From a virus, in the IMG/VR virus record IMGVR_UViG_3300005921_000003, positions 1-50,126 of that record: a DNA stretch of 50,126 nucleotides; one strand, 5' to 3'. The notes beneath the pieces were generated by a model, which was not told the origin of the DNA, made no database searches, and was given only the letters and a program-made list of their open reading frames with translations. How positions within the stretch are numbered: position 1 is the first letter of the stretch; every line of letters starts with the position of its first letter. Both the position numbers and the translations under genes were made by a program. Of the stretch, positions 1-50,126 are shown one piece after another.

Positions 1-80
1 TGAAACTCTCAGTCCCATCTTCGCAAAATTCACGCGCGCACGCAAGAGCGTTTCACGTGGAACCGTTTTTCAAAAAAAAA
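1..80. repeat. Terminal direct repeat, left copy
   Basis: The first 80 bases are identical to bases 50047-50126. This is what a circular molecule gives when an assembler leaves an overlap at the join, so one copy should be removed when the genome is circularised. A true short terminal repeat cannot be excluded from sequence alone. The repeat contains the parS-like site and ends in a run of nine A. Confidence 0.97.
50..63. promoter_or_regulatory. parS-like ParB-binding site
   Basis: GTTTCACGTGGAAC, with complement GTTCCACGTGAAAC, matches all 14 inner bases of the classical chromosomal parS 16-mer (TGTTCCACGTGAAACA on one strand). Only the outermost base on each side differs. It lies in the gene-free region from which the two transcription blocks diverge, next to A/T tracts. 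I see no parA or parB in the genome, so any binding would be by host ParB. Function is inferred. The same single site is repeated at 50096-50109 by the contig overlap. Confidence 0.75.
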
Positions 81-694
81 TCCTCACGCCCGCCCGCGGA
101 GAGTTAACCACCAACGACTCTAACGGCGAAGCAACCAACCGCCGCCCTCCAACCAGTTTTTTTTGAAAAGCCCCCGAAGCCTCAAATCAGTCAGCCGCGC
201 GCGTGCCGGCGGATTGGGCCTTCGAGCCGTGCCAAAGCCCGCGAACCACTGTGCCAAAAACCTGGCACTCCTCGCCTGAGGGCGGGGTGGGTGGCCTGGG
301 AGGGTGAGTCGTTTTCGCTCCGTCCTGGGATGCCTTCGCGCTGTCGCCTGGAGGTTAGGTTCACCATCGCTCGGCGCCCGGCTTCGCCGTGCTCGAGCTC
401 TCGGTTAACTGAGCTCGGCCCTATCGAGCCTTCGCGTAAGGCTCCGCCGTTCGGATCGTTGCGACCGAAGCGGCCGCGGGGCGGCCCGGTTATCTGGTCG
501 CTTTGCTCCCCTGTGCGGGCCTTTGCTCCGCTTCGTCCCTTGTCGGAGCCCCTTCGGGGCGTAGGAAGGCCCCAATCTCCGTAGGTCCTTTCCCCGTGAG
601 TTTGTCGTCGCTCGAGTTCGGCGTCGCTCGAGCCGCCGCGCTTGTCCTGGGATTGCGAATTGCCAGGCGGATGCGCGGTTGCGTCCTTAGCCGT
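81..694. other. Gene-free, hairpin-rich region between early and late blocks
   Basis: No credible gene on either strand. It holds an A9 tract at its left edge (72-80) and a T8 tract (about 153-160). On the - strand at about 110-150 there are repeated GGTTGG motifs that could form a two-tier G-quadruplex. Many GC-rich inverted repeats follow: 251-268 (6 bp), 394-417 (7 bp, CGAGCTC/GAGCTCG), 426-444 (7 bp, GAGCCTT/AAGGCTC) and 548-560 (GCCCC-TTC-GGGGC). CTTCG recurs every 40-60 bases between 330 and 560. GTCGCTCGAG occurs twice near 605-632. Candidate roles are replication origin, packaging site or a large structured RNA; I cannot tell which. Confidence 0.6.
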
Positions 695-1093
695 CTAGCC
701 TATGCGATAGCGATACGGCTCCGGTAGATTGGTTGGTGTCATAGCCGTGATCGTGGCCTCGAGCTGAGGCTGATAGCCGAACGCACCCGCTTTGACGATC
801 GTGCCCTTCGGGCGACGACGTCCTTTGATCCCGGCGGCTGATGCGGCGGTTGTAGCCGTTCCGCAGGCGGATCGTTTAGCCTGATACTGAGCTTTCTGCT
901 TCTTGGTCATGCGCCGGCGACGACGGACTACCTGATGCGGCAGGTCGATCGTTTCGCGGCTGATGAGAGGTTTCACGTAAACTCCTTTGCTGTCGAGCCC
1001 CTCCAGGATACCATAAACGTCAAGAGCCCCGGAGTTTACCGCAGGGCTCTTGGAAGTGAACCATTGCTCGACGGCTCGCCGTAACCGTATCAC
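695..1093 (-). CDS. Hypothetical basic protein at the head of the late block
   Basis: 132 residues from a GTG start. A central stretch (about 55-70) is very rich in Arg/Lys (VVRRRRRMTKKQK), which suggests nucleic-acid binding. It is not a recognised family. On the circular map it is the first late-strand gene after the divergent promoter at 1200, so it faces away from the early genes. A weak TAACGT -10-like box lies 6 nt before the GTG, but no good -35 is visible. A shorter protein starting at the internal Met of the basic stretch is possible. Confidence 0.5.
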   Translation of the reverse strand: MIRLRRAVEQWFTSKSPAVNSGALDVYGILEGLDSKGVYVKPLISRETIDLPHQVVRRRRRMTKKQKAQYQAKRSACGTATTAASAAGIKGRRRPKGTIVKAGAFGYQPQLEATITAMTPTNLPEPYRYRIG

Positions 1094-1199
1094 GCCGTTA
1101 CGTTACCGTCAAGCGCGATAACCCTGAAACGAGCGACGGAATAAGGCCGTAGGAGCCGTTTTACCGCGCCCGCATGACCTAGACCTCGGCCCAAAAAGC

Positions 1200-1228
1200 T
1201 TGAAGCGCCTCATCCTTTCGGGTATACT
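1200..1228 (+). promoter_or_regulatory. Sigma-70 promoter, leaderless geometry
   Basis: TTGAAG (1200-1205), a 17-bp spacer, then TATACT (1223-1228). The ATG of the first early gene is at 1237, only 8 nt after the -10 box, so transcription should start at or just before the start codon. No ribosome-binding site fits between them. This is the natural entry promoter for the early block. Confidence 0.8.
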
Positions 1229-1236
1229 TGGATGGT

Positions 1237-1497
1237 ATGAAACCCGCACGCTATAGGTGTACTAAATGCCGCGCCCCGATCGAACCCATGCGAGCTGCCG
1301 CAGCCCTCTCTCGAGGCCGCGAGCCGACCTACTGCTCAAGCCGTTGCAAGAACGCTGCAGCTGCCGCTAGGAACCGCGCTAAACCTGCCGCGCCGAACGC
1401 CGTTCCGCTCCCGCCGGCGGCTCCCGCCGCGTCGATCATCTCGGTTTCCACCCTGGTCGAAAGACTTGCGGCCGCGATGGGGAAAACCCTTGACTAG
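1237..1497 (+). CDS. Small zinc-ribbon protein
   Basis: 86 residues. The N-terminus carries CTKC (about 7-10) and CSSRC (about 34-38), a four-cysteine zinc ribbon spaced as in small phage and bacterial treble-clef proteins. An Ala/Pro-rich linker and a short C-terminal helix follow. I chose ATG 1237 over the upstream TTG at 1228, because that TTG overlaps the -10 box. The protein resembles the one at 12128-12277, with the shared pattern CxxC...REPxYCSxxC, and both are first genes behind leaderless-type promoters. It probably binds nucleic acid, possibly as an early regulator; this is inference. Confidence 0.7.
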   Translation: MKPARYRCTKCRAPIEPMRAAAALSRGREPTYCSSRCKNAAAAARNRAKPAAPNAVPLPPAAPAASIISVSTLVERLAAAMGKTLD

Positions 1498-1526
1498 TAA
1501 CCCTTATAGGTGTATAGTTATTACAC
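1490..1526 (+). promoter_or_regulatory. Strong sigma-70 promoter with palindromic operator
   Basis: TTGACT (1490-1495), 17-bp spacer, TATAGT (1513-1518). The -35 overlaps the stop of the preceding gene. An inverted repeat, GTGTA-N7-TACAC (1510-1526), covers the -10 box and the expected start site, as an operator would. The 10-mer TATAGGTGTA at 1505-1514 also occurs at 1252-1261. Unlike promoters 1200 and 4912, it has a real leader of about 40 nt before the next ATG. Confidence 0.8.
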
Positions 1527-1563
1527 AACCAAACCGCCCAGAAGGGCAGGAGGCAAAAGCCAA

Positions 1564-1749
1564 ATGTTAGGATGCGAGATCATCGAGGCCGCGGAACAGG
1601 GCGAGATTCGCTTCTGGAGCCCCAAGCGTACCGCGATCGTACTCTCTGAACACGGGCAGCACCTCAGCGACTTCGTTGACCAATACGCCAATGGCGTGCC
1701 CCAAGTCCGCTACCGCGCCGATGCGGTTCTTCTGTGGCTCGGGTACTAG
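1564..1749 (+). CDS. Hypothetical small protein
   Basis: 61 residues from ATG 1564, preceded by a strong AGGAGG at 1548-1553 (10-nt spacing) and the promoter at 1490. A longer reading from GTG 1510 would start inside the promoter and is rejected. The sequence (MLGCEIIEAAEQGEIRF...) has no motif I recognise. Its position and dedicated promoter suggest an early regulatory or host-takeover protein, by analogy only. Confidence 0.65.
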   Translation: MLGCEIIEAAEQGEIRFWSPKRTAIVLSEHGQHLSDFVDQYANGVPQVRYRADAVLLWLGY

Positions 1750-2029
1750 CATGAACTCCTTTGACACCAACGTCCAAGCAGCCGAAGCGGGTACTGGGTC
1801 AGTTTGAGTAGCTGCCAAGCGCACAAACATTAAGGCCCGGTAGGGGGCGACGAAAGCCGCCCCTGCGTTCCGTTCCGATCGGGCGCGTCCCTAATGCCGC
1901 TTATAAGTACGAGAGGAACCGCCGATCCCGCACATTCGCAGAACCGACGTTCAGACCGCAGCCCGGGAGTATCGGGAACGATTAGGCAGAAAGCCCCTTC
2001 CTCGCTCCAAGCCTGTGCGAGGGAGGCGT
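1750..2029. other. Early intergenic stretch
   Basis: No well supported gene. A possible 18-residue peptide starts at 1751. A weak hairpin (GGGGCG/CGCCCC around 1844-1863) could be a terminator, though it lacks a T-run. The reading frame of the Ntn hydrolase stays open upstream to 1907, with plausible protein-like content (...AREYRERLGRKPL...) but no standard start codon. A propeptide begun at a rare codon is therefore conceivable. Confidence 0.4.
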
Positions 2030-2920
2030 ATGACTTGTTGCGTCGCGGCTTTAGCCGATAACGCGCGTACGATCATTCTGGTTAGTGACCGCCAAATTGG
2101 GTTACGGATGATTTCAACCGACCCTGAAACGGTAAAAGCCAGGCAAGTTCATCCTAGATGGTGGCTGATGTACGCGGGTGATGATATCTCCCCGATTTTC
2201 AACATTGCGGACGCCATTCAAGAGGCGCTGAAAGAGCTAAGCGGTGGGCAGGCAGCAATAGACAATAATGCTACGACTATCCCGTCAATCTCGGACGTCG
2301 AGAAAAAGGTGAGCGAATGCGTCCAAAACGAGCGCCAAGCGGAGGTTGAAGCTCAATACCTGCGGCCACGGGGCTGGACGTTTGATACATTCCAACGGCA
2401 GGCACCCCACTTGCCCAAAAAACTTGTGACCTCAGTAGTCAACGAAGTCAACTCTCATGATATGCCGATATCATTGCTGCTCGCTGGATTCGATCGCCTA
2501 GGCTACGGATATTTGTTTACCGTCTACGGAACATCTATGTATCCTCGTCGCCACGATAATCCCGGCTATACGGCGATCGGGAGTGGCAGCGAGGCGGCTC
2601 AGTATTGGATGGGATACCGAGATATTGGGTACTTGTCTGGTTCCCGAGAGGTATTATACTCAGCGGTTGAAGGCAAATACTTCGCTGAGCTTTCACTTGG
2701 CGTTGGCGAATATACCGACGTTCATATCCTGCGCGCAGACAAGCCGGTACTAAGACTTTCGGACGACCTGATTGATAAGCAGATAATAGAGCCAATTCTT
2801 AAACGCATGGCCCCACGTTGGATAAGCGACGCTTTCCGAAAGAGGCTTAACACGATAGAAGTCTTGCAAGACCTTCCGCTGCTTAAGCTCGATAAGGAAC
2901 CTAAGCCCGCAGCTACTTAG
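2030..2920 (+). CDS. Proteasome-like Ntn hydrolase
   Basis: 296 residues from ATG 2030, preceded by GAGGGAGG. Removal of Met exposes TCCVAAL, so Thr becomes the N-terminal nucleophile as in proteasome beta subunits, Anbu and HslV. In Thr-1 numbering there is an SDR motif with Asp19 and a Lys35. The spacing of 16 equals that of canonical Asp17/Lys33. An AGDD turn (about residues 49-52) and a GSGSEAA motif (about 184-190) match the family's conserved glycine loops. Length exceeds a bare beta subunit (about 200-230), with an extra mid-region and C-terminal tail. Its 3' end overlaps the convergent transposase by 4 bp (shared TTAG). Substrate is unknown: candidates are processing of phage proteins, attack on a host protein, or an amidohydrolase role. 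The start could instead be GTG 2015. Confidence 0.7.
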   Translation: MTCCVAALADNARTIILVSDRQIGLRMISTDPETVKARQVHPRWWLMYAGDDISPIFNIADAIQEALKELSGGQAAIDNNATTIPSISDVEKKVSECVQNERQAEVEAQYLRPRGWTFDTFQRQAPHLPKKLVTSVVNEVNSHDMPISLLLAGFDRLGYGYLFTVYGTSMYPRRHDNPGYTAIGSGSEAAQYWMGYRDIGYLSGSREVLYSAVEGKYFAELSLGVGEYTDVHILRADKPVLRLSDDLIDKQIIEPILKRMAPRWISDAFRKRLNTIEVLQDLPLLKLDKEPKPAAT

Positions 2921-3771
2921 GCGGCCTCGCTATCCCGCAGAACGTCTGGCAGCCTAGCTAGGTCATGCAACGTCCAGATGCGATCGGTAACGCCCGCTGC
3001 GATTGCCGGCGTCGTCTTTACTGCGGCATGGCGCTTGATGAAGTTATAATACATAAAGTGCAGCGCGATCGCTCGCTGGTGGTTTTGCGCCTTCTTGGAG
3101 AAGGCGTTGGTCAGCCGCGTAAATCGCCGAATATGCATCCGCATCGTCAGGTTATTGCGCTCAACGTGGGCGGTCGTAATATGGTCCGGGTCAGGAGCGC
3201 CCCAAACTGAGGTGCGGATGACGTCCGTGACCACCATTGGCGAATACTTGGTATCGGCGCTCTCGAAGGGAATCCGCCCGTAAACCTTCACCTCGGTTCC
3301 GTGATCGGCGCGAGGAAACAGGGTTTCGATCGGCTCGTTATAGATGCCGAAGCCATCGGTCGTTATTTGGACCGCAGCCGATCTCACCCGCTCGGCTAGG
3401 TCGCGAATGAACCGCCAGGCGTCATCACGGCTACGCTTGCCAAGGTGCCAGGATACTACTAGCTTCGAATCGGGGTCTATCGCGGTCCAGGTCCACATAT
3501 CGCCCAGGCCAAGGGTTCCGCGCAGGTCCCGCTTGAGATTCTTCTCTTTGGCATAGCAGAAGGACCAAACCTCATCGCATTGGATGCGCGCGGAGCACAG
3601 GTTCCGCAGGTTCGCGAATTGGTACTCGTCGCAAGCATCGCCAACCTCAGCTAGGAGCTTAACAACCGTATTCTTCGCAGCTCCGGTCATGCGGCAAGTG
3701 GCGCGAATAGAAGCGCCTTCGCAAAGCGCAGCGAGAACCTGAACGCGCTTCTCTAACGGCAACCGATTCAT
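2917..3771 (-). CDS. IS1-type DDE transposase
   Basis: 284 residues from ATG 3771. An N-terminal helix-turn-helix (RATCRMTGAAKNTVVKLL) is followed by a DDE core: CDEVWSF (first Asp), ITTDGFGIY (second Asp), HVERNNLTMRMH (Glu). The C-terminus has the family-typical TRLTNAFSKK and YYNFIKRH. This matches the widespread IS1-annotated orphan transposases seen in chromosomes and phages. I chose ATG 3771 over the upstream GTG because the latter includes the -10 box. No terminal inverted repeats or target duplication are visible, and the 3' end runs directly into the Ntn hydrolase stop, so this is not an obvious intact insertion sequence. It looks full length and possibly active. Confidence 0.88.
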   Translation of the reverse strand: MNRLPLEKRVQVLAALCEGASIRATCRMTGAAKNTVVKLLAEVGDACDEYQFANLRNLCSARIQCDEVWSFCYAKEKNLKRDLRGTLGLGDMWTWTAIDPDSKLVVSWHLGKRSRDDAWRFIRDLAERVRSAAVQITTDGFGIYNEPIETLFPRADHGTEVKVYGRIPFESADTKYSPMVVTDVIRTSVWGAPDPDHITTAHVERNNLTMRMHIRRFTRLTNAFSKKAQNHQRAIALHFMYYNFIKRHAAVKTTPAIAAGVTDRIWTLHDLARLPDVLRDSEAA

Positions 3772-3777
3772 GCTTAT

Positions 3778-3806
3778 ATTATACTTCACCGATCAAGCAT
3801 TCGCAA
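3778..3806 (-). promoter_or_regulatory. Leaderless-type promoter of the transposase
   Basis: On the - strand: TTGCGA (3806-3801), 17-bp spacer, perfect TATAAT (3783-3778), then 6 nt to the ATG at 3771. A direct repeat CAAGCAT (+ strand, 3794-3800 and 3804-3810, 10 bp apart, so on one DNA face) overlaps the spacer and -35 and may be an operator. Confidence 0.75.
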
Positions 3807-3847
3807 GCATAGCGGTGGTCATTTTGGCATGAATGGTTTAGTTGACA

Positions 3848-4258
3848 ATGCTTGAAGCGGCGCTGCAAATGCGCTGGCCTCTCTTGCAAGTGTTGTGGGT
3901 TGACAGTACGGACCCGGCAAACGATTGGCTACCGCTTGGGGACCTTGAAGGCTACCCTGGGTCGCTGGATTGTACTTCGGTCGGATGGCTGGTGGGAGAG
4001 GATAAAGAATCCGTTACGCTTGCGGCGCACCTTTCATATCCCGAAGAAGAATGTCCGCGCGTTTGCGGCGTTATCTCTATTCCAAAGGCGGCGATCCTGG
4101 GGACAAAAACGATTAGCGTTTCCTCGTCCGCTTCACTACGCGCTTCGTTTTCCGTACCGGCTTTCGGCTCTTTTTCGGTCCCCTTTTCAGCGTCCGGTCG
4201 GGCTTCTCAGCGGGGACAGCTGGGGCGCTCCGTGCGCCGCCGCGTTTCTTCCCGCTAG
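3848..4258 (+). CDS. Conserved small phage protein, probably frameshifted at its end
   Basis: The first 85-90 residues follow a pattern common in small phage proteins: WVDST...W.PL.DL...PG...C.SVGWLV.ED...VTLA.HLSY...CGVISIPKAAI. Such proteins normally end soon after IPK.AI. Here the frame continues for about 50 more Ser/Arg-rich residues lying antisense to the next gene. One extra base in the A5 run at 4105-4109 would instead give a stop at 4114-4116 that shares TTAG with the opposing stop codon. The true product is probably about 89 residues. The start may also be ATG 3869. Function unknown. Confidence 0.55.
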   Translation: MLEAALQMRWPLLQVLWVDSTDPANDWLPLGDLEGYPGSLDCTSVGWLVGEDKESVTLAAHLSYPEEECPRVCGVISIPKAAILGTKTISVSSSASLRASFSVPAFGSFSVPFSASGRASQRGQLGRSVRRRVSSR

Positions 4259-4328
4259 GCGGCTTCCGTTTCTTTTTCTTGTCCTTGACTTTCACGCGTT
4301 TACGCAATCGGTCTACTAACTTACTCAT
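4113..4328 (-). CDS. Small, extremely basic protein
   Basis: 71 residues, nearly half Lys/Arg (VKVKDKKKKRKPPSGKKRGG), with two further Lys/Arg clusters near the C-terminus. Likely a DNA- or RNA-binding, protamine-like protein. Its ATG overlaps the stop of the upstream gene at 4321 within ATGAGTAA, so translation is probably coupled. It is transcribed against the surrounding early genes as part of a two-gene unit. The molecular role is inferred from composition only. Confidence 0.6.
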   Translation of the reverse strand: MSKLVDRLRKRVKVKDKKKKRKPPSGKKRGGARSAPAVPAEKPDRTLKRGPKKSRKPVRKTKRVVKRTRKR

Positions 4329-4596
4329 CCTCGCTCATCCCCCACCGCGCCCTTGCGGCTTTGACGGCGATCGCGTGGCGCTCCTTAGCCGTTAGCGCCT
4401 TAGCGCGTGCCAAACCACCAACCTTGCCGCCTTTGCGGCCTAACGCGACCGCATGAGGATTTTTCTTCGGGGCGGGAGGCTTGGCGGGTTTTGGTGCCCT
4501 CTTGCCGTTCAGAGGTTCTTGCCTGGTCGCTAGCGCAACGATGCGGGCCGCGTTAGCGTTATAGTCACTCGGAGCTTTCCTTGAGCGCTTAACCAT
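4321..4596 (-). CDS. KGG-type basic protein (Lys/Ala/Gly-rich repeat)
   Basis: 91 residues from ATG 4596. An earlier ATG at 4641 would add 15 residues. The C-terminal half reads GRKGGKVGGLARAKALT then KERHAIAVKAARARWG. This is a helix-forming GRKGGxxGGxARA / ARKAAxARW motif seen in many small phage and bacterial proteins, sometimes likened to histone H1 tails. A -10-like TACCAT lies 6 nt before ATG 4596, but the -35 is poor. It forms an operon with the basic gene at 4113-4328. Confidence 0.65.
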   Translation of the reverse strand: MVKRSRKAPSDYNANAARIVALATRQEPLNGKRAPKPAKPPAPKKNPHAVALGRKGGKVGGLARAKALTAKERHAIAVKAARARWGMSEDE

Positions 4597-4686
4597 AAGC
4601 CGATGGTACCACGACAAAGCCCCGGAAAGCCGCTGCGACATTTATCTAACTGACCCACTACCGCCGAAGCGTGCGTCCTCGACAAG

Positions 4687-4815
4687 ATGGTGCAAGCGCT
4701 CGACAACCTCACGCAGCCATTCTTCGCCGGCAAGACGGCGATCGAGGTTGGCAACGACGGATACCGCGATGGCCTCGCAGATGCGACCCTGACCGAGGAA
4801 ATGGCCGCACCATAG
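4687..4815 (+). CDS. Short ORF, possible gene remnant
   Basis: 42 residues (MVQALDNLTQPFFAGKTAIE...) with natural-looking composition. No promoter or strong ribosome-binding site precedes it, and the frame is open upstream only to 4654. It lies between the divergent basic-protein operon and a strong terminator. It may be a small gene or the tail of a truncated one. Confidence 0.35.
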   Translation: MVQALDNLTQPFFAGKTAIEVGNDGYRDGLADATLTEEMAAP

Positions 4816-4876
4816 GGAACACTATCAACGGATCCTCGGCTTGCTCCGAGATTACTCCGAAAGTAGACAAGGGAAG

Positions 4877-4914
4877 GAACAGCCCGCTGAAAATAAAGGC
4901 GGGCTGTTCTCTTT
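4877..4914 (+). terminator. Rho-independent terminator
   Basis: A perfect 11-bp stem GAACAGCCCGC (4877-4887) / GCGGGCTGTTC (4899-4909) with an 11-nt A-rich loop, followed by TCTTT. It closes the unit ending at 4815 and sits directly against the next promoter. Confidence 0.85.
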
Positions 4915-4940
4915 ACATAGTGGCGCGGTGATGGTAAAGT
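4912..4940 (+). promoter_or_regulatory. Leaderless-type promoter
   Basis: TTTACA (4912-4917), 17-bp spacer, TAAAGT (4935-4940), then 6 nt to the GTG start at 4947. The -35 overlaps the U-tract of the preceding terminator, so a new transcription unit starts here. Confidence 0.65.
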
Positions 4941-4946
4941 AGTGGA

Positions 4947-5177
4947 GTGAACCGAGCCGCACACCGCGCAATCGCCAAGCATCAAGGGAAGTGCATCGAG
5001 CTCTGCGGGCGCAAAGCCGTCCGCGACCGGGTGAGATGCCGCAAGTGCTTGACGGCGGCGAAAGCGGCGCAGGCAAGGAATAGGCAGCGAGCCGCCGAGG
5101 TTCACCGCGAAGCTGCCGATAGCGCGCATGGGGGAGCCGCTACTCCGACGGCTCCCTCGCTCTCGAAAGAAGGATAA
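4947..5177 (+). CDS. Small zinc-binding-like protein
   Basis: 76 residues from GTG 4947. Four cysteines in the pattern CIELC...CRKC (about residues 16-35) could bind zinc. The rest is a basic, Ala-rich helix and a low-complexity tail. It is the first gene behind the leaderless-type promoter at 4912 and is followed closely by 5179. Function unknown. Confidence 0.55.
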   Translation: MNRAAHRAIAKHQGKCIELCGRKAVRDRVRCRKCLTAAKAAQARNRQRAAEVHREAADSAHGGAATPTAPSLSKEG

Positions 5178-5178
5178 C

Positions 5179-5385
5179 ATGGGAACCTGGTTTTGTCGAA
5201 ACTGTCATCGTGAGGTTCGCGGGCTCAAGTTCACCGCCTGCGATAAAAAAGCTCACTATTTGACGCCCGTCGTCACGAACGACGAGCCTCGGCCCGGCCT
5301 AAGCCTGGAAGCCGCTCATTTACTCTACGACTGGAGCCATGCGGCGAACAAGGCGTGCGGCGACATCTACAACCCGCAATGCTAA
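5179..5385 (+). CDS. Small zinc-ribbon protein
   Basis: 68 residues from ATG 5179, one base after the previous stop, with GAAGGA as ribosome-binding site. N-terminal FCRNCHREV is a CxxC knuckle, with further cysteines at about 21 and at the C-terminus (NPQC). I rejected a longer start at 5128 because it would lack the ribosome-binding site. No specific family recognised. Confidence 0.6.
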   Translation: MGTWFCRNCHREVRGLKFTACDKKAHYLTPVVTNDEPRPGLSLEAAHLLYDWSHAANKACGDIYNPQC

Positions 5386-5398
5386 GAACAACGCAAAA

Positions 5399-5429
5399 GG
5401 GCGCGGTGGACTCCATATCTGCCGCGCCC
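5399..5429. repeat. Intergenic hairpin
   Basis: A perfect 8-bp stem GGGCGCGG (5399-5406) / CCGCGCCC (5422-5429) with a 15-nt loop, between genes ending at 5385 and starting at 5450. No T-run follows, so it is more likely an RNA-stabilising or attenuating hairpin than a classical terminator. Confidence 0.6.
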
Positions 5430-5449
5430 CTCCCTGACGAAAGGACTCT

Positions 5450-5677
5450 ATGACGGACAATACCACGAAACCCGCCGAAGCGGCAATCCCCGACGAAGGG
5501 CTCCTCTTTCACGCGACCGTGAGAACCGTCCGCGAGAAGTACCGATTTGGCGCCAAGGAATTGCCGGCATACGCCGCAACGCTCGACGCGCTTGGCTTCA
5601 CCGCCGAGATCACGCTCGATGCGCCGCTGCCGTTTCACTCGGAATTCGACGTAATCGTAAAGCCGGTGAAGCCATGA
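5450..5677 (+). CDS. Hypothetical protein
   Basis: 75 residues, ATG with GAAAGGA upstream. The predicted content is an extended N-terminus followed by beta-rich segments (LLFHATVRTVREKYRFG; AEITLDAPLPFHSEFDVIVK). No family recognised. Its stop overlaps the next ATG (ATGA), and it starts a run of tightly coupled small genes to 6218. Confidence 0.6.
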   Translation: MTDNTTKPAEAAIPDEGLLFHATVRTVREKYRFGAKELPAYAATLDALGFTAEITLDAPLPFHSEFDVIVKPVKP

Positions 5678-5853
5678 ACGACGCGGAGCGAGTTGAAGTA
5701 TCGTGCGCGAAGGCTGCTAAGGCGATTTACACGGGCGAGAGCGAGAACGCGATTAAACAAGCGTTGATGCTTGTCGCCACAGCCGCTCAAGTCGCCGCCA
5801 TTGGTTCAGTAAAGAGCGCGTGGGATAACACCAGGAGGCACTTTAATGGATGA
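5674..5853 (+). CDS. Hypothetical helical protein
   Basis: 59 residues, mostly helical and Ala-rich (CAKAAKAIYTGESENAIKQA). It starts in an ATGA overlap with the previous gene and ends 8 bases inside the next one. No motif recognised. Confidence 0.55.
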   Translation: MNDAERVEVSCAKAAKAIYTGESENAIKQALMLVATAAQVAAIGSVKSAWDNTRRHFNG

Positions 5854-5959
5854 ATGGTTCGCGCGATTTAACTACGACCCGCTCCTCGTAGCGGTGCTGG
5901 TGGTGCTGCTGGTCATCGCGTTCGGCGGAATGGCGCTGGATGTTTGGGGGCGGAGATGA
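5846..5959 (+). CDS. Single-span membrane microprotein
   Basis: 37 residues with one hydrophobic helix (LLVAVLVVLLVIAFGGMAL) and an excellent AGGAGG at 5832-5837. It overlaps both neighbours. Probably an inner-membrane peptide, such as a host-modifying or holin-like early protein; the role is not known. Confidence 0.6.
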   Translation: MDEWFARFNYDPLLVAVLVVLLVIAFGGMALDVWGRR

Positions 5960-6111
5960 AGCGCTGCCGCACCTGCAATCGCATGAAGCCGATCGCGCAA
6001 TTCCACCCGGACTATACCGCGCTTTGCCTTCGCTGTTGGAGTACGCAGCCGGGCTTCGGCACGGACTATCTGGAGGCGCGGGAACCGTATGAGCCGTGGT
6101 TCGCGCGATGA
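5956..6111 (+). CDS. Zinc-ribbon microprotein
   Basis: 51 residues with CRTC near the N-terminus and CLRC at about 24-27, consistent with one zinc site. Many phages carry similar HNH-like or HTH-lacking zinc ribbons. Coupled by ATGA overlaps on both sides. Confidence 0.6.
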   Translation: MKRCRTCNRMKPIAQFHPDYTALCLRCWSTQPGFGTDYLEAREPYEPWFAR

Positions 6112-6218
6112 CTACGCACCACGATTGGCTAGTATTCGCGTGGGGCTGGCTTTCCGCAATGTTCGGCGTTGCCTTCATGTGGCTCGGACAATCTCTCTGG
6201 GACAAGTGGCATAGCTGA
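6108..6218 (+). CDS. Membrane microprotein
   Basis: 36 residues with one hydrophobic segment rich in Trp, Phe and Met (WLVFAWGWLSAMFGVAFMWL). It is coupled by ATGA to the genes on either side, directly ahead of the nuclease gene. No specific role can be assigned. Confidence 0.55.
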   Translation: MTTHHDWLVFAWGWLSAMFGVAFMWLGQSLWDKWHS

Positions 6219-7072
6219 TGATTGACATCGCCGCTCGCATCCGCGCCGCTGCGCTGGAGGGTTCGCCGCTTCGCGCGCGAGCCGCAGAGCTTTGGAAGCG
6301 ATCCGCGCCACCGCTGTTCGATGAGCATGAGGAGCGCACCGGGCTTCGCGTTTCCGATGCTGGCCGTTGTGTGCGCCAAGTTTGGGATGAGATACACAAC
6401 GGCAAACAGCCGCGCGATCCCGATGTTCAAATCGACAGCCTTGACGATGGGACGCTTATCGGATGCTGGCGCGCTTGCCTTCTCGCCGCCTCACTTAAGG
6501 CGGATGGCTACCACGTCGAGTTAGAGCCCGAGGTGTCGCACGACGGGACGCCGGGGCATATTGACCTTTTTTACCAGCGAATAACCTCCCCGAGTTTAGT
6601 TGAAGATGGCGTCGTAGAGTTTAAGTATACGAAGCAATCCTGGTCGGTTAAGGCACCGGACGAACCCAATAAGAACGGCGACACAAAGCGTTTTCAAATC
6701 CTCCAGCTTATGAAGTATTGCGCGGCAAAGGGATGCGAAGATGGGGCGATCGTTACCATAGCGCCGAGCTGGGAAGGCAAAGGCCGCGTCGATTGGTACA
6801 AGCTCGGCGATTGGCAGCACGCCGTCATCGGCGAATGGCTACGCCTGAGCGCGGCCCTTGGCCCGGTCGAACCGGAAGGTGATGCAGCGGAGAAGTGGCG
6901 CTGCCGCGCCTCGTCCTGCTCGGTGAGCGCGTGCCCGCGAAATGAGAACTACGCTGAACCTCTCGAAGAAAAACTTGCCGCGAGTTTGGCGGCGAGGGAA
7001 ACCGCGCTGAACGAACTGTCGGCGATTACTTCCGCGCCATCTTTTGCGAAGGAACTGGAGAAACTGAAGTAA
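6218..7072 (+). CDS. Cas4/RecB-like PD-(D/E)XK nuclease with Fe-S cysteines
   Basis: 284 residues. The RecB-type core is visible: GHID (Asp116), VEFK (Glu134, Lys136) and QLMKY (Gln163, Tyr167). Cys51 in GRCVRQ pairs with a C-terminal triad C229, C234, C239 in the arrangement expected of the Cas4/AddB [4Fe-4S] cluster. Phage members act as DNA exonucleases that resect ends for recombination. The next gene, overlapping by TAATG, looks like a strand-annealing protein, which fits a two-component recombination module. No cas1/cas2 is present, so a CRISPR adaptation role is unlikely. Confidence 0.78.
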   Translation: MIDIAARIRAAALEGSPLRARAAELWKRSAPPLFDEHEERTGLRVSDAGRCVRQVWDEIHNGKQPRDPDVQIDSLDDGTLIGCWRACLLAASLKADGYHVELEPEVSHDGTPGHIDLFYQRITSPSLVEDGVVEFKYTKQSWSVKAPDEPNKNGDTKRFQILQLMKYCAAKGCEDGAIVTIAPSWEGKGRVDWYKLGDWQHAVIGEWLRLSAALGPVEPEGDAAEKWRCRASSCSVSACPRNENYAEPLEEKLAASLAARETALNELSAITSAPSFAKELEKLK

Positions 7073-7860
7073 TGAACGAGCCAATCGAAGCTGAACACCG
7101 CGCTCTCGCAGTTGTCGAGGAGCCCGTGGCAGCACCCGTCGCGTTGCTGGGCAGCGACGACCCGGCCGTTGCGCTTGACCGCGCCGTGGGCGTTGCGAAC
7201 GTCCTAAAGAAACTCATCGTCGCGCAAGGCTACGCCAAAAAACTCGGCAAGGGCGATCGCGAGTTTGTCGAAGTCGCCGGTTGGCAGGCTCTCGGCGGAT
7301 TCCTCGATACGTTCGCCAAGGTCGAGTGGTCGAAGCCGATTGAACGCGGATTCGAGAGCCGCGTGGTTCTCATTCGACGCGGCCAAGAAGTCGGCGCTGG
7401 CGAAGCGATCTGCACGCGCGATGAACGCAATTGGAAAGACCGTGATGACTTCGCGATTAAAAGTATGTCCCAGACTAGAGCTGCCGGCAAGGCGTTCCGC
7501 TTGACGTTTGGCTGGCTTATGACCATCGCGGGGTACGAGAGCACGCCGCAGGAGGAAATGGTTAGCGCAACGCCGCGTGACCCGAGAGGGCCCAGGCCGC
7601 CCGTCGAAAGCGAAGCGCAGGTAGAGCGCCGGCGCGCTGAGGGTATTGCGCGAATTCACGCCTATTGTCGCACCCACGGCATCGACACCGAGGGCGCAGA
7701 CTCGCCGTATCGCAAACTGCTTCTCACGGATCCAGCGTTCTGCCACCATTTTGAATCGCCGGATTCCGAGGTGACGAGCAAGGCGTTGACTTTGGATGAG
7801 CTTCAGCGCTTCAGCATGGCGCTCCAGGCACTCGTCCGCGAAAGACAGGCCGCGCAATGA
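7072..7860 (+). CDS. Putative single-strand annealing recombination protein
   Basis: 262 residues. The core (about 75-165) reads EVAGWQALGGFLDTF, ESRVVLIRRGQEVGAGEAIC and FAIKSMSQTRAAGKAFRL, ending WLMTIAGYESTPQEEM. The SMSQTRAxxKA segment resembles that of ERF/RecT-like annealing proteins, but I assign it mainly from the preceding exonuclease gene, to which it is translationally coupled. The C-terminal 90 residues are a separate helical region (YCRTHGIDTEGADSPYRKLL). It would coat resected DNA and promote annealing during replication or recombination. An unrelated DNA-binding role is possible. Confidence 0.5.
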   Translation: MNEPIEAEHRALAVVEEPVAAPVALLGSDDPAVALDRAVGVANVLKKLIVAQGYAKKLGKGDREFVEVAGWQALGGFLDTFAKVEWSKPIERGFESRVVLIRRGQEVGAGEAICTRDERNWKDRDDFAIKSMSQTRAAGKAFRLTFGWLMTIAGYESTPQEEMVSATPRDPRGPRPPVESEAQVERRRAEGIARIHAYCRTHGIDTEGADSPYRKLLLTDPAFCHHFESPDSEVTSKALTLDELQRFSMALQALVRERQAAQ

Positions 7861-7952
7861 ACTCGCCCGAGGTGATTTTCTTCCTACTAGGAGCGGCTGC
7901 AGGCTTCGTTTTGGGCGCCACATTGTACGGGGGGATGAAATGGAGCGCATAA
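7857..7952 (+). CDS. Membrane microprotein
   Basis: 31 residues with one hydrophobic helix (VIFFLLGAAAGFVLGATLY), beginning in an ATGA overlap with the annealing-protein gene. Function unknown. Confidence 0.5.
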   Translation: MNSPEVIFFLLGAAAGFVLGATLYGGMKWSA

Positions 7953-8059
7953 AAGTCCGCATTCCGTTTCCGTTGTTACGCGGTAGTGGCAGCGCGCTAA
8001 TCGCTATCGGCAATTACTGGTTTAGTCTCATTTGGATCGGGCGAAATGCACACTTATAG
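7940..8059 (+). CDS. Hypothetical small hydrophobic protein
   Basis: 39 residues, overlapping its neighbours at both ends. It has a basic N-terminus (MERIKVRIPFPLLRG) followed by a short hydrophobic stretch (ALIAIGNYWFSLIWIG). Possibly membrane-associated; no family recognised. Confidence 0.45.
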   Translation: MERIKVRIPFPLLRGSGSALIAIGNYWFSLIWIGRNAHL

Positions 8060-8303
8060 CACAAAAATGGTTGGCGAGGCTTACGCCTATCGTGGCCCGT
8101 GGGACATTTCAGTTTGGAAGCCCGAAGGAATCACGTTGCATCGCAGAATGAAAGCTAAGGAGCGGTGCGAAGCTAAAACCAGACAGGGAAAGAAATGCAA
8201 GCACCGAGCGCTGTATCTTGACTTCCACACGAGCAAAATCGTTTGCTTCTGCTGGCAGCATAAACACAACCTCGAACCCGGCGTGATGTGGGTGGGCGCA
8301 TGA
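8046..8303 (+). CDS. Small zinc-finger-like phage protein
   Basis: 85 residues. The second half carries [17 protein letters not shown] then [10 protein letters not shown], a Cys/His arrangement found in many small phage proteins in replication regions (pattern RCxAxTxxGxxCkxxA...CxxH). Probably zinc and nucleic-acid binding. Its stop overlaps the ATG of the HNH gene. Confidence 0.6.
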
Positions 8304-8773
8304 TCGCCGAACTACAAGCCGAGCCGCGTCGTCGTAAGCATCCGCCGATAGAAGTTAGATTCTGGCGATTTGTCGAGCCAATTCCGGAGGGAGACGGCTG
8401 CTGGGAATGGACCGGCGGACTCTCAAAAGGTTACGGACACATTACTCGCGGTAATCGTAAAATGGCTAAGGCGCATCGCATAAGTTGGGAGCTTCACTTT
8501 GGAGAAATCCCGGACGGGCTATGCGTTTGTCATCGCTGCGACAATCGCTCGTGCGTGAATCCGTCGCACCTCTTCCTGGGAACCTACGATGACAACAACC
8601 AGGATATGATCGCCAAGGGTAGATTTAGGCATATGCTTCGCAGCGATACCTGTGTTCACGGGCACCATTCTTACTGTATCCTTCGCGCCGGAGCGAGCGC
8701 GGGTCGTCAGGTTTGCGCCGAGTGCGGCCGTTTACGGTGCGCTGCGCTTAGAGCGCGGAAGGCCGCGTTATGA
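8300..8773 (+). CDS. HNH homing-type endonuclease
   Basis: 157 residues from ATG 8300. A DNA-recognition segment ([18 protein letters not shown]...[11 protein letters not shown]) leads into the HNH core [19 protein letters not shown]. This is the layout of the phage AP2/HNH-type nucleases with WxWxG and CVNPxHL motifs. The C-terminus adds CVHGH and CAECG zinc-binding pairs. Such genes are usually mobile and cut DNA near their own insertion point. It is one of three HNH genes here, with 11069 and 48641. Confidence 0.85.
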
Positions 8774-8973
8774 TTTGGGAAGAGCAACAAGCTCGTAAGC
8801 GCAACGAGCGCGAGCCACGCGATTGGGCGACCTACCGCGACGCTTTGATCGAAAGCGGGATGGTTGAGGAGGCGCACTACCGACGGCATATCGAGGACGG
8901 CCAAAACTTTTGCTCCCAACCGTTCATCGAGGCCGCCGCGCTCGCGCGAAAAGATCGAGCCCACCCTCGTTGA
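8770..8973 (+). CDS. Hypothetical protein, probably frameshifted
   Basis: 67 residues as read, starting in an ATGA overlap with the HNH gene. After EAAALAR the frame ends quickly (KDRAHPR). The +1 frame from the same point gives a protein-like continuation ([19 protein letters not shown]...) to a TAA at 9035-9037. Loss of one A from the A4 run at 8949-8952 would join them into about 88 residues. Either a sequencing indel, a natural mutation or programmed +1 shifting could explain this. Confidence 0.5.
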
Positions 8974-9040
8974 CGCTCTATTCCTTGAAAAGCATGGCCG
9001 CACCCTCGATGCCGAACCCTACGCGGAGGACGCCTAAGGC

Positions 9041-9069
9041 TTGCGTGCGGGGCAGCGGTAGGGTAGAAT
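9041..9069 (+). promoter_or_regulatory. Promoter of the primase-helicase leader
   Basis: TTGCGT (9041-9046), 17-bp spacer, TAGAAT (9064-9069). Expected start is near 9076. It begins a leader of about 160 nt before the GTG at 9238, in contrast to the leaderless promoters elsewhere. Confidence 0.6.
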
Positions 9070-9075
9070 CTAAGA

Positions 9076-9237
9076 GCGAGCGCCGCCGACGGGTAGCGCA
9101 AAGCGAGTTACTTTGGCGCCGAAGGGCGCTTTGCCGAAGGGCGTCCGACAGCGCAAGTAACCGGCGCTAGCACCTTTTCGACCGAGCCTCTCCGACGCAG
9201 TTTGGAGAGGTTTCGTCTTGTCTAAAAAACCGGCTTC
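9076..9237 (+). ncRNA. Structured 5' leader, candidate riboswitch or attenuator
   Basis: A closing helix AGCG (9102-9105) plus GTTACTT (9107-9113) pairs with AAGTAAC (9155-9161) plus CGCT (9165-9168). Inside are two hairpins capped by GAAG: GCGCC/GGCGC (9116-9129) and GCC/GGC (9133-9142), so the RNA looks like a junction. Downstream, CCTCTCC (9187-9193) pairs with GGAGAGG (9204-9210), extendable by A-U and G-U pairs. The 3' arm is the only good Shine-Dalgarno sequence, and a U-rich run follows it. The SD would serve TTG 9218, opening a 7-codon leader (MSKKPAS) whose stop overlaps the primase GTG. It matches no riboswitch class I know. Confidence 0.5.
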
Positions 9238-11091
9238 GTGACCCCGCTGCAAGCCGCTCTCGGCTATGCGAAACGCGGAATGTACGTTTTCCCCTGCTGG
9301 CCTGGCAAGAAAACCCCGATCACCGAAAAAGGGCTGCTCGAGGCTACACTCGACTCGAAGCAAATCACAACCTGGTGGAAGCGAACGCCGTATGCGAACG
9401 TAGCCATTTCATGCGGCCCGAGCGGGATCGTCGTTCTCGACGTTGACCCCCGCAACGGCGGCGACGCGAGCTTCGAGGGCCTACGCTCTGAGCTCGGATC
9501 TGCGGCCTTCGATACTAAGACCCAGACCACGCCGAGCGGCGGAACGCATTACCTTTACCGCGCTCCGTCTGAGCCGGTCGCCAACAGCTCGAGCCTTATC
9601 GCCCCAGGCATTGACGTCCGCGGGATGGGCGGATACATCCTCGTACCGCCGAGCCGGAACGGAACCGCTGGATACGTTTGGGAGGTATCGAGCCGGGATA
9701 TAACACTCGCGGACTTCCCAAAGGCGCTCCAGGACCGCCTACGGCCCAAGAAAACTAGCTTTGAAACGGCCGACGCGGTGATCGAGGGCGGCCGAAACCA
9801 TTTCCTAGCCTCGATGGCCGGCGCCCTCCGCCGTAAGGGACTCTCTGCGAGCGAGATTCACGCTGCGATCGGGATGGCGAACAAGGACCGCTGCAAGCCT
9901 CCGCTCGAGGAAAAAGAAGTCGCGGCGATTGCCAAGAGCATCGGAAGGTACGAGCCGAGCGATCCACTACGCCCGCTCACGGTTAGCACCCTCGGGCTCC
10001 TCACCTTCGACCAGCTTTGCGAACGGACAAAAGAGCAAGTGGAATGGATGATCGAGGGGCTTCTACGCCAATCGGGGCTCATGCTGCTTGCCGGCCGCCC
10101 CAAGGTCGGGAAGTCAGCCCTGGCACGCAACCTGGCCCTGTCTGTCGCCACGGGGCAGCCATTCTTAGGCCGACGCTGCATAGCCGGGAAGGTCATCTGG
10201 CTCGGGCTCGAGGAACCCGCGACCGAGCTCCGAGATAAGCTCGAGATCATGGGCGCTCAGGGCCTGCCTATCCTCTACCGGGTGGACCCGTTTGCCGGCG
10301 ATGAGCTCGAGTGGCTTCGCCTCGCCGTGGACACCGAGCGACCCGCGATGGTGATTATCGACACCATCGGCCGGTTCTCCAAGATCGAAAACATCAACGA
10401 CTACTCCCAGGTGACTCGAGCCACGCAGCCCATCCTGGACCTGCGAGATCGCTTCGGGACGACCTTCGTTCTCCTCCACCACAATAACAACTCCAACAGC
10501 CCGCTTGGCAGCACGCAATGGCAAGGCGTCCCCGACGTCATCGTTTCGCTCACCAAGAACGAGGACGACACTCGGTTCGTTAAGAGCATCGGCCAAAGGA
10601 GCGGCCTCGAACTCGAGCCAACCGCCCTCACGCTTGACCACGATACCGGCCGCATCGTTGGCGAGGAGTCTCGAGCGATCGTTGACCAGCGCACCGCGGA
10701 GCAGCGAATCCTGAGCGCCGTCGAAAACGGCGTCCAATACACCCGCGAACAACTCGCCCGGCTCGGGGCGCGCAAGCTCCGCTACGGCCGCGCTGCGGTT
10801 GATTCGCTGGCGAGCGCGGGATTTTTTAAGACCATCGGTAGTGGGTCAAGAGGGGATCCGAGATTCTACCTGCCCGCGACGCCCGAAGAATCCAATTCCT
10901 CGGTTTCTTCGGGATGGGGTCTTAAGGACGAGGAACCCGAACGTCCCGACCATCGGGCTCAAGAAAAGCCCGAGGAAAGCCCTATGAAACCCGAGCGACC
11001 CGAGGAACCCGTAGAGTCCGAAGAACCCGACCTATTGTTAGCTTACGCTGAAGAAAGGCTAGGAAGCTATGATGAGATACCTGGGGCCTGA
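9238..11091 (+). CDS. Primase-polymerase / replicative helicase fusion
   Basis: 617 residues. The N-terminal prim-pol domain (about 1-165) has the metal pair in VVLDVD (Asp68, Asp70), then TPSGGTHYLY and GIDVRGMGGYILVPP. A PriCT-like helical domain follows (about 180-235). A RecA-fold (RepA/AAA_25) helicase comes next, with Walker A GRPKVGKSA (about 285-293), Walker B MVIIDT (about 371-376) and FVLLHHNN (about 410). A winged-helix-like segment (about 480-540) and an acidic Glu/Pro-rich tail end the protein. It should prime and unwind phage DNA. No DNA polymerase A/B/C gene is present, so host polymerase is presumably recruited. Starts at GTG in a GTGA overlap with a leader peptide. Confidence 0.88.
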   Translation: MTPLQAALGYAKRGMYVFPCWPGKKTPITEKGLLEATLDSKQITTWWKRTPYANVAISCGPSGIVVLDVDPRNGGDASFEGLRSELGSAAFDTKTQTTPSGGTHYLYRAPSEPVANSSSLIAPGIDVRGMGGYILVPPSRNGTAGYVWEVSSRDITLADFPKALQDRLRPKKTSFETADAVIEGGRNHFLASMAGALRRKGLSASEIHAAIGMANKDRCKPPLEEKEVAAIAKSIGRYEPSDPLRPLTVSTLGLLTFDQLCERTKEQVEWMIEGLLRQSGLMLLAGRPKVGKSALARNLALSVATGQPFLGRRCIAGKVIWLGLEEPATELRDKLEIMGAQGLPILYRVDPFAGDELEWLRLAVDTERPAMVIIDTIGRFSKIENINDYSQVTRATQPILDLRDRFGTTFVLLHHNNNSNSPLGSTQWQGVPDVIVSLTKNEDDTRFVKSIGQRSGLELEPTALTLDHDTGRIVGEESRAIVDQRTAEQRILSAVENGVQYTREQLARLGARKLRYGRAAVDSLASAGFFKTIGSGSRGDPRFYLPATPEESNSSVSSGWGLKDEEPERPDHRAQEKPEESPMKPERPEEPVESEEPDLLLAYAEERLGSYDEIPGA

Positions 11092-11554
11092 GCCCTGTCG
11101 CCATGCTCAATTCGAGCCGCGGCTGAGAACGCTATCGAATAACACGGTTCACGTTTGGAACCAATGCTTGTCGTGCGGTGCCCCGGTTGGGAGTGCGCGA
11201 CCCAAGGCAAAGTACGATCTACCTAAACTCGAGCCGTTCAATGAGGAAGCCGTAGGCCGCCTGAAGGCCGAGGAGCGCGGATCCCCGCCTCCGTGGAACG
11301 ACGACTTCTGGCGGTGGTATACGCTCTATCTCGAGAGCCCAACCTGGGCAGAGAAGCGCGGCGCGGTGCTAGCGCGGGACCGGGAGCGATGCCAAGCGTG
11401 CCTCGTAGAGCGGGCGACCCAGGCCCACCATTTGACCTATCGGCACATTGGCCGAGAGCCGCTCTTCGAACTTACGGCGGTCTGTGAGCCGTGTCACACC
11501 CTGATAACGGCGATGGATCGCGGTCAGAACCGGGACGATACCCTCCCGTGGTGA
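11069..11554 (+). CDS. HNH endonuclease
   Basis: 161 residues. The C-terminal half has WAEKRGAVLARDRERCQAC, then AQAHHLTYRHIG-like TQAHHLTYRHIGREPLFEL and CEPCH. This is the ββα-metal HNH fold with two CxxC zinc knuckles. The N-terminus contains an additional CLSCG. Overlaps the helicase gene by 23 bp and the next GTG by 4 bp. Unlike 8300, it lacks the WxWxG/CVNPxHL layout and resembles the McrA-like subgroup. It could be a homing nuclease or help DNA processing. Confidence 0.82.
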   Translation: MMRYLGPEPCRHAQFEPRLRTLSNNTVHVWNQCLSCGAPVGSARPKAKYDLPKLEPFNEEAVGRLKAEERGSPPPWNDDFWRWYTLYLESPTWAEKRGAVLARDRERCQACLVERATQAHHLTYRHIGREPLFELTAVCEPCHTLITAMDRGQNRDDTLPW

Positions 11555-11715
11555 GCGGCCCCTACGTCATCGAACACCACCCTGAATCGCAATGGCCCTG
11601 GCACGTGTGCCACCGGGCCGGGAGGTGGCCGATTGGGCGGTTTTTGGAGGAGGCCGGGGCGCGGGTGTGGCTGGGCTACCTCGAACGGGGGGACGCAGAT
11701 GCCCTACGAGGGTAA
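11551..11715 (+). CDS. Hypothetical small protein
   Basis: 54 residues from GTG 11551 (GTGA overlap). Aromatic and His-rich (YVIEHHPESQWPWHVCHRAG, WLGYLERGDADAL). It looks like the small phage proteins that accompany HNH and methyltransferase genes. The function is unknown. Confidence 0.5.
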   Translation: MSGPYVIEHHPESQWPWHVCHRAGRWPIGRFLEEAGARVWLGYLERGDADALRG

Positions 11716-12112
11716 CGGATCCGACGGAAAGCACTACTGGCTGACGCCGCCAGACTTGATGGCAGAGCTGCAGCTGGAGTTCGACTTCGACTATGACCCC
11801 TGCCCGTATCCATTGCCGTGGAACTTCGACGGGCTGCGCGAGGAGTGGGGGCAATCGAACTATGTCAACCCGCCATTTAAGGGTCCGACGGCTTGGGTCC
11901 GCAAGGCCATCGAGGAGCACAAGAAGGGGAAGCGAGTGGTGTTTGTGTTCCCGGTGGACAAGTGGGTTCTAATGCTCCTTGCCGCGGGCGCGAAAGTCCG
12001 CAACCTTGGCGACGTAAAATGGTGCGCCACCGAGGACGGGCTCCCTGGTAAAGGCACAGGGCGCCATATCGCGATGTTCATCCTCGACAGGATTGACAGC
12101 GCGGCTCAGTAG
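11699..12112 (+). CDS. Dam-like N6-adenine methyltransferase
   Basis: 137 residues from ATG 11699, overlapping the previous gene by 17 bp. Family marks in order are HYWLTPPDLM, DYDPCPYP, a DGLREEWG segment, YVNPPFKGPTAWVRKA (the catalytic D/N-PP-Y/F motif as NPPF) and a strand VVFVFPVDKW. This is the short phage Dam-type layout (DNA_N-6-adenine methyltransferase). It would methylate adenines in phage DNA, probably against host restriction or for packaging control. Tyr of NPPY is replaced by Phe, as in many members. Confidence 0.8.
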   Translation: MPYEGNGSDGKHYWLTPPDLMAELQLEFDFDYDPCPYPLPWNFDGLREEWGQSNYVNPPFKGPTAWVRKAIEEHKKGKRVVFVFPVDKWVLMLLAAGAKVRNLGDVKWCATEDGLPGKGTGRHIAMFILDRIDSAAQ

Positions 12113-12121
12113 CCCTACACT
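12093..12121 (+). promoter_or_regulatory. Consensus promoter, leaderless geometry
   Basis: Perfect TTGACA (12093-12098), 17-bp spacer, TACACT (12116-12121), then 6 nt to GTG 12128. It lies partly inside the methyltransferase 3' end. The sequence TTGACAGCGCG is shared with the promoter at 48635-48663 on the other strand. Confidence 0.8.
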
Positions 12122-12127
12122 CATACC

Positions 12128-12277
12128 GTGAACTGCGAACAATGCGGCGAGCCCATCCCGCCCGAGCGCATCCTGGCCGCGCAGACCCGCAACCGCGAGC
12201 CAAAGTATTGCTCCATCGTTTGCCGCTCCCGAGCCGCCGCTCGCAGGCAGCGCCAGAAGCGCAAGGCGGCAGAGTGA
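12128..12277 (+). CDS. Zinc-ribbon microprotein
   Basis: 49 residues from GTG 12128. CEQCGEPI and YCSIVCRSR form a four-cysteine ribbon followed by a basic tail (RRQRQKRK). The spacing and the REPKYCS motif match the protein at 1237-1497, so the two are probably paralogues. First gene behind a leaderless-type promoter; its TGA overlaps the GTG of the nuclease gene. Confidence 0.7.
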   Translation: MNCEQCGEPIPPERILAAQTRNREPKYCSIVCRSRAAARRQRQKRKAAE

Positions 12278-12705
12278 AGCCAGACTACCAGCCAAGCGTT
12301 CAGCGCGCGATAGAAGAAGCGGAGCCGCGTTACGTCGAGATTCGCCAGCCAACGGTGCCTCTAATTTCGTTGCGCCAGGCCAAGGGCCGCAAACGCGATC
12401 CGGGCATGAACAAGCTGGAGGTGGACTACTCGGCGCTACTCGATCAGGAGCTCGCCGCTGGCCGCATCCTGTGGCGTAGCGCGCATGAGCCGCTCTCGAT
12501 TCGCCTGGCGGATAACACGTTCTACAAGCCGGACTTCCTGGTGATGAACGCTGATTGCGAGTTGCAGATCCGCGAGGTTAAGGGCGGGTACTTTCCGCCC
12601 AAGAACAAGGCGAAAACCAAAATCGCCGCCGAGTTGCTGCCCATCCCCATTATCATCTGCCGCCGCGAAAAGAAAACCGAACCCTGGACCTATGAAGAAA
12701 TCTGA
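12274..12705 (+). CDS. DUF1064-type PD-(D/E)XK nuclease
   Basis: 143 residues from GTG 12274. The DUF1064 pattern is clear: MNKLEVDYSALLDQELAAG, WRSAHEPLSIRLADNTFYKP, PDFLVMNADCELQIREVKG and KTKIAAELLPIPIIICRR. The PDF...E.K residues fit a PD-(D/E)XK active site related to Holliday-junction resolvases. It may resolve replication intermediates before packaging. I rejected the longer upstream start because it reads through the zinc-ribbon gene in another frame. Confidence 0.78.
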   Translation: MKPDYQPSVQRAIEEAEPRYVEIRQPTVPLISLRQAKGRKRDPGMNKLEVDYSALLDQELAAGRILWRSAHEPLSIRLADNTFYKPDFLVMNADCELQIREVKGGYFPPKNKAKTKIAAELLPIPIIICRREKKTEPWTYEEI

Positions 12706-12714
12706 AAGGACTCC

Positions 12715-14058
12715 ATGAAACGATTCCTTCCCCTAGCGCTCGCCGCGCTTGCCGCCTGCTCCGGTGGTGGAAGCGGTGGCGGATCCGGCCCCCCGCCGAC
12801 AGCCCAACCTACCGGGCGACAGCACGGGCCCCTGCCGCCGATTCAGCACGTCGTTGTGATCGTCCAGGAGAACCGTTCGTTCGACAATCTATTCAATGGG
12901 TTTCCCGGTGCGAACACGCAAAGCTACGGGATGAACTCCAGCGGCCAGCAGGTGCCGCTCCAGCCCGTATCCCTCACCGCGCCTTACGACCTGTCGCACA
13001 TTCACGAAGGCTTCAAGCGTGAGTATGCCGGCGGGGCGCTCAATGGGTTCAACCTGGTCGGCGTGACCTGCAAGCGCTCGTCCTGCCCACCGCCAGGAAC
13101 CGCGGCCTACGCCTACGTTCCGCGGTCGGAGATTCAGCCGTATTGGGACCTCGCCTCGCAGTACGTTCTGGCCGACGAAATGTTTCAGAGCAACGAAGGC
13201 CCGTCGTTCCCGGCGCATCAGTATCTCGTCAGCGGGACGTCAACGATCGCCGACGGCTCGAACCTTCGCGCGGACGACAACGCCGCGGACCCGCACGGCA
13301 CCGCAGGCCAAGGCGGGTGCGACTCGATGCCAGGAACGACCACCAAGGTCATCGACGAAGCGGGGCAGCAGAAGGACGGGCCGTTTCCGTGCTACAACCG
13401 CCTCTCCATCTTCGACCTGCTGGACAACGCGGGCGTGAGTTGGAAATACTACGAGTGGCGCGTTGGGCCGGGTTCGTGGAACGGAGCCGACGCCATCAAA
13501 CAGATTTGGCAGAAGCCCGAGTACCACCAAAACGTGGTGCAGCCTCCTTCGCAGGTGTTGACCGACATCGCGAATGGTACGCTGCCTGCCGTGTCGTTCG
13601 TCACGCCGACCGCGCTTGCGTCGGACCACGCGATACACACCGACGGCTCAGGGCCCGCCTGGGTCGCGAGCGTGGTGAACGCGATTGGCGCATCGAAGTA
13701 TTGGCAGAACACGGCGGTTATCTTTACCGAAGATGACTGGGGCGGCTGGTATGACAATGTCCCGCCAAGGCAACTAAACAGTTACGAATTGGGATTCAGG
13801 GTCCCGCTTATCGTTATTTCTCCATACGCAAAGACGGGATTCGTAAGCCATACGCAGTATGAATTTGGCTCCATTCTTAAGTTTATTGAGGAAGAGTTCA
13901 ACCTTCCGTCAATGAATACTACGGATGCTAGGTCCGCGGATTTGTCAGATTGCTTCAACCCATCTCAGAAGCTACGCCACTTTCGACATATAAAATCCAA
14001 GCTAGGGCCAGCGTACTTTCTGCGGCAAAGGAACGAGGGGAGCCCGGATGATGACTAA
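12715..14058 (+). CDS. Lipoprotein phosphoesterase (phospholipase C / acid phosphatase family)
   Basis: 447 residues. A lipoprotein signal ends in LAAC (Cys15), followed by a flexible Gly/Ser/Pro linker. The phosphoesterase (PF04185) core follows: VVIVQENRSFDNLFNG (about 47-62), GPSFPAHQYLVSG, EDDWGGWYDNVPP (about 339-351) and RVPLIVISPYAK. All main motifs are present, so it should be active. Family members release phosphate or head groups from phospholipids or other phosphate esters outside the cytoplasm. It begins 10 nt after the DUF1064 gene with GAAAGGA. It looks like a host-derived cargo (auxiliary) gene, useful for phosphate supply or envelope modification. Confidence 0.85.
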   Translation: MKRFLPLALAALAACSGGGSGGGSGPPPTAQPTGRQHGPLPPIQHVVVIVQENRSFDNLFNGFPGANTQSYGMNSSGQQVPLQPVSLTAPYDLSHIHEGFKREYAGGALNGFNLVGVTCKRSSCPPPGTAAYAYVPRSEIQPYWDLASQYVLADEMFQSNEGPSFPAHQYLVSGTSTIADGSNLRADDNAADPHGTAGQGGCDSMPGTTTKVIDEAGQQKDGPFPCYNRLSIFDLLDNAGVSWKYYEWRVGPGSWNGADAIKQIWQKPEYHQNVVQPPSQVLTDIANGTLPAVSFVTPTALASDHAIHTDGSGPAWVASVVNAIGASKYWQNTAVIFTEDDWGGWYDNVPPRQLNSYELGFRVPLIVISPYAKTGFVSHTQYEFGSILKFIEEEFNLPSMNTTDARSADLSDCFNPSQKLRHFRHIKSKLGPAYFLRQRNEGSPDDD

Positions 14059-14146
14059 ACTCCTGATTGCCCTGCTCAACCCACTTGCGCTACTCATGCT
14101 CTTGCTCATCGCGGCGTTCCCGCGAGTGGCGTGGTGGCCGCGATGA
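14048..14146 (+). CDS. Membrane microprotein
   Basis: 32 residues with a Leu-rich helix (LLIALLNPLALLMLLLIAAF), overlapping the phosphoesterase stop by 11 bp and the next gene by ATGA. Holin-like in size and composition, but too small and too generic to name. Confidence 0.5.
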   Translation: MMTKLLIALLNPLALLMLLLIAAFPRVAWWPR

Positions 14147-14334
14147 AAGACTATTGGCAAACGCTGGTTCCCGGCCCGGGAAACTACGATCCGTTTCAAC
14201 GTGGCGGCCCTTTTTGGTGCGGCCATCGGCACCCAACCCAGGAGGAAGCGATGAACTGCGGACGCTTACTAATGCGAGATTGGACTGCGGTTCCTCTAGT
14301 CATGCTGCGCCCGCTTCCAGGGGTAACACCATGA
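14143..14334 (+). CDS. Hypothetical small protein
   Basis: 63 residues from ATG 14143. It carries Cys/His (FWCGHRHPTQEEAMNCGRLL) that might bind a metal. ATGA-coupled to both neighbours. Confidence 0.5.
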   Translation: MKDYWQTLVPGPGNYDPFQRGGPFWCGHRHPTQEEAMNCGRLLMRDWTAVPLVMLRPLPGVTP

Positions 14335-14573
14335 CCCTGATCCTCGCGATCTTGCTCGCCACAGTATCGCCCATCCCGTCACCGATGCCGACCCTGCCCG
14401 TGAATTACGATGAGTTCTGCGCGAGCCGCCATAGCGGCGCGTATCAGGGCCTGGCAACGAGCCCGGCGCTCGGCGTGGTTGTGATGTGTGAGAAGGCCGA
14501 CTACAGGTTCTACCGCAGCGCCGTGCCGACGAAATGGCCGCGCATACCGGATGCAACACCGAGGCCGCGATGA
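14331..14573 (+). CDS. Small exported protein
   Basis: 80 residues. An N-terminal hydrophobic signal (MTLILAILLATVSPIPSP) is followed by a soluble domain with two cysteines (EFCASRHSG; VMCEKADYRFY) that could form a disulphide. Probably periplasmic. Coupled on both sides by ATGA. Confidence 0.55.
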   Translation: MTLILAILLATVSPIPSPMPTLPVNYDEFCASRHSGAYQGLATSPALGVVVMCEKADYRFYRSAVPTKWPRIPDATPRPR

Positions 14574-14749
14574 GTAACGCGACAGACCTGGCTCAGCGGT
14601 TGCGCGACGAAACCGCTGGTGGCGTAAGATACGGCTACCCGAATGTCGGCATCGTTGCCGATGAGGCGGCAGACGAGCTTGAACGCTTGGCGGCGATAGA
14701 AAAACAAGAACGGGAGGACAAGCATCGTGTGGATTCAGAGCGTACTTGA
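14570..14749 (+). CDS. Hypothetical helical protein
   Basis: 59 residues from ATG 14570 (MSNATDLAQRLRDETAGG...). The pattern ADEAADELERL followed by a charged tail is common in small phage proteins of this type. Mostly helical. No function known. Confidence 0.55.
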   Translation: MSNATDLAQRLRDETAGGVRYGYPNVGIVADEAADELERLAAIEKQEREDKHRVDSERT

Positions 14750-15017
14750 GATAATGCGCGACGGCAAAGGCATCGGCAAGTATCGCCTTACGGCTCGCTC
14801 CGACGAAGATGGGGGCGGTCCCTACGGCGGCTGCGAACACGAACACGATACCAGGGAGGAAGCCGAAGATTGCGTCGAGGCTCGCATCGAGTGCGGTAAA
14901 ATCACCGGCTTTCCGGCTACGTGCGACGAGGTTCACGATGGAGGAACTAAGTGCGAAAACCGACTGGGCCATGACGGAGTGCACCGTGGCTCGTTCGATC
15001 AGACTGTGGAGTGGTAA
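14727..15017 (+). CDS. Hypothetical Cys/His-rich protein
   Basis: 96 residues from GTG 14727, overlapping the previous gene by 23 bp. Cysteines and histidines are scattered (GCEHEHDTREEAEDC; TCDEVHDGGTKCENRLGHDG), suggesting a metal-binding fold. The last part resembles the short GHDGxHR motif of small phage proteins. No specific family assigned. Confidence 0.55.
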   Translation: MWIQSVLEIMRDGKGIGKYRLTARSDEDGGGPYGGCEHEHDTREEAEDCVEARIECGKITGFPATCDEVHDGGTKCENRLGHDGVHRGSFDQTVEW

Positions 15018-15019
15018 GC

Positions 15020-15064
15020 ATGACCGATGCTTGGGGGTTCGTGCTTGGAGTGAACGCGCTGTGA
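15020..15064 (+). CDS. Possible 14-residue leader peptide
   Basis: ATG 15020 to TGA 15064 (MTDAWGFVLGVNAL). It starts just after the previous stop and its TGA overlaps the GTG of the next gene, so it could serve only to couple translation. Confidence 0.3.
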   Translation: MTDAWGFVLGVNAL

Positions 15065-15279
15065 TTCGCGTCGTGTACGACCGCGGAGATGGCTTTATCA
15101 CTATCGTGTCTATGGGCCATGCCGACCCAAAGATTTGCGCGGCTGTTTGTAATGCACTATACGGGGCGGCCCGAGAGCTAGAAATGCTGGCGTTTAAGTT
15201 CCCGCGTGAAGTAGCGTTTGAGGCGACAGAACACGGAAAGCTTAAGCCGACTATCGTTAAAAGTGCGCTAAAACAATGA
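15061..15279 (+). CDS. Prp-like small cysteine-protease homologue (tentative)
   Basis: 72 residues from GTG 15061. The order MIRVVY, then MGHADPKICAAVCNALY, recalls the GHA...VCAAVS catalytic signature of the ribosomal-protein protease Prp and its phage relatives. Here the His-to-Cys spacing is several residues shorter than in Prp, so activity is uncertain. Prp-type enzymes trim L27 and, in some phages, capsid proteins. Alternatively this is a short regulatory protein with chance similarity. Confidence 0.4.
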   Translation: MIRVVYDRGDGFITIVSMGHADPKICAAVCNALYGAARELEMLAFKFPREVAFEATEHGKLKPTIVKSALKQ

Positions 15280-15325
15280 CCCCTGCGATTACGTTCGGGA
15301 TAGCAACAACGAGAGGAGAGAGCTG

Positions 15326-15412
15326 ATGGATAACCTGATACCGGCTGGGTTTACTTGCCCGCGTTGTGGGCATTGGGTTCCTGGCGGCTATAAATGTGGA
15401 TGCAAGCCATGA
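15326..15412 (+). CDS. Zinc-ribbon microprotein
   Basis: 28 residues (CPRCGHWVPGGYKCGC): one complete C-x2-C ... C-x-C knuckle with a good AGAGGAGAG upstream. The stop overlaps the next start by ATGA. Confidence 0.5.
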   Translation: MDNLIPAGFTCPRCGHWVPGGYKCGCKP

Positions 15413-15663
15413 CCTACGATTACGTCGCCCGCGTCACGTTTGAGGCCGAGAGTGACCAGGATGCGCGCCAGGTCAAGGCTGGACTAAATACGGCGATTCT
15501 GCAAGGCGCGATAAACCTCGGGCGATCTACCGAACTGCAATCGAATCTCTACAATACGAGCGCACCCGATATGCCCGGTGGTGTCGAAGTAACGCCAGAA
15601 TCTCTGCCCGGATTCGACCGAAGTAATCCCGGATTCGACAACTCTAATGGGTTAGGAGGATAA
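15409..15663 (+). CDS. Hypothetical protein
   Basis: 84 residues from ATG 15409. A likely alpha/beta N-terminal domain (YDYVARVTFEAESDQDARQV) is followed by a disordered Gly/Asn/Ser tail in which PGFD[RN]SN is repeated. No family recognised. Confidence 0.55.
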   Translation: MTYDYVARVTFEAESDQDARQVKAGLNTAILQGAINLGRSTELQSNLYNTSAPDMPGGVEVTPESLPGFDRSNPGFDNSNGLGG

Positions 15664-15665
15664 AC

Positions 15666-15806
15666 ATGACCAGCAAACACCGACACCATTTCAAGGAACT
15701 GTGTGCTAGGTTCTTTCGTACCTCCGTGGTTAATCACCAAGTGGTACAAGCAGCTGGACCTTACAAGGTTTGCATAAAACTTTGCGCTTGCGGAGCGCAG
15801 CGATGA
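15666..15806 (+). CDS. Hypothetical basic protein
   Basis: 46 residues, His/Arg-rich N-terminus (MTSKHRHHFKELCARFFR) and a C-terminal CIKLCACG that could bind metal. Two bases after the previous stop; overlaps the next gene by ATGA. Confidence 0.45.
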   Translation: MTSKHRHHFKELCARFFRTSVVNHQVVQAAGPYKVCIKLCACGAQR

Positions 15807-15940
15807 GTCTATTTTGGCCCCTAGTTGGAACCTTCGGAATCGCACTGCTCTACGTAGTTGCCATAAAACTCTTAGGCTGGATCGCAGTACTAAAATTTTA
15901 TGGCTCAGAACCGCTGGTCACAAAGGAGTCCGAGCCATGA
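15803..15940 (+). CDS. Membrane microprotein
   Basis: 45 residues with one transmembrane helix (LVGTFGIALLYVVAIKLLGW) and a short polar tail. ATGA-coupled to both neighbours. Confidence 0.55.
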   Translation: MSLFWPLVGTFGIALLYVVAIKLLGWIAVLKFYGSEPLVTKESEP

Positions 15941-16335
15941 AAGAGCCGCGGTTTTGGATTGGAGACTTTACCGAGCGCATCTACATGACCCACACCTGGC
16001 GCGAAAATAAGCAGCACCCTGGAATCTTTGAATGCACAGGCAAAAGGTTCGACGTGACAGATGGCGTCCTAGCGGTTGCAAGAAAACACGCCGCGCTTAA
16101 GGCTAAGCCGTCACAGCGCTCGGAACGCGATATAGAAACTGACGCGATAGCCGAGATGACAACACGCGACGACCCACATCGGCAATGCGCTTGCTCAACG
16201 CGAGAGATTTGCAACGAAGCGCGGGCTAAGGCCATTGCATGGTATGAATCCGAGAAGCCCTGGGTGACACCCGAAATGATGGTTGCTTATAAGGTCGGCT
16301 ATGCGGCCTGCCTAATGAAAGGGAGCAAGCCATGA
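15937..16335 (+). CDS. Hypothetical protein
   Basis: 132 residues from ATG 15937. N-terminal half aromatic and charged (FWIGDFTERIYMTHTWRENK). The C-terminal half contains CACSTREICNEARAKAIAWY and VTPEMMVAYKVGYAACL. A similar VTEAMVSAAINAY-type helix occurs at the end of the protein at 16987, so the two may share a small helical module. Function unknown. Confidence 0.6.
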   Translation: MKEPRFWIGDFTERIYMTHTWRENKQHPGIFECTGKRFDVTDGVLAVARKHAALKAKPSQRSERDIETDAIAEMTTRDDPHRQCACSTREICNEARAKAIAWYESEKPWVTPEMMVAYKVGYAACLMKGSKP

Positions 16336-16658
16336 CAAATCCGCGCCAGGAGCCCGCTGATGGTGAGAAATGGATTGCTGCCGAGGATGTGGACCGGCTT
16401 TGCCGCGAGATGGACGTAGCCCTGAACGGCGAGGACGGCGCGGCACCGCAGGCTTCGCTCTGCGACATCGCGGCGCAAGTCATCGCCCAGGCACGTAAAG
16501 CAACGGTAGCCGCTGATAGTGACGCTCACCAAATGGCGGCGCGGTTGCGAGAAAGCGATTGGCGCGATGTTGATGAAACGCCCATCCTCAAAGAAGCCGC
16601 CAACTTCATCCTCACGCAAGATGCGAGAATCCGAGAACTAGAACAGGAAAAGAAATGA
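16332..16658 (+). CDS. Hypothetical helical/coiled-coil protein
   Basis: 108 residues, predicted mainly helical, ending in a charged coil (AANFILTQDARIRELEQEKK). The start WIAAEDVDRLCREMDVAL and the end are typical of small phage ORFs that accompany each other in such gene chains. Function unknown; ATGA overlaps on both sides. Confidence 0.6.
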   Translation: MTNPRQEPADGEKWIAAEDVDRLCREMDVALNGEDGAAPQASLCDIAAQVIAQARKATVAADSDAHQMAARLRESDWRDVDETPILKEAANFILTQDARIRELEQEKK

Positions 16659-16990
16659 AACGAACCGATTTACTGAAATCTCTTGCCAAACTCCCGCTCT
16701 TGGGCGTACTATTGACGAGCACACACGTAGGTCAATGGGAGCCTGGAGAGTCCGAAGCTGCTGCCGATGGGGTGGAGCACGTATTCGCCGGGCTTACTCC
16801 TTTTGGTCGCTACTTCACAGTGCGCGGTTACGGGTGGCCGACGCTCCAAGAAATCAAGGACTTTGCGTTGACCGGATTCGACCGCCTGGAGATTTGGGAG
16901 AAGGGTCGCGTCATCTATCAGGACACGACTTGGCCGGGGCGCATACCTGCGGGCTGGCAATCCCTCGAACACGCTGGCTTCTTGCGATGA
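16655..16990 (+). CDS. Hypothetical protein
   Basis: 111 residues. The N-terminus (MKRTDLLKSLAKLPLLGVLL) may be a signal or membrane anchor. The rest looks like a compact globular domain with VRGYGWPTLQEIKDFALTGF and RLEIWEKGRVIYQDTTWPG. No family recognised. Confidence 0.55.
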   Translation: MKRTDLLKSLAKLPLLGVLLTSTHVGQWEPGESEAAADGVEHVFAGLTPFGRYFTVRGYGWPTLQEIKDFALTGFDRLEIWEKGRVIYQDTTWPGRIPAGWQSLEHAGFLR

Positions 16991-17199
16991 CCCACACACC
17001 GCATGAGGCACAGCAAGCGGCAGAACTAGCATATCCCGACCCGCCAGATACGGGACTCTGGGAGCATACACTTGTGCGGATTTGCCGAGAGCACTTCATA
17101 GCCGGTTGGGAAGCCAAGGCCAAGAGCGTACACGTTACCGAGGCGATGGTGAGCGCCGCCATTAACGCTTACGGCCAGCGAGGAGCAAAACATGAGTGA
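16987..17199 (+). CDS. Hypothetical protein
   Basis: 70 residues from ATG 16987. Middle segment LVRICREHFIAGWEAKAKSV and C-terminal VTEAMVSAAINAYGQRG. The latter resembles helices in 15937 and 17981 (VS[DE]xxxxAAxxAF/Y), a pattern frequent in small phage proteins. Coupled to neighbours by overlaps. Confidence 0.55.
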   Translation: MTHTPHEAQQAAELAYPDPPDTGLWEHTLVRICREHFIAGWEAKAKSVHVTEAMVSAAINAYGQRGAKHE

Positions 17200-17500
17200 T
17201 GCCCGCGAACTTGCGGCAGAACTTCTCGTTATTGACAGGGCTACCGCTCCGAAGTACGCATACGGGAACCCGTCAGTATTCAAGCAAGCCGCCGATATGC
17301 TCCTCGCGCAAGCAGCCACTATCGAAGCGCGTGACGCCGAAATACGCCTCCAGGCCGGTACGATCAACGAGCGCGATGCCACGCTTGCGCGGCTGACGGG
17401 GTACCGAGATGCGGCGCTGCACGAACTCGACACCGATGGCTCGCACCAATCTATAAGTCTGGCGACAAGAGTTCGCGCCGCAGTAGGAGGGGGCGAGTGA
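17192..17500 (+). CDS. Coiled-coil hypothetical protein
   Basis: 102 residues. A long predicted coiled coil (AATIEARDAEIRLQAGTINE onward) follows a short N-terminal domain. Similar in layout to the 16332 product. Function unknown. Confidence 0.55.
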   Translation: MSDARELAAELLVIDRATAPKYAYGNPSVFKQAADMLLAQAATIEARDAEIRLQAGTINERDATLARLTGYRDAALHELDTDGSHQSISLATRVRAAVGGGE

Positions 17501-17556
17501 TGGCGCTGCAAGTCCTTGCGACCGCGCTGGCGTTGCTAATGGCTGGTGTGCGGTGA
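17500..17556 (+). CDS. Hydrophobic 18-residue peptide
   Basis: MALQVLATALALLMAGVR, from ATG 17500 overlapping the previous TGA by one base and the next GTG by GTGA. A good ribosome-binding site (GGAGGGGG) precedes it. Could be a real membrane peptide or only a coupling element. Confidence 0.4.
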   Translation: MALQVLATALALLMAGVR

Positions 17557-17759
17557 ATTGCAAACAACTTCGAGCTAACGTCGCTTACGTCGCATACTGC
17601 ATGAAGCTACTGCGCGACAGCCCTGGGAGCTATGAGGCGGCTGCAGTCTGTGTGCCATTCGATAACTGGCTAGATTTTCTTGAAGGAAGAACGTATGCAC
17701 CGGAAGCTGGCGAGGTGTGGTCAGACGTTCAACAACCCAAGCGGAGGCATCATGGCTGA
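17553..17759 (+). CDS. Hypothetical protein
   Basis: 68 residues from GTG 17553 (MNCKQLRANVAYVAYCMKLL...). Mixed helix, aromatic segment VPFDNWLDFLEGRTY. No motif recognised. Confidence 0.5.
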   Translation: MNCKQLRANVAYVAYCMKLLRDSPGSYEAAAVCVPFDNWLDFLEGRTYAPEAGEVWSDVQQPKRRHHG

Positions 17760-17892
17760 GCCGTTTGATTCAGCAAAGAACTACGTTGAGGAACACGTTT
17801 ACAACGATACGCAGAAAGGCGTGAGTGTAGCTGACCAGGTCATTGCGGCATATCTCGCGGGTCGAAACGACGCGCTTGAGCAACAGCCGTGA
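17752..17892 (+). CDS. Hypothetical small protein
   Basis: 46 residues from ATG 17752 (GGAGG upstream). Acidic N-terminus and helix VADQVIAAYLAGRNDAL. Overlaps 17553 by 8 bases and the next gene by GTGA. Confidence 0.5.
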   Translation: MAEPFDSAKNYVEEHVYNDTQKGVSVADQVIAAYLAGRNDALEQQP

Positions 17893-17984
17893 CCGTCATC
17901 TTTCTGGCCTTGGCGATCTGGCTGTTCGGGTATGTTTGGCCGTATATCTATTACGCGGGCTATCAGCGGTGCCCGCCGCCGTGA
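17889..17984 (+). CDS. Membrane microprotein
   Basis: 31 residues, GTG start, with one hydrophobic helix (IFLALAIWLFGYVWPYIYY). Coupled by GTGA on both sides. Function unknown. Confidence 0.5.
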   Translation: MTVIFLALAIWLFGYVWPYIYYAGYQRCPPP

Positions 17985-18169
17985 AGGTCAGCGACGAGAT
18001 ACTCGACGCCGCGTGCGACGCTTTCGGATCCGTGCCTGAGTATGAGAGTGACCGCGCCGCCTTAAAGATTGCTTTGCAGACTGCTTTCGACCTTTTGCCT
18101 TCTTGCGCTTGTTGCCACGGAATAGCCGAGCCTCGTGAGCCATCTTCCGACACTTCGCCTTCTTCTTAG
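17981..18169 (+). CDS. Last early gene; convergent overlap with the late strand
   Basis: 62 residues from GTG 17981. The first half (VSDEILDAACDAFGSV, then a helix DRAALKIALQTAFDLLP) looks like a genuine protein and shares the VSDExxxAAxxAF pattern with earlier genes. The Ser/Cys-rich end is antisense to the opposing gene and may be over-read. About 180 bp of antiparallel overlap is unusual and one of the two ends is probably shorter in vivo. Confidence 0.5.
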   Translation: MKVSDEILDAACDAFGSVPEYESDRAALKIALQTAFDLLPSCACCHGIAEPREPSSDTSPSS

Positions 18170-18239
18170 GGTCACGCCCAGCCGAACCGTAGCACCCGCG
18201 CACGGCGTTTAGGCTTTTCTGAGCGGATGCCCACGGCAT
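17988..18239 (-). CDS. Basic protein at the end of the late block
   Basis: 83 residues. The N-terminal half (MPWASAQKSLNAVRGCYGSA, then DPKKKAKCRKMAHEARLF) looks like a real small basic phage protein. The Arg-rich C-terminus is antisense to the last early gene and may not be under protein-level selection. ATG adjoins the TAA of the gene at 18239. Confidence 0.5.
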   Translation of the reverse strand: MPWASAQKSLNAVRGCYGSAGRDPKKKAKCRKMAHEARLFRGNKRKKAKGRKQSAKQSLRRRGHSHTQARIRKRRTRRRVSRR

Positions 18240-18454
18240 TATCGGCGCGCTGTGCGCTTCTTGGTGCGCTTGCGCTTGCGAACATTCAAGGCGAAGTTGG
18301 CTTTCTTGCCAACCGCGCCACCCTTCGCCTTATCCCGCTTCATCTCCGCAACGGTGTGGTGACCGTAAGATCCCTTCGTGCCTTTCTGAGCCATGCGCCG
18401 GGAGGCGGCTTGAATCCACTTGCCGCCTCGTTTCTTGCGCTTACGCGCGGCCAT
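18239..18454 (-). CDS. Basic protein, KWIQ-type phage protein
   Basis: 71 residues, about a third Lys/Arg. GGKWIQAASRRMAQKGTKGS resembles a small phage protein pattern (KWIQKA...KGALRRQ). The C-terminus is Arg/Lys-rich (RKRKRTKKRTARR). Possibly DNA-binding or a minor virion protein. It ends the late transcription unit with 17988. Confidence 0.6.
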   Translation of the reverse strand: MAARKRKKRGGKWIQAASRRMAQKGTKGSYGHHTVAEMKRDKAKGGAVGKKANFALNVRKRKRTKKRTARR

Positions 18455-18457
18455 TGG

Positions 18458-18655
18458 CTAGGCGCCGGTCCACGGAGCAACGGTGAGCGTTACGCCTTCG
18501 TTGCCGATGCGAACGGGTCCGACCGATCCTTGACCAGCTTCAAGCCCGGTTCCGAACTGAATGAGCCCTTGCGCGATCTGCGCCATGAACCCGGTCTTGA
18601 AGAAGATGCCGAGCAGCGTCCCGGCGATGATGAAATACTGTCCTAGTTGTGAAAT
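18458..18655 (-). CDS. Membrane protein with probable ATT start
   Basis: 65 residues read from ATT 18655, which sits 8 nt after a perfect AGGAGG (18669-18664). The sequence (SQLGQYFIIAGTLLGIFFKT, then GFMAQIAQGLIQFGTGL) has a hydrophobic N-terminal helix and a polar C-terminus. The only ATG in frame is 24 codons in and would remove the helix. The frame is also continuous with the upstream gene across its TAG stop, so amber read-through is an alternative. Position fits the lysis/membrane cassette. Confidence 0.55.
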   Translation of the reverse strand: MSQLGQYFIIAGTLLGIFFKTGFMAQIAQGLIQFGTGLEAGQGSVGPVRIGNEGVTLTVAPWTGA

Positions 18656-18667
18656 TGTAGTACCCTC

Positions 18668-18943
18668 CTATGGGTTGCCTTTCGTTACCGCCACGATCGG
18701 CGGCGTCGATGTAGTAGTTACGTTGAGTGCTCCGTTTGCCGTTCCGTCCGGCCCGATGACCGGCATATCCGGCGTGATGGTCTTAGCGGGCGATGGGATG
18801 AGCGTATTGAGCAAAGCTGCCATAGCGATGACGACCGGCCCTGCCGAGGCCCACTTCGGGCCACCCAAGGCAAAGACGACCGTGAGCCCACCGCCCGCGA
18901 TGAACCCCAGCGCCTTCGACCATTGGATGGCCTTGAAGTTCAT
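18668..18943 (-). CDS. Putative holin-like membrane protein
   Basis: 91 residues. Two hydrophobic segments (about 12-27, FIAGGGLTVVFALGG; about 33-50, AGPVVIAMAALLNTLIPSP) with a soluble Thr/Pro-rich tail. It lies among lysis-type genes, so a holin or membrane-accessory role is possible. It ends in TAG with an in-frame continuation (see 18458). Confidence 0.5.
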   Translation of the reverse strand: MNFKAIQWSKALGFIAGGGLTVVFALGGPKWASAGPVVIAMAALLNTLIPSPAKTITPDMPVIGPDGTANGALNVTTTSTPPIVAVTKGNP

Positions 18944-19494
18944 TACGGGCCTTTGGGTACGTTAACGGCGTCGGCAACGTCGAGGAAGATGCTCGCCGGA
19001 GGTCCGACTACGACATCGCAAACCTGCGTTACCTGTGGCAGCCCGTCTGCGTCCGTGACCGTTATTGTGACGTTCTGCGCCGCGGTCGCGCCCGTTGCCA
19101 GAACCGCAGCTAACGCTCCCGCAAGCGGACCTGACGGCATGGTGCCGACTGACGGGGTGATCGACGGGTCGCTTGACGCTGCCGCAAACGTATCGCCCGC
19201 TTGAGGCGGAACGATATTTCCGAGGGCATCCTTGGTCTGAATCGCGACGTACTCCGTAGAGTTTACGGGAATCTCGAGATTTGGCATTGTGACTCCATTT
19301 CTAGTGATGATTGGTAATGCTAGCACTATGCGGACTGGGGGATTGTGGTCGCTGCCACTTTCGAGAAACCGGAGTATCCGCTTCTCCAGATTCTCGATCT
19401 TGTTTTGCTGAATAGAGTTGAAAATGAAAGCCAGGGCGGCCAGGAAGAACAGGGACGCGACCTGCCCGACTCCTACGATTACGTTGACGTTCAA
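18943..19494 (-). CDS. Membrane-anchored Ig-like protein
   Basis: 183 residues from TTG 19494 (TTGA overlap with the previous gene). One transmembrane helix near the N-terminus (VASLFFLAALAFIFNSI), a short coiled coil (QQNKIENLEKRILRFL), then a beta-rich Ig/Big-like domain (VTITVTDADGLPQVTQVCDV). An internal ATG preceding PNLEIPVNST could start a separate beta-domain protein. Possibly a spanin-like or surface protein in the lysis cassette; function inferred only from place. Confidence 0.5.
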   Translation of the reverse strand: MNVNVIVGVGQVASLFFLAALAFIFNSIQQNKIENLEKRILRFLESGSDHNPPVRIVLALPIITRNGVTMPNLEIPVNSTEYVAIQTKDALGNIVPPQAGDTFAAASSDPSITPSVGTMPSGPLAGALAAVLATGATAAQNVTITVTDADGLPQVTQVCDVVVGPPASIFLDVADAVNVPKGP

Positions 19495-19583
19495 GACGAC
19501 ACTCCAAAGAGCGGCGCGGCGAGGTATAGCGCTTCAGCCATCGCTATCAAGAATAGCACGGCCCACTCCTCCTCGTCGGTCAT
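19491..19583 (-). CDS. Acidic/hydrophobic microprotein
   Basis: 30 residues (MTDEEEWAVLFLIAMAEALY...), overlapping both neighbours by 4 bp. One hydrophobic helix after an acidic N-terminus. Confidence 0.5.
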   Translation of the reverse strand: MTDEEEWAVLFLIAMAEALYLAAPLFGVSS

Positions 19584-20323
19584 GGTGTCTCCGGGCCATC
19601 CAGGCCCCAAAAATCTACGCCAGGCCGATTCAAGAGGTTGGCCTTGATATTATGGACCTGAGAGCGAAGCCACGATGCCGAGGCTTTGCAATTGGCGACG
19701 TTGACGCCGTTCGATATGTAGGCCGGGTCTAGCAGGGCAAGGTCCCAGCGCGAGTCGGGGTCGCCGCTTCCGACAAAGTACCCGAACTCGTCCGAGGCGG
19801 CTTGCGATGATGCCGCGCCACCGGGAACACCGTAGTCCACGGTTTGAATCGCCCGCTCGCCGTGGGTTGACACGACGTAAATCGGCCCGTTCTGAAGTTG
19901 CGCCGCCACGCTTGTTGGGAACGATTCGGCTGAATCGATGCTTTTGAGTTGGCAAATCCGGGCTATGATTCCAGCGTGAATCCAAGCGTGCGCGATCGTG
20001 TACGGGTTATCGCCAAAGTCGTCTGTGGTTGCCCGATCCATGCACATCGCGGCCACCTCGATATTTGAGGAGCCGTCGCGAGGGTCGGTGTTGAGGTCCC
20101 AAGTGCCGTAATCGTTCGGAGTTGAGAGCGAATCGTTTTTCCAAATGGCGAATTGCTGCCCGAGAGTCGCCCACGGAACGAGCCAAAACCCATTCGGGTT
20201 GTCGTGTAGTAGCCGCAGATTGTGCAGGTCGTATGGCGTGAATGTTCCGGTCAGCGCGAACTCCACATGGTAGGCGCGCAAGCGAACCGGAGGCGATGCC
20301 GACCAATGCCCGGTGACAAGCAC
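19580..20323 (-). CDS. Putative endolysin (peptidoglycan hydrolase, fold uncertain)
   Basis: 247 residues. The segment LRLLHDNPNGFWLVPWATLG, then GTWDLNTDPRDGSSNIEVAA and PYTIAHAWIHAGIIARICQL recalls the layout of amidase_2/PGRP-type lysins: early His, a tyrosine/asparagine middle, an IEV...M strand and a late helix with His. I cannot assign the zinc ligands with certainty. Flanked by membrane and coiled-coil proteins typical of lysis cassettes, and overlapping both neighbours by 1-4 bp. If not a lysin, it is a late protein of unknown role. Confidence 0.4.
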   Translation of the reverse strand: MLVTGHWSASPPVRLRAYHVEFALTGTFTPYDLHNLRLLHDNPNGFWLVPWATLGQQFAIWKNDSLSTPNDYGTWDLNTDPRDGSSNIEVAAMCMDRATTDDFGDNPYTIAHAWIHAGIIARICQLKSIDSAESFPTSVAAQLQNGPIYVVSTHGERAIQTVDYGVPGGAASSQAASDEFGYFVGSGDPDSRWDLALLDPAYISNGVNVANCKASASWLRSQVHNIKANLLNRPGVDFWGLDGPETP

Positions 20324-20643
20324 TACGATTGCGGCCCTTGCGATGGAATCGCTACGGCTACGACTTCGGGTTTTGGAGCGAGAGCCGTCATAAGCGCCGT
20401 GACCTGCGTTTGGAGATGTTGGTTTTGGATCCTCAGATCGGCGTTCACGGATTGCTCCGACACAACTTCTTGCTGTTTGGCCGCGAGGTTGCTGTTGACG
20501 GTCGTATGGATGATGTCGAGCTTGGCGTTACCTTGCGAGATTCGCGCGGTCATCAACGCACCGAACACGATGACAACCAATCCGATGACCCCGTTGACGG
20601 CTAGATAGAGCCACGGTAGCCACGAAGTGTAATCAACCGTCAT
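20323..20643 (-). CDS. Membrane/coiled-coil protein, spanin- or holin-like
   Basis: 106 residues. One N-terminal transmembrane helix (WLYLAVNGVIGLVVIVFGAL) followed by a helical, coiled-coil-like domain (AKLDIIHTTVNSNLAAKQQE, then QIQNQHLQTQVTAL-type LRIQNQHLQTQVTAL). This topology matches i-spanin (Rz-type) or antiholin proteins. It directly precedes the putative endolysin gene. Confidence 0.5.
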   Translation of the reverse strand: MTVDYTSWLPWLYLAVNGVIGLVVIVFGALMTARISQGNAKLDIIHTTVNSNLAAKQQEVVSEQSVNADLRIQNQHLQTQVTALMTALAPKPEVVAVAIPSQGPQS

Positions 20644-20759
20644 CGTCTGCCGTTTCGTTTCATTGCCACGGCAAAGAAGGCCAAGCCCGCAAGGAGCGCG
20701 AGCAATCCAAGGAAGGCAACTGTCGCTGCGATAGGCAGCGCGGCGTCAGAGTTCGGCAC
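20640..20759 (-). CDS. Membrane microprotein
   Basis: 39 residues from GTG 20759. A strong transmembrane helix (ATVAFLGLLALLAGLAFFAV) and a basic C-terminus (MKRNGRR). Overlaps the next gene by ATGA. The ATG reading at 20761 in another frame gives an unlikely protein and was not used. Holin candidate. Confidence 0.55.
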   Translation of the reverse strand: MPNSDAALPIAATVAFLGLLALLAGLAFFAVAMKRNGRR

Positions 20760-20760
20760 A

Positions 20761-20928
20761 TTACCGACTTAGGTGCAAGGCTGGCCCGAACACTTTCCAG
20801 CCGAGGATAAGGATAAGGATGAACGGAACGCCCCACGAGTACGGGGCAAACTGTGCGTTGCGTGAACTCCAAAATCCAAATACGAGGCAAACGATTGCCA
20901 AAATCCAAAACAGCAAACCAAGATCCAT
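20761..20928 (-). CDS. Two-helix membrane protein
   Basis: 55 residues: two hydrophobic helices (LGLLFWILAIVCLVFGFW and WGVPFILILILGWKVFG) separated by a short polar loop. A small phage or host membrane protein of this layout is common beside lysis genes; a class II holin is plausible. Preceded by GGAGAAAT. Confidence 0.6.
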   Translation of the reverse strand: MDLGLLFWILAIVCLVFGFWSSRNAQFAPYSWGVPFILILILGWKVFGPALHLSR

Positions 20929-20957
20929 TATAATTTCTCCTTTAGTCCGAGTGTCAT

Positions 20958-21368
20958 TTATATCCCCTCACAGGTGAAGGCGTAGTTGATCGTTGTGTTG
21001 GCCGGAATCGTCAGGCCGCTGGTATTGAGGAACGACCAGGCCACCTGGTTTCCGCTCAGAGGGTGCGCGTCCATCTCGACCGAGAAGTACACGACGCCGA
21101 TTTGCGTTGCCTGGCACGCATAGTAAGCGTTGCTAAACTGAGCCGCCGGAGGCCACGTTTTGTACGTCGTGAACAGACACTCGGCCAGCGGCGCGCAATC
21201 CGAGGCCGTAACCAGCGACGTGTGGTCGTGTATGACATGGAAGGTGGAGCCACAAAGCGTCCCGCTGTCGGTGTAGCACGGCAGCGTTCCGCTCGCCGCG
21301 TTTCGGATGTTCGGAGCGTGGAAGATGCCAAGAAGCGCGAGGGCTAGGAAGAGGCTAGTGAATCGCAT
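20958..21368 (-). CDS. Exported Cys-rich protein
   Basis: 136 residues. A signal peptide (MRFTSLFLALALLGIFHAP) precedes a beta-rich domain with six or more cysteines (LPCYTDSGTLCGS, SDCAPLAECLF, YACQ, FTCEG), likely disulphide-bonded outside the cytoplasm. Its ATG overlaps the stop of 21355-22908, so the two exported proteins are made together. Exclusion factor, secreted host-modifying protein or virion surface component are all possible. Confidence 0.6.
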   Translation of the reverse strand: MRFTSLFLALALLGIFHAPNIRNAASGTLPCYTDSGTLCGSTFHVIHDHTSLVTASDCAPLAECLFTTYKTWPPAAQFSNAYYACQATQIGVVYFSVEMDAHPLSGNQVAWSFLNTSGLTIPANTTINYAFTCEGI

Positions 21369-22908
21369 AGAACACCACGAACTTGCCCGCTGTTGTCGTG
21401 CCAGCCGTGACGCCGCAGAAGTTATAGGCCGTTGCGTTGTTTGGAATAATTAATGGAACTGCTGCTGGCGGCGGCATCCCCACGACACCAGAGGCGGCCA
21501 GCATGCCGCCAGCCCACCCGTTTAGCCAGCCTCCGCTCGTTGTACCCGGCGCCGTCGGAGCAGGCAAGAGTGTTACCGTGTTGGTCTGACAGGTCGCGCC
21601 TTGACCGTATTCATACTGAATGGTGTTAGTCGCGTTAGTTCCAGTACTCTGCCAAGTTGCAAGGCAAATATAAATGGACTGATTAGTTACTCCCGTTATG
21701 AGAAGCGTTGTAACGGCGGTTGAAATTGCCGCACTATTTGCAAACGTGTCACAGATCGGGGAAACGTAGGTCGCGCCGGTGCCGTACAGAATCGGTTGCA
21801 CGCCAGCCCACCCGCCGGGCGTAGCGGTTGGAAGAGTTACGCCAGGAGGGGGGGTTACCACCGGAATCGGCGAGGCGTTATCAACCGTCATGTGTAGGTT
21901 GGTTCCGGTTGCTTGACCGACGACCCACGGGCTCGTCACCTGAGAGGCGTTGACCGGGCAGTTAGTCGCAGCGGCACAACTCACCGGGGTCGTCGCAGCG
22001 GGGGCTGCGGCCTGAACGGTGTTCAGGAATCCCGATGAAGTGTTCGTGCAGGTATAGACTCCGTTGATCGGCGCGGGTGCCGTGCTCGGGCAAACCTGAA
22101 CGGTTCCAGGGAATAGACCCGGAGAAACCGTCGGAGCGGGAGCGGGAGTAGTTACCGGAATGGTCGCGGATGGATTCGGAATGTCTACATCCATCGCACC
22201 ATTTGAATCGCATTGATTCGCAATCGCGTTCCCCGCGGTCACGTTCGGGGTGGCCCCCGCTGGGACCATACAGGCGTTAAAGACAAAACTGTAAGGCGCT
22301 AGCGCTGGTGCTGCCGCTCCAGCCGACGCCGTTGGAAGCGGACCGGATGAAGGCGTTGCGGCAGCGCCAGGAGCCGCAGTATTGACGACCCATGGAGATG
22401 TTCCCTGAGTTACGACGCACCCTGGCGAGGCGCACGTAACGGTCGTGCTTCCACCGCCTCCGCCGCCCGGAGTCGGAGCCGCGGCAATCGCGCCGGAAGC
22501 CTTAAACGTAATGGTGACGCTCTGAGAGCCCCAGGTTGAGTCCGGGGCAATCTGCACGCAGTCCGCGTTGAGCGGCGTCACCTGATAAACCGTGCCAGAG
22601 GTCGGAGTAAACGGCTGCGCCTGAGTCGCGCCAGAAACGGTGCTAATCGTAGCAGGCGTCCAGCTAAACCCGTCGTTGCTAACCTGCGCGTCGATCGGCC
22701 CGGCACCCGTGGCCTGAAAGGTCGCCGAATTCTCGCCCCTCAACCCGCAGGCCCGGAGCGGCGGACTACCCGCGCTGGTAAAGGTCTGTGAGATTGGGCC
22801 GATTGCGGCGCTCTGCGCCTGCAGGGGCATCGGAGGCCATGTCCCGGCCACCAGCGCCAAGATGAGCGCGCTGACCGCAACGGGCAGGGCAAAGCGACGG
22901 ATATTCAT
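21355..22908 (-). CDS. Large exported beta-rich protein with SPWVV repeats
   Basis: 517 residues from ATG 22908, with GGAGG upstream. The longer start at 23052 was rejected. A Sec-type signal (FALPVAVSALILALVAGTW...LQAQS) is followed by a low-complexity Ala/Pro/Thr/Gly-rich, probably beta-structured chain. Two repeats share CA...C.V..[GQV]TSPWVV, the first preceded by a G6 run. Motifs such as QGTSPWVV are frequent in phage tail-fibre and receptor-binding proteins. A signal peptide on such a protein is unusual. It sits between internal virion proteins and lysis genes. Confidence 0.6.
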   Translation of the reverse strand: MNIRRFALPVAVSALILALVAGTWPPMPLQAQSAAIGPISQTFTSAGSPPLRACGLRGENSATFQATGAGPIDAQVSNDGFSWTPATISTVSGATQAQPFTPTSGTVYQVTPLNADCVQIAPDSTWGSQSVTITFKASGAIAAAPTPGGGGGGSTTVTCASPGCVVTQGTSPWVVNTAAPGAAATPSSGPLPTASAGAAAPALAPYSFVFNACMVPAGATPNVTAGNAIANQCDSNGAMDVDIPNPSATIPVTTPAPAPTVSPGLFPGTVQVCPSTAPAPINGVYTCTNTSSGFLNTVQAAAPAATTPVSCAAATNCPVNASQVTSPWVVGQATGTNLHMTVDNASPIPVVTPPPGVTLPTATPGGWAGVQPILYGTGATYVSPICDTFANSAAISTAVTTLLITGVTNQSIYICLATWQSTGTNATNTIQYEYGQGATCQTNTVTLLPAPTAPGTTSGGWLNGWAGGMLAASGVVGMPPPAAVPLIIPNNATAYNFCGVTAGTTTAGKFVVFYAIH

Positions 22909-22939
22909 TCGGACCTCCTCGCGTAGTTTAACATGGGGG

Positions 22940-25822
22940 TTACTTCGTAAAATCCATCCCGCCACCAGGGCGAGGCGTCGCAACTGGTAACGGGGTAGGA
23001 GCAGGCTGCGGTGGAGTGTATTGCGCGCGCATACCCTGCCGCATGGCCTCATTGAGAAGGCCCCTCCATTGGAACCGACTCATGCCGTTGGCCTCCAAAA
23101 TCGTTTGAGCTTGTGGAATTCCCGAAAGCGCCGACATGAGCAAGAAGCCAAAATCAAGGTTCCCGTTCGGGAGACGCTTCGGTAGCCACGCTTGGCCGTA
23201 GGTCGCCCAATGCGACGGTTTAAGACCTGGGGCGAGGATGTCCTGTGCCGCGTTGAGCCCTGCAGCAATCGGGATCCCGAGCGAACCTCTAAGGTAGTCC
23301 CCAACTCCGGACACTGGAAAAGTTCGACCGCTGGTGCTTGTTTCTGATCCGAAGTTAAAGAGACGCCCCACCTCGGCCGTCGGCATGAATGCTTCCCAGC
23401 CTGGTTGCCCCGGCTCAGGCTTATCGCCATACATCACGCCGCCTGTCGCGCGGTTGAGCGTTGCGGCCTGGAACGGTCGGCGTAACACGCCACCAGCCAC
23501 CGCTCCAGGGATTCCTCCGCGGTAGGTCCCGAACGGAGCGATATACCGCATCCCCTTCTGCAAGGGCGTACGGTACTGATAATCAACGAGCCGTTTTTCG
23601 GCAAGGCCACCGGCGCGTAGTCCCTGCGCTTCACCGTGTTCAACGAGATACTCAGCATACTTTTGACGGATCGCTTCCGATACGGCCCACACGAGATTGT
23701 TATTCAGCTTCGACCATTTGCTGAGTATCGGGACAGACTTGCCACCGACGCCTGGGACCCATTCGGGGAACTGCTGGAAAAATGGCTTGCGCTCTGAGAA
23801 CGAGCCTACGCCCGCTCCGAGCTTTCTTCCTGGAGCGGTAAGACTCGCATACTCTTTGAGGTCGCCGCTATTCTGCGCCTTAAAGATTTTGGCACCTAGG
23901 GCGATAACATCTTTGAAGAACTTCGGCTGATGTTCGATTGGAACGACGTTCATCGCCATGTTGGCTTCGTTCCAAGCGTGACCAGGCGACAAGGACACAA
24001 GCGCTGCACGAGGCAAGCCTACCGCAGCTCGCATAATATCCCCAGCCCATTGTTCGGGAGTACGACGCTTCCCGGTTGCTCGGACTTCACTCCCAAAGAG
24101 TTTTTCTATTTCGGGGTCGTTCAATAGTTCCGGAATCGCTTCGTTCAGAACGCGCGTTTGAACCTGACGGTTAAGGTTCGGAGCTAGGCCCTTCTTGAAC
24201 CCTCGTTCAAGTTGCTTAGCGTTTCTGAACTTAACGTCAGGGCGCTCGTTCGTTAAACGTGGGTTTCTAAGCTCAGCAGGATTAGAACTGTATCCTTCAC
24301 GGCCTAAAGGATCACCGAGATCCTCGTGAGCCATCGGCATATAGTTTTGACGAAAATGAACGAGTCCGCCCTCTTGCTGTTTGCTAACGACGCCGAGCAC
24401 TTTGAGATACGCTTCGCGGACCTTCTCCATCCGTTCAATCTCGGCTTGGTTTTTGGGAACCATATTGTAGCGCGGTGCGGGGGGCAACTCGCGAACCTCG
24501 TCTCCACCCGCACCGGAATACTTCTTTCGTAGGGCTTCCTGAACGTATCCAAGCCGATCGGACAGATGCTCCGGCAACTTCTTGGCAAGCTCCAGACCCG
24601 TCAACGCCTTACTGAAGGCGGCTTTATCCTCCGGCGTCATATCAGCAGTCACGGTATCGTAGGCCACCTTGGGATCCACCAAGGGCTGCTCGAACGGAAC
24701 GACCCTCTGGCGCGGCTGAGGCTCGCCATACGGCGTCCTTACGCGCTCTCCAGGCTCAGGTACGACAGGCTCTTTTCCTGACTTAAAATAGGACGCCACC
24801 TCGTCGCGTAACGACGCATCTGGAATCTGAGTCCGTAACGCATAAGCAGTTATTGCACGCTGGCCTTCATGGAAGTCCATTGCGGTGAGCGAACGCAGTA
24901 GACGATATGCCGTCTGTTCACGAGGCGTCATTGGCTTTAGCGGTACGTGCTCACTATAACGCGCTTCCCCGTCAAGCTGCTGAATGACGCGGAGTTTCTC
25001 TGCGTCGGTCAGCGCTGCTCCGGGTTCCTTGACGGTCATCTTGACGGGCCGACCGTTTTTGTTCTTGAGGGTTTTCTGCTTGACTCCGTTCACGATCTCA
25101 TCAATGCGACGGTCAACGTGTTGCTCCCAGCGCTGCCCTTCAGCCGTTGCCGAGTGTCCAGCACCCTGAGCCGTTTCGACGTCCGCTAAGCCTTTGCCAA
25201 TATCGCCGGCAGCGGCTCCACGTGCAGCGGCAACCGTTCCGCCCCACGGCCCAAGATACTTATAGATGAGTTTTCCAGCGTGAGTATTGTTCAAAACCTT
25301 GGCAACACCAGCACGGGCAGTAGCGCGTAGTCCCGTTACCGCCGCAGTCTTACCGAGAGCACCTCCCCCAAAGGTTTCCCACGTAAGCGGGTCGAGCGGC
25401 AACCACATGGCCGCGTCGATAAGGTTGTTTCCAAGTTCATTTGCCTTGTGCTGAAATGCGTCCAAGGGTTTGATTCCGGTATCCGGAGCGTGCCAATCGT
25501 GCAGCGCTTGAAGCGGAGGAATCTTATGGCGCAACGCCTCTGTCTGAGCCTCGTAGCCGGTTTTACCCGTGTATAAACGAGCCGTACGTTCACGCTGAAA
25601 GTCAAGTGCTTGGGAGGCTCCAGTTACCAGCTTCCCCGCGGCTGCCGTTGCCTGGTCGCCGAGTGGATCTGACGCTTCTGCCATGTGGTGAAAGCGCCGA
25701 AATCCGACCGGATCAAGAAACGGGTTCGGCCCTGTTGGCGGAGTCGTCGCGCTTGGTGCTGTGCCAAGAGTAGGCGGCTTGGTCGCCGTTGGAGTCGGAG
25801 CATCTTTTGTAAAGTCCGTCAT
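22940..25822 (-). CDS. Large internal virion (DNA-ejection) protein
   Basis: 960 residues, the largest protein here. Pro/Thr-rich N-terminus, long helical middle and no recognisable enzyme motif. Starts MTDFTK and ends MDFTK, so the same short motif is at both ends. The position, after tail-tube, connector and smaller internal proteins and next to the LAS peptidase, is that of podovirus ejection proteins (T7 gp16, P22 gp16/gp20-like roles). It probably enters the host with the DNA. I rely on context and size, not on a specific family match. Confidence 0.6.
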   Translation of the reverse strand: MTDFTKDAPTPTATKPPTLGTAPSATTPPTGPNPFLDPVGFRRFHHMAEASDPLGDQATAAAGKLVTGASQALDFQRERTARLYTGKTGYEAQTEALRHKIPPLQALHDWHAPDTGIKPLDAFQHKANELGNNLIDAAMWLPLDPLTWETFGGGALGKTAAVTGLRATARAGVAKVLNNTHAGKLIYKYLGPWGGTVAAARGAAAGDIGKGLADVETAQGAGHSATAEGQRWEQHVDRRIDEIVNGVKQKTLKNKNGRPVKMTVKEPGAALTDAEKLRVIQQLDGEARYSEHVPLKPMTPREQTAYRLLRSLTAMDFHEGQRAITAYALRTQIPDASLRDEVASYFKSGKEPVVPEPGERVRTPYGEPQPRQRVVPFEQPLVDPKVAYDTVTADMTPEDKAAFSKALTGLELAKKLPEHLSDRLGYVQEALRKKYSGAGGDEVRELPPAPRYNMVPKNQAEIERMEKVREAYLKVLGVVSKQQEGGLVHFRQNYMPMAHEDLGDPLGREGYSSNPAELRNPRLTNERPDVKFRNAKQLERGFKKGLAPNLNRQVQTRVLNEAIPELLNDPEIEKLFGSEVRATGKRRTPEQWAGDIMRAAVGLPRAALVSLSPGHAWNEANMAMNVVPIEHQPKFFKDVIALGAKIFKAQNSGDLKEYASLTAPGRKLGAGVGSFSERKPFFQQFPEWVPGVGGKSVPILSKWSKLNNNLVWAVSEAIRQKYAEYLVEHGEAQGLRAGGLAEKRLVDYQYRTPLQKGMRYIAPFGTYRGGIPGAVAGGVLRRPFQAATLNRATGGVMYGDKPEPGQPGWEAFMPTAEVGRLFNFGSETSTSGRTFPVSGVGDYLRGSLGIPIAAGLNAAQDILAPGLKPSHWATYGQAWLPKRLPNGNLDFGFLLMSALSGIPQAQTILEANGMSRFQWRGLLNEAMRQGMRAQYTPPQPAPTPLPVATPRPGGGMDFTK

Positions 25823-26151
25823 TAGAGCGGCCCGAACGCCTGCAGGTGAACATGGAATCCGGTGCCGGGATCATCAAATACGTCAACGCCGTAATTCTGT
25901 CCATACTGTTTCAATTGCGCGAACGCTTCTTGCCCGACATATTCTGCTCCGGTGCCGATGTGCTTCCACCGTCCGCTCTGGATTTGGTCGATAAGCCATT
26001 GCCAGGATTGCGGAGTTTTGTCGCCTGAAACGTCAACGGCAGCTCCATGCGCGTGTCCCCAGCCTTTATGTCCGCCCGATATGAGCGATGTTACCTGCCA
26101 CCCGTTAGGAAGCGTAAGGCCACTCATCGACTGTTGAAGTTCCGGACTCAC
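25822..26151 (-). CDS. LAS-type peptidoglycan peptidase (M15-like)
   Basis: 109 residues from GTG 26151. SGGHKGWGHAHGAAVDVSGD gives the H-x(n)-D zinc signature (HAHGAAVD), and GTGFHVHLQ supplies the HxH ligand/base. This is the LAS (lysostaphin/D-Ala-D-Ala/sonic) metallopeptidase signature. Probably a virion-associated enzyme that opens the peptidoglycan during DNA entry, since it sits between the ejection-protein genes, or an accessory endolysin. The reading frame is open upstream of the GTG with protein-like residues (IVPVGLRGEFSEV), so the real start may be a non-standard codon such as CTG 26172. Confidence 0.7.
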   Translation of the reverse strand: MSPELQQSMSGLTLPNGWQVTSLISGGHKGWGHAHGAAVDVSGDKTPQSWQWLIDQIQSGRWKHIGTGAEYVGQEAFAQLKQYGQNYGVDVFDDPGTGFHVHLQAFGPL

Positions 26152-26174
26152 TTCGGAGAACTCGCCTCGCAGCC

Positions 26175-27263
26175 CTACTGGAACGATTGAGGCACTGCCG
26201 GAGGGTTTCCGCCGGCGTCGCTTCCTCCGTAGGTTACGCTTGGACGCTGGTGGTAAAGGTTTTGCAGCCCCTGCTGGTCTTGCGTGTAGCGCGTGGCTGC
26301 GTCACCCGCGCGCTGGAACAAATCAATCGCTTCCCCGATTTGATCCTGGCTATAGCCGGACTTTGAAAACTTGTCGATCGCCGTGCTTGCAGCCGTCTGC
26401 GGATCACGAGCCGTAAGGATTGAGTGGACCGTCTCGTTGACGTCCATCTTCCACTGACCCATATTGGGGTTCACCTGATTCAGTGGAACCAGTTGTCCCT
26501 GCGCGTTCCTGGCCGTTTTCCCTTGGGACGCAGCCGTATTTGCTCCGTTGAGTTTCCCGAGGCTTGAACTCATCGCTCCGGTAAGAGACGAAATATCCCG
26601 ACGGTCGGACTGAACCGCTTGATTAGCCTGCGTTATTTGCGATTTCCAATCCTGGAACGCTTGCTGCTGGCCCTCGCGTTGTGAAACGGCGGCCTCGCCC
26701 ATAATCGTTCGGCTAAGCGTGGCGTTCTCGCTCTTATCCATCCTCGCTATATCTTGCTTATCTCGAAGGTTGGTAAGGATAAGCTCACGGTTGAACGTTG
26801 CCGCCTCATTTTGTGCGCGAAGAATCTCTTGCTGGATTCCAGCCGCGAGATTCCCGTAGATGTTCGCTTTGTCGGTTCTCCCCTCTTCAGCGAATCCAGA
26901 GGCAAGCCGTGTGTAGTGCGCGATCATATCCTGCGGCGTTACCTGATAGTGCGTCCCGACCTTTCCAGGAACGATACGCTGCTCGTCGGGTAATGGCGCA
27001 AACGGCTTTCCACCCGTAAACTCAAGTGTATTAGGGTCCCATTGTGCGCTGGCTGGATTGATGCCGCGCGCTCGTAAGGCTTGGTCCTGAGCCGCCTTGA
27101 GGGTCGCCGCTTGTAACGCCTCTTCGCGCTGGCGATATTGCTTCTCAGCGTCGATCTGCTCTTGCGTCTGCCTGCTTTGAATTTGCGCTTGCTCATTTTG
27201 AAAGCGCTGCTGACGGCCTTGGCCGTAGCCTCCTAGGCCATAGAGCAATGCGGTGAACGCCAT
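26175..27263 (-). CDS. Internal virion protein, helical
   Basis: 362 residues, Gln/Ala-rich and strongly helical (QGRQQRFQNEQAQIQSRQTQ; later AVQSDRRDISSLTGAMSSSL). Similar Gln-rich, coiled-coil proteins beside the tail genes of podoviruses are ejected with the DNA. Ends in TAG 24 nt before the peptidase GTG. The assignment is by composition and context. Confidence 0.55.
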   Translation of the reverse strand: MAFTALLYGLGGYGQGRQQRFQNEQAQIQSRQTQEQIDAEKQYRQREEALQAATLKAAQDQALRARGINPASAQWDPNTLEFTGGKPFAPLPDEQRIVPGKVGTHYQVTPQDMIAHYTRLASGFAEEGRTDKANIYGNLAAGIQQEILRAQNEAATFNRELILTNLRDKQDIARMDKSENATLSRTIMGEAAVSQREGQQQAFQDWKSQITQANQAVQSDRRDISSLTGAMSSSLGKLNGANTAASQGKTARNAQGQLVPLNQVNPNMGQWKMDVNETVHSILTARDPQTAASTAIDKFSKSGYSQDQIGEAIDLFQRAGDAATRYTQDQQGLQNLYHQRPSVTYGGSDAGGNPPAVPQSFQ

Positions 27264-27832
27264 TAGTACGGACTCGGCGGGGCGGGTTGCGACCCATAGT
27301 AATCGTTCGAGTTTGGCCCCGGGCCGGTCCCGATTTGTTCCGGCGTAGGCATACCACCACTAAAATTAAGCGAAGCTGGGGGCTGCGAACCGGTCAATCC
27401 AGTCGGCGGCATCCCGGCCGCCATCGAACCTGCGGCGCTGATCGCCTGGTAGAAATTGTTAATCGCGTCTTGGTACGAATTGGCCTGAGCGCTCGGCATT
27501 TGCGAGTAGACCCCGGCCGCACCAGCGAGCCCTTGAGAGAAGAGCGGCGCGTCGGCACCGGCGATAACGCCGGATTGCTGAGCACCGAGGTTCCCGAAAT
27601 TGTATTGACCGGCTCCGCTGCCAGCGAGTCCCTTGGCGGCAAGCGAGTCAACCATCTGCTGGTCCTGAGTTTGGAATTGGTTTTGAAGTGCGCGATTCTG
27701 CTCTTTTGTGAAAGTGCTCGTCGCGCTCGGACCATACAGGTTGTAAATGTCATTCGCGGCGTTTGTGTAGTAACTGCCGGTATTGTTCGCCGCGCTGGGA
27801 GCTCCTGAAAGCCATCCAAGGAGCTGCGTCAT
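27263..27832 (-). CDS. Internal virion-like protein
   Basis: 189 residues, Ala/Gly/Gln/Asn-rich. It contains EQNRALQNQFQTQDQQMVDSLAAKG, a helix found in phage internal or ejection proteins. ATG shares a base pair with the stop of the upstream gene (27832). It forms the first of three adjacent ejection-type genes (27263, 26175, 22940), like gp14-gp15-gp16 in T7-like phages. Confidence 0.55.
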   Translation of the reverse strand: MTQLLGWLSGAPSAANNTGSYYTNAANDIYNLYGPSATSTFTKEQNRALQNQFQTQDQQMVDSLAAKGLAGSGAGQYNFGNLGAQQSGVIAGADAPLFSQGLAGAAGVYSQMPSAQANSYQDAINNFYQAISAAGSMAAGMPPTGLTGSQPPASLNFSGGMPTPEQIGTGPGPNSNDYYGSQPAPPSPY

Positions 27833-28344
27833 TAGGCGTTCTCCATTGTGATACGGGAAACGCGCAAGCCGGTGCGTTCGAGCGCCTCGCGCAACTGCAC
27901 GTTGTCGAGGTCGAAGGTACCCATAAACCGGCGGTTTTTAGTCAGCGCCTCGACGCGCATATATTCAACCAGTTCAAAGCACGCTCGAGGCGTTCCGGAC
28001 AAGGAAACGCACTCGCGAACCTCGGCGCTAGAATGGTAGTCGTACACGTCGCGGTAAGCCGAAACCCCCGCTACCTTGCGGAAGCCATGCTCATCAACGC
28101 GATCCCCCTCCCACTCGCACAGCCATACGAACTTCGTTACGTCGTCAAGTGTCGGCCGGCGGAACCCAAGCCCCTCGGGATCTGGTTCAGTCGGACACTT
28201 CGGAAGCTTTCCTCCGTCGTAGAGCAAATTCACGAGCAACGGAGGGACCTCCGAAATGGTTCGCTTGGGCGGACTTGCGGCCAGCATAGTCGCAGTATTC
28301 GTCCCCGAAGAACCCGTCACGACTGGAGAAGTTGAGGGAGCCAT
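27832..28344 (-). CDS. Structural or tail-associated hypothetical protein
   Basis: 170 residues from ATG 28344. A low-complexity N-terminus (MAPSTSPVVTGSSGTNTA) leads into a charged alpha/beta domain (TKFVWLCEWEGDRVDEHGFR, then YMRVEALTKNRRFMGTFDLD). Not a recognised family. The context is between the tail tube and the ejection proteins. Its first 14 coding bases nearly match a 14-mer repeated at 39016 and 42703. Confidence 0.55.
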   Translation of the reverse strand: MAPSTSPVVTGSSGTNTATMLAASPPKRTISEVPPLLVNLLYDGGKLPKCPTEPDPEGLGFRRPTLDDVTKFVWLCEWEGDRVDEHGFRKVAGVSAYRDVYDYHSSAEVRECVSLSGTPRACFELVEYMRVEALTKNRRFMGTFDLDNVQLREALERTGLRVSRITMENA

Positions 28345-28345
28345 G

Positions 28346-28786
28346 TTAGTTCGGATTCCCGGCCGCGTGCACGTGGAGAAAGCGGTTGTCGTTAGGGTCC
28401 GAGCTATGAAAAATGATGCTTTGGTTTGTACCTGGACCCTGAAGGTAAATCTCATTGACCTCGGGCGTTCCGCCGGGGGCCAACTGACCGATCGCTGTAG
28501 CCTTGCAGATCGGCGGTTTCTGGAACTTCGTCGTGAATCTCCACACCGCCACACCGCCCTTGAAATGAATCGTCGCTTGATCGTTCGGCGTGTAGTTGGG
28601 CGAGGCGTTCGAAGTGATCGAAACGTTCCGATTGCCTGTCGAACCCCGCGGAATCCCTGGCGGTGGGAGGACCGAAGCCGGGGCGAAATACCGACGGAGG
28701 CGGTTGGCAATGAAATGAACGTCGCCGGAGCTGATTTGAACCCCGCCGCTGCCTGAGTGTTGCCCGCTCATAAACCTCCGGATCAT
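28346..28786 (-). CDS. Structural protein, tail-associated
   Basis: 146 residues, ATGA overlap with the tail-tube gene. An internal ATG six codons in, with GGAGG just before it, is an alternative start. Contains IRRFxS/GG-rich N-terminus and beta-like segments (NRNVSITSNASPNYTPNDQA, IHFKGGVAVWRF). Unknown function; probably in the virion by context. Confidence 0.5.
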   Translation of the reverse strand: MIRRFMSGQHSGSGGVQISSGDVHFIANRLRRYFAPASVLPPPGIPRGSTGNRNVSITSNASPNYTPNDQATIHFKGGVAVWRFTTKFQKPPICKATAIGQLAPGGTPEVNEIYLQGPGTNQSIIFHSSDPNDNRFLHVHAAGNPN

Positions 28787-30996
28787 GTTGCTAGCGATTC
28801 CTCGATGATGTCGAGCCCATACGATCTAATCTCAAAGCCAGCGAAGCTCGTCCCATCCTCTGTGATCCTGACGACGAACGCATTAGCCTGAATTGGAAGC
28901 TGGCCTTGTTGCTGTCCGGTATTCTCATATTGCCACATCGTATTGATCGCTTCGCCCAAAGCGGGGGCAACCGTTGGGCTAAAGGCCGCTGTCTGCGGAA
29001 CCGTCCCAAATTCCGAACGCCACGGCGAGGGAGCGCCTTGAATAATCTGTCCTGGAATGAGCGTCATTTTGAACGACGCACCTGCGGTTGTATCGCAGTC
29101 GATAAACTCGCGCTTGACGTTCTTGATCGTTTCAGGCGTTCCGCCCGTGATCCATCCGCTTTGCGTCATAAAGGCGATTGGATTCCCGTAATCGGAAAGA
29201 GCACTTTGGCCGAGTTCAAAAAATCCCGTCCCTAACGAGTCTACGAAATTGATTTGAGGCTTATCGCTATTGAGTCCAGTCGGCGATGGGCCTGCTCCGT
29301 ACTGAATCCAAGCTCCAATCTCTAAGCCAGTCCATTTAGACCAGGCTGGAGAGCCTTGTGCAGCGCTCTTCTCGTCATCATAAACGAGAATCGTGTCGGC
29401 GCTTCCACTCCCGAAATCGACCGCAAAGAGCGCAAGCGAACGAAGGATAAACGGGACCGTTCCGCTGCCAACTTGATACTGCCCATTAAGAGCGGTCCTA
29501 GCTTGCATATCTCCAGCAACCACGCGGACGAGGGGCTGGAATCCAGCCGATGCGGTGCCTTCGCTAATCGGGATCGGGAGTCCAATATGCTCAGGCTCGT
29601 AGGCCCCAACCGCTAACCGTAGTGCCTTGCGCCCCGACCAAAAAACAACTTGGCCTTCTAGTATGGCGGCGCAATAGCGCGACGGTACGCCGTAACCTTT
29701 AACCTGCGGCGTGACGCTAAACTGATATTCGCTGCTCTGGAAATCGTAGCCCTCGATCATGTAAATCGAAGCGGTTTTGAAGATATAGAAAGCGTTGCCG
29801 GCTGGCAGGCATTGTTGTACCGGCGAATCTCCGTCTCCGGCACCGATCGTGTAACCCCCGTTTACGCCTCCGGTCTTTGCCGTCATGCCTCCGTTCTGTA
29901 TCATAAACGTAAAGGCTTCGGGCTGGTATATGTCCGAAGCAAATACCGTATCAGGGTTGCCTGGATTCCCAGACGGGATGTTTCCTAAATCACCCCACAG
30001 CCACAGATGGTCATGCCATGCCGCACAGTACGCAAATGGGTTGGGGCACATGAATGAGAGCGCCTTGATGATGCCTTCTTCAAAATGCAGGCGGCACGGA
30101 CCATTCCACTGTGAACCGCCGCCCGTAAAGTTTGTCGGGCTTGTCGGGGAAACGGCAAGCGTGCTGCCCGTTCCCATGCTGCCGCTCATGGTCGCGTAGT
30201 AGGTGATATTGTTTCCGAGATTTCCACCGTCCCGAGCGCCAAGGTGTATCGTTGAAACCGGGTTTGCCGAACCGGCTTGAGGCTGACCGTTTATATCCGT
30301 CGCTCCAAAGGGAAGCGTCTTGGACGTAAAATACGCCTCGCCGATAAACGGGAAGTAGGCGGCCTTGTGTAAGAACGCCGCCGAATCGTTAATCAATTGG
30401 CACAGATTATACGCAATCGAATCGGGGTTGTCTGAGCCCTCAACGTAGTAGTTAGGCGTCGTTATACTGTTCGCACCATCGGTGATCGTAACGTTGATGT
30501 ATCCGCCATTTGGCTGCAACCCAGGTAGCCCGGAAATCGTTATCTGGCCCGTACCGAATCCTCCGGCAACCAGGCTAAGCCCCGTGATAATCAAAACATC
30601 AGCGCCGTCCCCGCCATTGGCTTGCGGATCTCGGATGCTGCAAAAGTCTGGAGCTACATTCGGATTAGTGAGCGGGAAGGCCCCTAGATCGTTTAGGTGC
30701 CCCGAGTCGTTGCCGATGAGAATATGGTTGTGTTCGTAGATAACGAGCTTTGTTGCTTCATTCGGAAAGGCCCGATACCAGCGAAATCCCGAGACTGGAG
30801 TTTGCGTGCCGAACTGCGGCAAAGATACGCGAGTAGTCCCTGGCCGTTTCCCCCAGGTCCCCTCTCGGTGATAGATGATGTTGTCGCAGTCGGTTAGACC
30901 GCCGCCATCAACTTTGAGCGGATTAACCCACTCGTTAAGGACTCCGGTGCATTCGAAACCAATGAACCGCGGATGTGGAGGAGTGGCACCCGGCAT
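28783..30996 (-). CDS. Tail tubular B / stabilisation-like protein
   Basis: 737 residues. N-terminus reads FECTGVLNEWVNPLKVDGGG, then LTDCDNIIYHREGTWGKRPG. This is the start motif of phage tail proteins with a beta-propeller-like fold that line or cap the short tail (compare T7 gp12 and P22 gp10 roles). The middle (about 175-240) contains a beta-rich insert related to domains in 30996 and 35155. Follows the connector gene directly (start overlaps its stop). Confidence 0.7.
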   Translation of the reverse strand: MPGATPPHPRFIGFECTGVLNEWVNPLKVDGGGLTDCDNIIYHREGTWGKRPGTTRVSLPQFGTQTPVSGFRWYRAFPNEATKLVIYEHNHILIGNDSGHLNDLGAFPLTNPNVAPDFCSIRDPQANGGDGADVLIITGLSLVAGGFGTGQITISGLPGLQPNGGYINVTITDGANSITTPNYYVEGSDNPDSIAYNLCQLINDSAAFLHKAAYFPFIGEAYFTSKTLPFGATDINGQPQAGSANPVSTIHLGARDGGNLGNNITYYATMSGSMGTGSTLAVSPTSPTNFTGGGSQWNGPCRLHFEEGIIKALSFMCPNPFAYCAAWHDHLWLWGDLGNIPSGNPGNPDTVFASDIYQPEAFTFMIQNGGMTAKTGGVNGGYTIGAGDGDSPVQQCLPAGNAFYIFKTASIYMIEGYDFQSSEYQFSVTPQVKGYGVPSRYCAAILEGQVVFWSGRKALRLAVGAYEPEHIGLPIPISEGTASAGFQPLVRVVAGDMQARTALNGQYQVGSGTVPFILRSLALFAVDFGSGSADTILVYDDEKSAAQGSPAWSKWTGLEIGAWIQYGAGPSPTGLNSDKPQINFVDSLGTGFFELGQSALSDYGNPIAFMTQSGWITGGTPETIKNVKREFIDCDTTAGASFKMTLIPGQIIQGAPSPWRSEFGTVPQTAAFSPTVAPALGEAINTMWQYENTGQQQGQLPIQANAFVVRITEDGTSFAGFEIRSYGLDIIEESLAT

Positions 30997-32150
30997 CAGA
31001 ACGGCCTGTAATTAAAGTCATCGTCGTAATCGAAACCAGCAATTGTTTGCGGACCCGACCGACGGACGTTCCAGCCGAGTTCTTTTGCCGTCTTTATCGC
31101 TCGATCATAAAGGCTAAGATAGTAGGCTCCTTGAGCAGCGTCGCCTTTGCGCGGCCAATATTCTGACAGTAGCCCGTGAACGAGCGCCATTTGCAATTGA
31201 GGAGGAAGCTGTGTCGTGTCACCGGGATACGTGAGCCACTTTCCAGTTGATGAGTAATAGAACGTCATCGTGTCCCCGTTTGGCGAAAGGGTTGCGACTC
31301 CATTGGGGGTCACGGTCATTTCTCCGGCCGCTATCGTCGTCAGGTACGTGATCTGCGTTCCAGGCGGATTGATCGCGGTTAGCTGAAATGAGTTATTCGA
31401 CACCCCGCATGGTTGCAAGAACGCCGATGCCCCAACGACGGCGTTTGAGGCGTTAACGAGATTCGCGACCGCCTGAGCGATAGATGCCGTCGTATCGCTT
31501 GCGAGAACGACGTAGGTCGGCACGACCACGGGAGCGTTAGGAGGATTGGTAATCGTTATCTGGACCGTATCCCCCGCGTCAGGGGTTCCGTTGAACGTTA
31601 CCGTCCCAATCCCCGGACCCATCGCTTGACCAGGACCAGGCTGCGGGAAGATTCGAACATACCCAGCAAACGGCTCGCGAAACGCGGATGGTTGACCGAC
31701 TGAAAGCGTTATGTCCGCACAGTAGGCGTTCCACTCTTTCATGTTCACGCTGATGAGCGGGAACGTCTGTTGCCCCTGCGGAGTGTAGTCTATCCCGTAC
31801 AACGATTGCATATCCGGGGGAACCGGATAATCCATTCCGGCGAAAACCGGAAGCGTTACGAGACGGTCACTCACATCTGGAGCTAGTCCCGTTTCTCCGA
31901 TGAAGCGCCCGAGCCAGATGTTGAGATCGCGCTGTACGACGGCCATGCTGTAATCGCCGACGACTGGCGGTAAGAACCCAGTGTCAGGTCCTGCCTCACG
32001 CAGCAAGTGCCAAATGCGGCACTGCATATCGAAAAGCGTGAGTTGTCCTGCGATTTGCGCGGGAGGCTGTAGAAGAAGTACGCCACCCTGAGCACCAAGC
32101 GCAATTGGCTGGCCTGGGGCTGCAACGAGCCGGTTGTAAATCCCGGCCAT
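30996..32150 (-). CDS. Head-tail connector / tail tubular A-like protein
   Basis: 384 residues. N- and C-terminal parts match small connectors: MQSLYGIDYTPQGQQTFPLI and QLQMALVHGLLSEYWPRKGD with SLYDRAIKTAKELGW. Between them (about 190-290) is a beta-rich insertion (TPDAGDTVQITITNPP...SIAQAVANLVNAS) similar to domains in two other virion proteins. Gene order connector, tubular B, then internal proteins is that of a podovirus. Confidence 0.68.
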   Translation of the reverse strand: MAGIYNRLVAAPGQPIALGAQGGVLLLQPPAQIAGQLTLFDMQCRIWHLLREAGPDTGFLPPVVGDYSMAVVQRDLNIWLGRFIGETGLAPDVSDRLVTLPVFAGMDYPVPPDMQSLYGIDYTPQGQQTFPLISVNMKEWNAYCADITLSVGQPSAFREPFAGYVRIFPQPGPGQAMGPGIGTVTFNGTPDAGDTVQITITNPPNAPVVVPTYVVLASDTTASIAQAVANLVNASNAVVGASAFLQPCGVSNNSFQLTAINPPGTQITYLTTIAAGEMTVTPNGVATLSPNGDTMTFYYSSTGKWLTYPGDTTQLPPQLQMALVHGLLSEYWPRKGDAAQGAYYLSLYDRAIKTAKELGWNVRRSGPQTIAGFDYDDDFNYRPF

Positions 32151-32153
32151 GAG

Positions 32154-34022
32154 TTACTTGCCTATCCAGAGTAGAGTTTGCGGAGCGACGCTAAACTGGA
32201 ATGAATCGTGTGGCGAGTTGATCCAGCACGTTCCGAAACTGTTCGCTGCCAAAGCCGTAGTCGCTAATCCATTGATCTTAAAAGTAGACGGGGACGCGGC
32301 GCTTTGGAACACGATCAGTGAAGGTCCGAAGTAGCTCGTGCCTCCGTTTGAACCTTGGACCTCTGCGGAGACAGCGCTCGTTCCAACATTACCGACCGTA
32401 TTGATGATCGTGTTTTGATCATTGTAGCCGGAACAACTCGTTATGCGGATATTCCCACCAGGCGTTCCCGTTACGCTAACAGGTGGTCCAGAATACCCCA
32501 CCATCGAGCAGTCATCAAAGAGAACCGTGTTAACCGGGCTTCCAGAAATGAGAACCGCGTACTGCTGGTTCTGGGTGCTCGCGGAGTTCGGATACTTTGG
32601 CTCAAGGTTCGTTCCAATTACCGTAAGGTATCCTGAGTTTCCCGTTACCGCAATTCCGGCTCCTCCGGTCGGGCCATTTCCAGATGACCTACCCCCTAGC
32701 ACCTGAACATGCGTGCCGCCAGCGATTTGTAATCCGTGACCGCTACCACCTGGAGCATTATTTTGGAACCATGTGCAGCCCGTGAAAACAATGTCATCGA
32801 TCCCATTATTTCCACTCCCGTTGGTTAGGGAGTCAATAAGAACTCCGGGAGTTGAAATCGTGGATTGCGAAGCCATGTTGAAGCTGCAGTTGCTATACTT
32901 CTCGCCATATATGTCAGACCCAGCAGTAGGAGTCTGCATATAAATGCAGGTCGTGATACAGGAAAACTCGCAGTCGGTGATATTCGTAAAACGAACCCTG
33001 CTTCCACCGGCTGAAATAGCGTAGCTAATCCCGTAGTACCAGGCTGATATGTGCAACCTGGAAATCATAGCGTGTTCTAGTTGCCCGGTTAACGAAATAC
33101 ATACCGTATTTGTCGGAGCGCTTCCACCGGGATTTGCTTGGAGATACTCTCCCGGACCATCCAAAAAACATTGGGGACCTGCCAGGGTTACTGCCGCGTA
33201 GGAGCCTGCTCCGGTCGGACCATTCCCGTTAGGACCGGAGGCGTAGTTGATCGTACACGCCTGCAATCCGCATGACAGAGAGTTTCCGTCAGTCGAAAAT
33301 ACTTGTGGACAGCTTGTAAAAACGCAGTTGTAACAGCGCGTATTCCATCCGTGACCAGCATTGATTGCAAGACTGCTGGATGAAGCTGAACTCGGAAAGT
33401 TTATCCCAATGTTTTGGTAAATCTGTCCACCGGAACCGTGAGGACCGCTACTATTAAAGAGCGTTCCACTTCCAGTTACGGCGAACAGGGGGGCCTGCCC
33501 ACCAAGACCTCCGCCTCCGGTCGTGCAGGCTGCTCCGAGAATTACGCTCTGGTCTGGCATCGTGAAGTTGAGAGGATCTATCGGGTAGCTTCCAACTGGA
33601 ATAAAAAGGCAACCGCCGACTGGTCCCGCCGCTCCCATTGCCGTTGTGACATTCGTCATCGCCGTATCGTTAAGAGCGGCGCTGCCTGGCGTCGGAAGAG
33701 CACCATAAAACAGATAGTTGTAAACCGTCAGCGCATTAGCGTTCGTCGTGCTCGGGAGCACACCGTTGAACCCGCCTCCACCGCCTCCGCCGATCAGCGT
33801 CTGCAGTTGCTGGAGGGTTACTCCATACGTCTGACCCGTAGCGACATGGTAAATCGCGGTGCTATCTGCTAGCGCGGGAGTAATGTTACCTAACTCGGGA
33901 ATGGTAAGGTCGCAGCGTGGTTGACGCGCTGCTAGACCGCGAGCGGCTTGAAGAGCGAAGTCGTCAAGCTGAGATAGGTTCTTAAACCCCACTACCGCCT
34001 TCGACCTCATCGAGATTCTCAT
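32154..34022 (-). CDS. Tailspike, right-handed beta-helix
   Basis: 622 residues. The short N-terminal segment (KAVVGFKNLSQLDDFALQAA) is a virion-binding region. A poly-Gly hinge (LIGGGGGGGFNG, about 76-87) follows. The rest is Asn/Ser/Gly-rich with repeated short strands (CQVF-like, INITDCEFSCITTCIY, LQIAGGTHVQVLGGRSSGNG), as in pectate-lyase-fold tailspikes. It should bind and perhaps cut a surface polysaccharide. No specific catalytic triad is assignable. It lies between capsid accessories and the tail proteins. Confidence 0.75.
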   Translation of the reverse strand: MRISMRSKAVVGFKNLSQLDDFALQAARGLAARQPRCDLTIPELGNITPALADSTAIYHVATGQTYGVTLQQLQTLIGGGGGGGFNGVLPSTTNANALTVYNYLFYGALPTPGSAALNDTAMTNVTTAMGAAGPVGGCLFIPVGSYPIDPLNFTMPDQSVILGAACTTGGGGLGGQAPLFAVTGSGTLFNSSGPHGSGGQIYQNIGINFPSSASSSSLAINAGHGWNTRCYNCVFTSCPQVFSTDGNSLSCGLQACTINYASGPNGNGPTGAGSYAAVTLAGPQCFLDGPGEYLQANPGGSAPTNTVCISLTGQLEHAMISRLHISAWYYGISYAISAGGSRVRFTNITDCEFSCITTCIYMQTPTAGSDIYGEKYSNCSFNMASQSTISTPGVLIDSLTNGSGNNGIDDIVFTGCTWFQNNAPGGSGHGLQIAGGTHVQVLGGRSSGNGPTGGAGIAVTGNSGYLTVIGTNLEPKYPNSASTQNQQYAVLISGSPVNTVLFDDCSMVGYSGPPVSVTGTPGGNIRITSCSGYNDQNTIINTVGNVGTSAVSAEVQGSNGGTSYFGPSLIVFQSAASPSTFKINGLATTALAANSFGTCWINSPHDSFQFSVAPQTLLWIGK

Positions 34023-34221
34023 ATACGCCTGGAGGGCAGAACTTGCCAGTTTGCCGTGCCGAACGTTTGAGCATGCCGCTGTAAATCCCGTTGAGCGGAT
34101 TTATCGAGGCGTCCATCCCATCTTCGCCGTCGTTATGAATCGGAACGTGGACTCGTCCAGCGCCGATTTGGCCGCCGGGAAACGAGTCCATGCGATCATC
34201 TTTGCGGTCGTTCTTAGCCAT
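33982..34221 (-). CDS. Small hypothetical virion-region protein
   Basis: 79 residues (MAKNDRKDDRMDSFPGGQIG...). Charged N-terminus, then a Gly/Asp-rich region containing DGMDASINPLNGIYSGMLKR. Overlaps the tailspike start by 41 bp. Function unknown. Confidence 0.5.
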   Translation of the reverse strand: MAKNDRKDDRMDSFPGGQIGAGRVHVPIHNDGEDGMDASINPLNGIYSGMLKRSARQTGKFCPPGVYENLDEVEGGSGV

Positions 34222-34418
34222 TATTCCTCCACTACGCGGCGAGCGGCGTGCTGTTCGGCAACGCGGTATGCTGCTTCGCGATCATCGGTTTCAAAGATAA
34301 CACGCTCACCGTTGAACCCACCTTCGAGAACGGTGTAAGGCAACTTCGTCTGCTTCTCCGGGCGAACTCGCCCGACGAGATTTGAGCGGGCGGGGGTCCC
34401 GTGCTGAGCTTTAGCCAT
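34221..34418 (-). CDS. Small hypothetical protein
   Basis: 65 residues, basic N-terminus followed by an alpha/beta segment (KLPYTVLEGGFNGERVIFET). ATG adjoins the TAA of the next gene. No family recognised. Confidence 0.5.
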   Translation of the reverse strand: MAKAQHGTPARSNLVGRVRPEKQTKLPYTVLEGGFNGERVIFETDDREAAYRVAEQHAARRVVEE

Positions 34419-34437
34419 CGTATACCCCGCCCGAACT

Positions 34438-35133
34438 TTACGCCTTAGCGGCTACCTTGTCGTGACGACGCTCGGACGCCACCGCGCCGGCTACTGCTCC
34501 GCTGAACTCTCCCTTAAGCTCAGCTAGCGCCAAACGCATCTCGCGGACCTCACGATCGTGCTTCTCGCGTTCCATGTCGAGTTGGGCCTTGAATTCAGCC
34601 TCGATTTCCGCTGCAGATTTCCTGGTTCCGAAGTTGTCTTTCTCTGGATCAAACTCACCGAGTTTGTAGATTTCGTATATGCGAATCGGATCCGGATGAT
34701 GACCTTCGAGATCAACCTTTTGAATCGAAACGTCCGGAGCTCGGTTGTGACCACTCTTCTCCATGTTTGGATTCAAGCCGCGTCCGTTACCGCGAGGCCA
34801 ATCGTACCGCATGACAAAGCGCGTGATTTCGAGGGATATAAAGTCACGGAGTTTCTCGCGCTTGGGGCCATCCGGCATTTCGAGATAGTCTAGGTGAAGA
34901 TCGAACGGCCCGAACCACGCCCGCGTACGACCTATCGGCTGCTCAAGCGTCTTGCCTGGATGCAGAAGCAGGATCGTCTCACGCTGCCGCCAGCCGCCGC
35001 ACCATTTCAACGGAACGGTCCTGGGCCAATCTTCGGCCAGCGTTATCCGACAAGTGACTTCCGGTGCGGTCTGAACCTCTTCCGCTCGTTTGAATTGTCG
35101 TTGCTGGTCAATCTCGTCGAGGATGGTTGACAT
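34438..35133 (-). CDS. Hypothetical protein with C-terminal coiled coil
   Basis: 231 residues. N-terminal alpha/beta domain (TILLLHPGKTLEQPIGRTRA, WFGPFDLHLDYLEMPDGPKR) and a long charged coiled coil (AEIEAEFKAQLDMEREKHDR). No family recognised. The location between capsid and tailspike suggests a head-completion or virion accessory role. Confidence 0.55.
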   Translation of the reverse strand: MSTILDEIDQQRQFKRAEEVQTAPEVTCRITLAEDWPRTVPLKWCGGWRQRETILLLHPGKTLEQPIGRTRAWFGPFDLHLDYLEMPDGPKREKLRDFISLEITRFVMRYDWPRGNGRGLNPNMEKSGHNRAPDVSIQKVDLEGHHPDPIRIYEIYKLGEFDPEKDNFGTRKSAAEIEAEFKAQLDMEREKHDREVREMRLALAELKGEFSGAVAGAVASERRHDKVAAKA

Positions 35134-35154
35134 TCGTTCGTAATCTCCCTGGCT

Positions 35155-36204
35155 TTAGTACATACCGTAGATGAGCGCCGGGACTTTTCCCTTGTATCCG
35201 GTTCCGCCGCTGAAGGTCGCAGGGGATGAGATCGTTCCAGAGCTACCGCCGGCCTGCGTATACGTCGAAGTAGCCGTCAGGCTGTTGGCGACCATGCCCG
35301 AAATGTAGGTGTAGAAGCGCCACTGCTCAAGCGCGACACCTGCAGCGTTCGTCGATCCGCCCGTAACGAGGAACGGGTTGGCGACATTGTTTACCGTAAT
35401 GGTGATGACACCAGCCGCGTTCGCTGCGGTGAAGTACGGGTAAGGCGTACCCAGCGCGTGAATCGTTGTCACTGCAAAGTACGGGTTGGCGTTCAGTGAC
35501 GCAACCACGGCGGCTGCAGCGGTCGTCGCCGAAGCGGCGGTCGTTGCGTTAAGTGTCGTGCTTACGGTGAATGTCTGAGCTGTTCCCGGCTGAAGATCCG
35601 TGTATGGGATCTGAAACGTGATGGCGATAACATCGCCCGATTGCCAGGCAGATCCCGCGATGGTGAACACCGCCGTTGCCTGAGCGAGCGCGGCTTGCGT
35701 GAGCGATGAACCGATGCCGGAAGCGGGAAGATTCGTAATGCCTATGATGGTCGGAAGCGCCGAAGCCTTCGCGACACCCTGAGCGTAGCCAGCGGTGTTC
35801 GCCGAACTCGTGAGCGGGATACCGTCGGTGAGTGTGGTGCCCGCCGATTGATCGACCCACACATACGCGATGCCTTTGATTTGCAGAGGCAGATATACCG
35901 TGCCACGCAAGTTGAGTTGCGAAGCCACGGAAATGTAGGACGAGTTCAGTAGCCCTTGGTTATCAAAACCGTTCCAAGGGGCCTGAACGACGCCAGCAAA
36001 CTTGCTTTCGTTTGCGGCTGCCGCCGTCGGCTGAACCGTTTGGAAGTCCGGTAAAATCTGAGAGTCTACCGCAGAGATTTTGCAGAGGATGCTGGGAATA
36101 TACGTGTTGACCGCGTTGCTCACGCGGTACGATTGACGGCCACTTCCGCCCATGTTGGGCAGATTGTTCGTGGTGAGATCGGCGATAACTGACCAATTAG
36201 GCAT
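35155..36204 (-). CDS. Structural protein, beta-rich (decoration- or tube-like)
   Basis: 349 residues, Ala/Thr/Ser-rich with low charge, typical of virion proteins. The second half has an insert (SGDVIAITFQIPYTDLQPG... AAAAVVASLNANP... ITVNNVANPF) resembling those in 30996 and 28783. Its place just downstream of the capsid gene fits a capsid decoration, vertex or tail-spike base protein. Preceded by a strong hairpin and GGGGAG ribosome-binding site. Confidence 0.55.
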   Translation of the reverse strand: MPNWSVIADLTTNNLPNMGGSGRQSYRVSNAVNTYIPSILCKISAVDSQILPDFQTVQPTAAAANESKFAGVVQAPWNGFDNQGLLNSSYISVASQLNLRGTVYLPLQIKGIAYVWVDQSAGTTLTDGIPLTSSANTAGYAQGVAKASALPTIIGITNLPASGIGSSLTQAALAQATAVFTIAGSAWQSGDVIAITFQIPYTDLQPGTAQTFTVSTTLNATTAASATTAAAAVVASLNANPYFAVTTIHALGTPYPYFTAANAAGVITITVNNVANPFLVTGGSTNAAGVALEQWRFYTYISGMVANSLTATSTYTQAGGSSGTISSPATFSGGTGYKGKVPALIYGMY

Positions 36205-36218
36205 TATGTGTTCTCCCC

Positions 36219-36240
36219 GCCGTACGTCGAAGCGTACGGC
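36219..36240 (-). repeat. Perfect hairpin between capsid and structural genes
   Basis: Stem GCCGTACG / CGTACGGC (8 bp) with a 6-nt loop (CTTCGA on the transcribed strand). It lies in the 50-bp gap after the small gene at 36256 and immediately before the GGGGAG of the next gene. There is no T-run, so it may set mRNA processing, stability or partial termination rather than stop transcription. Confidence 0.65.
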
Positions 36241-36255
36241 TAACTGCGAGGTGTA

Positions 36256-36432
36256 TTATTTTTCTTTGCCGCCGATGTTCTTCATGCGGAGACGTTCCTG
36301 TTTTTCCGGATAGCCACGCTCGAAACTATGCTCGGCGAACGTAGACTTCGCGGCGCTGATGATCTTGCCGTCGAGTTCAACGCTCTCGGCCGGGCATCCG
36401 TCCGCGGCGTGCTTGTTCTCTTTAGTTGCCAT
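36256..36432 (-). CDS. Small capsid-region protein
   Basis: 58 residues from ATG 36432; a longer ATG at 36486 overlaps the capsid gene and is unlikely. Charged and alpha-helical (ELDGKIISAAKSTFAEHSFE). It follows the major capsid gene, where decoration or head-completion proteins often sit. Confidence 0.55.
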   Translation of the reverse strand: MATKENKHAADGCPAESVELDGKIISAAKSTFAEHSFERGYPEKQERLRMKNIGGKEK

Positions 36433-36452
36433 GATTTTAAAAAGTCTCCCTG

Positions 36453-37412
36453 TTAGGCGTTGCTTATTGATTGATATTGGCCGCATGAGCTCGGCTTACG
36501 GACAACATAGTTGCCCATCGCGAGAACCTGCCCAACTTCGATCGGCTGGTTGTACGGACGCATGAAGCCGGTGAAGATGAACTCTTGCTGCTTGTGCAAG
36601 AATAGCTGCACGTGGTCTAAGTTGATGAACCACATTGTCCCGGCAGGAACGCCGGCGTCCATCACAAGCGCTGCGCCTTGGAAGGCGAGGTTGTTAAATC
36701 CGAGGTTGCCAACCGAATCGTCGGTGAAGAGTTCTTGCGGTGTTAGCAGAGCCCAATATGAGGCGTAGCCCGTTTTCGTCGTAACGATGAGTTGAATTCG
36801 CTCTTCGTCGGTTTGGCACTGCGTAAACAGCGTCATCATCGAGGCGGTCGAAAGAGCCGTCGCCGTTCCTGGGTTGACGATCTGCGCCTGCCACCACGGG
36901 TTCGCGATGCGGTCGATGCCGTTATAAACCTGGAAACCGGCCGCGTTATTGATCGCGGCTGCTAAGCCGTCCCAATCCTTACCGCCATTGCCGTTTCCGT
37001 TTCCGAACGCCATCCTTCCGACCGTATCGAAGCAGGCCATGAAGGCCGACTCCGTTTTGGCCGCAACGAAATCCAAGCCGCTTTCCTTATCGACGCACCG
37101 CAACTTGTCGGTTTCTACGATATTGACTGATCCGTAGGCAGCGCACCAGCGCGACTCGACGTTCGTGAACTCTTCCTGAGCGTCCGTGTTGAAAATGTCC
37201 GCTCCGAAGTACGAACCCGTCGCCTCGTTTGGCTGAGCCAAGATCGGCTGCGTCACGATGGAACCGCCGTTGATGCGCTTCACGCGCCCCGCGGAGTTCA
37301 AGATACCGAGCAACGCCCTCGATTGATAGCGTTGGTCGATAACGTTGGGCCGCACGTATCGGTTGGCGAAGGTGTTGACTTCGTTCGTGCTGTTATACGG
37401 GATGCCGTTCAC
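36453..37412 (-). CDS. Major capsid protein
   Basis: 319 residues. Placed directly after a scaffold-like gene. Sequence features fit the HK97-fold capsid proteins of podoviruses: NEVNTFANRYVRPNVIDQRY near the N-terminus, then GSYFGADIFN, FGNGNGNGGKDWDGLAAAIN, VTTKTGYASYWALLTPQELF and FTGFMRPYNQPIEVGQVLAM near the C-terminus. Size is usual for the family. This is the only large, single-domain candidate in the head gene cluster. Confidence 0.78.
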   Translation of the reverse strand: MNGIPYNSTNEVNTFANRYVRPNVIDQRYQSRALLGILNSAGRVKRINGGSIVTQPILAQPNEATGSYFGADIFNTDAQEEFTNVESRWCAAYGSVNIVETDKLRCVDKESGLDFVAAKTESAFMACFDTVGRMAFGNGNGNGGKDWDGLAAAINNAAGFQVYNGIDRIANPWWQAQIVNPGTATALSTASMMTLFTQCQTDEERIQLIVTTKTGYASYWALLTPQELFTDDSVGNLGFNNLAFQGAALVMDAGVPAGTMWFINLDHVQLFLHKQQEFIFTGFMRPYNQPIEVGQVLAMGNYVVRKPSSCGQYQSISNA

Positions 37413-37423
37413 GAGTTATTCTC

Positions 37424-38713
37424 CTACTTTGTGTAGCCTTGATCGGCTAGGAAAGCTGCTGCCGCTCCGTCAAGCGGACCGCGGTATTCCTTGAGTACCG
37501 GGGGCCTAGACGAAACGGGCGGTGCTGGTTTAGTAGTTGGCAAAATTGCTGAGGTTGCCGGTGGTTCTCCAAGAACCCGAGGCGTTGGCGCAGCGGCGGC
37601 AGAGGCATGAGCCATGACGCGACGCGCTTGTGCGTCCTTCATCATCTCCAAGAAATGCCGCTGTTGAGCGATCGCCTCCATGTATCCGCGGCGCTGAAGC
37701 GGAGGGATATTCTTAGCCTCGTCCTCGTTATACATGGCTGTCGCAACGGCTTGAACCGCTTCCCACGCCTTCCGATCTTGCCGTAAAAACGGCCAATCGT
37801 TGAGGATGCTCGTTACCTCACGCTCGGCACGCTGCTGCAGAAGAGAATTCTCAAGCAGTTCTTGATTGGCGGCAAGCTTGTCATAGCGCGGGTCCGTCGG
37901 AGCCTGCGCCGATGGCGATGGGCCAACCGTTCCAAAAGCCGCGCGTTGGTCGGGGGGAATCTGTTTAAAATCGTTGATGAGTTGCGTGACGTAGTTAATC
38001 GTCGCCGGGTCCATCGCGGCAACTTCATCGAGGAGAGGTCCACGAGCTGGATTCTCTTGAAGCGCTCGGGTGAACGGCTCGATAAAACGTGTAATCGCCG
38101 TTTTAACGTCCGGAGCGCCAATGCTCTTGAGCATTTGGTCCCGCTCAGTGGCGGCGGCCCGCGCCGATTGAAGCTCTTGCTGAAGCGTCGCCCGCTCTTG
38201 TAGACCGGTGACAATATCGGAGCGCGTCCACTCTTGCTCGCCGTCGAGCAGCTTGATTGGCTCACGCGGGTCGTACTCGTCACGCGCGACCGGAGCCGCT
38301 ACTGTCGGAGCGGAAGTTGGTGCCTCCGCCGAAACGGGAGGCTTGGCTGGATCGAATGGCAGGTCGCCGGATCCACCCGACGTATCGGGCGGCGTTGTCA
38401 GCTCTTCGACCGCGCCTTGTACGGGGGTATCTGTTGGAGGAGCATCCGACGGCGGCGGGGCCGCAGCGTCGGGAACAATGGGTTCGGCAGGGGGAGTGTC
38501 GGGCTTTGAAGCGGGAGCAGGCGGAGTTACCGCGCTCACCGGCTCGCCGGCTAAATCCATCGCAGGCGTATCCTCATCCGGGATACCACCGCGATTCTCT
38601 CGGATGAACTTCGCCGCTAAATTGGGCGGTTCGGGCGGAGGCGTATACTCCTTGCCGCCACCGATGAGAGGGCGCTGATTCGCGCCGACCTTGCTTTTAA
38701 ACTTTCTCGACAT
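37424..38713 (-). CDS. Scaffolding protein
   Basis: 429 residues. N-terminal Pro/Ala-rich disordered region (about 20-130), then a helical, charged middle (GLQERATLQQELQSARAAAT), a second helical part and a short conserved-looking end (LADQGYTK). This matches the composition of podovirus scaffolds, which act inside the procapsid. It lies 11 bp upstream of the capsid gene, and a terminator separates it from the gene before it. Confidence 0.72.
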   Translation of the reverse strand: MSRKFKSKVGANQRPLIGGGKEYTPPPEPPNLAAKFIRENRGGIPDEDTPAMDLAGEPVSAVTPPAPASKPDTPPAEPIVPDAAAPPPSDAPPTDTPVQGAVEELTTPPDTSGGSGDLPFDPAKPPVSAEAPTSAPTVAAPVARDEYDPREPIKLLDGEQEWTRSDIVTGLQERATLQQELQSARAAATERDQMLKSIGAPDVKTAITRFIEPFTRALQENPARGPLLDEVAAMDPATINYVTQLINDFKQIPPDQRAAFGTVGPSPSAQAPTDPRYDKLAANQELLENSLLQQRAEREVTSILNDWPFLRQDRKAWEAVQAVATAMYNEDEAKNIPPLQRRGYMEAIAQQRHFLEMMKDAQARRVMAHASAAAAPTPRVLGEPPATSAILPTTKPAPPVSSRPPVLKEYRGPLDGAAAAFLADQGYTK

Positions 38714-38732
38714 ACTCTCTTTCAGACACCGG

Positions 38733-38757
38733 AAAAGGCCGAGTTGCCCCGGCCTTT
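38733..38757 (-). terminator. Intrinsic terminator upstream of the scaffold gene
   Basis: On the - strand: AAAGGCCG (38757-38750), loop of 8, CGGCCTTT then T (38741-38733). It follows the basic-protein gene ending at 38772 and precedes the scaffold ATG at 38713. It may therefore separate expression of portal/accessory genes from scaffold/capsid. The stem reads as a terminator on both strands. Confidence 0.75.
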
Positions 38758-38771
38758 AAGCCGAGGCGATC

Positions 38772-38948
38772 TTAACGCTTTTTGGCGCGGTAAGACTTGC
38801 GCTTTTTGACGCGAGAAGTCTTGCGGCGGTGATGCCGGGGAGCCTTCTTCATGCCCGCTTCGTGCAGGGCAATGTGGGACTTTCTCTTGCCCTTGCTTCG
38901 GGCGACCCGATGACTCGATTTCTTCGCGTGCGATTTGCGAACTGCCAT
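38772..38948 (-). CDS. Protamine-like basic protein
   Basis: 58 residues from ATG 38948, after GGAAAGGAGG. Over 40% Lys/Arg with scattered His (MAVRKSHAKKSSHRVARSKG, then HHRRKTSRVKKRKSYRAKKR) and no acidic cluster. It resembles small basic proteins that condense DNA. It lies between portal-side and scaffold genes, so it may go into the head. Other basic proteins are at 4113, 4321, 17988, 18239 and 695. Confidence 0.65.
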   Translation of the reverse strand: MAVRKSHAKKSSHRVARSKGKRKSHIALHEAGMKKAPRHHRRKTSRVKKRKSYRAKKR

Positions 38949-39015
38949 GTGCTCCTCCTTTCCCGAAAGATTTCCGCAAGGAAGCATGGCAGGACCACGC
39001 GCTTAGTTACCTGGC

Positions 39016-39029
39016 AAAAGTTGAGGGAG
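39016..39029 (-). repeat. 14-mer repeat, copy 1
   Basis: CTCCCTCAACTTTT on the transcribed strand, just after the stop at 39032 and about 70 nt before the ATG at 38948. The same 14-mer is at 42703-42716, and a 13/14 match lies at 28327-28340. Confidence 0.6.
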
Positions 39030-39031
39030 CC

Positions 39032-39400
39032 CTACATAAGTCCCGCTGAACCCGAGTCAAGCTCAGGGCTCGCGTCGAGTTGCGCGGCACCAGGAACGCC
39101 CGGCTCACCTAACGGCGGACCAGGGTTTTCGTTCGGCTTAGGCTTCGTTGCATTCTTGATCTGCCCGATGAATGCGTTGATTTCCTGAAAAAGCTCTGGC
39201 GCGTAACCTTGCAAGTCGCGCAACGCCGCGATCGCCTCGCCGCCCACCGTCGTCTTGGTGCGGGTTGGGCTTCCGGTCGGCATTGCCCCCATGCCCGTCG
39301 GTGGTGGCGGGAGCTGCTTGCTGGGTATCGGGCCGAGGCCGGGACTCGCCGGGTTCGGTGCCGATTTTACCGCGTCGGCGACGTTGCCTAAATATGCCAT
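39032..39400 (-). CDS. Portal-accessory hypothetical protein
   Basis: 122 residues. Pro/Gly-rich linkers surround a short helical middle (GEAIAALRDLQGYAPELFQE). Lies between portal and the protamine-like gene. Similar Pro-rich N-terminus to 41475-41912 (MAYLxxxA). Function unknown. Confidence 0.5.
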   Translation of the reverse strand: MAYLGNVADAVKSAPNPASPGLGPIPSKQLPPPPTGMGAMPTGSPTRTKTTVGGEAIAALRDLQGYAPELFQEINAFIGQIKNATKPKPNENPGPPLGEPGVPGAAQLDASPELDSGSAGLM

Positions 39401-39415
39401 TTCAGTATCCTATCA

Positions 39416-41461
39416 TTACGGAGTAGCGCTGGGTCCACGTTTAGATTGAGCGATGGATCGAGATGGAGATTTTGGCGACGTCTTGCTTGCGGCTTTCAGG
39501 GCTGCGCCCTTCATTGCGTCCTGCTCCTGCTGTTTCATTAATCGCGGCAACTCAGTTTTCCATCCAGGCAAACGTTCATGGCGATGCCACCAAACTTTGT
39601 CAACTAGGCCCTCTTTGTAAAATGAGATCCATTTGGCGGCTACAGCGGCAGGCGACGTTGAAAGCGAACTGATCGGCACCACCTTGAACTCGATCTGCCC
39701 TTGAATGTCGAGGTTCGTGTACCGTTTAAACTGAACCGACACTTCCGACGCTGGCGCAACCACATCGAAGTCCAGGTCGTCCGCGCCGATGCGAAGCGGC
39801 CTATCGCCGTTATCGAACTGCTGCATTTGCTGAACGGTGATTTTCCCGAAGCGCGTTAGGCCAGACTCGAAGTTTCTGACCTTGCCGCGAATCATGGCCG
39901 AGCCGGATTCTTGCAAGGCGTCCATTGTAGCGAACGCAGTGTTAGCCGCCGGAAGTTGCCCTTGCACCGCTTCGTTCACTCCGCTCATTTCCGAGATAGC
40001 GGCAGACAGAAGTTTATACAACTCGAAGAACTCAGGCGGAACGTTACCCTTTTCAAGCATCTTAATATCCGTAACGTTCTCGGCTGGGATAACCGTACCC
40101 ATACGGTTTTCAACCGAGCGAGGATCGACGCCCCCGCGCTTGACGACCCACGACGGATTACTTGTCTTTTCGAGAATTTCGTAAACGTGGCTGGCGATTC
40201 GCATGATGGCAACGGCGCATGACTGCAGTTGCAACGGCTCGCCCTGACCGTAAATCCCGCCAACGTCTTTGTCTTTCCAGACAGCGAACGGGAACCCGTC
40301 GTTCTGATACGGGTTGGGTATATCGCGTAGCAAGACATTCCCGGCCGCGATCTGAACAAGACGGCCATTAGGAAACTTTAAGCGAGTGCGCTTCACCATG
40401 ACCGGAACCATCTTGGGTTCACGAACGAGCGCTGTAATTTGCGTTCCATCTATTTCGCTGGTAATCGTCTTGGAACCGACCACTTTCATCTGAGCGACGC
40501 CATCTACTATTTCTGGCTCAAATACAAGACGACCATCTCTGCCGACTTCTTGAAGTTCGTACTCTTCTCGCGTTTGATCTGTGAACCAAAACTCGGCCAT
40601 TTCAACGGTATCTGTGTCATCTTCATAGTCCGTAGCTTGTCCCCGAAGCTGCGGCATAATGATTTGCTGTTTGGTTTTCATCGCCGATAGAACGACGGGT
40701 TGCGTCTGTTGCCCGCGTCGGATGTTGTCCGATGGGTAACCGTCCTCACCGCGAGGGATCATTCCCCCACCGCGAAGGTTGTCAATGACACGAGCCTTAT
40801 CGGGGAAGTTTCTCCTAATCCATCCCATCGTGATTTTTTCGATATGGATGATAAACTCGGCATCTTCGATACAGGTCGCAGTATCGTTTAACCAAATGCG
40901 TTCAGGAGGGATGACTTCAACGTTATGTTTACCGCGTCCGCCATTGGCGTACGAATCGTACGTTTTCTTTATGAATGCATAACCAAAGACGAGCCCGTAA
41001 AGAATCCATAAGGCGACCTTTGCCTGCATATCCTCGTCGTCCCAAAATCGGTCAACCAGTCGGCGCAGTAAATCAGCTGCATCTTCTGAGCCTGGAACCT
41101 CTGGCTCGATCGCAAAGCGCGGCTTTTGGTCCGTCATTATCGCCGCTATGAACTCTACGACGGCCCGAATCTTGTTTGGTGTTATGCGTGCACGAGAGGG
41201 ATTATTAACGCGACGGTCAGGCCACTCTCCGTTAAAGAGCGCCCAGGCTCGGTCGTAGGTTTCGTATGGTTTGCGGGATGTTTGCGCCGACGAAAGCATC
41301 TTGCGGCAGTAGCGGAGGATTTTTAACTGTTCGTAATCCTCTGCGGTCAGTTCGGATTGATCGTCGCGCTCGGGAATATGGTGGCCCTGTTTGGCTGCTT
41401 CGCGCTTGCGCGCGTCCCAGTCGGCCTTTCTCGTCCCGTTTCCCGTTGCGGTAACTGCCAC
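39416..41461 (-). CDS. Portal protein
   Basis: 681 residues, the size of P22-type portals. Features include SRKPYETYDRAWALFNGEWP, RARITPNKIRAVVEFIAAIM, then a wing/stem region (FGYAFIKKTYDSYANGGRGK, VEVIPPERIWLNDTATCIED) and a C-terminal helix-rich part. Placed downstream of the terminase and upstream of scaffold and capsid, as expected. It forms the dodecameric DNA entry pore of the head. Confidence 0.85.
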   Translation of the reverse strand: MAVTATGNGTRKADWDARKREAAKQGHHIPERDDQSELTAEDYEQLKILRYCRKMLSSAQTSRKPYETYDRAWALFNGEWPDRRVNNPSRARITPNKIRAVVEFIAAIMTDQKPRFAIEPEVPGSEDAADLLRRLVDRFWDDEDMQAKVALWILYGLVFGYAFIKKTYDSYANGGRGKHNVEVIPPERIWLNDTATCIEDAEFIIHIEKITMGWIRRNFPDKARVIDNLRGGGMIPRGEDGYPSDNIRRGQQTQPVVLSAMKTKQQIIMPQLRGQATDYEDDTDTVEMAEFWFTDQTREEYELQEVGRDGRLVFEPEIVDGVAQMKVVGSKTITSEIDGTQITALVREPKMVPVMVKRTRLKFPNGRLVQIAAGNVLLRDIPNPYQNDGFPFAVWKDKDVGGIYGQGEPLQLQSCAVAIMRIASHVYEILEKTSNPSWVVKRGGVDPRSVENRMGTVIPAENVTDIKMLEKGNVPPEFFELYKLLSAAISEMSGVNEAVQGQLPAANTAFATMDALQESGSAMIRGKVRNFESGLTRFGKITVQQMQQFDNGDRPLRIGADDLDFDVVAPASEVSVQFKRYTNLDIQGQIEFKVVPISSLSTSPAAVAAKWISFYKEGLVDKVWWHRHERLPGWKTELPRLMKQQEQDAMKGAALKAASKTSPKSPSRSIAQSKRGPSATP

Positions 41462-41474
41462 TTGGAGAGCGTAC

Positions 41475-41912
41475 CTATTGGGGCGGTTTGGATAATAGTG
41501 ATTCTAACGTGACGCCAGGAGGAAGCGTTGCATTTGGTAGAGGGGCTATCCTGGACCCCGCAATGTCCTGCGGAGTTGCGTTGGGAATCGGCCTCATGCC
41601 GCTAAAGCGTTGAATTTCTTCCGGCGTGGCATTTGGAATTGGCGTAATTCCCGGAGGAAGCGAACGCTGGTGAGTAAGTCGCTGGTGTAGCATTTGGCGG
41701 TGTTCCGGCGATATTTCATTTAAAAAGCTGCGCCATGCGTGGTCGCCGGACTGTACGAATGGCATCCACGAAGGGTCAGCAGCCACATCGTACGGTGGCG
41801 GTTCGGTGCTCGGAACCGGCGGAGGAGTTGAAAGCGACCCTGGTCCCGGCGGGGGGGTGGGCGTTCCAAGGCTGGGATTTCCCAGCGCGGCCGCTCGTTG
41901 CAAGTAGGCCAT
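41475..41912 (-). CDS. Proline-rich protein with PNAT repeats
   Basis: 145 residues. A Pro-rich N-terminal half and a C-terminal half with three imperfect copies of P[IL]PNAT (ITPIPNATPEEIQRFSGM; MRPIPNATPQDIAGSR; IAPLPNATLPPG). Between them, FLNEISPEHRQMLHQRLTHQ is helical. Precedes the portal gene by 13 bp. Function unknown. Confidence 0.5.
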   Translation of the reverse strand: MAYLQRAAALGNPSLGTPTPPPGPGSLSTPPPVPSTEPPPYDVAADPSWMPFVQSGDHAWRSFLNEISPEHRQMLHQRLTHQRSLPPGITPIPNATPEEIQRFSGMRPIPNATPQDIAGSRIAPLPNATLPPGVTLESLLSKPPQ

Positions 41913-41915
41913 GCG

Positions 41916-42263
41916 CTACGGACCCGTAACCGTCTGGAAAAGCCGGGCGACTAAATACGGCGCGCTTGCTGTCGCAGCAGCCGCGGCAGTCGCTTCCGCC
42001 GTTGCCTTCGGAAGATACGTCGCTACTGAAGCCGCCTGGATAATCCAGGAGTCCGGACCAGTCCCGCCTTCACCAGAAAGCGTTGCCGTCGGTCCAAAGA
42101 ACTCCTCAATAACGTTGGCTGTCACATAAGGAGCCGAGGATGCGCCGGCAGAGGCCGTGATCGCAGCGTCACGCGCTGCCGTATAGGTTCCATACGTGGT
42201 GAACCCACTGGCGGCTGCTGCGATGAACTGTCTATCCTGGGCAAGTAACGCGACCGTTGCCAT
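41916..42263 (-). CDS. Ala/Thr-rich hypothetical protein
   Basis: 115 residues, highly Ala/Thr/Ser-rich (ATAEATAAAAATASAPYLVA), probably helical or a structural protein. Starts 2 bp after the upstream gene ends. No family recognised. Confidence 0.5.
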   Translation of the reverse strand: MATVALLAQDRQFIAAAASGFTTYGTYTAARDAAITASAGASSAPYVTANVIEEFFGPTATLSGEGGTGPDSWIIQAASVATYLPKATAEATAAAAATASAPYLVARLFQTVTGP

Positions 42264-42264
42264 G

Positions 42265-42663
42265 TTATTTTCCTCCTACCGCTCGCTTTGTCGTTTCTTG
42301 AGGCGTCATATTCGCCCTCTTTGCCATCTCTCGCAGCTTGCGCGTGCTGCCGATCTCGGAGTTTGCGACGGGACGCTTGCGTTTGATTGTACGCTGACCA
42401 TACGCATTGCGCGGTCCCCACTCCTCAACGACCCCCGGAAGCGCCATATTGAAACCCGCCGTTCCCTGCCGAACTCGATCCGGATGGGTTGAGTCCTCGG
42501 GGCCCGCGTCAATGCTGAAGTTGAGGCACTTGGCGGCAAACGGATTTCGCGCATTGGAGCACCCGAAGCAGCGCGGAGACTTGGCCTGCGGGTAGTCCTT
42601 GGTTCCTTCGCCACACTCGACGCAAATACGATCGACGAAGCCTTCGGCTTCAACGGTGTACAC
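42265..42663 (-). CDS. Zinc-ribbon protein
   Basis: 132 residues from GTG 42663. CVECGEGTKDYPQAKSPRCFGC is a clear CxxC...CxxC zinc ribbon near the N-terminus. The C-terminus is basic (RTIKRKRPVANSEIGSTRKL). Sits directly after the terminase, so it may assist packaging or regulate late genes. Confidence 0.55.
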   Translation of the reverse strand: MYTVEAEGFVDRICVECGEGTKDYPQAKSPRCFGCSNARNPFAAKCLNFSIDAGPEDSTHPDRVRQGTAGFNMALPGVVEEWGPRNAYGQRTIKRKRPVANSEIGSTRKLREMAKRANMTPQETTKRAVGGK

Positions 42664-42702
42664 GACCCAATGGTGCCGAGCCTCACTGTGCCAACCAACC
42701 CT

Positions 42703-42716
42703 AAAAGTTGAGGGAG
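42703..42716 (-). repeat. 14-mer repeat, copy 2
   Basis: CTCCCTCAACTTTT just after the terminase stop and about 40 nt before GTG 42663. Identical to 39016-39029. Confidence 0.6.
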
Positions 42717-42717
42717 A

Positions 42718-44685
42718 TTACAGAACATAGAAAAGGTCGTCTGCGTCCTCTTCTTCCTCGCCATAGTCATACGGCGAGGGCTCCTGAGGCTCGAACGGGT
42801 CGAATGGCTCACGCGAACCATCGGACGGAACCGGAACATCCAGGTCAATCGTTCGCGGTTCCCACTCAGCCCCGAGCAGCGCACCCTCAAGCTTCGCGAC
42901 GGCGCACGCGATGTAGAAGCTAGAAACGAGATCGTCGTGCCGGTTGACGCCGCCGTATTGTTCGTCTATCCGGCTCAGTTGCCGGAACGAACTCATTTCC
43001 ATGACGAGCTCCTCGGAGTAGATATTGACCGTATCCGTTTCAACCGCGCGAACCATTGTGTTGACGGCAAACGGGACCGTCTTGAGATTGGACTCCCACC
43101 CAATATGCTTACTTGTTGGAGTTCCACTCGTGCCTGGTATGCGATAGTGCCAGAGGCTGTAAAGCTGATTGTGGTCGATACTCGTGCAGGTCGCCGTTCC
43201 AGGCCCGGTCCATTCGGGGGCGAGGATCACGTACCCGGAGGATCCGACCATGTTCTTGCAGCCCCATGCGAGCGCAGCGAGCACTTCTCCAAACGCAATG
43301 GTATTGAGCTTGCCGCGCCACGTCATTATCAACTCATCGCGCCCAAAGTCGCTCGTCGCTAAGACGCACGCCGTAGAATAGTCGCCGTCTGGAGAAAGCG
43401 GGTTGCCTGCTCCAACATCGGCTCCTATGACCAACCGTTCACCCGAATTGGGCCAGCGCCATACCTGTAGGCATGACGCGGTTTTCTCGGCGTCATGCGG
43501 AGCGAACCCATCGGCCCGAGCCTCCTCAATCGAACGGAACTTGGGGCGGCGCACAGCATCGTTGGTCGCAATGTATCGGTTCTGAGAATCGCTATCTCCC
43601 CAATACACATCACCGCGCCACCTCGGTTCTGTCGTGCGACACGAGAGCCTGGTTAAAGCCGGAATGGAAAAGACGCTCTCTCCAGATGAAAGGAACGCCT
43701 CAACAAGCGTGCCAGGGTATTCTTGAAGGAACAACTCCGGTCGTTTGTTATACGGCGGCTCATTGTGCTTTGAGACGTACCAGTGCATTTGTTCGAGCGT
43801 TACGTGTGGAAACTGTTTGATCACGTCCCGCTCTTCAGATTTTAGGTTCCGTTCAAACTCGCGGCGAGCGCCATCGTCAGCGAATGGGATCCTGAACGAG
43901 TTGACCATCTCATGCCACGGGACAAAGACCAGTTTCATTTGTCCGTAGCGTGTATGGGTGCTCAGACTAGCATCGAGAGCTTGCTCGTAAAACCATTCGC
44001 CTTTTCCTGATTGGCCGGCCGCGGTAGATTCGATATAGACCGCCGTGTGCGCGCTCTCTCCCAGCGTCGGCATGAGCGATCGAAACGCCTCTTCTGCATC
44101 ATCAAAGCGCGAGGCTTCCGAGAAATGGATGTTCTGAAAGTCGAACGAAAGATAGGCGTCATAGCTCTTCGCTGAGCAAATATACACGTTTGAAAGGAGC
44201 GGCTCGTCAAACTCCATCTTGTCGGCAGACGGAGTATTATTGTATTTTGCTAGTAGTTTCGGACGAACTTCAAACTTGTGTGGCTTACCTCCGCTTGTAT
44301 GTATCACATGCTCAGGAAGGTTCTTCCAGAACCTCGTGCACATGTTGAGGACGTTTTCTGACGGCTTCAGTAAGTGCGTAACGATCAGGGAGTTTGTAAG
44401 CGGATTGGTTATCGTGTCGTGAAAGAGCAGCGACTCGACGCCAGTGGACAGTCCTACGCGGCGCGCCTTGACGACAATAATGCGAACCGGCATACGGCGC
44501 TCGCGGAAGTATTGATGCGCTGCGTACAATCGCATTTGAGCTTCATTGAAAAGAAGTGGTACAAGCGCGCGTTGACCGTAAGCTTTAATCTTAAATGTGT
44601 TTTCAATCGCGAAGCGAGGCTCACTGCGGAACCGATGGAGTTTAGCTAGGAGGTTATCCTCTCTAGTCTCCTTCAAACTCGGCAC
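42718..44685 (-). CDS. terL: Terminase large subunit
   Basis: 655 residues. ATPase domain: IIVVKARRVGLSTG (Walker A variant, about 69-82), coupling segments, and DFQNIHFSEASRF (Walker B region). Nuclease domain: LVIGADVGAGN with DYSTACVL and a C-terminal RHDDLVSSFYIAC, carrying the acidic metal-binding residues. It drives ATP-dependent DNA packaging into the portal at 39416. Starts at GTG 44685, overlapping the previous gene by 23 bp. Length is slightly greater than usual; the C-terminus is acidic (EEEEDADD). Confidence 0.92.
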   Translation of the reverse strand: MPSLKETREDNLLAKLHRFRSEPRFAIENTFKIKAYGQRALVPLLFNEAQMRLYAAHQYFRERRMPVRIIVVKARRVGLSTGVESLLFHDTITNPLTNSLIVTHLLKPSENVLNMCTRFWKNLPEHVIHTSGGKPHKFEVRPKLLAKYNNTPSADKMEFDEPLLSNVYICSAKSYDAYLSFDFQNIHFSEASRFDDAEEAFRSLMPTLGESAHTAVYIESTAAGQSGKGEWFYEQALDASLSTHTRYGQMKLVFVPWHEMVNSFRIPFADDGARREFERNLKSEERDVIKQFPHVTLEQMHWYVSKHNEPPYNKRPELFLQEYPGTLVEAFLSSGESVFSIPALTRLSCRTTEPRWRGDVYWGDSDSQNRYIATNDAVRRPKFRSIEEARADGFAPHDAEKTASCLQVWRWPNSGERLVIGADVGAGNPLSPDGDYSTACVLATSDFGRDELIMTWRGKLNTIAFGEVLAALAWGCKNMVGSSGYVILAPEWTGPGTATCTSIDHNQLYSLWHYRIPGTSGTPTSKHIGWESNLKTVPFAVNTMVRAVETDTVNIYSEELVMEMSSFRQLSRIDEQYGGVNRHDDLVSSFYIACAVAKLEGALLGAEWEPRTIDLDVPVPSDGSREPFDPFEPQEPSPYDYGEEEEDADDLFYVL

Positions 44686-44839
44686 AGGCTGCTTCTCCGC
44701 AAGCCGCTAAAGCTGTCAGCAATACCGAATCGGGATTGTGGCCTTCAATCTCTTTCACGATCCGCTCCATGACTTTAGCGAACGCCAAACGGCCGCGGGC
44801 ATTGCAAATGTCGGGCGTGACGTTCTCAGGTCCAGTCAT
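44663..44839 (-). CDS. Small hypothetical protein before the terminase
   Basis: 58 residues from ATG 44839 (ATGA overlap). Helical (CNARGRLAFAKVMERIVKEI, SVLLTALAACGEAACAEFEG). Overlaps the terminase GTG. Function unknown. Confidence 0.5.
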   Translation of the reverse strand: MTGPENVTPDICNARGRLAFAKVMERIVKEIEGHNPDSVLLTALAACGEAACAEFEGD

Positions 44840-45216
44840 TCGTGTTCCTTTTTGACAACTGGAGGTACAAACTCGTTTGGATCAAGGTATCCCAATGCGT
44901 TCGCTATTGATACCAAGTGGGGCAGGTTTAAGGCTCCGAAGATTTGCCGCAAGTCAGCCAGAGAACGATAGACGGTAAACTTTGTATAGCCTGTCATTTC
45001 CACGATGGTATCGGCTGAGAACCCCATCGCGCACAGTCTCAGAATCCTTCCCATTTCTCGGTGTATCCGTAGGTCCGGAGCCGAACCTCGAAAGTGGTAG
45101 CAATCACAGTGACCGCAGAGATATACTTGGACCGGCGGGAACCGGCGTTTAATCAACTCGCGCTGAACGTGCTGGGCGCTTGATTCATCTGAAAATGCCG
45201 CCGCCGTGCAAATCAT
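44836..45216 (-). CDS. LuxR-type HTH protein in the packaging module
   Basis: 126 residues. N-terminal part has CGHCDCYHFRG, likely a zinc knuckle. The C-terminal half is a LuxR/GerE-type helix-turn-helix: ILRLCAMGFSADTIVEMTGY, then FTVYRSLADLRQIFGALNLP. No sensor or receiver domain is present. Sits between the putative small terminase and TerL, so it may recognise the packaging site or control late genes. Confidence 0.68.
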   Translation of the reverse strand: MICTAAAFSDESSAQHVQRELIKRRFPPVQVYLCGHCDCYHFRGSAPDLRIHREMGRILRLCAMGFSADTIVEMTGYTKFTVYRSLADLRQIFGALNLPHLVSIANALGYLDPNEFVPPVVKKEHE

Positions 45217-45827
45217 CCCTCTTCAGCCACCTCGAAGATTCGTTCGGGCTCACCTGGCTCATGTGTTAAGAATTCCTCGGACGTCAACTCGGCCACCCCG
45301 CCAAGCATATCTTTCGTCGCGCCCTTTTGGCCTAAGAGGAAGAGGTTCTTTACGCTTGCGTCCACGACCGTTACTGGCTTCTCTTTATTCAGCCCACCTA
45401 AGCGCGCAAGCGCCTGGATCGCTCCAAGCGCCATCTTTCTGTCATCGCTAAACGCAATGGTATTGAGTTGCTGAACGTAGCTTCCGACGTTCGGTTCAAT
45501 TTCCGTCTCAACGATCTTTGATAGGATCGCTTGAACTCCAGGGGTCCCAAAGATGCGTTCTCCCAGGGCCTTCGTTTCTTTGGTTATGTGCTTGTTAATA
45601 TCGCGCTCAACTTTGAAACCGAGGCGCTTCAAAGCAAACTCGTAATTTTGGCGTTCGTATATCAGCGCTGCTGCTGCGGTTTGGTCGCGAACCTCTTGGG
45701 GAGAAAACGTTCCGAAGGCATCTTCGTTCTGAGTACCGTCGATTCCAAGCGCACCGCGCAATCGAGCGATCTCTTCTTTTAGCCTGTTTTCCTTTTCAAT
45801 CCAGTCCCGGAGAGAGAATTTACTCAC
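45213..45827 (-). CDS. Putative small terminase subunit
   Basis: 204 residues, helical. Starts with a coiled coil (RDWIEKENRLKEEIARLRGA) and includes RKMALGAIQALARLGGLNKE, a segment often found near the C-terminus of small terminases. Position upstream of TerL (one gene apart) supports it. An HTH at its N-terminus is not obvious; the DNA-binding function may lie in the adjacent LuxR-type protein. Confidence 0.5.
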   Translation of the reverse strand: MSKFSLRDWIEKENRLKEEIARLRGALGIDGTQNEDAFGTFSPQEVRDQTAAAALIYERQNYEFALKRLGFKVERDINKHITKETKALGERIFGTPGVQAILSKIVETEIEPNVGSYVQQLNTIAFSDDRKMALGAIQALARLGGLNKEKPVTVVDASVKNLFLLGQKGATKDMLGGVAELTSEEFLTHEPGEPERIFEVAEEG

Positions 45828-46210
45828 TGTCGATCGCTCGGAACGTAGAATGAATCGCCAGGAACGCTTGGCTCTTGTTCTTCGTCGGCGTGTTGGCGTT
45901 CGTTATCCTCAACCCGGAAGGGCTTGCCGTTCAATTTGCGTTCTGCCATTACGGCCTCCATAAGGTCGGCATCGGCCGATTCTCCGTAAACCTCGCGAGC
46001 GGCGCGCATTTCCTCGACGGCTTCTCTGGCTTGCGCTACCGTCTCTCGGCGCTCAACCGCTTCATCCGTTCGCTCGCGTAACTCGCCCAGGGTGCTCAGT
46101 GCGTCGGCGGCCTTGCGAACAAAAACCGTGAGCAAGATTAGCGCCGCAACCAGGACGATGCTGAAACAGGCAAGAGCCGCAGCGACGGCCAGAACGTCCC
46201 AACCGCTCAT
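45824..46210 (-). CDS. Membrane-anchored coiled-coil protein
   Basis: 128 residues. One N-terminal transmembrane helix (VAAALACFSIVLVAALILLTVFV) and a charged coiled coil (ERTDEAVERRETVAQAREAV), then a disordered end. Similar shape to Rz-like proteins, but not located in the lysis region. Confidence 0.5.
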   Translation of the reverse strand: MSGWDVLAVAAALACFSIVLVAALILLTVFVRKAADALSTLGELRERTDEAVERRETVAQAREAVEEMRAAREVYGESADADLMEAVMAERKLNGKPFRVEDNERQHADEEQEPSVPGDSFYVPSDRQ

Positions 46211-46249
46211 TGAAGCGTCTCCGTTCCGTCCCTTGCCAAAGATTCCTCG

Positions 46250-46564
46250 CTACGCCGGCGGAGGCCAGGTTGGCGGAGGAAAACCGGGGGCCGGATTGCT
46301 TCCGGGCCTTCGGCAGAGTTCTTCGGGGATATTGGTCGCGTGGTAAACGAAGCTGGTCTTGCAGGTGTACAGTGGCTCGCCCTCTGGCGTGAAGGCTCCG
46401 TCGAGGCGCGTTACTTCAGTGACAATCGTCTTTACACGTACCACCGAACCGTCGGAGCACAGATACTCACTCCACGGCTCCTGCCCGGTTTGCAGCGTCA
46501 ACGGAGTGCCTTCCATCCATTGCCCGTTGAACAGGACGCGGCGCTTGCGCTGCGATTCGCTCAC
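46250..46564 (-). CDS. Hypothetical protein
   Basis: 104 residues. A small beta-rich domain (RRVLFNGQWMEGTPLTLQTG; VVRVKTIVTEVTRLDGAFTP) and a Pro-rich end. Overlaps the upstream gene by GTGA. No family recognised. Confidence 0.5.
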   Translation of the reverse strand: MSESQRKRRVLFNGQWMEGTPLTLQTGQEPWSEYLCSDGSVVRVKTIVTEVTRLDGAFTPEGEPLYTCKTSFVYHATNIPEELCRRPGSNPAPGFPPPTWPPPA

Positions 46565-46962
46565 GCTTCATCGCCTCCGCCAAGGGGCTCGTCATCGTCC
46601 TCTTCCTCGTCGTCAGGAATCTCGCACTCTTTCCCGCGATTCGCCATAATCTCAGAGCCTTGCGACAAGAACGCGGTCGAGAAGGCGATCGTCGTTTCGA
46701 CCATCTCCATGTATCCCGCAGCCTTTGGCTCCAGCTTCTCTTTCTGAGATTCGGTGTAGCCGGTAAGGATATTGGAAGCCAATTGCGCGCGCTGAATAAG
46801 CGTTGTATCAGTCTTGTCGATGGCCTGCATGCGGATCTGCTCAAGCTCTTTAGCCGCTTTGAGCACGGCCTCCGACGGCATCTTCGCGTACCCTTCTGCG
46901 CGCAAACGTTTGAGCGCGCGCTTCTCGGCCTGTTGTTCGGTAGAGAGCGTTGTGGTTGCCAT
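46561..46962 (-). CDS. Hypothetical helical protein with acidic tail
   Basis: 133 residues: a long helical region (AEKRALKRLRAEGYAKMPSE) ending in a strongly acidic C-terminus (DDEEEDDDEPLGGG). The acidic tail could mimic DNA or interact with the many basic proteins of this phage; that is speculation. Confidence 0.5.
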   Translation of the reverse strand: MATTTLSTEQQAEKRALKRLRAEGYAKMPSEAVLKAAKELEQIRMQAIDKTDTTLIQRAQLASNILTGYTESQKEKLEPKAAGYMEMVETTIAFSTAFLSQGSEIMANRGKECEIPDDEEEDDDEPLGGGDEA

Positions 46963-46976
46963 GTATTCCTTTCTCG

Positions 46977-47243
46977 TTAACGACGTTTTGTTGGGCGCTT
47001 ACCGCCAAGTCCGCGCGCGTCAAGTTCTGCGCGCACCGCCTGGCGCATCATGTCGATCAGGTTTGCCGCCGCATTTCCAGAGAACGCATAGACGAGTACG
47101 ACTGGAAAGACGTCAGGGGTTGTCTCGCCTTCCTCAAGGATGATTGCTTCCCACTTTTGCCCCTTGCCGATGATCGGAGGACCTGCTTCGGCCATGCGAA
47201 AGCTTGCGGGCTTCGCGGCCCTGGGTAATGCGTTTGCGCTCAT
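46977..47243 (-). CDS. Hypothetical protein
   Basis: 88 residues from ATG 47243. Natural-looking core (KWEAIILEEGETTPDVFPVV, LVYAFSGNAAANLIDMMRQA) and a basic end. Overlaps the end of 47134-47427 by about 110 bp in another frame, so one of the two ends is likely shorter. Confidence 0.5.
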   Translation of the reverse strand: MSANALPRAAKPASFRMAEAGPPIIGKGQKWEAIILEEGETTPDVFPVVLVYAFSGNAAANLIDMMRQAVRAELDARGLGGKRPTKRR

Positions 47244-47427
47244 TTTCGTACTCAATCCATACCTCCGGATGACGGCTTAGAAAGCGGGGAACCGTGTGGT
47301 CACGTGGAGGCCGCGGTGGTTGTGCCATGCGCGATTTGCTATATCCGTTATTGCGCGTGCTGATACGAACTTTTTTCTCGGCCGCGCGTTTCTTCTTCTC
47401 GGCCTTCTTGGCGTTGATGCCTTTCAT
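47134..47427 (-). CDS. Basic hypothetical protein
   Basis: 97 residues with a Lys-rich N-terminus (NAKKAEKKKRAAEKKVRIST). Resembles small DNA-binding proteins. The tail overlaps the start of the next gene and is less convincing. Confidence 0.45.
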   Translation of the reverse strand: MKGINAKKAEKKKRAAEKKVRISTRNNGYSKSRMAQPPRPPRDHTVPRFLSRHPEVWIEYENERKRITQGREARKLSHGRSRSSDHRQGAKVGSNHP

Positions 47428-47684
47428 CGCATCGAGATCGGTATCAGCTCAGGATGGTCTTTAATAAACGCAAAGACGTTGCCGGGATCCTGGGCCTCCG
47501 TGAGCGAGGTTTCTAGGCTCAGCTTTGCGTTGGCGCGCTCCTCATCGGTTTTCGGAGGCGCGTATTCGTAGAACGCGCGCAGAGCGTTGGCAAGCACTTG
47601 TTGGCTCAGCATCGTGCGCGCAATCAAAAACTGTAGCTGACGGTGCGCGCGCTCGTCCCCGACCGGGTGCATACCCTCGATCAT
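47424..47684 (-). CDS. Hypothetical protein
   Basis: 86 residues from ATG 47684 (ATGA overlap). Helical (ERAHRQLQFLIARTMLSQQV; AKLSLETSLTEAQDPGNVFA). No motif recognised. Confidence 0.5.
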   Translation of the reverse strand: MIEGMHPVGDERAHRQLQFLIARTMLSQQVLANALRAFYEYAPPKTDEERANAKLSLETSLTEAQDPGNVFAFIKDHPELIPISMR

Positions 47685-47860
47685 TGTCTCACCACCGTAA
47701 GCGCGCACCTAGAACACGCCAGATTTGTAATCTTGCCGCCAGGGGTTTCATAGCACTCCATCCACAGATGCCCGTGAAACATGCAAGTCACCGAACGACA
47801 GAGCATCTCCAGGGGAGACAGTTTTGGAACTCTCAATTCTGGATCGACGACGAACTTCAT
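47681..47860 (-). CDS. Zinc-binding small protein
   Basis: 59 residues from ATG 47860. CRSVTCMFHGH ... CYETPGGKITNLACSRC provides several Cys/His pairs for one or two zinc ions. Coupled to both neighbours by ATGA. Confidence 0.5.
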   Translation of the reverse strand: MKFVVDPELRVPKLSPLEMLCRSVTCMFHGHLWMECYETPGGKITNLACSRCALTVVRQ

Positions 47861-48069
47861 TGTGGAACCGCCTCTCGAACGTGGATGTGTAAATCTTTGA
47901 ACTGCGCGTTGAACTTGGCGATTTGAGCGCTGTAGTGGTGCAGCACGCCGACGGCTTCATCGAACTCCTTGAACTTCACCCCGCGTTCGGGCAAGAGCTC
48001 GTGATAGTTCCGATGGGCCTCGCGGTACTTCTCGATGAGTTCGGCGCGCAAGCGGTCGGCAGGTTTCAC
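47857..48069 (-). CDS. Hypothetical coiled-coil protein
   Basis: 70 residues, helical and charged (RLRAELIEKYREAHRNYHEL, EFDEAVGVLHHYSAQIAKFN). No family recognised. Confidence 0.5.
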   Translation of the reverse strand: MKPADRLRAELIEKYREAHRNYHELLPERGVKFKEFDEAVGVLHHYSAQIAKFNAQFKDLHIHVREAVPQ

Positions 48070-48254
48070 GGTCCCTGTTGTCCGGCCTTGAAGATGATTT
48101 GGTCAATGGCGGCATCGGTGATGACCGACTTCTGCAGCAGCTTTGCCAGCAGCATCGTGAGCGCCCAGCCTGCCGCTACGCCGCCCGGTTTCATCTCCAG
48201 CGCCGCGTGGTCAATCCGATCCCCGACAATGGCGAACGCCTCGGCAAAGGTCAT
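48066..48254 (-). CDS. Hypothetical protein
   Basis: 62 residues with a moderately hydrophobic segment (GGVAAGWALTMLLAKLLQKS). Overlaps neighbours by 4 bp. Function unknown. Confidence 0.5.
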   Translation of the reverse strand: MTFAEAFAIVGDRIDHAALEMKPGGVAAGWALTMLLAKLLQKSVITDAAIDQIIFKAGQQGP

Positions 48255-48451
48255 CGCGGATTAGCCATTGTTTTGATAGCAGACGGACGCCGAACTAAGG
48301 GCGAACGGGGGACTTTGCGCCCCGTCCCAGCCATTTCAGCAATGTCGTCCAAAACATCGCACAAGCCGCACGGATGATTACGGTGGTGCTCCCAAGTACG
48401 GCTAGGACCGTCGTGTTTGATCCACGGACTCGGCCATTGCGGAACCCTCAT
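48251..48451 (-). CDS. Hypothetical protein
   Basis: 66 residues from ATG 48451 (ATGA overlap). Contains HHRNHPCGLCDVLDDIAEMA, a possible Cys/His metal site, and a basic C-terminus. A longer GTG start upstream gives an Arg-rich extension and is not preferred. Confidence 0.5.
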   Translation of the reverse strand: MRVPQWPSPWIKHDGPSRTWEHHRNHPCGLCDVLDDIAEMAGTGRKVPRSPLVRRPSAIKTMANPR

Positions 48452-48627
48452 CTCGTTTTCTCCATCGCTCGGATGCGGACGCGCCGGGCTTCGGCCAAGG
48501 TCGCCGCGCGAATGAACGCGGTCGGCAGCATCGGCGGCTCCGACAGGAGCGCGGCCTCTGCGATCAGGGTCAACTCGGGTTCGGTCCACCTGATCCCGAT
48601 GGGTTTCTTTCGCCGCTCACCGTTCAC
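48448..48627 (-). CDS. Putative ribbon-helix-helix regulator
   Basis: 59 residues from GTG 48627. KKPIGIRWTEPELTLIAEAA, then LLSEPPMLPTAFIRAATLAE follows the beta strand, helix, turn, helix pattern of RHH/DUF1778-type DNA-binding proteins. Its promoter contains a perfect 12-bp palindrome that is a likely operator, suggesting autoregulation. Overlaps the next gene by ATGA. Confidence 0.55.
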   Translation of the reverse strand: MNGERRKKPIGIRWTEPELTLIAEAALLSEPPMLPTAFIRAATLAEARRVRIRAMEKTR

Positions 48628-48634
48628 TCGGCCT

Positions 48635-48663
48635 AACGTACTACGCGCGTAGCGCGCTGTCAA
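48635..48663 (-). promoter_or_regulatory. Leaderless-type promoter with 12-bp palindromic operator
   Basis: TTGACA (48663-48658), 17-bp spacer, TACGTT (48640-48635), then 7 nt to GTG 48627. The spacer contains the perfect palindrome CTACGCGCGTAG (48641-48652), a typical dimeric repressor site. Confidence 0.7.
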
Positions 48664-49123
48664 CCCAAGACGGCCACCGGCCATTGAAGCCGCGGCGATC
48701 AAGGGTCCTCTTTCGTCTTAAGGTGTTTTGAGCAACCTGGCGACACGGGCGGCAATAGCGTCGCTCTCGTCCGTGTCGCGAGGTCACAAGCACATTAGCG
48801 GCGTTTGTGAGGTCATGCCCGCGCCTAATGCAGCTGTTCCGACGCACGCTTCTCAACTCATTTTCTTGGCGCGTAACATCTTCCAAGTGATCAGGGTTGA
48901 CGCATATTTTATTAAAACAGGTATGGTCAACCTCGTTGACTACATCGTGCCCAACCAATAGGAGCAGCGAAAACCTGTGCGCCGAGCACCTCGCTTTAGA
49001 GCTTACGTGAAACCGCCCATATCCAGAATTGATGATCTCTCCGCGCCATTCCCAACACCCGTTATCCATGATCTCCACATGCGAACAAAACCTGTACAGT
49101 AAATCCGCTCTTTTACGCGGCAC
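48641..49123 (-). CDS. HNH homing-type endonuclease
   Basis: 160 residues. Same layout as the HNH at 8300: NGCWEWRGEIINSGYGRF...AHRFS, then the core NEVDHTCFNKICVNPDHLED and a C-terminal CxxC pair (CIRRGH..., YCRPC). Its 3' end overlaps the promoter of the RHH gene. It sits among small late genes and is probably a mobile insertion. Confidence 0.82.
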   Translation of the reverse strand: MPRKRADLLYRFCSHVEIMDNGCWEWRGEIINSGYGRFHVSSKARCSAHRFSLLLLVGHDVVNEVDHTCFNKICVNPDHLEDVTRQENELRSVRRNSCIRRGHDLTNAANVLVTSRHGRERRYCRPCRQVAQNTLRRKRTLDRRGFNGRWPSWVDSALRA

Positions 49124-49124
49124 G

Positions 49125-49328
49125 CTATCCTCCGTTTAGCTTTATCGGTTCTATTCGTCTATTTGGATGCTCCCTATTAAAAATCCCACAATTAGCGCAG
49201 GCATCGAAGGCGTCGTTGATGCAGGTCTGTCTTGCCTCGGGGATCGGCGCGCCGGAGAACCTCCGCAGGTCGGTCAGCGTACTCGCCAGCCTCACCGTCA
49301 ACTCGCGACGGTCGCGTTCGATATTCAT
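49125..49328 (-). CDS. Hypothetical protein
   Basis: 67 residues. Helical (RRELTVRLASTL; ARQTCINDAFDACANCGIFN). The CANC motif could bind metal. ATGA-coupled upstream. Confidence 0.5.
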   Translation of the reverse strand: MNIERDRRELTVRLASTLTDLRRFSGAPIPEARQTCINDAFDACANCGIFNREHPNRRIEPIKLNGG

Positions 49329-49408
49329 TCCCCGCGAAAGATCACAACCATGACGAAAAGGAAAAACACTGCCGCTGCAATCACTCCGACGACTTGATCG
49401 ACGCTCAC
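49325..49408 (-). CDS. Membrane microprotein
   Basis: 27 residues from GTG 49408: one transmembrane helix (VIAAAVFFLFVMVVIF) with short polar ends. Overlaps both neighbours by 4 bp. Confidence 0.5.
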   Translation of the reverse strand: MSVDQVVGVIAAAVFFLFVMVVIFRGE

Positions 49409-49623
49409 AGGTTCGTAATCACCTCGCCAGCAGAGAGGGGGCGGTGCAGCGCCATGAACGGCCAGACCGCCCAAATCCAACCGTCCCGAACCACATACAG
49501 CGTCCAGCTATGCCGCCAAAATACCAGCCACTTCGCCCCGAACAACCGCACGCACGCCCAGGCGATCAGCAGCCCCAGCCACCAAAGCAGCACCCACGGC
49601 CTGCTTATAAACGCCGGTTTCAT
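49405..49623 (-). CDS. Two-helix Trp-rich membrane protein
   Basis: 72 residues with two hydrophobic segments (WVLLWWLGLLIAWACVRLF and TLYVVRDGWIWAVWPFMAL). Function unknown. Overlaps its neighbours. Confidence 0.55.
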   Translation of the reverse strand: MKPAFISRPWVLLWWLGLLIAWACVRLFGAKWLVFWRHSWTLYVVRDGWIWAVWPFMALHRPLSAGEVITNL

Positions 49624-49853
49624 TCAACGAGTTTCCCTTGGGCTCTTAAGCTCGCAAGGAGTTTCGCTTTCATTTCGCCAGGCGTGATAATTACTTTGGC
49701 CGGACGGTAAAGTCTCGGGACTCCAGGTCCGTAAAATCGGCTGTTGATTGGCCTGTGCCCGCCGTACCCTTTGCGATAGCGCCGCGCCTGGCTTGTCTCG
49801 CGGTTCTTTTTCGTGGCAAACGAATGCTTCGTTCGGTCAGGCATCACGCTCAT
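49620..49853 (-). CDS. Basic hypothetical protein
   Basis: 77 residues from ATG 49853 (MSVMPDRTKHSF...). A longer start at 49973 gives an Arg/Pro-rich extension that seems less likely. Basic N-terminus (TKKNRETSQARRYRKGYGGH) and a C-terminal KVIITPGEMKAKLLASLRAQ. No family recognised. Confidence 0.45.
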   Translation of the reverse strand: MSVMPDRTKHSFATKKNRETSQARRYRKGYGGHRPINSRFYGPGVPRLYRPAKVIITPGEMKAKLLASLRAQGKLVE

Positions 49854-50046
49854 TCTGCGACAAAAATCACGGTAGCGCAAGACTTCCGGCGGTAGCGGGA
49901 TTCCAACCTCTTGCGGGCCAGCCCGGCCCGGTTGCGTTCTCCCTCTGGAGTGAGGGTGTTGTGGCAGGCTCAACTATACCGCCGATATTTCGAGAGAGCG
50001 ACGAGGGCCTACCCTTTGCGGGGATTTATGGCAACCCCGCCGCCAT

Positions 50047-50126
50047 TGAAACTCTCAGTCCCATCTTCGCAAAATTCACGCGCGCACGCAAGAGCGTTTC
50101 ACGTGGAACCGTTTTTCAAAAAAAAA
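50047..50126. repeat. Terminal direct repeat, right copy
   Basis: Identical to bases 1-80, including the parS-like site. Marks the closing point of the circular genome. Confidence 0.97.

Follow-up and report, generated by a model that had tools for sequence, protein, structure and literature searches.

Satellite phage P4 has a CI RNA leader, longer than the one described here, that precedes its alpha primase-helicase operon and exerts its effect by RNA-RNA pairing and premature termination. In phage T4 the Shine-Dalgarno sequences (SDs) of genes e, soc, 49 and I-TevI are sequestered in hairpins; for e and I-TevI the long transcripts from upstream are silent, and a nearby late promoter gives transcripts that are unable to form the hairpin (PMC3014915, PMC2988022). 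The T4 replication genes 32 and 43 are under autogenous translational control, the gene 43 operator being a hairpin about 40 nt 5' of the start codon, with a bound sequence that overlaps the ribosome site, and that of gene 32 being a pseudoknot (PMC3014915). The isrK-orf45-anrP locus of Gifsy-1 has two competing folds, a trans-acting short isoform and a longer ORF, and acts as a small RNA as well as an mRNA (PMC4825925).

We analysed a leader in front of a primase-helicase gene within a window of 50,126 bases, an IMG/VR virus record that encodes a P22/SU10-type portal and a large terminase, with early genes on the + strand and late genes on the - strand. Judged by sequence comparison, the lineage of this uncultured phage appears to have no close relatives among those sequenced. 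Contig L004 (17 kb) matches the window at about 92-99% identity across most of the late region and spans the window's end and start (49195-50126 and 1-1155), with around 300 bases about the joint absent from L004. Because L004 crosses the window's ends, the genome probably has a circular or circularly permuted form, of which the record would be a near-complete map. It also holds an IS1/IS240-type DDE transposase-like gene (2917-3789, -) and, amid the early genes, a phosphoesterase-family protein (12715-14058, +; PF04185, E=2.5e-57) that has no PHROGs match and is unusual phage cargo.

The primase-helicase gene (9238-11091, +) has Prim-Pol (PF09250, E=1.1e-37), PriCT-1 (PF08708) and AAA_25 (PF13481) domains according to Pfam and starts at a GTG with no SD of its own. 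HNH endonuclease genes, possibly homing endonucleases, lie on either side of the primase region (8288-8773 and 11069-11554, both +). In the gene that follows the first of these (8770-9037, +) codon usage passes from frame 1 (8770-8973) to frame 2 until the TAA at 9035-9037, which suggests a one-base shift near 8900-8950, either real or an assembly error. Since this gene reads on in the second frame to that stop, the noncoding part is 9038-9217 (+), reaching to a TTG mini-ORF; codon-usage scoring gives no clear coding signal in these approximately 180 nt, which lie within an otherwise tight operon. A protein-coding leader was rejected, the open frames at 9074-9160 and 9097-9222 having no ATG or GTG start and codon scores that are near neutral to weak.

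We propose that the replication operon has in this stretch a noncoding 5' leader specific to the phage, and that the leader acts as a translational brake, static or autogenous, with a coupled mini-ORF, a reading to which we give a probability of about 0.42. It would probably be nothing out of the ordinary for translational control in phages. An earlier note on this DNA had presented the leader as a riboswitch-like element; the landmarks that it picked out are real, its account of the leader structure is an over-reading, and the riboswitch claim is unsupported.

The brake reading rests on a hairpin at 9180-9217 (+), in which the SD GGAGAGG (9204-9210, +; 7 nt 5' of the TTG) forms the 3' arm. 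Folded alone, this hairpin (39 nt) has a free energy of -21.6 kcal/mol, and it is predicted at every folded length with a pairing probability of 0.86-0.94. In the predicted fold the SD has a mean unpaired probability of 0.06, the lowest of 45 gene starts in the genome, and of the 95 NTG codons that have an SD-like core upstream about 2% are equally closed, the observed SD being counted in. The separate hairpin burying the sole good SD, as described in the earlier note, is thus borne out, and the predicted pairing of the SD inside a stable local hairpin is that of T4-type sequestration. Both the stability of the hairpin across folded lengths and the closure of the SD argue for a brake, and the hairpin may also form in vivo.

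The strength of the hairpin has to be set against the composition of the leader. A GC-rich spacer may fold like any such sequence, in which case the SD match would be coincidental and the primase would be translated from GTG 9238 without an SD. Equally stable local hairpins arose in 35 of 300 leader shuffles (12%), which weakens the case for a brake, and 26 further sites in the genome reach a stability of at least -21 kcal/mol. The stability of the leader fold is modest (z = -1.6 over 110 nt and -2.45 over 188 nt; rank about 20 among 2,500 windows of 160 nt), leader conservation was found nowhere searched, and many gene starts of the phage are without a good SD. However, chance folding does not readily explain why this SD should be the least accessible of the 45 starts, why proper SD spacing and a GTGA overlap should occur together in so orderly a way, or why 180 noncoding nt should be kept in a compact operon. 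We regard chance folding as unlikely, although it remains a serious rival. If the brake is not real, the lesson is that seeing structure by eye in a GC-rich leader gives weak support to a riboswitch.

The mini-ORF (9218-9241, +) comprises seven codons (MSKKPAS) from the TTG at 9218-9220, and its TGA (9239-9241) overlaps the primase GTG (9238-9240) within GTGA (9238-9241). The series of SD, MSKKPAS peptide and overlapping stop was found exactly where the earlier note had placed it. A stop that overlaps the next start, with a downstream gene lacking its own SD, is the arrangement of coupled ORFs; the SD duplex energy at the primase GTG is only -1.7 kcal/mol and there is no second good SD. These features argue for the brake and suggest that translation of the primase may be coupled to that of the mini-ORF. 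On the other side, the region of the primase GTG is accessible in the predicted fold (unpaired 0.68), so the mini-ORF may be dispensable.

We then compared the gene start with those of 124 non-redundant primase relatives, using mechanical ORF calls. The median gap between the upstream gene and the primase start is -4 nt; the two genes overlap or lie no more than 4 nt apart in 75 of the 124, a gap of at least 100 nt is found in eight, one has no gene within 700 nt, and many lack an SD of their own. The close spacing and the frequent lack of an SD are consistent with the brake. Since the primase start usually lies right behind or within the preceding gene, coupled starts are typical of the family and the leader is peculiar to this phage. 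From its sequence, the coupled partner here would be a 7-codon ORF behind a long leader.

The mini-ORF could itself be misread. If one A had been lost from the A6 run at 9224-9229 by an assembly indel, or were added by slippage, the primase would begin at TTG 9218 with MSKKTGFVTPLQAAL, and the mini-ORF would be an artefact while the SD hairpin would still be there. One added A does bring the TTG into the primase frame, and the gene directly upstream (8770-9037) likewise appears frame-broken. Against this, the two long blocks in which the window aligns with near-identical L004, 12.2 kb in all, have zero gaps, and the N-termini of primase relatives agree with a start at GTG 9238. This explanation is very improbable.

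Upstream of the SD hairpin lies a structured domain (9075-9178, +). Its long hairpin (9107-9161) is robust, with a pairing probability of 0.94 and 0.99 for the inner stem. The outer closing stem (9079-9084/9163-9168) varies with the folded length, its probability being 0.64-0.87 at some lengths and 0.006-0.05 at others; hence the stable closed junction that had been proposed is not borne out. Likewise, the two GAAG-capped hairpins placed within it have pairing probabilities of 0.0-0.001 at all lengths folded, and forcing them gives -39.6 kcal/mol vs -47.0 kcal/mol, a cost of 7.4 kcal/mol.

When the SD is opened in a nearest-neighbour model that leaves out pseudoknots, the cost is 16.4 kcal/mol in the presence of the leader and 17.4 kcal/mol in its absence. 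As removal of the leader scarcely alters the cost of opening, the upstream domain offers almost no competing partner, and no switching fold of the sort that serves as a riboswitch expression platform is visible in this model. A true riboswitch or protein-sensing switch, whose upstream domain would bind a ligand and alter access to the SD, is suggested by the layout, in which a separate SD hairpin comes after a structured domain. Against it stand the lack of competition between the domain and the SD hairpin, GAAG hairpins that the folding does not predict, an unstable junction and searches none of which found a leader homologue, and we hold such a switch to be highly unlikely. What stands of the ligand- or protein-sensing switch of the earlier note is cis control by SD sequestration, which is plausible and fits the anatomy; the sensor part is not supported. 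It is also improbable that the leader is a phage regulatory RNA without known relatives which gates primase-helicase translation, by itself or within the mRNA, through the buried SD and the coupled mini-ORF; if this were true, the onset of replication would be set by an RNA switch.

Homologues of the leader were sought in several ways. Rfam gave no match above the gathering threshold in the window, and a permissive run returned two sub-threshold, irrelevant matches. Comparison of the leader DNA with phages and plasmids in a distant mode gave chance matches only. The exact core of the leader and gapped patterns found nothing credible in IMG/VR and genome contigs, the 26 matches obtained being alike, on inspection, only in the two searched arms. 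Among 19 related phage records, collected via TerL and portal, there were short GC-rich matches only, none of them extending. A covariance model built from the single leader gave nothing credible on 86 sources and 80 genome loci, and no homologous leader was found among 160 loci with primase relatives. Hence, within the databases searched, a riboswitch-like leader has no support from conservation or covariation.

The primase gene itself has only distant relatives. A peptide scan of IMG/VR with the primase alone found no near relative, and the nearest by alignment reach an overall identity of about 33%, and of about 43% within the Prim-Pol domain. Prim-Pol is present in 2 of the 19 TerL/portal relatives, records with about 50% identical terminase or portal of which many are fragments; the replication module thus seems to be exchanged between relatives. 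In the one such relative that was compared, Prim-Pol is 24% identical and no comparable leader was seen upstream.

At the 5' end of the leader is a putative, weak sigma-70-like promoter (9041-9069, +), with TTGCGT at 9041-9046, a spacer of 17 and TAGAAT at 9064-9069. It is present as the earlier note had placed it, but the match is weak and common: it agrees with the consensus at 8 of 12 positions (3 of 6 in the -35 element), and 82 plus-strand sites in the window score that high. It is absent from the list of a stricter promoter scan. No other promoter-like site was seen in 8974-9238 even at 7/12, phage-specific promoters being outside the scan. If this promoter is used, transcription would start at about 9076.

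A promoter near 9041 would also allow a short noncoding transcript of about 140 nt, with the 9184-9213 hairpin as its terminator or attenuator and with read-through feeding the primase operon, in the manner of prophage circuits like those of Gifsy-1 isrK and the P4 CI leader. The SD hairpin does score as terminator-like, its 12 pairs making it the top-listed site of this type in the first 20 kb; the promoter-like site lies upstream of it, and the order of parts is shared with isrK-orf45-anrP, the overlap of a short ORF with the following gene being AUGA there. However, UUUCGUCUUGUC makes a weak U-tract as a tail, the number of terminator-like sites as a class is close to chance (28 found vs 21.4 expected), and there is no rival long-range fold such as that of isrK. 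We consider this explanation doubtful, yet like chance folding it is a serious rival of the brake.

The inverted repeats adjoin the Prim-Pol gene and could instead serve as a DNA element, a replication origin or an operator whose hairpin DNA is read by the Prim-Pol protein. Against this, no iteron array was found, the GC content around the site is 62%, the minimum of cumulative GC skew lies near 2-3 kb rather than at 9 kb, and the window holds no DnaA box. A replication origin at the leader was rejected in view of the composition and of the absence of iterons and DnaA boxes, and a DNA element of either kind is scarcely credible.

In the translational brake that we favour, the sole good SD would be held inside a strong hairpin and ribosomes would seldom initiate at the TTG of the mini-ORF. 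Ribosomes would get to the primase GTG by re-initiating at the GTGA overlap or by starting weakly, with no SD, in the A-rich segment, which is predicted to be accessible; the outcome would be a low output of primase-helicase. The absence of another SD and the 180-nt noncoding gap inside a tight operon favour such a scheme; it is weakened by the possibility that a -21.6 kcal/mol hairpin might silence the gene almost fully, there being no visible release route. The brake may be tightened by a bound phage protein in an autogenous repression like that of T4 gene 43; a protein regulator of the leader is suggested here by analogy. Should the brake prove real, translation of the primase-helicase would set when the genome is replicated, which would be a simple control of a replication gene through a coupled mini-ORF.

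Among the known systems, the P4 CI leader resembles this locus in being a structured leader ahead of a primase-helicase operon; it differs in its greater length and in its RNA-RNA pairing, for which no partners were identified in the phage leader. With isrK-orf45-anrP the locus shares a promoter, a structured leader, a terminator-like hairpin and a short ORF whose stop runs into the following start, as AUGA in Gifsy-1 and as GTGA in this phage, whereas no competing fold is seen in the phage leader. As with T4 genes 43 and 32, a replication gene has a structured translation-initiation region, which here is predicted from sequence, protein binding being only proposed. In contrast to T4 e and I-TevI, the gene is an early replication gene and not a late one, and no promoter-like site lies within the hairpin; a T4-type internal promoter giving transcripts that lack the 5' arm was considered, and none was seen in the promoter scan. 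With T4 e, soc, 49 and I-TevI the locus shares the layout of a phage mRNA whose SD would lie within a strong local hairpin.
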